A stretch of DNA of 32,613 nt from Saprospiraceae bacterium. Its GTDB lineage: Bacteria; Bacteroidota; Bacteroidia; Chitinophagales; Saprospiraceae. The stretch lies in the NCBI GenBank assembly GCA_007121335.1, contig SKLY01000156.1:1-32613 (forward strand), given 5' to 3'. Position numbers and translations under genes: made by a program. This document shows positions 1 through 32,613 of this stretch, piece after piece (positions within the stretch are counted from its first letter, which is position 1; the number at the start of each line of letters is the position of its first letter). Below the pieces are notes generated by a model. That model did not search any database. It was not told the origin of the DNA and saw only the letters and a program-made list of their open reading frames with translations.

Positions 1-2
1 CC

Positions 3-407
3 GATGGATGGGTTAGAGAGGGCTTCCCCGGAGGATGGGAAGAAGATGAGGTCAACAAGTTCACCGCAGAGGGAAGAACCAGTGAGGAAGAAGAAATTTT
101 CACCTTCGTCCAAAAGCTCATCGACCTCAGAACATCAGAGGCTGCTTTTCAGTGTGGTGATTTGATTCAGTTCATTCCCAGAGACGGCGTTTATGCCTTT
201 TTTAGAAAAAGCGGTTCAGATATGTTTCTGGTGATTCTCAATACCTCAGGCGAAGAGGGGACACATTCTCTCGATCGATACCTCGCTGAGCTTGACGGGG
301 ACGAGTATAAAATTACCGACCGGTTAAACGGATGGACCAGAGTTGATGGAAACACTGTAGATCTGCCGGCTACCGGAGCTCTCATACTTCAGCTTGAAGC
401 CAGGTAA
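3..407 (+). CDS. Glycoside hydrolase family 13 (cyclomaltodextrinase/neopullulanase-like), C-terminal end only
   Basis: The frame is open from the window edge to the TAA at 405-407, giving about 134 residues, so the 5' part with the catalytic barrel lies outside. The visible start, DGWVREGFPGGW, followed by an Asn-Lys-Phe and a Glu-rich helix (EEEIFTFVQKLIDLR), resembles the end of the GH13 barrel in cyclomaltodextrinases and SusA-like neopullulanases, where an FPGGW-type loop precedes the last helix. The remaining 85 or so residues look like the C-terminal beta-sandwich: short alternating strands with YAFFRK, MFLVILNTS and a final ALILQLEAR. Such enzymes cleave alpha-glucans or cyclodextrins in the periplasm or at the cell surface. 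Cellular location and exact specificity cannot be judged without the N-terminus. Confidence 0.8.
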   Translation, partial: DGWVREGFPGGWEEDEVNKFTAEGRTSEEEEIFTFVQKLIDLRTSEAAFQCGDLIQFIPRDGVYAFFRKSGSDMFLVILNTSGEEGTHSLDRYLAELDGDEYKITDRLNGWTRVDGNTVDLPATGALILQLEAR

Positions 408-519
408 ATTCTCCCTGGTGGTTGCAAGGGACTGTTTTTAGGGATGATAAACATTTAGCCTTTTTTCTAACTGTTTTCAGTCTGGCAAAAATTTTCATGG
501 GATTCCTCGAAAAAAGTTT

Positions 520-527
520 TACCTTTG
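520..527 (+). promoter_or_regulatory. Possible Bacteroidota -7 element upstream of the DUF5686 gene
   Basis: TACCTTTG matches the Bacteroidota -7 consensus TAnnTTTG and lies about 80 nt before the chosen start at 609. No clear TTG sits at the expected -33 distance, so this is weak support only. Confidence 0.25.
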
Positions 528-608
528 GAAATCACCCTTTGTCCGGCAGCTTGAATTCACTGTATAGATTTTCACTCTGGCGTGAAGGGTTCATCTGGAG
601 GAATGTCG

Positions 609-3101
609 ATGAAAGAAAGAGCAATTTTCCTGTGGTTTCCCCTCTTACTGGTGCTCGCCCCGGTTTCATCCCTCCTTGCCCAAAAAACATCGGTTGAGGG
701 GTACATTTTTGACTACAAGACTGATGAGCCGCTCATTTACGCCCACGTCATTTTTGAGGGCAGCACCCAGGGAACAGTGACGGACTCGAGTGGTTATTTC
801 TTGCTGGAGTCTGAGGAGATGCGCGATAAAATAAAGATTTCCGCTGTCGGCTACCATGCCAAAACTGTTTCCGTGGAGCCCGGGCAGGAGAATCAGGTCG
901 AATTGAGGATGCAAGACGTCTCTGTTGGCCTTGATGAGGTAGTGGTAAAGCCCGATGATGGGCCTGTGATGAGGCTGATGCAAAAGGTCCGCGACAACCT
1001 CGATCGCAACAATCCGGAGAATCTCGACAGTTACAGCTACAGGCGCTATTCGCGGTGGGCCTATCAGATCAATAACGTGAGCGATAATATGCGGGATTGG
1101 GGAATTTTTCGAAACGCCCAAAATGCCTTTCGATACGACAAAGATAGTATGCGCTATTTGCCTGTTTATTTTTCAGAGCAGGTGGTGGCCAACAGCTACC
1201 AAAGCCGGCCGCGCAAACAGCTCTCTGTAGTCGAAGCGGACAACACCACCGGACTTGGACTGCTGGAAGACTCTGAGATTTCCGGAATTACAGCGGGGCT
1301 TAGGAGTGGATTAAATATTTATGAACGGGATATTCGCTATCTCGGCCACAACTTCATCAGTCCCCTCGGACCCAACGGCCCTTTTTACTACAATTACTAC
1401 CTGATGGATTCCATTGAAACTTCCGATGGCTACGTTCAGGTGGTGCTTTTTTCCCCGAAAAGAGAGGGCGACAATACACTCAGGGGAGAGTTGGTCATTG
1501 AAGACCGGTTTTATTCCATCCGCGAGTTTACTGCCGAACTGACCAATACGGCCCACCTCAATTTTGTAAAATCCCTTTCAGTATCTGCGAATTACCAGTT
1601 GATACACGACTCTATCCCATTTTTTGAATCTTCAAAAATTTCGGCTGTAATCGACTATATGCCCATTGAAACAAGAAGGGAGCACAGGGTTGAACTCCAG
1701 GCTATCATGACTCAAAATTTCTCCCGGGTCAGTACGGAGCTTGAGAAGGAAATAGAACTCAGCCACCGCCGGTTGACCTATGAGGCCGTGCGCAGCCCGG
1801 AAAGGCACGACCGGGACGAAGATTATTGGAAAAATGAGCGCCCCTCGCAACTGGATGAAGACGAAGAGTTGTTCATGGCATCGATAGATTCGGTCAATCA
1901 ACTCTGGTTTATCCGGTTTTTGGACAATGTGGCAAGGATGAGCATTACCGGCTATTACGATTTTGATTACTGGGAGCTGGGTCCCTACGATTATCTGCTC
2001 AATTTCAATGAAGTACAGGGAACCCACTTGTTTTTCGGAGGGCGCACCGGGCAAAAAATTTCGGAGCGGTATGCCATATGGGGTGGAGTGGGGTACGGCA
2101 CGAGAAACAAGCAGTGGCTCGGGAGATTTGGAGCCGGCTATCTGTTTCCCTCGCCCAGGCGCATGTTGGTCGAAGCAGAGTACACGGATGACATCGTCCA
2201 GCCGGGTGAAAATGAGCGCATATTATTTCTGTATGAAAACAAACAGCACGCCTCTGAGTCCAATATTTTATCCCATATTTTCCGCAGGCAGTCTTTGAGA
2301 GAATTGCAGAGGCGGCAGCGATTGCGGGTTTCGATGGAACGAGAAGTGCGGACCGGATTCCAGATACAGGGGGTTGCCTCGGCCACACGCCTGCACTCAC
2401 CTGAGTTTTTGCCTTACCTGAAAAACGACCAACCCATCGATGATTTTGAAGGGGCTGAGTTGACCTTGAATATGAGATGGTCCTGGGAGGAGCAGTATTT
2501 TGATTACGGCTACAGAAGACTGTATCTGGGCACAGAGCTCCCCATTATCAATCTATCCCTTTCCGGGGGAATTACCAATGTCGGAGGATCGTCAAATACA
2601 TACAGCAGAGTTCATTCGAGCATTAAGCACCACACCTTTACGGGTCAGGCCCGGTTGGACTACGCTATTGAGGGCGGGGTAATATTCGGGACTGTTCCCT
2701 ATCCTCTTTTAGACATTCCGAGAGCCAATTTGACCTACGGCTTTCAAACCTACAATTTCAATATGATAGATCTCCTCGAGTTCATGCACGACAAGTATGT
2801 GAGGGTCTATGCAGAATACCGCCTGAATGGTTTTTTCTTTAAAAGAGTCCCTTTACTGGACCGCCTTGGGTTGCGCGAAGTACTTTCCGTAAAAGCCTTT
2901 GCCGGCAGTCTGCACGAAAGGCACGAAAGTCTGCTGGACTACCCGCTGCTTTTGACCGATAGAAACTCCAGACCTTATGGAGAACTTGGATTTGGTGTAG
3001 AAAATTTATTCAGGTTTTTCAGGGTGGATTGCGTATGGCGGGCGACCCACCCGGGAGGCTCCCCGCTTGGAATCCGGGTGAGGATGGAGATCAGGATTTA
3101 A
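609..3101 (+). CDS. DUF5686 family outer-membrane protein with N-terminal carboxypeptidase-like regulatory domain
   Basis: A protein of about 830 residues. The open frame reaches back to a GTG at 582, but ATG 609 is preferred: a GGAGGA at 597-602 is 6 nt upstream of it, and translation then begins with a clean signal peptide (MKERAIFLWFPLLLVLAP... ending SLLAQ). Residues of about 20-110 form a CarboxypepD_reg-like beta-sandwich (VEGYIFDY, then GTVTDSSGYF, IKISAVGYH, LDEVVV). The rest has the alternating aromatic pattern expected for an outer-membrane beta-barrel and ends in a barrel-like strand, MEIRI. This arrangement is typical of the DUF5686 family in Bacteroidota, whose biochemical role is not established. 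It stands alone on this strand; the tandem paralogues that follow are about 210 bp away. A 16-nt stretch at its very 3' end recurs at the end of the relic at 5131-5301. Confidence 0.85.
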   Translation: MKERAIFLWFPLLLVLAPVSSLLAQKTSVEGYIFDYKTDEPLIYAHVIFEGSTQGTVTDSSGYFLLESEEMRDKIKISAVGYHAKTVSVEPGQENQVELRMQDVSVGLDEVVVKPDDGPVMRLMQKVRDNLDRNNPENLDSYSYRRYSRWAYQINNVSDNMRDWGIFRNAQNAFRYDKDSMRYLPVYFSEQVVANSYQSRPRKQLSVVEADNTTGLGLLEDSEISGITAGLRSGLNIYERDIRYLGHNFISPLGPNGPFYYNYYLMDSIETSDGYVQVVLFSPKREGDNTLRGELVIEDRFYSIREFTAELTNTAHLNFVKSLSVSANYQLIHDSIPFFESSKISAVIDYMPIETRREHRVELQAIMTQNFSRVSTELEKEIELSHRRLTYEAVRSPERHDRDEDYWKNERPSQLDEDEELFMASIDSVNQLWFIRFLDNVARMSITGYYDFDYWELGPYDYLLNFNEVQGTHLFFGGRTGQKISERYAIWGGVGYGTRNKQWLGRFGAGYLFPSPRRMLVEAEYTDDIVQPGENERILFLYENKQHASESNILSHIFRRQSLRELQRRQRLRVSMEREVRTGFQIQGVASATRLHSPEFLPYLKNDQPIDDFEGAELTLNMRWSWEEQYFDYGYRRLYLGTELPIINLSLSGGITNVGGSSNTYSRVHSSIKHHTFTGQARLDYAIEGGVIFGTVPYPLLDIPRANLTYGFQTYNFNMIDLLEFMHDKYVRVYAEYRLNGFFFKRVPLLDRLGLREVLSVKAFAGSLHERHESLLDYPLLLTDRNSRPYGELGFGVENLFRFFRVDCVWRATHPGGSPLGIRVRMEIRI

Positions 3102-3314
3102 TTTCCCGGGAATGCCGGTATGATACCGGATCGGAATCCTTAAAAATGGATGGGTGGATGTGACCGGGGAGTAGATTGGGGTGTGAAGTCCGGGGGGAGA
3201 GGAAACGAGAATAGGGAAAAGTTGGTTTTTATCTGGAAAGCCGAGTACACCTAAAATATTCAACAACCACTTCTGGTTTTTTAATCATGATTATTTCATA
3301 AAATCAACTGATCT

Positions 3315-4193
3315 ATGAAAAGTATTTTGTTTCTGGGGGTTCTTTTACTGGCCATACAAACGCTCAATGCCCAGTACATCTCAGAGGATGGAGAAATAGA
3401 CCGTGAATCTATGATTTCCGACCTGAAGCAATTTAAATCCAGCAGTGAGGAGCAGAGCGAATTGCGCAATGACATATTAAAAGAGTTGGTTACCGCAGCG
3501 AGGAGTCACCCTGCCATACAGGATTCAGATGAGAAAAGAAGTGAGGTCATTCTGACTATTATGGATCTGGGCAATAAGCGAGGCGATTTTTTCTTTCTGA
3601 GCCCCCGGTATGAGGCTCATAAAGCAAGAGAGGAGAGAAAAGCAAACGATACCATAAGTATGGATGTGTTAATGCTGGAAGGGAGGTTAGCCGCGATGCA
3701 GGATTCCATCAGAGGGATTTATGAAGAGCTAAAGGCTATCGTGGAGGACGAAGAACAGACTCGAGCTACCAAAGAAAAAGCTATTACCCTTTTTGCCACC
3801 TCTAATGATTGGAAGGATATTGAGTATATTTTTGAGAATAATATAAATTTGAGATTTACAGATGTAGATATTGACTTTATGCTCTCTGGTCCATATTGGG
3901 GAGAATCAAGAACAGGAATGCATGCATTATACAGGGATAAAATACCTGGTTATGTAGGTAGAGATAATATTGCTTTAGACCACAATTGGGTGCTGTTTCC
4001 ATTTATGATAAAATATTGGGGGGATTTGGAGTGGAATAAGGAGATTGCAGAATTGCATCGGAGACTTGAGTTTGCATTGGGTCACAGAATGTTCTTTAGA
4101 GATTATAATAAACCTGAATTATTGATTGAATTCATGAGGGCCAATGCAGAAGACCCGGATACCCCTATTTTTAAAATGTTCGATAGAGAATAA
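3315..4193 (+). CDS. Secreted protein of unknown function, tandem paralogue copy 1
   Basis: 292 residues with a signal peptide (MKSILFLGVLLLAIQTLNAQ, cleavage probably near NA-Q). I do not recognise the family. It is clearly paralogous to the next gene: both mature proteins begin QY(I/L)xExGE, share a charged helical N-terminal half, then DTIS(M/V)xxLM, the core TRATKEKA, (H/D)IEYIFEN, a KYWGD element and a C-terminus EFMRANAxDPDTxI. The first half is rich in Glu, Lys and Arg and predicted helical. The central stretch (about 3820-4110) is visibly more AT-rich than the flanks and is where the copies diverge most. No metal site or catalytic motif stands out. It is probably periplasmic or surface exposed. 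The gene is separated from copy 2 by only 28 bp, so the two are likely co-transcribed. Confidence 0.8.
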   Translation: MKSILFLGVLLLAIQTLNAQYISEDGEIDRESMISDLKQFKSSSEEQSELRNDILKELVTAARSHPAIQDSDEKRSEVILTIMDLGNKRGDFFFLSPRYEAHKAREERKANDTISMDVLMLEGRLAAMQDSIRGIYEELKAIVEDEEQTRATKEKAITLFATSNDWKDIEYIFENNINLRFTDVDIDFMLSGPYWGESRTGMHALYRDKIPGYVGRDNIALDHNWVLFPFMIKYWGDLEWNKEIAELHRRLEFALGHRMFFRDYNKPELLIEFMRANAEDPDTPIFKMFDRE

Positions 4194-4221
4194 TAAAGTT
4201 GCCAGAAATATATAATCAACA

Positions 4222-5088
4222 ATGAAATTATCCATTAAGACCCTGAGTATTGTAGCCGTTCTTGCCTTTTTCACCGGCGATCTGTTCTCGCAGTATTTAA
4301 ATGAACAGGGCGAAGTCCGGTTGGATAAGATTATCGATGAGCTGAAGGAATTTGAGGATGCGAGTGCGAACCAAAGAGCACTGGCAGAAACCATAGCTGA
4401 GAATCTGCATCGGGAGATAAACGTTAACCCTGTATTACAAGAAAACCGCGACCTTAGAAATGAAGCCTTAGGGACCCTGGTTCGGTTAAGGAATAGGTTG
4501 GGGAATTTTGGCTTTCTTAGGAGAAGTAGTGGCCTTTCGACATGGGAAAAAAAGAGAAAACTGGATACCATTTCAGTAGAAGCACTGATGATTGAATCTA
4601 AAATCCAGTCACTAAATGATTCCCTGTATGCGCTATACGATAGACTGATTGATATTACTCAAAGAGGTGATGAGGAGACCCGGGCTACTAAGGAGAAAGC
4701 AGCCCTACAAATAGGCAAGTCTCCTTTTTATGACCACATTGAGTACATCTTTGAGAATCATAGAGATATGAACTTTGGATATGTTTTAGACCGGTTTGGT
4801 GATGCTGATTTTAGTGTTTACAGAAGTGGCATGGTTGGGTTAACGGCCAATTTAGAGAGGGATGAAAGATCCATGTACGAATGGAGATTAATGCCTTTTT
4901 TATTGAAGTACTGGGGAGACGCTGATTGGACTGCTAACTTAAGTCCATCACATTATGAGGTAGTCTTATTTATTAATATGACCCACACTTATGAGCAGAG
5001 AGAATCGCTTTTTGAATTCATGAGGGCCAACGCCAAGGATCCTGACACCGAGATTTATACCCATTTTGAAGAGTTTTTCTTTAGATAA
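4222..5088 (+). CDS. Secreted protein of unknown function, tandem paralogue copy 2
   Basis: 288 residues, with a signal peptide ending DLFSQ and a mature start QYLNEQGEV. It shares with the preceding gene the charged helical N-terminal half, LDTISVEALM, ETRATKEKA, HIEYIFENH, the PFLLKYWGD element and the C-terminal EFMRANAKDPDTEI. The two differ mainly between IEYIFEN and KYWGD, and in the last residues (copy 2 ends EEFFFR). DNA identity is highest in the EFMRANA block, where both genes read gaattcatgagggccaa. No known domain could be assigned. The tandem arrangement with near-equal length indicates duplication followed by divergence. Confidence 0.8.
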   Translation: MKLSIKTLSIVAVLAFFTGDLFSQYLNEQGEVRLDKIIDELKEFEDASANQRALAETIAENLHREINVNPVLQENRDLRNEALGTLVRLRNRLGNFGFLRRSSGLSTWEKKRKLDTISVEALMIESKIQSLNDSLYALYDRLIDITQRGDEETRATKEKAALQIGKSPFYDHIEYIFENHRDMNFGYVLDRFGDADFSVYRSGMVGLTANLERDERSMYEWRLMPFLLKYWGDADWTANLSPSHYEVVLFINMTHTYEQRESLFEFMRANAKDPDTEIYTHFEEFFFR

Positions 5089-5130
5089 AAGGATGACAAA
5101 TGGAAATGGGCTGTGTGTATTTAATGCTGA

Positions 5131-5301
5131 TTGGCTCTTTTATCAATGGGGCTTATTGGGCAGTATATTCCTGAGCATGGATTAGAGGTCTGTTTCAGTT
5201 CAAAAGATTACCTTTGCCATATTGCCCTGAATTGTCTGTGGTGGGCACCCAAACCGAAGGGCATCGCCCGGCAAATTGAGAGGATGGAGATCAGGTTTTA
5301 A
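5131..5301 (+). pseudogene. Chimeric relic: start of a third paralogue joined to a DUF5686-like C-terminus
   Basis: A 56-codon open frame (first codon TTG 5131, internal ATG 5146, stop TAA 5299-5301). Its first part reads as a degraded signal peptide followed by GQYIPEHGLEV, which lines up with the mature starts AQYISEDGEI and SQYLNEQGEV of the two genes before it. Its last 23 residues, NCLWWAPKP...ERMEIRF, line up with the end of the DUF5686 gene, DCVWRATHP...RVRMEIRI; at DNA level 16 consecutive bases (gaggatggagatcagg) are identical. The simplest reading is a remnant of a third copy whose body was deleted and fused to the 3' end of a lost DUF5686-like gene. The N-terminal match is short and the C-terminal match is stronger. 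A small functional gene is possible but unlikely. Confidence 0.45.
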
Positions 5302-5315
5302 TAAGTAGAAGTGAT

Positions 5316-6131
5316 ATGAATCTAATTAAAAAAATTAGCTGGATATTTCTCTTGCCGGCCCTTTTGATGGCCTGTGGAGCAGAACCCGAGACCCGGGACG
5401 AGCCCACTGACGTAGATACCGGACCGGAAATCCTCAATATTGAATGGGTGGAGGTGCCCGGTGGGGAGTTTATGATGGGAAGCCCGGAGGATGAGGAAGA
5501 CAGACTCGATAACGAGGTACAACATCCCGTTCAGGTAGATTCCTTCAGGATTGCTAATTATCCGGTGACTTTTGCGCAGTACGAAAAATTCTGCCGCGAT
5601 ACCGACCGCCCCATCCCGGACGACAATGGCTGGGGAAAGGGAACCAGGCCCGTGATCAATGTAAATTGGCAAGATGCTGTGGCTTTTGCTGAGTGGGCAG
5701 GCTATAGATTGCCCACTGAAGCGGAGTGGGAATACGCCTGCAGAGCCGGCACCACCACACCTTTTAATACCGGGGAATGCCTGGATTCTGATCAGGCGAA
5801 TTACAATGGTGCTAATCCATATGGAGACTGCGAAGCAGGTATAACACTGGGAATGACAGTCCGGGTAGGTAATTACGACCCAAACGACTGGGGCATTCAC
5901 GATATGCACGGAAATGTGTGGGAGTGGGTGCAGGACTGGTTTCATATCTACCCCGACTCGAGAAGGGTGAATCCCACCGGCCCTGATCAGCCTGAATACG
6001 GCGAACACAAAATAATCCGGGGCGGGGCCTGGAATAGCCCAGCTGATATGTGCCGCTGCGCCCGTCGAATGAGCGGCGAACCCGGGGATGAATACCTTTT
6101 TGTGGGATTCAGACTGGCTGGGGATATTTGA
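5316..6131 (+). CDS. SUMF1/FGE-sulfatase-domain lipoprotein
   Basis: 271 residues with a lipoprotein signal (lipobox LLMAC, Cys at residue 20) and an acidic linker, so probably membrane anchored on the periplasmic side. The rest is one formylglycine-generating-enzyme-like domain: VEVPGGEFMMGS at the start, PVTFAQYEKFC, RLPTEAEWEYACRAGT, GNVWEWVQDW, IIRGGAWN and a final VGFRLAGD, all hallmark blocks. In true FGE two active-site cysteines follow the RGGS/GGSY strand; here the equivalent stretch is GGAWNSPADMCRCARR, so the first is not in place. That makes sulfatase activation doubtful; the domain may serve another role, as in GldK-, EgtB- or PvdO-like relatives. It begins only 14 bp after the relic and shares no obvious operon with a sulfatase here. 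Confidence 0.85.
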   Translation: MNLIKKISWIFLLPALLMACGAEPETRDEPTDVDTGPEILNIEWVEVPGGEFMMGSPEDEEDRLDNEVQHPVQVDSFRIANYPVTFAQYEKFCRDTDRPIPDDNGWGKGTRPVINVNWQDAVAFAEWAGYRLPTEAEWEYACRAGTTTPFNTGECLDSDQANYNGANPYGDCEAGITLGMTVRVGNYDPNDWGIHDMHGNVWEWVQDWFHIYPDSRRVNPTGPDQPEYGEHKIIRGGAWNSPADMCRCARRMSGEPGDEYLFVGFRLAGDI

Positions 6132-6219
6132 TCAGAACCTTTTTCCTCCGGGACGTTATTCAATCGAACCTTTTTGAAAGAAGGCCATTGTTTTTTATTG
6201 ACAGGAATGATAAAATTTT

Positions 6220-6570
6220 ATGGAAATGGATTACACAATTTACCACAATCCCAGGTGCAAGAAGAGTAGAGAAACCCTGGAATTGCTGAAAGAAAATAAG
6301 ATTGAACCCACCGTTGTGAAATACCTGGAAGATCCGCTGGATGAAAAAGGGTTGGAGAGCGTCTGTTCCAAACTCGGCATTGAAGCGACCAAACTGTTGA
6401 GGAAAACCGAGGCGATTTTTAAGGAGAACTACAAGGGTAAGGACCTGAGCCACGATGATGCGATAAAGGCCATGGCCAAACACCCCAAACTAATGGAGCG
6501 ACCGGTCGTGGTGAAGGGCGACAGAGCGGTTATTGGCAGGCCACCGGAGAATGTGTTGGAGCTTGTTTGA
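6220..6570 (+). CDS. ArsC/Spx-family thioredoxin-fold protein (arsenate reductase-like)
   Basis: 116 residues, the usual length for the ArsC/YfgD/Spx family. The active-site region is HNPRCKKSRET, with Cys13 in the CxxS position of the N-terminal thioredoxin-like fold. The middle helical insertion (LEDPLDEKGLESVCSKLG) and the C-terminal RPVVVKGDRAVIGRPPE, which carries the conserved Arg-Pro and Gly-Arg-Pro, match the ArsC family. ATG 6220 and ATG 6226 (MDYTIYH) are both possible starts. Family members reduce arsenate using glutathione or glutaredoxin, but many YfgD-like members have no proven arsenate role, and no ars operon genes lie nearby, so a general redox function is equally plausible. 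Confidence 0.85.
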   Translation: MEMDYTIYHNPRCKKSRETLELLKENKIEPTVVKYLEDPLDEKGLESVCSKLGIEATKLLRKTEAIFKENYKGKDLSHDDAIKAMAKHPKLMERPVVVKGDRAVIGRPPENVLELV

Positions 6571-6595
6571 TTTCTTTTCTTGGTTAGGTGGAAAT

Positions 6596-6845
6596 CGTTG
6601 AGCTTTTCTCTGCGCTTTTTCCTCGATCTCAGGGATTTTTGCGGTGATTCTTTACTTCGCATTGACTCACCGCGGAGGACGCTAAGGGCGCAAAGATAAA
6701 CGCCAGGACTTTTGGTCAATTTATTCTCTGCGGATTCTCTGCGAACTCCGTGATCTCTGCGGTGATCCTTTACTTCGCATTTACTCACCCCCCAATGCTT
6801 TGGGGGCAGAGGACGCAAAGGAAGTCGCTGAGCTTTTCTCTGCGC
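6596..6845. repeat. Intergenic direct repeats of the CTCTGCG/CGCGGAGGACGC type
   Basis: The 390-bp gap 6571-6961 holds no credible gene. It contains two direct-repeat pairs: a 20-nt segment at 6596-6615 and 6826-6845 differing at one base (both contain gagcttttctctgcgc), and a 32-nt segment at 6640-6671 and 6758-6789 differing at two bases (containing tttacttcgcatt). Between them are further CTCTGCG and GGACGCaaAGG-like units in both orientations. From memory, this vocabulary resembles degenerate noncoding repeats found in gene gaps of many unrelated bacteria. The small open frames crossing it have no gene-like character. Confidence 0.6.
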
Positions 6846-6961
6846 ATTCTCCGCAATCTTAGGAATTGTAGGTTGAATTTTGGGGAAGTTGTGGTTGGTC
6901 TGTTCCCGGGATTAGGATTTATGGGGGTTGAAATACCCAGGCCGTTCGTCCCTGCACCTAA

Positions 6962-9385
6962 TCAATCCCTGCCGATTATCAACCTCCCGCTTGCATTTTC
7001 CAAAAGGGGATCGGGATTGTCGCCGAGATAGACCTCCCGATAATTACCTTCGAGCCAGTATTTTAATCCGCTGTCATAAAGTCGATTTCCTGGGTTGCCG
7101 CTCCGTCCGCCGGGTAGCGACGTGAAAAACCTGCGCTCTTCTCCATTGAACTGGGCGATCATCCTCAGGGAGGGGCCTTTGTCATCAAAAATGGAGTTCA
7201 GTGCGCTTCTGGTACCGCCGGTGTGGAGTTCGTACTCCCCGAAAGCTTCTATTCTGGCGATGTGCTGAATGTAGGAATTCCTGAATTTCACCCAGTAGTC
7301 CCCACCGTTTTTCTCTTCCCATTCTGCCGTTTCCTTGGTTGCATGGCTGAAAGCTTTAGCGATTGCGGCTTTGAGTTCTGTGAGGATTTCCTCTTCCTCT
7401 TCCGGGACGCTGTCAGAATTTACGATAAGAGAAAGGGTCGTTTTCCAGTTTGGTCTCAGTAATCCGACCTCGGTAAACACTCTATCCCAACTGCGACTGA
7501 GCCAATCCCGCTGCCAGATTTTAAAAAACACGGCCTCTATGGAGTTGGGCTCGAAAGTATGGTCCCAGGATGTCAAAAGCTCATAGTAGCGGATTTCGAC
7601 AGGAGTCATGTTTGTGGTGTCCAAAAGGGGCAGCAAGCCGGCGCAAATTTCAAGGGCTTTTTGAGAGCGGTTGTCATTTTGGAGGCGTTTCATGCGCTCC
7701 AGGTCGATATTGGAGGCGGTATCGAGGTAGTGATACAAATAGGTGCCCCTGTCCAGGTTGTAATTGCCGAGCATGGGGTAGGGAAAATCTGCGCCCGCGG
7801 TTTGTTGGTTGGCACTGGCGACAAATCCCGACGCCGGGTTGATCAATTTGGGCATTGAATCCCGGGGAATGGTTGCATCCAAAAGGGACTCCATTGTCGA
7901 TCCGTCTCTGAGAAATCGCCCGTCCATTGCATCCCTGCGATCGGGCAGTGATCCCACCACAAACAAACCTATGTTTCCATGCTTGTCTCCATATACGATG
8001 TTTTGGGGAGGCCCCGAAAACTCTTGTACCGCCTTTTGGAAGTCATCGATATTGTCGGCGTATTGCTTTTTTACGAGGGCCTTCATATGGTCTTTAGAAG
8101 GCATGGTTGCCGCCCACCGCATAGCGTAGTTGCTCATGGGATTTTCTTCATCGCGGTAGAAGGGCATTTGGCCAAAGAGCGTTACCGCCATGCTGTCCAC
8201 GTAATCCTCCCTGCCACGGACTCCGATTCGCTCTTCTCTCCATTCGACCTTTTTCACCTCATCGTCAACCACATATGATTTTCGCTCTTCGTCCTCCCAG
8301 TGAATTTCGTAGTAATCCAAATAGTCCATCCCCACATTGGTCGTTCCCACGGCAAAATGCTCATTGATTCCAATGTATATCAAAGGGATACCGGGAAGGG
8401 AGAAGCCGTATTGATTGGATCCGGGGCTCACCATATGACACTCGTACCAAATGGATGGCAAGGTCAGCGGTAGATGGGGGTCATTGGCCAGGAAGAGACT
8501 CCCATCCTCAGTGCGTTGCGGTGAAACCACCCAGTTGTTGCTACCCAGAAATGAAGATGGCTGAGCAAAATGTCTGTGGAATCCTTCTTTGTTTGAAAAA
8601 TTACTTTCCACGGGATGGTCATTGTTGCCAACCGATCCAAGCTGGGCATCCCTGTTGGCCACTTTATCCGGAACAACCGGAGGAATATCTTCATAGAATG
8701 CGGGAAATAGTCGTTCGAACATCTCCTCTCCCAGTAATTCCCTGGTTTGAGTTGCAGCAATGTCCTCGTGCCTGAAAGTGAGCTGGTGGTTTAGAAAGGC
8801 GACCACAGAAGCCATTTTAAATTCATCCCATTTTTCGGGTCTGTAATCCAATAGCTTAAATTCAATGGGATAATCTCGTCGATTCAGGTTTTTGATGTAG
8901 TGGTTGACGCCTTTGATGTACGGCAAAATATGGGTGTGATAGTGGTCGGCATCTTCGTTCCAAAAGGCAGCGATGTTCTCCGCCATGATGCCCATGCCTT
9001 TTCTCCGCATTTCCAGATCGTATTCCAGGGATCGCATTCCGAGGATTTCGGAGAGCCTGCCAGTTGCAGCGCGGTAGGAAAAATCCATTTGAAAAAGGCG
9101 GTCCCGGGCGTGCAAATATCCGAGCACCAGAGCGGCGTCTTCCGCAGATTGTGCGAAAATGTGGGGTGTGCCACTCTCATCAAATACCACATCTACTTCT
9201 TTGCTGACAGGTACATCGGGAAGGGTAGTGGCCGGGGAGGATTGCATGGGGGCGTTTTGCCAAAAGCCCTCATTGGGGGACATAAAAACTCCCGGGGCGG
9301 GCAAAACCTGCCACGATATACTGCAAAAAAGCAGGTAGATCACAAGACCTGCCACCCACAACCCTGTTTTCAATAATTTGCTCAT
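6962..9385 (-). CDS. Penicillin acylase family (peptidase S45) amidohydrolase
   Basis: 807 residues from ATG 9385 (MSKLLKTGLWVAG); the frame continues upstream to 9439, but those 18 residues would precede a good N-terminal hydrophobic segment. S45 enzymes are made as a single chain that cuts itself, exposing an N-terminal nucleophile Ser on the beta chain. The processing site is visible as FLGSNNWVV, with Ser at about residue 282; the preceding part is the alpha chain (DVVFDESGTPHIFAQS, GYLHARDRLFQMDF). The beta chain has FLANDPHLPLTLPSIWYE, a signature block, and ends with ...RLIIGRD. Substrates may be N-acyl amides such as acyl-homoserine lactones, lipopeptides or beta-lactam side chains; the sequence does not tell which. 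The N-terminal hydrophobic segment suggests export to the periplasm. The gene follows yaaA by 55 bp and is probably co-transcribed. Confidence 0.9.
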   Translation of the reverse strand: MSKLLKTGLWVAGLVIYLLFCSISWQVLPAPGVFMSPNEGFWQNAPMQSSPATTLPDVPVSKEVDVVFDESGTPHIFAQSAEDAALVLGYLHARDRLFQMDFSYRAATGRLSEILGMRSLEYDLEMRRKGMGIMAENIAAFWNEDADHYHTHILPYIKGVNHYIKNLNRRDYPIEFKLLDYRPEKWDEFKMASVVAFLNHQLTFRHEDIAATQTRELLGEEMFERLFPAFYEDIPPVVPDKVANRDAQLGSVGNNDHPVESNFSNKEGFHRHFAQPSSFLGSNNWVVSPQRTEDGSLFLANDPHLPLTLPSIWYECHMVSPGSNQYGFSLPGIPLIYIGINEHFAVGTTNVGMDYLDYYEIHWEDEERKSYVVDDEVKKVEWREERIGVRGREDYVDSMAVTLFGQMPFYRDEENPMSNYAMRWAATMPSKDHMKALVKKQYADNIDDFQKAVQEFSGPPQNIVYGDKHGNIGLFVVGSLPDRRDAMDGRFLRDGSTMESLLDATIPRDSMPKLINPASGFVASANQQTAGADFPYPMLGNYNLDRGTYLYHYLDTASNIDLERMKRLQNDNRSQKALEICAGLLPLLDTTNMTPVEIRYYELLTSWDHTFEPNSIEAVFFKIWQRDWLSRSWDRVFTEVGLLRPNWKTTLSLIVNSDSVPEEEEEILTELKAAIAKAFSHATKETAEWEEKNGGDYWVKFRNSYIQHIARIEAFGEYELHTGGTRSALNSIFDDKGPSLRMIAQFNGEERRFFTSLPGGRSGNPGNRLYDSGLKYWLEGNYREVYLGDNPDPLLENASGRLIIGRD

Positions 9386-9440
9386 TGAACCTGTCCTTAA
9401 GGGAAAATCCCAACGATTAATCAGGTCCAAAGATAGCAAT

Positions 9441-10211
9441 CTACTCAGGTTTCACAAACAGCAACTTGTTCTCCTCAGAACCATCTTTGTCAAATAGGTA
9501 GCCCATGCCATCGAATTTGGTCAATCCAGCCCGGTCCCGGATGTTGTTTTCAAGCACGAAGCGGGCCATCATTCCCCGCGCTTTTTTGGCATTGAATGAT
9601 ACAAAGCGCAACTTACCTTTTCTAATCTCCCTGAAGTCCACATCAATCCACTTGCCTTCAAAAGCTTTTTGGTCGATGACTTTCACATATTCATTGGAGG
9701 CCAGATTGAGAATGGCATCCGATTTGTGTTTTTTCAGGTCATTTTTCAGTGTTTCTGTTATTTTATCATCCCAAAATTCGTAGAGATTGTCACCGGAGTC
9801 TGTCTTTAGATTGGTTCCCATTTCCAGACGGTAGGGTTCGATCAAATCGAATGGACGCAGTATGCCGTACATCCCGCTTAGGATTCTGAGGTGTTCATCG
9901 GCCCTTTTTTGCGCATTCTCATCAAGGCTCAGTGCATCGAGTCCGACATAAACATCTCCCCTGAATGCAAAGAGGGCAGGGGCTTGATCTTCGGCTTTGC
10001 CATCGCCGGAAAAGTTTTTGAAGCGTTCGGTATTCAGATCGGCCAGTTTTTCACTAATGGACATCAGTTCCATCAATTCCGGCTTGGAGTATTTCTTTAA
10101 TACTTTGGCCAATTTCCGGGATTCACTGAGGAACTTCGGACTGGACGCCGCGGGGTGATTGCGTCCCTCATCAAATTTCATGGTCTTTGCTGGTGAAAGA
10201 ATTGCAAGCAT
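9441..10211 (-). CDS. yaaA: YaaA family (UPF0246/DUF328) peroxide-stress protein
   Basis: 256 residues, full length for the family, beginning with the diagnostic MLAILSPAKTM. Other family blocks are ALFAFRGDVYVGLDA, LRILSGMYGILRPFDLIEPYRLEMGT, NLYEFWDDKI and NLASNEY, followed by FVSFNAKKARGMMARFV. In Escherichia coli YaaA limits free intracellular iron and protects DNA and protein during hydrogen peroxide stress; the fold is a DNA-binding helix-hairpin-helix type. It is cytoplasmic and lacks a signal peptide. It is the upstream partner of the S45 acylase; the pairing has no obvious functional logic. Confidence 0.93.
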   Translation of the reverse strand: MLAILSPAKTMKFDEGRNHPAASSPKFLSESRKLAKVLKKYSKPELMELMSISEKLADLNTERFKNFSGDGKAEDQAPALFAFRGDVYVGLDALSLDENAQKRADEHLRILSGMYGILRPFDLIEPYRLEMGTNLKTDSGDNLYEFWDDKITETLKNDLKKHKSDAILNLASNEYVKVIDQKAFEGKWIDVDFREIRKGKLRFVSFNAKKARGMMARFVLENNIRDRAGLTKFDGMGYLFDKDGSEENKLLFVKPE

Positions 10212-10351
10212 GTTGAGAAATTTTATTCAAAGATGTTTAGTACTTCAACAGTACGCTAATTTAATTAAGGCCGGGGGCAATTGTTCTTGGGAGTACACCA
10301 AAATATAGTTCGGGCATTCCTTTAAATCCCCCTAAATGCAATAACTGCAAT

Positions 10352-10381
10352 AAAAAACGGGTCGCTCATAGCAACCCGTTT
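10352..10381 (-). terminator. Intrinsic terminator of the DUF1573 gene
   Basis: On the minus strand an AAACGGGT...ACCCGTTT stem (arms 10374-10381 and 10355-10362, 11-nt loop) runs directly into six T (10357-10352). It lies about 40 bp downstream of the stop of the DUF1573 gene and upstream of yaaA, which separates the two transcription units. Confidence 0.75.
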
Positions 10382-10420
10382 ACATTAAATCATGAAAAAT
10401 TCAACCAAAATTTATCCTTC

Positions 10421-10852
10421 TTAATTATCGAAGATATTGGAATTCTTTTTTGGGAGAGATTCTCCTTCTTTCTTTTCTACTACTCTACCTCTCACCATGA
10501 GTACGTGAGGATCTCCGCCCTCATTAGTGGTTATGCGAATGGTTCTGTTTATGTTACCCATTCTGTTTGTGTCGTAATTAACACTGAACTCAGCACTTTC
10601 ACCCGGCTGAATGGGATCCCTTGGATAGTCGGGCACGGTACAGCCACAGCTTCCGCGAGCATTGGTGATAACCAGAGGTTCATCTCCGGTATTCGTAAAA
10701 CTTACTGTTCTTATTCGCTCACTGCCCCTTTCTATTTCTCCATAGTCAACGGTAGTGGACTCGAAAGTCATTTGTGGACCCGTCTGAGCATCTGAATACA
10801 GGGGATATACCAACAAAGCTGCAAGCAGTGCAATAAAACCGGTTAATTTCAT
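10421..10852 (-). CDS. Secreted DUF1573 domain protein
   Basis: 143 residues from ATG 10852 (MKLTGFIALLAALL); an upstream in-frame extension to 10900 is unlikely because it would bury the signal peptide, which ends near SDAQ. The mature protein is one DUF1573 beta-sandwich of the ASH/immunoglobulin type: FESTTVDYGEIERGSERIRTV, FTNTGDEPLVI, then the hallmark RGSCGCTVPDYP with a paired-Cys turn, and IQPGESAEFSVNYDT. It ends with a short charged tail. DUF1573 proteins are common and often multicopy in Bacteroidota, and are thought to be periplasmic or surface proteins of unknown function. A terminator follows it and a good promoter precedes it, so it is monocistronic. Confidence 0.88.
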   Translation of the reverse strand: MKLTGFIALLAALLVYPLYSDAQTGPQMTFESTTVDYGEIERGSERIRTVSFTNTGDEPLVITNARGSCGCTVPDYPRDPIQPGESAEFSVNYDTNRMGNINRTIRITTNEGGDPHVLMVRGRVVEKKEGESLPKKNSNIFDN

Positions 10853-10897
10853 TGTATAATTTTTTAAAGCGTTTAGGATTAAATCAACTAATCTTGG

Positions 10898-10930
10898 CAA
10901 AAATACGACTTATCAACAAAAAGACACCAA
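10898..10930 (-). promoter_or_regulatory. Bacteroidota-type promoter of the DUF1573 gene
   Basis: On the minus strand, TTG (10930-10928), a 22-nt spacer and TATTTTTG (10905-10898, matching TAnnTTTG) lie 46 bp before the start codon. It is divergent from the promoter of the E1 gene. Confidence 0.5.
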
Positions 10931-11021
10931 AAAAGATTCAAATGTTTACACAGAAAATGTTAAGAAAGTAATATGGTGCCTAAATGTTATAGTTTTCATT
11001 GATCAAACGGTGAACCAGGCT

Positions 11022-11052
11022 TTGATAATATGTATTAATTTAGTTAATTTTG
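11022..11052 (+). promoter_or_regulatory. Bacteroidota-type promoter of the fused E1 gene
   Basis: TTG at 11022-11024, a 20-nt spacer and TAATTTTG at 11045-11052 match the -33/-7 consensus TTG/TAnnTTTG with ideal spacing. The start codon is 34 nt downstream of the -7 element. Confidence 0.65.
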
Positions 11053-11085
11053 CACTCCATTTCAAAAAACCACAATCGAGCAAAT

Positions 11086-13524
11086 ATGACATTAACTACA
11101 TTATTGGAAGACTGGAAAGTAAAGGAAGGGGTTGAGAACAGTGATTTCATAAACGAAGTGATAAGTGATTATTGGATTTGTTGCATCAGTCGTGAAGCCA
11201 GTATTCTCGGCAGAAAAGAGGTGTTGACCGGGAAGGCCAAATTCGGTATTCTCGGCGATGGAAAGGAGGTGCCGCAGGTAGCCATGGCCAAGGCCTACAA
11301 AAAGGGAGATTTTCGAGCGGGCTACTACAGAGACCAGACTTTGATGTTTGCATTGGGACTATGTACGGTTGAGGAGTATTTCGCCCAGCTTTACAGTGAC
11401 CCGGATAACGATCCCTTCAGCGCCGGAAGGCAGATGAACAGCCATTTTGCAACCCGCCTAATTGATGAGGAAGACAACTGGCTGGATCACACAGAAAGAT
11501 ACAACATATCTTCTGATATTTCTCCCACTGCAGGTCAGATGGCCCGGGCATTCGGTTTGGCATGTGCATCTAAAAAATACCGCAATTCCGATGATCTTGG
11601 ACACCTCAGTAATTTGTCGAATAATGGGAACGAAGTGGTTTTTTGCACCATTGGTGATGCATCGACTTCAGAGGGCATTTTTTGGGAGGTGATGAACGCC
11701 TCGGTAGTGGAAAGAGTACCGCTGGCAGTTAGTGTTTGGGACGACGGTTACGGGATTTCCGTTCCCAGGGATTACCAAACGGCAAAAGGGAGCATCTCAA
11801 AGGTTATGAGTGGATTTGCCACAACCGATGATGCGGATGGCATTGATATTTACCGCGTCAAGGCTTACGATTACCCCAAATTGTGCGAGGTTTACGAGGT
11901 GGCCACTGAAAAAGTGCGTCAATTTCACCGTCCGGCCATGATTCATGTAGAGGATTGCACCCAGCCCCAGGGGCATTCTACTTCCGGTTCCCACGAGCGA
12001 TACAAAAGCAAGGAGAGATTGGAATGGGAAAAGGAGTATGACTGTATAACCCAGTTGGGAAAATGGATGGTTGAAAATGGTATAGCGGATGAGGCCAAGT
12101 TGGAAGAAATCCAAAAACAGGCCAAAAAGTACGTCAGAAATGCGCAGAAACAGGCGTGGGCAGATTTTTCAGACCCTGTAAAGAAAAAGTGGAGAGAACT
12201 CCAGGGGATTTTTGCCAATATCGCCAAAGAAAATCCGGGCATAGATCAAATCCAACAATTGTCATCGGACCTCAAATCCGCGCTCAGCCCGCTTAGGTAC
12301 GAAATCCTGAAGTTTGCGCGAAAAATGGACCTGGTTTGCTCGGAACTCAGCGGTGGAGCAATCAATGAGCTAAAAGAGTTCATTGAATCCGAACGCGATC
12401 TGGGTAAAGAGAGATACCATACACACCTATACAGCAATTCGTCTAAATCAGCACTCAAAGTGCCTGTCGTTCACCCTGAATTTGGGGATGAGCCGGAAGT
12501 TATAAATGGCTATGAGGTTTTGAACAGGTTTTTTGACACCGCCCTTATGAGAGACCCGTCACTCTTTGCTTTCGGTGAAGATGTGGGTAAGATCGGTGAT
12601 GTAAACCAGGGCTTTGCGGGTTTACAGGAAAAGTACGGTGAAGACCGGGTGTTTGATGTGGGGATTAGAGAGTGGTCGATAGTTGGACAGGCCCTTGGTA
12701 TGGCGATGAGGGGATTGAGACCCATTGCAGAAATACAGTACCTCGATTACCTGATGTACGGTCTGACACCACTTACCGACGATGCGTCAACTTTGCGCTA
12801 TCGCTCCTACGGCCAGCAGATGGCCCCGCTGATTATTCGCACCAGAGGTCACAGACTTGAGGGAATTTGGCACACAGGTTCTCCCATTGGAATGGCCATA
12901 AACGCATTGAGAGGTATGTACGTGCTCATGCCCAGAAATATGGTTCAGGCTGCGGGTATGTATAACACCATGCTTCAATCGGCCGACCCTGCCATCATCG
13001 TCGAGTGCCTCAATGGATACAGACTCAAAGAAAAAGTGCCCGCAAACCTGGCCGAATTTACCGTGCCCCTGGGTGTACCTGAAGTACTTCGCGAAGGCGA
13101 GGACGTCACATTGGTTACCTACGGATCTTGTTGTCGTGTTGCGGAAGATGCTGCCAATCAACTAGAAGAAGTAGGCATTTCGGTGGAACTCATTGATGTT
13201 CAAACACTCGTGCCATTCGATTTGGAGCACAGCATAGTAGAATCTTTGAAAAAGACCAATCGCATCGTCTTTTTGGACGAGGATGTTCCAGGTGGCGCCA
13301 CCTCTTACATGATGCAAAAAGTCTTACAGGAGCAGGGTGGATACTTCTATTTGGATTCGCAGCCTCTGACCATTGCCGCGACTGAAAACAGATCACCCTA
13401 CGGTTCTGATGGTGATTATTTTTGTAAGCCCTCTGCCGAGGACGTCGCCGAAGAAATATACCTGCTGATGAGAGAGGCTTCTCCTAATTCTTTCCCCGGC
13501 AAACCCGATGGAATTATTCGGTGA
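11086..13524 (+). CDS. 2-oxoacid (branched-chain type) dehydrogenase E1, alpha and beta subunits fused
   Basis: 812 residues from ATG 11086 (MTLTTLLEDW); a TTG at 11050 would start inside the -7 promoter element. Residues of about 1-400 are the E1 alpha domain. The thiamine diphosphate/Mg region is IGDASTSEGIFWEVMNAS near residue 188, followed by DDGYGISVPRDYQTA. After a helical linker, residues of about 470-805 are the E1 beta (transketolase-like) domain: NGYEVLNRFFDTAL, FAFGEDVGKIGDVNQGF, DVGIREWSIVGQALGMA, LIIRTRGHR and VFLDEDVPGGATS. E1 decarboxylates a 2-oxoacid and passes the acyl group to the lipoyl arm of E2 in the cytoplasmic multienzyme complex. Fused E1 of this type is usual in Bacteroidota; branched-chain 2-oxoacids are the likely substrates, but pyruvate cannot be excluded. 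E2 and E3 are not in the window. Confidence 0.92.
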   Translation: MTLTTLLEDWKVKEGVENSDFINEVISDYWICCISREASILGRKEVLTGKAKFGILGDGKEVPQVAMAKAYKKGDFRAGYYRDQTLMFALGLCTVEEYFAQLYSDPDNDPFSAGRQMNSHFATRLIDEEDNWLDHTERYNISSDISPTAGQMARAFGLACASKKYRNSDDLGHLSNLSNNGNEVVFCTIGDASTSEGIFWEVMNASVVERVPLAVSVWDDGYGISVPRDYQTAKGSISKVMSGFATTDDADGIDIYRVKAYDYPKLCEVYEVATEKVRQFHRPAMIHVEDCTQPQGHSTSGSHERYKSKERLEWEKEYDCITQLGKWMVENGIADEAKLEEIQKQAKKYVRNAQKQAWADFSDPVKKKWRELQGIFANIAKENPGIDQIQQLSSDLKSALSPLRYEILKFARKMDLVCSELSGGAINELKEFIESERDLGKERYHTHLYSNSSKSALKVPVVHPEFGDEPEVINGYEVLNRFFDTALMRDPSLFAFGEDVGKIGDVNQGFAGLQEKYGEDRVFDVGIREWSIVGQALGMAMRGLRPIAEIQYLDYLMYGLTPLTDDASTLRYRSYGQQMAPLIIRTRGHRLEGIWHTGSPIGMAINALRGMYVLMPRNMVQAAGMYNTMLQSADPAIIVECLNGYRLKEKVPANLAEFTVPLGVPEVLREGEDVTLVTYGSCCRVAEDAANQLEEVGISVELIDVQTLVPFDLEHSIVESLKKTNRIVFLDEDVPGGATSYMMQKVLQEQGGYFYLDSQPLTIAATENRSPYGSDGDYFCKPSAEDVAEEIYLLMREASPNSFPGKPDGIIR

Positions 13525-13563
13525 TGAAATGGCCTTTTGTGGTTATGAGGTACTAAACAAATT

Positions 13564-13585
13564 CGGAAAAACCCTAATTTTTCCG
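13564..13585 (+). terminator. Hairpin after the E1 gene, possible weak terminator
   Basis: CGGAAAAA (13564-13571), a 6-nt loop and TTTTTCCG (13578-13585) form a perfect 8-bp stem 40 bp after the E1 stop. No T-run follows the stem, so termination may be partial, or the hairpin may only separate the two genes at mRNA level. Confidence 0.35.
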
Positions 13586-13608
13586 GCTTAGGTCCGTTAT
13601 TAAGAATC

Positions 13609-14667
13609 ATGAAAGTTAAGTATTTGATCGTTGGCCAGGGGATAGCCGGCACGCTCTTGTCCTACCAATTGCACAAGCGCAGGCAATCCTTTTTTATAGT
13701 GGACAAGGGCCTTCAAAAGGCTTGTTCAAGGGCCGGTTCAGGCTTGATAAATCCAATAACGGGTAGAAGATTTACGGTCTCCTGGATGTTTGAAGAACTC
13801 CTCCGCAAAGCGAGAAATACCTACAGCGAAATGGGGCAGTTTCTGGGAACCCAAATTCTCTATGAGCATCCTGTGTTGAATGTTTTTTACGACAGAGAAC
13901 AGGCCGGAAAGTGGAAAGAGAAAATGAATGATCCCGGCTTTGCCGAACTCGTAGGGAAGCCCACTAAAAAGTTTAATAACAATGGCCTGCTCAAAGATGC
14001 CGTGCATACAGCCCAGGTAAATTCTTCATTACATATAGATATTAGCAATTTGATAATTTACTACCGCAGCTGGTTGCTAAAAAATAATAGGCTTAAAATT
14101 GGTGAATTCTCCTTGAATGATGTGAGCTATAACAATGGTTTGTACTCCTGGGCAGATATTGAGTTTGAAAAAATTATTTTCTGCGGGGGTGCTGCGGACT
14201 CCCGGTTGCAACATTTTCAGGATCTGCCATTTAAACTGAGTAAGGGGCAGGCGTTTATTGCAGAACTAGAAGAGAAAGTGCCTGATTTCATAATTAAGGG
14301 TAAGGCTTTTGTTGTACCAATTAAGGCCAGCGGACTTTATTGGATTGGTGCACATAACAACTGGTCGTTTGACGATGATTTTCCGGATACTGAGGCAAAG
14401 GAAATACTCTCTAAGAAATTGACTGGTACACTAAATATCGGGTTTCAATTTCTCGAGCCCCGTGTTGGAATCCGGCCCGCTACGAAAGACAGAAGGCCAC
14501 TGTTGGGCCGGCATCCCAAATTAACCCACCTTTACATTTTCAATGGATTGGGGACAAAAGGAGCTTCCTGGGCACCATATTGGTCAGAAATAATGGCTGA
14601 TTATCTTCGAATGAACGATTTCGAAATCCCCGGGGATGTCAATATATCGAGATTCTATAACTCTTGA
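13609..14667 (+). CDS. FAD-dependent oxidoreductase of the DAO family
   Basis: 352 residues. The N-terminus MKVKYLIVGQGIAGTLLSYQL is a Rossmann dinucleotide-binding motif (GxGxxG) at residues 9-14, with an acidic residue at the end of the second strand (FIVDKG). GLINPITGRRFTVSW is a conserved block in Bacteroidota members of this family. The C-terminal part carries RVGIRPATKDRRPLLGRHP and FNGLGTKGASWAPYW, the second FAD-contacting region of D-amino-acid-oxidase-like enzymes. It is probably cytoplasmic and oxidises an amine or amino-acid-like substrate, which cannot be identified here. It follows E1 by 84 bp with a hairpin between them and converges with the protease genes after it. Confidence 0.82.
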   Translation: MKVKYLIVGQGIAGTLLSYQLHKRRQSFFIVDKGLQKACSRAGSGLINPITGRRFTVSWMFEELLRKARNTYSEMGQFLGTQILYEHPVLNVFYDREQAGKWKEKMNDPGFAELVGKPTKKFNNNGLLKDAVHTAQVNSSLHIDISNLIIYYRSWLLKNNRLKIGEFSLNDVSYNNGLYSWADIEFEKIIFCGGAADSRLQHFQDLPFKLSKGQAFIAELEEKVPDFIIKGKAFVVPIKASGLYWIGAHNNWSFDDDFPDTEAKEILSKKLTGTLNIGFQFLEPRVGIRPATKDRRPLLGRHPKLTHLYIFNGLGTKGASWAPYWSEIMADYLRMNDFEIPGDVNISRFYNS

Positions 14668-14716
14668 AGATCAAGCAGGGCTTCCTTGAATATCCAGTAA
14701 CCAGATTTTTCAGGAA

Positions 14717-16222
14717 TTACTGAAGAATTACCCTTTCCGAAATCATTCCCCCGGATTCTGTGATAAGAGTTATCAAATAAATGCCCGCTGAAAGTCCTCC
14801 GGTTTCGAAATGTACCTTATTCCCGGAGTATTGCTGACTATTTAATTGCGAGATCATTCTCCCGTTGATATCACTCAGGCGAAGTTCCACATTATCCAGG
14901 TCTGATTCTTCCAGCCCTTTCAGTTCGATTTCCACACCGCGGTTGAGACTCGTAGGATTGACAATCTTCATTTGAAAGTCTATTCCCGGAAAAAGGTCGG
15001 TATTGGACAATTCTGACGCTATGAAAGCGCGTCTATTGGAAAAGTTATTACATGGTTGGAATTCTGAGAGTGGTTTGATTCTAACCATGTGTTGATTTTC
15101 AAGGACAAGTTGAGGCAATTGCAGAAAGGTGTCCCGGACCACCTCGTCCACCAACAAATTGGAGAAAAAAGGAAGCGAAGTAAGTTGCACCTGATAATAG
15201 GTGGCATTGGGTACAGATTCCCATTTCAGGTAAGCTTCGTCATATTGAACTATTTCATTTTCCGCCGGATGAATGATGGTGACCTCGGATTCTACAGGCC
15301 CGAATTTAATGGAGGGATCGACAATATCTGGTCTATCTAAAAGAATGTTCATTCGCATGGCCTGTGTTTGCTCTTCAGAGAATGAGTTTCTGCACGGTCC
15401 AAAAGCATAGGACATGATGTTAGAACCATCTACTCTTTCCATATTGCCAAGCGGGTCTGTAAGAAAAATTCCCAGCGGATTGTCAGCAGTACAGATCCAT
15501 GGGTAGCTAAGATAATCTGGGGCGGTATCACAAAATCCATCTGCGGCCTCCCTGCAGTTAGAACCATCCATTTTTTCAACCTCCACCCATTGTCCGAATA
15601 GCATAATTTGTTCTGGTGTGGGTTCATCCGGATTATAGATGGTAGCCTCCCAGCCATAGAAAGTGTGGGGAAGGGTAAATTGGTGGCCGATTTCGTGAGT
15701 CCAGATTTGATCTATACCATCGAGGCAGAAATTGGCCACAACCACGCCATCTACAAAAGTATTGTAGTAGCCGCATGCTCCGGCAGCATTATCTACGAAG
15801 TAGGAGTTCAAGGCATCCGGTACATTGTTGGATAAGATCATTCGCTCCCCTGCGCTGAATGAATCGTGGCTGTACCAATCTGTATTATCGATGTAGTTAA
15901 AGTCTCCTTTTATGAAAAACTGTATGCCTGTATGAAGAAATACTTCATTTAGGTTGCAAAAGGATTCTTCCACCAATGTCCTACTGACATAGCCTGTCCC
16001 ATCGTTTTTCCCGAGAATATGGATTTTAAGGGGGATAAACAGGGTGTCATCCGTTAGAAAGCGGTAGTTGCCCAAATTTTGCTGATAATAAATTAATCTT
16101 TCATCCCTATCTGGTGGGGTGCCACACAAATGTGGCGGCTTGCTGTTAATTTCCTGTGAGAATAAGTCAGCAGAAAAAATTAAAGCAAGCAGGATTACTC
16201 CCACATTTTGTAGAAGTTTCAT
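14717..16222 (-). CDS. Secreted M43 (pappalysin/cytophagalysin-like) zinc metalloprotease with T9SS domain, downstream copy
   Basis: 501 residues from ATG 16222 (MKLLQNVGVILLALIFSADLFSQ, a clear signal peptide). The catalytic zinc motif is HEIGHQFTLPH at residues 176-186, the metzincin pattern with Thr in place of the usual Gly; this variant also occurs, with other residues, in Bacteroidota M43 proteins. A Met-turn candidate is SNIMSYAFGPC. A beta-sandwich with LKWESVPNATYYQVQL follows, then a C-terminal domain (LRLSDINGRMI, GLSAGIYLITL, ERVILQ) typical of T9SS type A cargo. The protein should be exported, zinc dependent and released or anchored at the surface. It starts 8 bp after the stop of its upstream paralogue, so the pair is almost certainly co-transcribed. 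Confidence 0.88.
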   Translation of the reverse strand: MKLLQNVGVILLALIFSADLFSQEINSKPPHLCGTPPDRDERLIYYQQNLGNYRFLTDDTLFIPLKIHILGKNDGTGYVSRTLVEESFCNLNEVFLHTGIQFFIKGDFNYIDNTDWYSHDSFSAGERMILSNNVPDALNSYFVDNAAGACGYYNTFVDGVVVANFCLDGIDQIWTHEIGHQFTLPHTFYGWEATIYNPDEPTPEQIMLFGQWVEVEKMDGSNCREAADGFCDTAPDYLSYPWICTADNPLGIFLTDPLGNMERVDGSNIMSYAFGPCRNSFSEEQTQAMRMNILLDRPDIVDPSIKFGPVESEVTIIHPAENEIVQYDEAYLKWESVPNATYYQVQLTSLPFFSNLLVDEVVRDTFLQLPQLVLENQHMVRIKPLSEFQPCNNFSNRRAFIASELSNTDLFPGIDFQMKIVNPTSLNRGVEIELKGLEESDLDNVELRLSDINGRMISQLNSQQYSGNKVHFETGGLSAGIYLITLITESGGMISERVILQ

Positions 16223-16230
16223 GGCATTTC

Positions 16231-17805
16231 TCAATGAACGATAAAGGGTTCTACGCGCTGCATTTTATCACTGGCCATACGAATGTAATACATTCCGGCA
16301 TCCAGGACTCCGGTGTGGAGGTGAATGCGTTGATGTGGACCCATCGGTATGTTTTTTTCACGGGACATCAACATTTTGCCATCGACGGAGAAGACTTCCA
16401 TGCGAACATCCTGCACTCCGTATTCATTATTTATAATTACAGAGGGGTCGGTCCCGGAGGGCACCGGATTTTGATGGAGTCGCATACTGAATTCTGACTC
16501 GCTGATTTCGTCCACAGAAACCCCTACATCGCTGGTTATGAAGCTAAAAGTTGGGCTTCTGTCTGCACAGTAGTAAGTGTCGTTTAGGGGCCTGACTCTC
16601 CAGTAATAAAATTCCAGTTCATCCAAATTAGTAAGGGTGTAAGAGGTCCCGTCCACAAACTTCTCTACCACCATATTTAGACCAAAGAAAGGGAGTTCTG
16701 AAACTTCCAGGTAGTAATAGGTAGCATTTTCAGCTGCTTCCCAAACCAATGTAACCTCATCGTGGAAATCTGACTCCTCTCCATTTATAGGATTGAGTGC
16801 GACAATTTCCCCGGCATCAATAACACCCGTGGAAGGTGTCCCAAACCCCTCTCTTAAATGACTGCGTGATGATGACATAAAGTCAGCCACCATAACATCG
16901 ATCTGGGTTGGCGTAAATTCGTAGTCAGGGCAGTTTAGAAAATACCCCATATAGTTGTTTTGCATGGGTTCGATCAAATCCTCATTGCGATCGTACACTT
17001 CGATATTAAATGGACCACAGCCACCGCCGGCACTCCAGCCGAATCCAAAGTTGTAATCCGGTGGCGTATCACAGATCCTGTCAGCGGCATTGGTGCAATT
17101 ACTGCCATCGACCAGCTCCACTTGATTGAACCCACCAGGGGCGATAACTTGTGTAACCGGATTCCCGTGTATGTCTTCATCCCATGGCTCTTGTTCCCAA
17201 CCAAAAAACGTGTGCTGCAAACTAAAGAAGTGACCGATTTCATGAGCCAATACAAAGGTTGAATTTACCTGGTCATTTCTAACCACTACCCAATCATTCG
17301 GGATGTCGTAATATCCGAGTGTAAAACCTCCGCCACCTCCGGAAGTGGTATTTTGTGCAAAGAAAACATTAAGGGCCCGGTTATCTCTGGCCCCGGATAG
17401 TATAGCTGTCGCCAAACTCGCATTGTTGAAAGCAGCATTATTATTGATGTAATTGATACTCCGGTCCTTTAAGAAAAACTGGATGTTGTAGTGGCCAAAA
17501 GCCTCGTTTAGGATGCACATTTGATTAATAATATCGGGTTCGCGCACCCCACCTGTACCATCCAGCCTGTTTATGGAGTGAAACTTAATTGGGACATAAA
17601 TGGTGCTACCTGATCTCCTGAATTCCAGGTTTTCAGCCATTCTTAAATTGGTTTCAAGGCGTTCAATTTCTTCAGGTCCAGGGTGATAACCGCAGTGGTG
17701 GTGGTCGTGATCTGCAACCACCTGCCCAAATGTCAAGGCAGGGCTTGTTAATGTAAGGGCAAAAACGGCTATAAGAATCCCGATCTGGGTAAAAAACTTA
17801 CTCAT
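16231..17805 (-). CDS. Secreted M43 zinc metalloprotease with T9SS domain, upstream copy
   Basis: 524 residues. A signal peptide (MSKFFTQIGILIAVFALTLT..., cleavage near TFGQ) is followed by a His-rich segment, DHDHHHCGYH, at residues 32-41 that could bind metal or act in a propeptide Cys-switch-like way (inference). The active site is HEIGHFFSLQH at residues 188-198, three zinc-ligand His with the catalytic Glu. VDGSNCTNAADRICDTPPDY and the Met-turn candidate NYMGYFLNCPD match M43 proteins. After the protease come a fibronectin-like domain (VTLVWEAAENATYYYLEV) and a T9SS sorting domain (RMEVFSVDGKML, VLDAGMYYIRM). The downstream gene has the same domain order, so these are tandem duplicates that have diverged considerably. 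Confidence 0.88.
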   Translation of the reverse strand: MSKFFTQIGILIAVFALTLTSPALTFGQVVADHDHHHCGYHPGPEEIERLETNLRMAENLEFRRSGSTIYVPIKFHSINRLDGTGGVREPDIINQMCILNEAFGHYNIQFFLKDRSINYINNNAAFNNASLATAILSGARDNRALNVFFAQNTTSGGGGGFTLGYYDIPNDWVVVRNDQVNSTFVLAHEIGHFFSLQHTFFGWEQEPWDEDIHGNPVTQVIAPGGFNQVELVDGSNCTNAADRICDTPPDYNFGFGWSAGGGCGPFNIEVYDRNEDLIEPMQNNYMGYFLNCPDYEFTPTQIDVMVADFMSSSRSHLREGFGTPSTGVIDAGEIVALNPINGEESDFHDEVTLVWEAAENATYYYLEVSELPFFGLNMVVEKFVDGTSYTLTNLDELEFYYWRVRPLNDTYYCADRSPTFSFITSDVGVSVDEISESEFSMRLHQNPVPSGTDPSVIINNEYGVQDVRMEVFSVDGKMLMSREKNIPMGPHQRIHLHTGVLDAGMYYIRMASDKMQRVEPFIVH

Positions 17806-17920
17806 TGTACTGATTTGTTATTGAAAAATGTAAAGTTACTTCAAAATAAAGTTTCGACAAAAAATGCCTGAAATACTATAAACTGTGTTCATATAATTAA
17901 CTGATTTTTCGGCTTTTCCT

Positions 17921-17928
17921 TACATTTG
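17921..17928 (+). promoter_or_regulatory. Probable -7 element of the malate dehydrogenase promoter
   Basis: TACATTTG is an exact TAnnTTTG match, 21 nt upstream of the ATG. The -33 region has no TTG, so the promoter rests on the -7 element alone. Confidence 0.4.
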
Positions 17929-17949
17929 CGGTTCAAAAAAATCTAAATC

Positions 17950-18888
17950 ATGGCTAAAGTAACAGTAGTAGGCGCCGGTAATGTAGGCGCAACAGTAGCA
18001 AATGTTCTATCATTTGGGGATGTCGTAAAGGAAGTGGTACTTCTCGATATCAAAGGAGATCTCGCCAGGGGAAAAGCGCTCGATACCTGGCAACAGGCCC
18101 CCATCAATCACTACAGCACATATTGTGTAGGAACCGAGGATTACGCTGAAACCAGGGACTCTGATATCGTGGTAATTACTGCAGGAATTCCAAGAAAACC
18201 AGGAATGTCTAGAGACGACCTCATTTCTACCAATGCTAAAATTGTCAATCAGGTCACAACCAATATTTTAAAGTATTCTGACAACCCCATCTTAATTGTG
18301 GTTTCCAACCCGCTGGATGTAATGACCTATGCAGCCTACGAGGCGGCAGGGCTCGATTCTTCAAGGGTTTTTGGAATGGCTGGCATCCTCGACACCGCAC
18401 GGTACCGCGCTTTTCTGGCCACTGAACTAGGGGTGTCTCCCAAAGATATCCAGGCTGTGCTTATGGGAGGTCACGGTGATACCATGGTCCCTCTCCCTAG
18501 ATACACTACCGTTGCAGGTATCCCTGTAACCGAACTCATCGAATTGGACAAGCTGGATGCCATTATTGACCGAACTAAAAAGGGTGGTGGTGAACTCGTT
18601 AAATTAATGGGAACCTCTGCCTGGTATGCACCCGGTGCTGCCGCAGCGCAAATGGTCGAAACCATCGTTCGGGATGAAAACCGCATATTCCCTTGCTGTG
18701 TCAAACTCACCGGGCAATACGGACTAAAGGATCTGTTTATTGGTGCGCCAGTTAAATTGGGTAAGGAGGGTATTGCCGATATTATTGAGCTGGATCTCAA
18801 TGAGGGTGAAATGGAACTGCTTAACACCTCTGCCCAGCATGTGAGGGAGGTAATTGACGTGTATAAGAAAATGGACCTGAAGGCTTGA
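17950..18888 (+). CDS. mdh: Malate dehydrogenase (LDH-like type)
   Basis: 312 residues, full length. NAD-binding GAGNVGATVAN is at residues 8-18, with LLDIKGDLARGKALD carrying the Asp that selects NAD(H). The substrate loop is GIPRKPGMSRDDL, with both Arg residues expected for dicarboxylate binding; NPLDVMTY follows, and the catalytic His lies in MGGHGDTMVPL. The enzyme interconverts malate and oxaloacetate in the citric acid cycle in the cytoplasm. The Arg in the mobile loop and the family signature favour malate over lactate. It is monocistronic, with its own promoter and a strong terminator shared with the convergent gene. Confidence 0.95.
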   Translation: MAKVTVVGAGNVGATVANVLSFGDVVKEVVLLDIKGDLARGKALDTWQQAPINHYSTYCVGTEDYAETRDSDIVVITAGIPRKPGMSRDDLISTNAKIVNQVTTNILKYSDNPILIVVSNPLDVMTYAAYEAAGLDSSRVFGMAGILDTARYRAFLATELGVSPKDIQAVLMGGHGDTMVPLPRYTTVAGIPVTELIELDKLDAIIDRTKKGGGELVKLMGTSAWYAPGAAAAQMVETIVRDENRIFPCCVKLTGQYGLKDLFIGAPVKLGKEGIADIIELDLNEGEMELLNTSAQHVREVIDVYKKMDLKA

Positions 18889-19050
18889 TAGCTTTTTTTC
18901 GGTGCTATACCTGGCTTAATAAAACTGTGCTTTCATCAGCCAGATGTTAATTTTTAGAAAACCGCAACATAATAAGGCCTAACTGGTTTGAAGGTATGTA
19001 ATCGAACTCAAATTTTATTCAAAGATTATTTGAGAAATGGTTAAGAAAGA

Positions 19051-19083
19051 AAAGGGCGATAGTTGATCCAACTATTGCCCTTT
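19051..19083. terminator. Bidirectional intrinsic terminator between mdh and the prolyl oligopeptidase gene
   Basis: A 15-bp stem with one G-T pair, arms aaagggcgatagttg (19051-19065) and caactattgcccttt (19069-19083), 3-nt loop, flanked by A-rich sequence on the left and a T-run on the right. It can end transcription from both convergent genes. Confidence 0.9.
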
Positions 19084-19109
19084 TTCATAATCCCGGCCTA
19101 CCTTTTTTT

Positions 19110-21257
19110 CTAGTCGTATTTCAACCTTGTCCCTGTGTTGTAGAAGAAGAATGACCAGATATCAGTCTGTTCTTCGATTATTTTTGACATAGGTTTCCCG
19201 GCACCGTGCCCTGCATCGGTATCAATTCTTATCAGCGCTGGTGCATCACCGCCTTGATTGCGCTGCAATTCAGCGGCAAATTTGAAGGAATGAGCCGGCA
19301 CCACTCGATCATCGTGGTCTGCTGTTGTGATGAGGGTAGCCGGGTATTCAACGCCCTCTTCTACATTGTGCAATGGTGAATATTCATACAAAAACTCAAA
19401 CTGCTCCGGATCGTCCGCTGATCCGTATTCGGGAATCCATCCCTTTCCGACTGTAAATTGGTGATACCGCAGCATGTCAAGAACTCCTACACGTGGAATG
19501 GCAACAGCAAATAAATCGGGTCTTTGAAGCATGCATGCAGCAACGAGTAATCCACCATTTGAACCTCCGATCATGCCGAGCTTTTCAGGTGAAGTATAGC
19601 CCTCCTGTACCAGAAACTCTCCGGCGCCTATGAAATCATCAAATACATTCTGTTTGTTTTCCAACATACCTGCTTTGTGCCACTCTTCACCAAATTCTCC
19701 TCCACCGCGTATGTTAGCCATGGCATAAACGCCACCATTTTCCAGCAACACAAGATTACTCGCGGAAAATGACGGGGTCAAACTGATATTAAATCCGCCG
19801 TAACCATAGAGCATTGCAGGGTTTGTTCCATCCAACTCAAGACCCTTTTTGTGAACCACAAACATGGGAACTTCGGTACCATCCAGACTCTCGTAAAATA
19901 CCTGTCGCTCAACGAAATCATTGGGATCGAAGGCCAATTCGCTCTCAAAAAACGCCTCTGAATCTTGACTTTCGGGATCGTATTTGAAAACCGTGGAAGG
20001 GTAGAGAAAAGAGGAGAAAGAAAAGAACAGTTCCTCCTGGTCCGGAGTGCCGGAAAAACCCGATGCAGACCCTGTTCCCGGCAAGGAAATTTCCACCGGA
20101 TTTTCACCATCAGGGGTCATTTGAATCACTTTGCTCATCGCGTTCTCAAGGTAGTGAGCAAAAACATAGCCGCTTCCAGTGCTAACAGAACGCAGCAAAT
20201 TTTCACCCTCGGGAATCACCTCCGTCCAATCATCAGGGTCTTTGTTGTATGGATCAACAGAAATCAGACGGTAATTGGGCGCATCAATGTCTGTTCGGAC
20301 CAGGAATCGTCCATCTACGTGATCTACCACGGAATTTTTATTGGAATACCCCTCAAATAAAAGCTGGAATTCCATCTCATCCCTGTTGTTGGGCTTGAAG
20401 TAAGTAGCGTATCCATCAGTACCGGGTGCCCCATGCATAATGACGTATTCCCTGTCATCGGTCAGGTAAGTGAAATGGTACATAAAGGGCCGGTCGCGGT
20501 CCTCGTGCACCAAAATATCCTCGGATTGCGGCGTGCCCAGTTTGTGGTAGTAAATGGAGTGAAACTGATTGTTGGCAGAGAGTTCCATGCCCGGCTCTGG
20601 CTCGGGATATCTGCTGTAATAGAATCCCTCATCGTCCCAACTCGCTCCGGAAAACTTCACCCATTCGAGCTTATCTTCCAACTCTTCGCCGGTTTCCACC
20701 TCATACACGCCTATAGTTACCCAGTCTGAGCCGGCTTCCTGCCTGGCGTAGGCTATGTGTTTATGGTCGGGTGAGGCTCCGAGTAAGTTGATAGAAACCA
20801 GGCCCTCCTCACTGATTTCATTGGGGTCAATAAATACCTCAGGCTTCCCATCCAGACCCTTCTTTCTAAAGATGACCGGTTGGTTTTGAAGACCGTCATT
20901 TCTGTTGAAGAAATAGTAATCTCCCACTTTCCGTGGAGCACTGTGTCTCGGATAATCCATCAACTCCTGCAGTCGGTCGGTGATCCTGTCTCTAAATGGC
21001 AAACTCTCCAAATAGCCAAAGGTGACCTCATTTTGAAGGGCAACCCATTCTTTTACCTCGGCTGCAGTATCCACCTCCAGCCAGCGAAACGGGTCTTCAA
21101 TCATCACCCCGTGGTAATCATCCACCACATCCACGGTTTTGGTTTCCGGGTATTCTACTGTGATGGGTTCAAAGTCAACTCTTTCAGCCTCTGTCTCACA
21201 GGCAAATAACAAGATGGTTAGGCTGCCAAGCAGAACTCCAATAAATACATTCTTCAT
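19110..21257 (-). CDS. Prolyl oligopeptidase family (S9A) serine peptidase, lipoprotein
   Basis: 715 residues, the usual length for prolyl oligopeptidase. The lipobox is LLFAC, with Cys at residue 20, so the enzyme is probably anchored to a membrane facing the periplasm or surface. A seven-bladed propeller follows the N-terminal segment (YHGVMIEDPFRWLE at 48-61). The C-terminal alpha/beta-hydrolase domain carries the catalytic triad: Ser566 in GMIGGSNGGL, Asp in TADHDDRVVP near residue 650, and His684 in DAGHGAGKP. YGYGGFNISLTPSFS and ANIRGGGEFGEEWH are family signature blocks. It cleaves short peptides after proline. Unlike the cytoplasmic mammalian enzyme it is exported. It is not linked in an operon with the WbqC-family gene upstream (about 155 bp away). 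Confidence 0.93.
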   Translation of the reverse strand: MKNVFIGVLLGSLTILLFACETEAERVDFEPITVEYPETKTVDVVDDYHGVMIEDPFRWLEVDTAAEVKEWVALQNEVTFGYLESLPFRDRITDRLQELMDYPRHSAPRKVGDYYFFNRNDGLQNQPVIFRKKGLDGKPEVFIDPNEISEEGLVSINLLGASPDHKHIAYARQEAGSDWVTIGVYEVETGEELEDKLEWVKFSGASWDDEGFYYSRYPEPEPGMELSANNQFHSIYYHKLGTPQSEDILVHEDRDRPFMYHFTYLTDDREYVIMHGAPGTDGYATYFKPNNRDEMEFQLLFEGYSNKNSVVDHVDGRFLVRTDIDAPNYRLISVDPYNKDPDDWTEVIPEGENLLRSVSTGSGYVFAHYLENAMSKVIQMTPDGENPVEISLPGTGSASGFSGTPDQEELFFSFSSFLYPSTVFKYDPESQDSEAFFESELAFDPNDFVERQVFYESLDGTEVPMFVVHKKGLELDGTNPAMLYGYGGFNISLTPSFSASNLVLLENGGVYAMANIRGGGEFGEEWHKAGMLENKQNVFDDFIGAGEFLVQEGYTSPEKLGMIGGSNGGLLVAACMLQRPDLFAVAIPRVGVLDMLRYHQFTVGKGWIPEYGSADDPEQFEFLYEYSPLHNVEEGVEYPATLITTADHDDRVVPAHSFKFAAELQRNQGGDAPALIRIDTDAGHGAGKPMSKIIEEQTDIWSFFFYNTGTRLKYD

Positions 21258-21412
21258 TTCTCTCCGGTTTGTTTCGATTTGTTAAATAACAACGTAAATA
21301 TAATTATTCTTATGAAACCAATTGAGTGAAATGGTTTCGAAGGGGCGATTTAGTGAGGAATTGAGTTGATTATTGACGGCTTGGTGCCTTTGAACTTCTC
21401 TCAAAAGGCTTA

Positions 21413-22042
21413 CTATTCCCTTCGATATCGCTTTAAAAAGGTAGAGCCCTCTGGTCCCAGGCAAAATATCAGGTCCAAAATGCTGAGATTGGGCTGGAAC
21501 CCAAATTTATCCTCAAAGACCTGTGGATAGTGGTTTACTATCCGTGATTTTTTAAGCAAACCGGGTTTGTAATGACCTCTTTCGTCATCGATTTCCGGCT
21601 TGTCGCTGTAATCCGACTGCCAGGCACTTGTAAATTCAAGAGTGAGTTTTGGGGCAACGATGTCCCGGCTGATTTTGAGAGATTCCACATTCAGGTCTAA
21701 AAGAAGTTCTTTCCGGCCGTCAAAAAGTGATTTGATGGGTGGGAAATAATCCTCGAAATAGGGGCTTTTGCCGTAGGCGGTCTGGATGCTCCGCAAATGC
21801 TGAAGTTCCCAGTTTTCATCCCTTGAAATGCGGACTTCGGAAATAGAGGTTTTATCATTTTTTCCTTTTTCCAGTGGGACAGTCAAACGCACAGGTCCAT
21901 TTGGTCCCGATATATAGTATCGGTTTCGGTATCCTCCCTTTTGGTAGTTTTCGTGAATTTCTAATAGCCAGCCATCACTTTGAACAGCAGCAGCCCAAAC
22001 AGCCACCGGAGGAAATAACATGATCTCAGTTAATAATTGCAT
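21413..22042 (-). CDS. WbqC-like family protein
   Basis: 209 residues from ATG 22042 (MQLLTEIMLFPP); the frame extends further upstream, but that part looks noncoding. FPPVAVWAAAVQSDGWLLEIHENYQKGGYRNRYYISGPNG and LTVPLEKGK, then SIQTAYGKSPYFEDYFPPI, are blocks characteristic of WbqC-like proteins. Members appear near O-antigen or surface polysaccharide genes in some bacteria and are widespread singletons in Bacteroidota; their reaction is not established. No signal peptide or membrane segment is visible. It is divergent from the ABC ATPase gene with a 229-bp gap between them in which I see no clear consensus promoter. Confidence 0.8.
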   Translation of the reverse strand: MQLLTEIMLFPPVAVWAAAVQSDGWLLEIHENYQKGGYRNRYYISGPNGPVRLTVPLEKGKNDKTSISEVRISRDENWELQHLRSIQTAYGKSPYFEDYFPPIKSLFDGRKELLLDLNVESLKISRDIVAPKLTLEFTSAWQSDYSDKPEIDDERGHYKPGLLKKSRIVNHYPQVFEDKFGFQPNLSILDLIFCLGPEGSTFLKRYRRE

Positions 22043-22271
22043 GAAAAAAGGAGTAAATAGGTGCACAAAGGTAGTAAATGGAGCTATTGGACGAAAAAAA
22101 TCACCCGTACATCCATCATTTCCAAAAAAATGTCGTTCATTATCATATCTTGCAGTTGAAAAATTCAGGAAGTCCAAAATAATCTGGTTTTAAGTTCATC
22201 TTGAGGGGCTTATTATCATTCTCAGTGGAAACCCTGCCATGAATTGAAGTATTTTTTGCAAAAAAGAAAGT

Positions 22272-23006
22272 ATGCACGCCAACACTAAAGAAATAATCCG
22301 CACCGAAGACATTAAGAAAACTTATCAGATGGGAACCATGGTGGTAAATGCACTCAATGGGGTGTCCATTACCATCAATGAGAATGAGTACGTCGCCTTG
22401 ATGGGCCCTTCCGGTTCGGGAAAATCCACTTTGATGAATGTACTCGGCTGTTTGGACAGTCCGACCTCGGGAAAATACATTCTCGACAATCAGGATGTGA
22501 GCAGGATGTCCGACAGTGAGCTGGCCGGAATACGAAATCGCCAGATTGGCTTTGTATTTCAAACTTTTAACCTCCTTCCCAGATTAAGTGCGCTGGACAA
22601 TGTAGCACTACCTCTGGTTTATGGTGGGATTTCAAGGAGACAAAGAACTGAAAGGGCCTTAGAAGTGCTCGACCTCGTTGGATTGGGGGATAGAACACAT
22701 CACAAACCCAATGAATTATCCGGTGGACAGCGTCAGCGCGTAGCCATTGCCAGAGCCCTTGTTTCAAACCCCAGCATTATTTTGGCCGACGAGCCCACAG
22801 GAAACCTGGATACCAAAACCTCCTATGAGATTATGGAGATTTTTGAGAAGGTCCATGAGGCAGGCAATACCATCATTTTGGTCACGCACGAAATCGACAT
22901 CTCCGAACACGCCCACAGAATTATCAAACTCAGAGATGGGGTAGTAGAAACCGATGAGTTGAACCAAGATGTAAAAAAATTATTAGGTACAGGAGTAGAA
23001 AGTTGA
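22272..23006 (+). CDS. ABC transporter ATP-binding protein, LolD/MacB type
   Basis: 244 residues with all motifs of an active ABC ATPase: Walker [10 protein letters not shown] near residue 45, Q-loop [15 protein letters not shown], signature [15 protein letters not shown], Walker [12 protein letters not shown] and the switch His in [19 protein letters not shown] and [17 protein letters not shown] are characteristic of the LolD/MacB/FtsE group, which drives lipoprotein release or mechanotransmission-type extrusion. No permease gene is adjacent, so its partner is encoded elsewhere. The last codons (Val-Glu-Ser-stop) fall in an AGTTGAAAGT-type repeat, so the extreme C-terminus seems to have been set by the repeat. 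Confidence 0.92.
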
Positions 23007-23176
23007 AAGTAAAAAGTTTAGACAGTAAAAAGTCGATAATGGCCCACCAAAGGGTTGGGGGCAAGCGGTTAGGGCTTTGGGGCATGAGAGGCAATTAGTA
23101 AATTGCGTGTTTTTCTATCTGTAGATACGCACGGCCGTTGAGAGTTGAAAGTTTAGAAAGTACAAAGTTGAAAGTG
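22998..23176. repeat. AGTTGAAAGT-type repeat arrays
   Basis: Two A/G-rich stretches built of AGT-spaced units: 22998-23032 (gaaagttgaaagtaaaaagt, then tttagacagtaaaaagt) and 23141-23176 (agagttgaaagtttagaaag, then tacaaagttgaaagt). They begin inside the stop region of the ABC ATPase gene. Similar AGTTGAAAGT-type tracts are familiar from gene gaps of Bacteroidota. The 770-bp gap 23007-23776 has no credible gene; its other contents are listed separately. Confidence 0.6.
23101..23139. repeat. Degenerate ACGCACGGCCGT dispersed-palindrome fragment
   Basis: AATTGCGTG at 23101-23109, then GTAGATACGCACGGCCGT at 23121-23138 with the self-complementary ACGGCCGT at 23131-23138. It resembles one half of a dispersed palindrome (GTAGAGACGCACGGCCGTGC and its complement) that I recall from gaps in several bacterial phyla; the other half has been replaced by the AGTTGAAAGT array. 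Confidence 0.4.
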
Positions 23177-23347
23177 GGGCATTATTAGGCGGCAGGTAGT
23201 TTTCTTTCCAGTTAATTATTAAGGCGCATGGCGCAAATAGTCGCTTTAACCTAATTTCTAAAGTAGGTAGTTAGTATATTGCTGTGTTCTAATGTATGTA
23301 CTGACGTATTAAAATACTTCTACCATAATATGATGAAGCGAAAATAA

Positions 23348-23578
23348 ACGTGGCCTTTAGGAATTTGGCGTTAAGAAAAATTGGTTTCTCACCGTTAAGA
23401 AAGTTGTCAGTGTCTGAAGTTCATAGGAATTCGACAAAAAGATTCGGAGAGTCAATAGCAACAAACGGTAAAAGCCGTGATTCTTCCCTTAGTATTGTTG
23501 CCTTGTAAATTCCTATGAACAAGTTTGACAACTTTTAGGTGAGGGGCCGATTTTTTAGTCAAATTCATACGTGGCCTT
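23348..23578. mobile_element. Foldback (MITE-like) element with nested inverted repeats and 10-bp flanking direct repeats
   Basis: Inverted blocks pair in order from outside inward: GAATTTG 23361-23367 with CAAATTC 23560-23566; CTCACC 23388-23393 with GGTGAG 23538-23543; AAGTTGTCA 23401-23409 with TGACAACTT 23526-23534; GTTCATAGGAATT 23419-23431 with AATTCCTATGAAC 23508-23520 (perfect 13 bp). Inside the 76-nt loop are GCAACAA 23458-23464 with TTGTTGC 23495-23501, and ACGG 23465-23468 with CCGT 23475-23478. Just outside the arms the same 10 bases, ACGTGGCCTT, occur directly at 23348-23357 and 23569-23578, like a target-site duplication. No ORF is inside. A structured RNA is the alternative reading. 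Confidence 0.55.
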
Positions 23579-23588
23579 GATTTTTTTG

Positions 23589-23616
23589 TTACTTTTTGTA
23601 TCAAGACAAAAAGTAA
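23589..23616. repeat. REP-like hairpin TTACTTTTTG/CAAAAAGTAA
   Basis: A perfect 10-bp inverted repeat (arms 23589-23598 and 23607-23616) with an 8-nt loop, tatcaaga. The surrounding cttgatttttttgttac and loop sequence match, from memory, a hairpin repeat seen many times in Bacteroidota gene gaps. It directly follows the right-hand ACGTGGCCTT of the foldback element. Confidence 0.6.
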
Positions 23617-23635
23617 TATATAAAATATGTGGCAA

Positions 23636-23666
23636 TTGGTTTAATTTAGCCGGGGCAATAATTTTG
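23636..23666 (+). promoter_or_regulatory. Bacteroidota-type promoter upstream of the adenosyltransferase gene
   Basis: TTG 23636-23638, a 20-nt spacer and TAATTTTG 23659-23666 fit the consensus. The start codon is 110 nt further on, giving a 5' leader of about 100 nt. No cobalamin riboswitch is recognisable in that short AT-rich leader. Confidence 0.5.
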
Positions 23667-23776
23667 CCAATGAAAGTAAGCAATTGTACAACTTATTATG
23701 AAAATTATTTATAATTCATAAGATATTGAATGGTAGTTTGTTAATCAGATTTTTGCAATCAAGAAACATATAACCA

Positions 23777-24325
23777 ATGGGATTTAAGATTTATACAAAA
23801 ACCGGAGACAAAGGCATGACCGGACTTTTCGGTGGTAAGAGGGTCTCTAAGGACCACGTCAGAATTGATGCTTATGGAACGGTCGATGAGCTCAATTCTT
23901 TCACGGGCTTACTGCGCGACCACCTTGAACAGTCAGAACTGCGAGAACAACTGAAAAAAATTCAGAATAAACTCTTTGACCTCGGCTCTTATCTCGCAAG
24001 CCCTGATGAGAAAAAAGGCACAGAGGGCGTCGATCAGGCGCATGTAGAATGGCTGGAAAAATGTATAGACAAAATGGAGGAAGATCTGGAGCCTCTGAAA
24101 AACTTCATTCTTCCGGGCGGTCACCCCAATGTTTCCAGAGCGCACATCTGCAGGACTGTATGCCGACGCGCAGAGAGAAGGGTGGTGAGTTTGGCTCATC
24201 AGGATGAAACCGATGACCTCAATGTACAGTACCTCAATCGCCTGTCAGATTACTTCTTCACCCTGGCCAGGTTCCTGACCCACCACTACGAAGTTCCAGA
24301 AGTCAAATGGGAGAAAGGCAGTTAG
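23777..24325 (+). CDS. PduO-type cob(I)alamin adenosyltransferase
   Basis: 182 residues, normal for the PduO/ATR group. The N-terminal ATP-binding motif is YTKTGDKGMTGLFGGKR at residues 5-21, followed by DAYGTVDELNSFTGLLRD. The C-terminal helices carry FILPGG, RAHICRTVCRRAERRVV and LNRLSDYFFTLARF, with the Arg and Asn/Arg-Leu-Ser-Asp residues that line the active site. It transfers the adenosyl group of ATP to cob(I)alamin, making coenzyme B12 for mutases such as methylmalonyl-CoA mutase. It is a soluble trimer in the cytoplasm. No B12 synthesis gene is adjacent, which suggests salvage or repair of the cofactor. Confidence 0.95.
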   Translation: MGFKIYTKTGDKGMTGLFGGKRVSKDHVRIDAYGTVDELNSFTGLLRDHLEQSELREQLKKIQNKLFDLGSYLASPDEKKGTEGVDQAHVEWLEKCIDKMEEDLEPLKNFILPGGHPNVSRAHICRTVCRRAERRVVSLAHQDETDDLNVQYLNRLSDYFFTLARFLTHHYEVPEVKWEKGS

Positions 24326-24376
24326 TGAATTTCAGGCACTGGCTCTGATTTGATTAGCAAAATTTTTAAGCGGTTC

Positions 24377-24395
24377 ACCTGTTAACTACACAGGT
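24377..24395. promoter_or_regulatory. Inverted repeat ACCTGT-N7-ACAGGT before mutS2
   Basis: Six-base arms at 24377-24382 and 24390-24395, 25 bp before the TTG start of mutS2. It could be an operator or a small RNA hairpin; there is no T-run to make it a terminator. Chance occurrence cannot be excluded. Confidence 0.2.
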
Positions 24396-24419
24396 TAATC
24401 ACAAAAGGTATATATCAGC

Positions 24420-26825
24420 TTGACAACTGAAAAAGTAATAACGCTACCCACCGGAATTGATAAAATTCTGGAGTTTGATAAGGTCCGTGAGATCATAGCC
24501 GGTTATTGCGCCGGTGAGCCGGGTGTCAGGAATATTGAGCAGTTGCAATTTTCTTCTGACGAAAAATTCATAGCCCGCAGCCTCAATCTCATTGCAGAAT
24601 GGGCCCTGCTGTCAAGGCTTTATTCGGATTGCAGAATTCACCCCTATGAAGACATTTCCTCTCTAAAGAAAATTATTCATATAGAGGGGTATGTGTACGA
24701 CGTGGAGCATTTTTTACTGGTAAAAACCGCCCTCGAATTTGCAGGTAGAATGACTTCACTGCTGGGGAAAATAGAGGAGCCGGAAGAATTCCCGGAAACC
24801 ATCGGCATTCTTCAACAGCTGGAAACAAAACCCGATCTGCTGAATAGGTTGTCGCGCACCTTCGATGCCGAGGGCAATGTCCTCCCGGAGGCCTCCGACA
24901 ATCTAATCAAATTACACCGGTATTTCAGGTCAAAACAAAGAGAGGCAGATCAGAAGTTCGCATCTATGGTGAGGACTTTTTCCAAAAACGGCTGGTTGAC
25001 GGACAACAAGGAAACCATGAGAAACGGCCGGAGGGTGCTGAGTGTTCCTTCCGAGCACAAGCGAAAGATCAAGGGAATTATCCACGATGAATCCAGCTCG
25101 GGTAAAACCACTTTCATCGAACCCGAGGAAGTCATAACGTCCAACAACGACCTCTTCGACGCCAGACAGGCCATTCGCAAGGAGGAGTACCAAATCCTCA
25201 GTGAATTAAGTGGATCAGTGAGAGGGGAGTTTCCCGCCATCGAGCACGCGCACCTCACCATGGTAGAATTTGATGCCATTCGCGCGAAGACCCTTTTTTC
25301 GCTGGATATCAATGCCGTGGCTCCGGAAATACATCCCGGAGAGCCCCGCATTGAGCTGAAACAAGCCAGACACCCCCTTTTGGTACTGAAATTCCGGGAG
25401 GAAGAAAGGGAAGTTGTGCCTTTTGATCTGACCCTGGATCCATCCAATCACATCCTGGTGGTCAGCGGTCCAAATGCCGGGGGAAAGTCAGTACTTCTCA
25501 AATCGGTCGGCATCATTCAGTTGATGTTTCAGGCCGGGTTGCCCGTTCCTGCTGAGGACGGAACAAAATTGGGCGTTTTTTCGGGAATTTTTGCAGACAT
25601 GGGAGATCAGCAATCCCTTGAGGACGACCTGAGTACCTACAGTTCCCACCTCACCAATATGAAGTCCTTTCTCGCCAATGCCAATCCTCAATCACTCTTG
25701 CTCATCGATGAATTTGGTTCGGGTACCGATCCTAAAATTGGCGGGGCTCTGGCTGAGGCGATGATCAGGAGATTTAGATACCTCAAAACCTTTGGCGTTT
25801 TTACCACCCACTACGGCAACCTGAAGATATACGCCAACAATGCATCGGGGCTGATCAATGGCGCCATGACTTTTGACAAAAAAGACATGAGCCCCACTTA
25901 TGAATTCTCCACCGGAAAACCGGGTAGCTCCTTCGGTTTCGAGATTGCCAAAAAAGTCGGTATCCACTCCTCGCTGCTGAAGTACGCCCGCAATCGCGCC
26001 GGCTCAGGTGTACAGGCTGTGGATGAAATGTTGGCCGACCTCCAGAAGGAAAAAGCCGAACTCGCTGAGGCCATGAGAAAACTCAAGAGCCGGGAGGAGG
26101 AATTACAGCGACTTACCAGAAACTTTGATCACCTGCACAGAGAAATGGAGGTGAGACGAAAAAAAATGAAGCTGCAGAAAAAGCAGATAGAATCAGCAGC
26201 CCAAACGAAATTGCAGCGGGAATTGGAAGACCTCGTCAGGGATGCAAGAAAGGAGAACGACCTCAAAAAGAAGGAGCAAATTCTTCGAAAATTTAAGGAA
26301 AAGTCCCGCAAGATGGTGAGTGAACAAGAAAAAATAAAGGAGGAACTACACAAAGAAGAATTTGGCGGTAAGGTTGAATGGCGCGAGGGTATGCATGCCA
26401 AATTGCGTTCGGGTAGTGAGGTAGGACAATTGATGAACCTGTCCGGCAGAAAGGCCATGCTACTTTTTGAAAGCGGATTGAAAATGCAGGTGGCTCTGAG
26501 AGACCTGGTTCCTGCCAGTGACCCCATTAAACGACGTAAGGAGCGCTCTGTAAAGACGGAAATTTCATACAATGGAACCGGCTTTAACAACAAAATCGAC
26601 ATACGCGGTCTCCGCTACCGCGAAGCACTTGAAATCCTAAACGAGTACATCGAAAAAGCCCTGCTTTCCAGTCAAAACCAGGTCGTCATCACACACGGAA
26701 AGGGCGAAGGTGCCTTGAAAAAGGCGGTTATTGAAACTTTGGATAATTTTCCACCCGGTATAGAGCGCAGTCATCCACCGGACGAACAGGGTGGGGACGG
26801 GGTCACCGTGCTCCGGTTTTTATAA
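24420..26825 (+). CDS. mutS2: Endonuclease MutS2
   Basis: 801 residues, full length. The frame begins at TTG 24420, with no ATG near the conserved N-terminus, and an AAAAGG lies about 10 nt before it. Residues of about 1-330 are the core and clamp helices of MutS family proteins. Walker A is GPNAGGKSVLLKS near residue 350; Walker B is LLIDEFGSGTDPKIGG near residue 426; FTTHYGNLK is the switch region. Residues of about 530-650 form a Lys/Glu-rich coiled coil. The C-terminal Smr domain (about 720-801) has KIDIRGLRYREALEILNEYI and the signature THGKGEGALKKAV. MutS2 lacks the mismatch-recognition domain of MutS; known members suppress homologous recombination or rescue collided ribosomes through the Smr nuclease. 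Cytoplasmic. Confidence 0.95.
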   Translation: MTTEKVITLPTGIDKILEFDKVREIIAGYCAGEPGVRNIEQLQFSSDEKFIARSLNLIAEWALLSRLYSDCRIHPYEDISSLKKIIHIEGYVYDVEHFLLVKTALEFAGRMTSLLGKIEEPEEFPETIGILQQLETKPDLLNRLSRTFDAEGNVLPEASDNLIKLHRYFRSKQREADQKFASMVRTFSKNGWLTDNKETMRNGRRVLSVPSEHKRKIKGIIHDESSSGKTTFIEPEEVITSNNDLFDARQAIRKEEYQILSELSGSVRGEFPAIEHAHLTMVEFDAIRAKTLFSLDINAVAPEIHPGEPRIELKQARHPLLVLKFREEEREVVPFDLTLDPSNHILVVSGPNAGGKSVLLKSVGIIQLMFQAGLPVPAEDGTKLGVFSGIFADMGDQQSLEDDLSTYSSHLTNMKSFLANANPQSLLLIDEFGSGTDPKIGGALAEAMIRRFRYLKTFGVFTTHYGNLKIYANNASGLINGAMTFDKKDMSPTYEFSTGKPGSSFGFEIAKKVGIHSSLLKYARNRAGSGVQAVDEMLADLQKEKAELAEAMRKLKSREEELQRLTRNFDHLHREMEVRRKKMKLQKKQIESAAQTKLQRELEDLVRDARKENDLKKKEQILRKFKEKSRKMVSEQEKIKEELHKEEFGGKVEWREGMHAKLRSGSEVGQLMNLSGRKAMLLFESGLKMQVALRDLVPASDPIKRRKERSVKTEISYNGTGFNNKIDIRGLRYREALEILNEYIEKALLSSQNQVVITHGKGEGALKKAVIETLDNFPPGIERSHPPDEQGGDGVTVLRFL

Positions 26826-26838
26826 TGGGGATAAAAAG

Positions 26839-26910
26839 TAGCCCCGCCAGGACTCGAACCTGGATCTAGAGTTTAGGAAACTCCTATTCTATCCCTTGAA
26901 CTACGGGGCC
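26839..26910 (-). tRNA. tRNA-Arg, anticodon CCU (reads AGG)
   Basis: A 72-nt minus-strand cloverleaf. Acceptor GGCCCCG (26910-26904) pairs with CGGGGCT, with a G-U at the top (1-72) and discriminator A. The D stem is GTTC/GAAT; the anticodon stem is GGAGT/ACTCT with loop TTCCTAA, so the anticodon is CCT; the T arm is CCAGG-TTCGAGT-CCTGG. CCA is not encoded. A short T-run follows on the transcribed strand. It converges with mutS2, whose stop is 14 bp away. Confidence 0.93.
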
Positions 26911-27049
26911 TGTAAATTGCCAGTGGACTTATTGATGGCATGTTCTTTTTTCAACCGTGTATTGAATCAAAAAATTCCTTTGATCAATTCTTCCCCGGCT
27001 GAATTCCCTCATGATTATAGAGCGTTCGAAGCTGAATAGGATCGTCGCT

Positions 27050-27418
27050 TTAATCACCTTCTTTAGAAGGTTTGATGACTTCGGTTTTTTCACCAAAATA
27101 AAGGGCGAACTGCTGCATTTGGCCGGCGAGTTCATTGTTGCCTGTTGCTTTTGCGTAGCTTTCAGCCAGCCCTCTGAGAGTGTGAAAAACCATGCGGTCC
27201 ATTTCCATGATTTGCAGGTCTGTGGTCCACAGGTCTATGCGCATAGTGTCCCTGGATTCCTTGTCAAAAAAGGAGACCATCATGCCTTTTGCATCCTGCC
27301 ATCCATCAACTTCCGGGTGGTCGTCCGCGCGCCATTGAATGGATTCCGGCACATGTTCTTCGTTAAGCCCTACCTTGATGTCTATATTCGATTTTTTTAC
27401 TACTTTCTCTTTACTCAT
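27050..27418 (-). CDS. gldC: Gliding motility protein GldC
   Basis: 122 residues, the GldC length. The matching features are a polar start without a signal peptide, IDIKVGLNEEHVPESIQWRA, then GMMVSFFDKESRDTMRIDLWTTDLQIMEMD, where the TMRIDLWT block is diagnostic, and a helical end with LAESYAKATGNNE and FALYFGEKTEV. GldC is a small cytoplasmic protein needed for full gliding in Flavobacterium johnsoniae; its mechanism is unclear and it is not part of the core GldK-N motor and secretion complex. Here it is the last gene of a run of four minus-strand genes, about 105 bp after the YjbR-family gene. The presence of T9SS cargo elsewhere in the window is consistent with a gliding or T9SS-positive cell. 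Confidence 0.9.
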   Translation of the reverse strand: MSKEKVVKKSNIDIKVGLNEEHVPESIQWRADDHPEVDGWQDAKGMMVSFFDKESRDTMRIDLWTTDLQIMEMDRMVFHTLRGLAESYAKATGNNELAGQMQQFALYFGEKTEVIKPSKEGD

Positions 27419-27525
27419 ATTTGGTTTATTTTGAATGCAAAATTGCGAAAAATGCCATCGCTGTACTACTAATGTGGCAAAAACCTGGAAATTGTGACCG
27501 GCAGCGGATAAAAGTCAGTAACCAA

Positions 27526-27891
27526 TCATGATTCGCCTGCTAAATCCCTTTTTGCTTTTCCGGTAAGTCCGTTGTAAACAGCCTGGTAGGAAGTATTGAC
27601 CATTTTATAAAAATCACCGGCGGGTAGCCCCCTGTTCGGAAATACAGTATTCCAGTGCTTTTTGTTCATGTGGTAGCCCGGAAGAACGCTAACCGGAAAC
27701 TGCTCTCGCCAGGCGATTATCTGTTCCGGTGGTGCCTTTAGATTTACTGAGAACTCAGATTGGTTGAGGTTGGTCAGTGCAAATATTTTCCCGCCCAGTC
27801 TGAATGCGAGCACATCCTCCCCAAACGGCATGTCCTCGGTTACTCCGGCTTTACCCAGACAGTGATTTCTAAGGGAGTCTATGTCGATCAC
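27526..27891 (-). CDS. MmcQ/YjbR family DNA-binding-fold protein
   Basis: 121 residues with the usual YjbR fold blocks: LRNHCLGKAGVTEDMPFGEDVLAFRLGGKIFAL, NLKAPPEQIIAWREQF, PGYHMNKKHWNTVFP and a final helix YQAVYNGLTGKAKRDL. The start is a GTG at 27891; no in-frame ATG precedes the conserved beginning. The family has a CyaY-like fold and was proposed to bind DNA, but no specific role is established. It lies 29 bp after smpB and is probably in the same transcript. Confidence 0.88.
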   Translation of the reverse strand: MIDIDSLRNHCLGKAGVTEDMPFGEDVLAFRLGGKIFALTNLNQSEFSVNLKAPPEQIIAWREQFPVSVLPGYHMNKKHWNTVFPNRGLPAGDFYKMVNTSYQAVYNGLTGKAKRDLAGES

Positions 27892-27920
27892 GGTGATAGT
27901 TTTAGCAGTTTTGACGAAAA

Positions 27921-28376
27921 TTAAAGCCTTCTGGCCATTTCGCGTTTTTGGTCTTTTTCCTTGATGCTCTGTCGTTTGTCGAAGGACTTCTTACCCCTGG
28001 CCAGGGCTATTTCCAATTTGACCAGGCCCCTGGATTCCCCTATATAAATGCGGTAAGGGATGATGGAATAGCCTTTTTCCTTTACCTTTTTCTCCAACTT
28101 TCGAAGTTCTGACTTTTTAAGCAGTAACTTTCTGGGTCTTCTGGTTTCGTGGTTTTGGTGGCTTGCGTATTTATACTCAGCTATATACATACTTTTGACG
28201 TACAGTTCACCCTTGTGAAAATAGCAGTAGGCATCGTTTAAATTGGCTGCTCCGCGGCGAACGGATTTTACCTCCGTGCCCTGCAGACGAATGCCCGCTT
28301 CAAACATCTCATCCAGGTAATACTGGTATGATGCCTTACGGTTTACTATTTCGACCAGTAGTTTTTCTTCCTGCAT
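27921..28376 (-). CDS. smpB: SsrA-binding protein SmpB
   Basis: 151 residues. It has the OB-fold typical of SmpB: EIVNRKASYQYYLDEMFEAGIRLQGTEVKSVRRG, with the GTEVKS block, then NLNDAYCYFHKGELYVK, a HQNHETRRPRKLLLKKSE segment that contacts tmRNA, and a basic tail GKKSFDKRQSIKEKDQKREMARRL that becomes helical in the ribosomal A site. With tmRNA it releases stalled ribosomes and tags the unfinished peptide. The tmRNA gene itself is not in the window. The start codon is 2 bp after the stop of the dipeptidyl peptidase gene, which suggests translational coupling. Confidence 0.96.
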   Translation of the reverse strand: MQEEKLLVEIVNRKASYQYYLDEMFEAGIRLQGTEVKSVRRGAANLNDAYCYFHKGELYVKSMYIAEYKYASHQNHETRRPRKLLLKKSELRKLEKKVKEKGYSIIPYRIYIGESRGLVKLEIALARGKKSFDKRQSIKEKDQKREMARRL

Positions 28377-28378
28377 AG

Positions 28379-30550
28379 TTATTTAGAGAGAGATTCATTT
28401 AGGAAATTGGTCATTTTGTTGTAGAGGTGATAGCGCGCATTTCGGTAAATGATGCTGTGGTTGTTGTTGGGATAAATGTACAGGTCATAGTCTTTGTCTT
28501 CCAAATTCAAAGCCCTCACCATTTCAGCGGTGTGTTGAAAATGCACATTGTCATCTGCCAATCCGTGTACCAACAAATAGGCTCCCTCGAGTTTGTGGGC
28601 AAAGTGTATGGGTGAATTGCCAGTAAAGCCCGCCCTGTTTTCCTCAAAAGTTCGCATGTATCGCTCCGTGTAGATGGTATCGTACCAGCGCCAATCAGTT
28701 ACGGGTGCCACCGCAATTCCGGCAGCAAATACATCGGCTCCTTTTAATAGGGCAAGGGTGGAAATATATCCTCCGTAACTCCATCCAAAAATTGCGACCC
28801 GGTCCTGGTCAACCCAGCTTTTATCGGCAAAATACTTCGCTGTTTCTATTTGATCTTTGGTTTCGTACTTGCCCAGTTCCAAATAGGTCAACTTTCGAAA
28901 CTCTTCGCCTCTTCCGCCGGTACCGCGCCCATCGACGCAAACAATGATATAATCATCTCGCGCCAGCATTTGAAACCACCAGTAATTCAATCCCCGCCAG
29001 CTATTAACTGCCCATTGTGAATTGGGGCCTGAATACTGGTACATTAGTACTGGGTATTCGCGATTTTCATCGAAGTCCGGTGGCAGAATTTTGTAGCCAT
29101 TGAGCTGTACATCCTCAGATGTTTTGAATTCAAAAAACTCAACCGGCGAGAGTTCAAGCTCTTTTTGGATCTTGCTGAGGTCCTCATTGTCTTCAATCAG
29201 TCGGATCTTTTCTCCATCCAGCCGAAAAACGGTGTGACGGGGTGGTTGGTTGGCCGTGGAGTGGTTCAGGATGTAGTAGTCAAAAGTGCTGCTGAATCCT
29301 GCCGTATTAAATCCTTCTTCCCCCGCGATAAGGTCCGGTTCACCACCTTGCAGTGAAACCGAATACACCTCCCGATTCAAAGGGTCATTGGCTGCAGCCT
29401 GAAAGAAAACCTTTTCCCTGGCCGGGTCGTATCCGTAGAAGGAGGTGACGTCGTAGTTCCCGATAGTGAGTTGTCGGACCTCTTCTCCCTCCATATTGTA
29501 AAGGTAAATGTGATTAAAACCGTCTTTCTCACTGGTCCAGATAAAATACTCCCCATCTTCGGTAAAGGTCAGGTTGTCGTGCAAATTGATGTAAAAGGGA
29601 TTGGTCTCGGTCATTAACTCTCGTTTGGTTCCTGTTTCCGGATCGGCCAACCAAAGATTGAGCTCATTTTGATGCCTGTTCATAGTGTAAATTACCAATT
29701 CCCCGTCAGGTGTCCAGTAAATTCTCGGAACGTAAAAATCTTCAAAGGGAAGCGGTACCTCGATCAGGGATTTATCATCCGTGTGGTGTACCCAGACGGT
29801 AAGTATGGAATTGTCTTCACCGACTTTAGGGTACTTGAAAGTGGTGTATTCCGGATAGGTGCCGCCATTATAATCAGTCATAGTAAACTCTGGAACATCG
29901 CTTTCATCAAACCTCAAAAACGCCAGGTATTCCCCGTCCGGAGACCATTCAAAGGTTCTGGTGATGTAAAATTCCTCCTCGTAAACCCAGTCCGATGCTC
30001 CATTAATGATTTGATTTATCTTTCCATCGTCGGTTACCCTGATCAACTCTCCGGTGGTGTTATCGCGGTAGTAAAGGTCGTTTTCATACACGAATCCGGT
30101 GCGCTCCCCCCCCTTGCTCATGTGACCATTCATCTGTCCCGGTTCCTCACCTATCTCCAGAAGCTCTTCGGTTTCTCTGTTCCACAGGTAGTAATCCGCA
30201 AAAAAGGAGCGACGGTATTGTTGTACGCGGTTGGTGTAGAACAAAATGAATTTCTCGTCCTCGCTGAATTCATAACCACTGACACTGAGGTCATCGCCCA
30301 GTTGTTCGGAAGAGAGAATATCCTTAACGAACTCCCCGGATTCGATGTCAAACATTTTAATGTCGTTATTGACCAGTCTGGTAAAGTGCCTGCCATCGTT
30401 CATAAACCGAAATCCCTCAACGCGCTCGGTACTGAACATATGGTATTTCCAGATTCCCTCCAGTGTTATATCCGATTGAGCCTGTGTGGAAAAAGAAGTG
30501 CTCAGAAGGAAGAAAAAGGGAAGTATTATGCCCGTAAAAAGATTATACAT
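28379..30550 (-). CDS. Dipeptidyl peptidase IV (S9B), exported
   Basis: 723 residues with a signal peptide (MYNLFTGIILPFFFLLSTSFSTQAQ). The N-terminal beta-propeller carries DWVYEEEFY at about 188-195; the double Glu is the group that binds the free N-terminus of substrates in DPP4. The C-terminal alpha/beta-hydrolase has Ser591 in GWSYGGY, Asp666 in HGLADDNVHF and His698 in NNNHSI. VCVDGRGTGGRGEEFRKLTY is a conserved block before the Ser. The enzyme removes X-Pro or X-Ala dipeptides in the periplasm. It heads the run dipeptidyl peptidase, smpB, YjbR-family gene, gldC. A 307-residue frame on the opposite strand (29669-30592) is a shadow of this gene. Confidence 0.95.
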   Translation of the reverse strand: MYNLFTGIILPFFFLLSTSFSTQAQSDITLEGIWKYHMFSTERVEGFRFMNDGRHFTRLVNNDIKMFDIESGEFVKDILSSEQLGDDLSVSGYEFSEDEKFILFYTNRVQQYRRSFFADYYLWNRETEELLEIGEEPGQMNGHMSKGGERTGFVYENDLYYRDNTTGELIRVTDDGKINQIINGASDWVYEEEFYITRTFEWSPDGEYLAFLRFDESDVPEFTMTDYNGGTYPEYTTFKYPKVGEDNSILTVWVHHTDDKSLIEVPLPFEDFYVPRIYWTPDGELVIYTMNRHQNELNLWLADPETGTKRELMTETNPFYINLHDNLTFTEDGEYFIWTSEKDGFNHIYLYNMEGEEVRQLTIGNYDVTSFYGYDPAREKVFFQAAANDPLNREVYSVSLQGGEPDLIAGEEGFNTAGFSSTFDYYILNHSTANQPPRHTVFRLDGEKIRLIEDNEDLSKIQKELELSPVEFFEFKTSEDVQLNGYKILPPDFDENREYPVLMYQYSGPNSQWAVNSWRGLNYWWFQMLARDDYIIVCVDGRGTGGRGEEFRKLTYLELGKYETKDQIETAKYFADKSWVDQDRVAIFGWSYGGYISTLALLKGADVFAAGIAVAPVTDWRWYDTIYTERYMRTFEENRAGFTGNSPIHFAHKLEGAYLLVHGLADDNVHFQHTAEMVRALNLEDKDYDLYIYPNNNHSIIYRNARYHLYNKMTNFLNESLSK

Positions 30551-30971
30551 TATATGATTTTTTTTAACGATACGCGAAAATACGTTTTTTGATGAGAAAA
30601 AGGGTAATAATGCCGGGGATCGTGATCAATTGAAAATGGGATTGGGGGAACTGAGCCATGATAGGGAAGTATTAAGTGGTATTCTGTCTAAAGGTACAGT
30701 CGGTCGTGCATATTTTCTTTCCCATCAACCACAAACACCAAAATCCGTAAATAAGCAAGACCGTAGACCCGTAAATAACGCAGCGTTATAACAATTTTGT
30801 CTCCATAATCCCGAGATTCCGGCGCAAGCATTTATCTTAGCCTCTGAAAGTGCCTTTATTTTGAACAAAATCATTTGATTTCAGTCCGGGATTGATGCGC
30901 TGTAACTGCTGTACTTGCTCAATTTTGCCTTGCCGACAGATTCCGGATTTTGACAGAAAAAAGATACGCTG
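30551..30971. other. Divergent intergenic region, no gene seen
   Basis: A 421-bp AT-rich gap between divergent genes. Imperfect copies of ccgtaaata occur near 30750 and 30770. A short inverted repeat, ATTTTG-aa-CAAAAT (30858-30871), could be a regulator site. No sequence in the gap matches TAnnTTTG exactly with a spaced TTG, although TATTTTCG on the minus strand about 40 bp before the dipeptidyl peptidase start is one base off. No RNA gene is recognised. Confidence 0.5.
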
Positions 30972-32348
30972 ATGAAATTTAAGATGCCACATACACTCGC
31001 CCTGCTTTTTTTCCTGATGGCCATTGCCATGGTGGCCACGTGGATTATTCCCCAGGGATCCTTTGAAACCGAGATATCTGATGAGGGGATGGAGGTGGTG
31101 ATTCCCGGATCGTTTCAGACAGTGGAGGAGCGCCAATTCATGAGCCCTGTGGATCTTTTTACCGCCATTCCAAGGGCTTTTGGGGATGCTCAGGGTATCA
31201 TTTTCTTCCTGTTTATTATCGGAGGTGTGCTTGCTATTATTCGGCAGACGGGTACTATAGATGCATTGTTGGGCAGGATGTTGGAGAATTTAGGAGACAA
31301 ACCCGCCGTGCTGATTTTTACTGTGGTGTTTGTGTTTGCCCTGGCCTCAAGTGCCATGGGTGCATCAGGGGAATACATACCCTTTGTGCTTATTTTGGTG
31401 GCGCTGTGCAGAGCTATGAATCTCGACAGTATGACCGCCGTGGGGGTAATTGTGGCTGGTTACGGTGTGGGTTACGGAACTGCGGCCTTTAATCAATACA
31501 CCGTAGTAGTAGCCAATCCCATTGCCGGATTGGACGCTTACGACGGCTGGTGGCTCAGACTTGGAATACTATTGCCGTTTGCAGGAATTGCCGCTCATCA
31601 TATTTGGAGTTACGCCCGAAAAGTGCAAAAGGACCCGAGTGCAAGCCTCGTTTACGGTGAAGAACCACCATCAGGCGGGGAGCCCCCCAGGTCTTATCCT
31701 GATTTGAAGTGGAGTCGCATCGCCATTTTGGTTGCATTTGTAACGGCACTTGGAGTGGCTGTTTGGGGCATTGCCACCAGAGGTTGGTATCTCACAGAGT
31801 TGGGAGCCGCCTTTTTGATTCTAGGGATTTTTACAGCCTTCGTGGGGAAAATCGGACCCACTTTGGCATCGGAAAGGTTTGTGGAAGGTGCCAAAGACCT
31901 GGCTGAAACCGCACTTCTTGTGGGCATCGCCCGGGGAATTGCCCTGGTCATGGAAGACGGACAAATTCTGCACACCATCGTTCACGCCCTCTCCATTCCC
32001 CTCTCAACCGTGGGCCCTGAAATTGCCGGAGTGGGGATGATGATTATGCAGACCATCTTGAACCTCTTTATACCCTCCGGGAGTGGACAGGCATTTGTCA
32101 CTATGCCTCTAATGGCCCCATTGGGCGACCTGGTTGGTGTGGGAAGACCGGTGGCCGTCCTTGCCTTTTTGTTTGGAGACGGTTTTGCGAATATGTTGGT
32201 TCCCACCAATGCCGTACTTATGGGAATTCTTGGAATGGCTGGTATCCCTTTTGATAAATGGTTTAGGTTTTGCCTGCCGCTCGTCCTGAAGTTGCTGGGG
32301 GCCGGAGCGGTGGTGATATTCCTTGCCGTTTTGCTGGGTTACGGATAA
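30972..32348 (+). CDS. YfcC/DcuC-like (C4-dicarboxylate or basic amino acid type) transporter
   Basis: 458 residues and about a dozen hydrophobic segments. The start KMPHTLALLFFLMAIAMVATWIIPQGSFE, the second block MSPVDLFTAIPRAFGDAQGIIFFLFIIGGVLAIIRQTGTIDALL, and SAMGASGEYIPFVLILVALCRAM match the YfcC family (PF03606, DcuC/ArcD-like). FIPSGSGQAFVTMPLMAPL near the end matches the family's conserved second half. Substrates in the family include dicarboxylates and amino acids, but they are not predictable from sequence alone. It is an inner-membrane protein. The next gene, a sodium:solute symporter, starts 53 bp later in the same direction, so they may be co-transcribed. Confidence 0.85.
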   Translation: MKFKMPHTLALLFFLMAIAMVATWIIPQGSFETEISDEGMEVVIPGSFQTVEERQFMSPVDLFTAIPRAFGDAQGIIFFLFIIGGVLAIIRQTGTIDALLGRMLENLGDKPAVLIFTVVFVFALASSAMGASGEYIPFVLILVALCRAMNLDSMTAVGVIVAGYGVGYGTAAFNQYTVVVANPIAGLDAYDGWWLRLGILLPFAGIAAHHIWSYARKVQKDPSASLVYGEEPPSGGEPPRSYPDLKWSRIAILVAFVTALGVAVWGIATRGWYLTELGAAFLILGIFTAFVGKIGPTLASERFVEGAKDLAETALLVGIARGIALVMEDGQILHTIVHALSIPLSTVGPEIAGVGMMIMQTILNLFIPSGSGQAFVTMPLMAPLGDLVGVGRPVAVLAFLFGDGFANMLVPTNAVLMGILGMAGIPFDKWFRFCLPLVLKLLGAGAVVIFLAVLLGYG

Positions 32349-32401
32349 TAGCCGGATAAAGCAACTGTTGATTTTTTTTCAAATAATACCACAGGTCAAG
32401 C

Positions 32402-32613
32402 ATGTCCATCTTTTTCATAATCGTAATTCTGTACATCGGACTTTTGATGGGAATATCCATTTACAAAAGCAGGCTTGTCAAAGGACAGGAGGACTTTATG
32501 GTTGCCGGACGCTCGGTGCCCACCTACAAATTGGTTGGAACACTGCTCTGTACCTGGATTGGTTCAGGGAGTTTGTTGGCGGGAGCCGGTTTTGCCACCC
32601 AGGTCGGTTTGGC
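32402..32613 (+). CDS. Sodium:solute symporter family protein, N-terminal part
   Basis: The frame starts at ATG 32402 and runs off the window after about 70 residues. The first hydrophobic segment (MSIFFIIVILYIGLLMGISIY) is followed by KGQEDFMVAGRSVPTYKLVGTLLCTWIGSGSLLAGAGFA, the typical start of SSS family members, where the D(F/Y)xxAGR loop and the following GSG helix belong to transmembrane segments 1 and 2. Such carriers import sugars, amino acids, organic acids or nucleosides with sodium. Substrate cannot be judged from the fragment. Confidence 0.85.
   Translation, partial: MSIFFIIVILYIGLLMGISIYKSRLVKGQEDFMVAGRSVPTYKLVGTLLCTWIGSGSLLAGAGFATQVGL

Follow-up and report, generated by a model that had tools for sequence, protein, structure and literature searches.

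A MITE- and REP-like dispersed repeat of Bacteroidia with a conserved, pseudoknotted and strand-specific core

The interiors of short dispersed repeats are generally regarded as disposable. Repeats of the ERIC/BOX/NEMIS type are imperfect palindromes of roughly 100-200 bp, scattered through intergenic DNA, whose transcripts would be expected to fold. The element described here is like them in these respects; their sequence and hosts are unrelated to it, and we know of no pseudoknot in repeats of that type. In Bacteroidetes, 'atypical secondary structures' have been described beside TnpA Y1 genes of subclass 2.6 (PMC6006769). The locus analysed here has an ABC-transporter ATPase gene on one side and a cobalamin adenosyltransferase gene on the other, in a window of 32,613 nucleotides (the whole stretch of DNA analysed). 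A preliminary description had claimed a foldback at 23348-23578 with nested arms, direct repeats of ten bases and an adjoining hairpin, to be read either as a MITE inserted into a REP-like repeat or as a conserved structured RNA. Both alternatives hold in part, because the element is mobile and its structure is conserved with covariation.

Fold and 3' pseudoknot of the window copy

All of the nested paired arms previously claimed are present, in nested order, and the foldback goes far beyond chance. Both strands of 23340-23630 were folded, as the preliminary description had proposed: as RNA the + strand reaches -99.1 kcal/mol against -57.4 +/- 5.0 for shuffled sequences (z = -8.35), and for the - strand z is -5.8. 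The foldback stands, then, and its limits do not, since the conserved element runs from GGCC at 23352 to 23616. Its features are as follows.

23348-23357, + strand: left copy of the decamer ACGTGGCCTT, in which GGCCTT is the 5' end of the element and ACGT is private flank
23352-23616, + strand: conserved element, folded core plus 3' pseudoknot, the extent common to near-complete copies
23352-23576, + strand: core, an interrupted hairpin GGCC...GGCC, from the span of covariance model R1 (156 bits) and covariation
23358-23369, + strand: 5' strand of P1, TAGGAATTTGGC, pairing with 23558-23569
23370-23375, + strand: first copy of the internal loop GTTAAG, opposite TA at 23556-23557
23376-23393, + strand: 5' strand of P2, pairing with 23538-23555, interrupted and with G-U pairs
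23394-23399, + strand: second copy of the internal loop GTTAAG, opposite TA at 23536-23537, identical in sequence to the first
23400-23409, + strand: 5' strand of P3, 10 bp, pairing perfectly with 23526-23535
23410-23418, + strand: 5' side of the conserved loop, GTGTCTGAA (order-level consensus CTGTCTGAGC/GCGAGTTT)
23419-23431, + strand: 5' strand of P4, 13 bp, pairing perfectly with 23508-23520
23432-23507, + strand: apical region, which differs between copies in their alignment
23508-23520, + strand: 3' strand of P4
23526-23535, + strand: 3' strand of P3
23538-23555, + strand: 3' strand of P2
23558-23569, + strand: 3' strand of P1
23569-23578, + strand: right copy of the decamer ACGTGGCCTT, internal, reaching from the end of P1 into the pseudoknot
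23576-23581, + strand: 5' strand of pseudoknot stem a, CTTGAT, covarying class-wide with 23600-23605
23589-23599, + strand: 5' strand of pseudoknot stem b, TTACTTTTTGT, covarying class-wide with 23606-23616
23600-23605, + strand: 3' strand of stem a, ATCAAG, supported by covariation
23606-23616, + strand: 3' strand of stem b, ACAAAAAGTAA, the 3' end of the conserved element

The two internal loops are identical (C-GUUAAG-A opposite U-UA-G) and a third loop has GUGUCUGAA opposite CAAGUUU; the first GTTAAG loop is kept throughout the genus and in G135, L044, L235, L373 and L374. Within the apical region, about eight bases at 23465-23476, and at the equivalent site in other copies of the same genome (G000), vary amid conserved surroundings, and some of these variants (TCTAAAAG, TGTACCAA, GGTAAAAG) recur in unrelated copies or genomes.

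The same ten bases do occur at both ends of the arms, as claimed; their reading as a transposition footprint had to be given up. The decamer is no target duplication because its right copy belongs to the element, GGCCTTG being conserved there in other copies apart from deletions and small insertions (alignments with flanks), and because the ACGT of the left copy is found only in the window copy. Empty sites holding a single ACGTGGCCTT had been predicted, and none of eight element-free or core-free sister loci contains the decamer.

The second hairpin lies exactly where it had been placed (23589-23599/23606-23616). Together with CTTGAT/ATCAAG it is an H-type pseudoknot (order a-b-a'-b') and the 3' end of the element itself. 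We therefore reject a separate REP-like repeat that was hit by an insertion, as the hairpin belongs to the element, in which it forms a pseudoknot after the core in genomes across the class; of the MITE reading, the mobile element survives without its REP-like target. This accounts for the hairpin dispersed in Bacteroidia (CTTGATTTTTT..ACTTTTTG..ATCAAG): a larger element ends with it on the 3' side. The pattern CTTGAY-T5..CTTTTT..TCAAG was found in 63 of 295 sampled genomes and 44 of 156 genera of the class, with up to 53 copies per genome; the reversed control gave one match, and outside the class three of 186 phylum genomes had one copy apiece. Of 60 distinct pseudoknot strings, 58 have a standard free pair in stem a; in stem b, outer pairs one to three are standard in 58, 58 and 57 strings (30, 55 and 31 on average after shuffling). 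At L373, stem a appears to have been swapped entirely for GGTGG/CCACC.

Small hairpins of the CTTGTGCTGAG..TCGAAGCAC or CCCCAAAGCTTTGGGG type sit within the loops of some 3' pseudoknots (L077, L122 and L182 in G003; L007, L010 and L062 in G000 and G004). A second class of element, from several families (L230, L238, L239, L244-L246 and L329-L345), has the same 3' pseudoknot and a different body (GYGCGnnGGCCYGA-stem...stem'-CTTGAT).

Covariation of the fold

Testing homologues for covariation, which the preliminary description had recommended, revealed covarying pairs in the genus, in the order and in the class-wide pseudoknot. The genus alignment comprised the arms of 11 diverged members, with the apical loop taken out. 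Here 94.4% of cells pair, falling to 52% when the partner is slid by one base, and 15 pairs are altered on both sides against 7.0 +/- 1.7 after shuffling (0/500); in P1, both sides have changed in 4 of the 12 pairs. The cells include 36 G-U and 2 A-C combinations, an A-C being a G-U on the other strand. It is therefore the + strand that folds, and a single strand, whether RNA or ssDNA, that has been selected.

A covariance model (R1) was built from the genus core. It matches L044, L235 and L056, each directly 5' of a pseudoknot, and in a search of 101 relatives it detected 23 copies in G135, a near-complete genome from another family of the same order (E values from 7e-9 to 8e-6). The G135 copies carry GGCC, GUUAAG or a variant of it, CUGUCUGAGC / GCGAGUCU, UUUUUAGCC, AGCC and CTTGAT..ATCAAG. 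With G135 included, both-sided changes reach 34 of 52 pairs at the order level (446 cells against 170 +/- 16), in an alignment that was fitted to the model and whose cells are not independent events because the G135 copies are closely related. The palindromic nature of the element gives its reverse strand echo scores of 27-36 bits with R1, and matches of about 30-37 bits were therefore accepted only when they shared + strand motifs and had an adjacent pseudoknot. The strict pattern CTGTCTGAGC..GCGAGTTT matches G024 only, because the intervening stem varies. Body-fold z-scores across distant members were mixed and not counted as evidence.

Judged from these comparisons of sequence, the fold is kept by evolution across much of the class Bacteroidia. 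Template switching, which needs no selection, can likewise create compensatory changes in long palindromes; as the whole cause it is disfavoured by the pseudoknot and by the unpaired loops that are conserved in our alignments. Of the structured RNA that had been proposed, the conserved and covarying structure is thus borne out at the level of genus, order and class, while action as an RNA stays a prediction.

Copies, empty sites and frames

The genome and its relatives were searched for further copies, as had been suggested. In the genome itself (G000; 3.14 Mb in 308 contigs), BLASTN found 11 copies that exceed 220 bp and are 86-96% identical, together with fragments, and others are present in the sister species G002, G003, G004 and G006. 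The copies are non-coding, several to a genome and differently flanked, as in MITEs. When named genomes were scanned for the pattern, those carrying it proved to be Saprospirales MAGs (isolates PLM2, DLM2 and CSSed10), sample names that we take to refer to soda lakes. Many contigs in these MAGs terminate in copies of the element.

Empty sites were sought in the sister species with the flanks of seven G000 copies. At L009, the site is short and contiguous in G002 as well as in G004 (GTAGAAAATA..TTATGAAAATACTC); G000 has therefore gained about 580 bp there, the core included, with few duplicated target bases at most. G004 has element-free sites at L002, L011 and L008. At the window locus G002 is without the element and G004 retains the 3' strand of the pseudoknot without the core, a situation resembled by L005 compared with G004; the lone pseudoknot end at the window locus of G004 could be a deletion and not a later insertion. 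The covariance model has no match in the eight element-free or core-free sister loci. Gain is best supported at L009, where two relatives agree, and loss in G004 is possible for the cases that involve a single relative. The gained segments (580-663 bp) are larger than the shared element, and copies in the window genome share differing amounts of flank. With some 11 near-complete copies at home, more in sister species and element-free orthologous sites, the dispersed, non-autonomous mobile element of the preliminary description is upheld.

The surroundings of the core differ between lineages. In G135, 13 copies sit in units of 472-481 bp with terminal inverted repeats (CTGACTATCCGC..GCGGATACTCAG), and 10 of the 13 units share at least eight of nine flanking bases (a target duplication of about 9 bp), against 5.8% with swapped flanks. 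Because of these repeats and duplications, the G135 unit is a genuine MITE. The other frames were read by eye. In G003, the core lies inside a unit bounded by CGAATTAGGCTAATAAATAATAA, for which 62 end matches were counted, and one unit has AAGTTAT on both sides; G006 has units with G003-type ends and no core; the frame ends are GAGTCCACTCCGAAAAGTC in G012 and TACACCAA in G351. In G105, the flanks diverge immediately outside GGC at one end and the pseudoknot at the other, and no terminal inverted repeat is visible by eye. A single core occupies several unrelated frames and apparently also none.

Other repeats accompany the element. Positions 23082-23110 of the window (ATGAGAGGCAATTAGTAAATTGCGTG) are a second dispersed palindromic repeat, also found upstream of many element copies (L003, L007, L010-L012, L015, L060, L062 and L065), and 23005-23180 holds degenerate short repeats of the GAAAGTTGAAAGT / GTAAAAAGT type that occur near several other copies in the genome. 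Another foldback, with ends of approximately ACCCGGAGTATTCATGAGGGT, lies inside the second GTTAAG loop at L106, L110, L094, L177 and L186 (G003) and L065 (G004), in two species; it seems that the loops of palindromes serve as insertion sites for further palindromes. At L346 (G080:C51, 1-1100), at least two class A elements alternate with a different, inverted pseudoknot element in a tandem, BIME-like array of about 381 bp; tRNA-derived ends were considered for G080 and rejected, ARAGORN finding no tRNA. At L182 (G003:C37) the stretch GAGCCGTATGACGGGCGACTGTTACGTAAGGCTC, which resembles domain V of a group II intron, adjoins a truncated element. The window itself has a tRNA gene at 26839-26910 on the - strand (Rfam RF00005).

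Mobilisation and relation to known systems

A mobilising gene was looked for around the copies. No pseudoknot lies beside any of 54 Y1 transposase loci inspected in carrier and related genomes, and the Y1/RAYT association was dropped. The 120 ORFs adjoining elements are mixed housekeeping genes with no recurrent neighbour, and gene orientation and position around the copies follow no consistent pattern. A small ORF (MNLALRKIGFSPLRKLSVSEGHRNSTK) found in most G000 copies was rejected as a gene; it is probably a coincidence, since its start codon is missing from the window copy and from the G003 and G006 copies.

We consider it fairly probable that this is a non-coding, non-autonomous mobile repeat with a strand-specific core fold, the core being moved in trans and probably also alone. 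Mobilisation in trans is suggested by Y1 loci that lack the motif, by the mixed neighbours and by the patternless orientation. Where a lineage has terminal repeats, a DDE-type transposase would act on the frame, and MITEs that captured the core would amplify it. The recurrence of one core in unrelated frames, and apparently in none, makes it probable that the core also spreads alone, as a single strand (ssDNA or RNA) in folded form, for which the by-eye comparison of flanks in G105 provides the basis; by analogy with what is thought for REP/BIME repeats, a trans-acting factor may recognise the folded strand. Tentatively, one might go further and see a class-wide mobile structured nucleic acid of Bacteroidia that spreads by a single-strand or RNA-based route not yet recognised and is carried along by unrelated MITEs. 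The family hallmarks would be a core of the form GGCC...AGCC, loops of GUUAAG and CUGUCUGAGC/GCGAGUUU, and a pseudoknot of the CTTGAT type.

An ordinary MITE superfamily seems to us rather unlikely. DDE transposases would act on fast-changing terminal inverted repeats, and the fold would never move alone, being a passive interior or one that serves the transposon, for example by blocking transcription through the element. The true frames of G135 with their target duplications and the terminal-inverted-repeat frames of G003, G012 and G351 accord with this, and frame ends and core can be inherited jointly. However, MITE interiors are normally unconserved, yet this core is kept across families whose ends are unrelated, and both the G105 copies without terminal inverted repeats and the coreless G006 units with G003-type ends fit poorly. 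A host functional non-coding RNA, either regulatory or a transcript-end structure and only incidentally multi-copy, is improbable. The covarying fold, the + strand polarity and the pseudoknot would suit such an RNA, but the copies occupy non-orthologous sites that are empty in sister species, keep no consistent position or orientation relative to their assorted housekeeping neighbours, and match no Rfam family. A tie to TnpA Y1 subclass 2.6 is hardly credible: the survey's account of that subclass (PMC6006769) and, in G080, two element classes in BIME-like inverted pairs would fit it, but none of the 54 Y1 loci has the pseudoknot beside it, and neither G004 (96% complete) nor G342 (95% complete), in which the element or its pseudoknot is present, has any Y1 match.

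Beyond Rfam, BLASTN against plasmids and phages gave no match, and targeted searches of the open-access literature turned up no description. The favoured reading, a mobile repeat with a strand-specific core, raises testable questions: what reads the fold, and does the fold move alone?

To conclude, we rate the element as a MITE/REP-like repeat, undescribed in the catalogues searched and unusual for its conserved, pseudoknotted and strand-specific core. Like MITEs, it is non-coding, dispersed and intergenic, and in G135 it has terminal inverted repeats and target duplications of about 9 bp. Unlike in MITEs, conservation falls on an inner fold that is strand-specific and pseudoknotted, whereas the terminal repeats vary by lineage, with none visible in G105 and undefined outer ends in the window genome. 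It shares with the REP/BIME repeats of TnpAREP (RAYT) its dispersed, intergenic, folded nature, a lineage-specific sequence and, in G080, inverted pairs; however, it is far larger (265 bp), pseudoknotted and without a Y1 gene beside any copy seen. The structures of subclass 2.6 (PMC6006769), compared by description, are likewise atypical, repeated and from the same phylum, but the element lacks their Y1 adjacency. Here, evolution keeps an interior pseudoknotted fold while the transposon ends differ between lineages.
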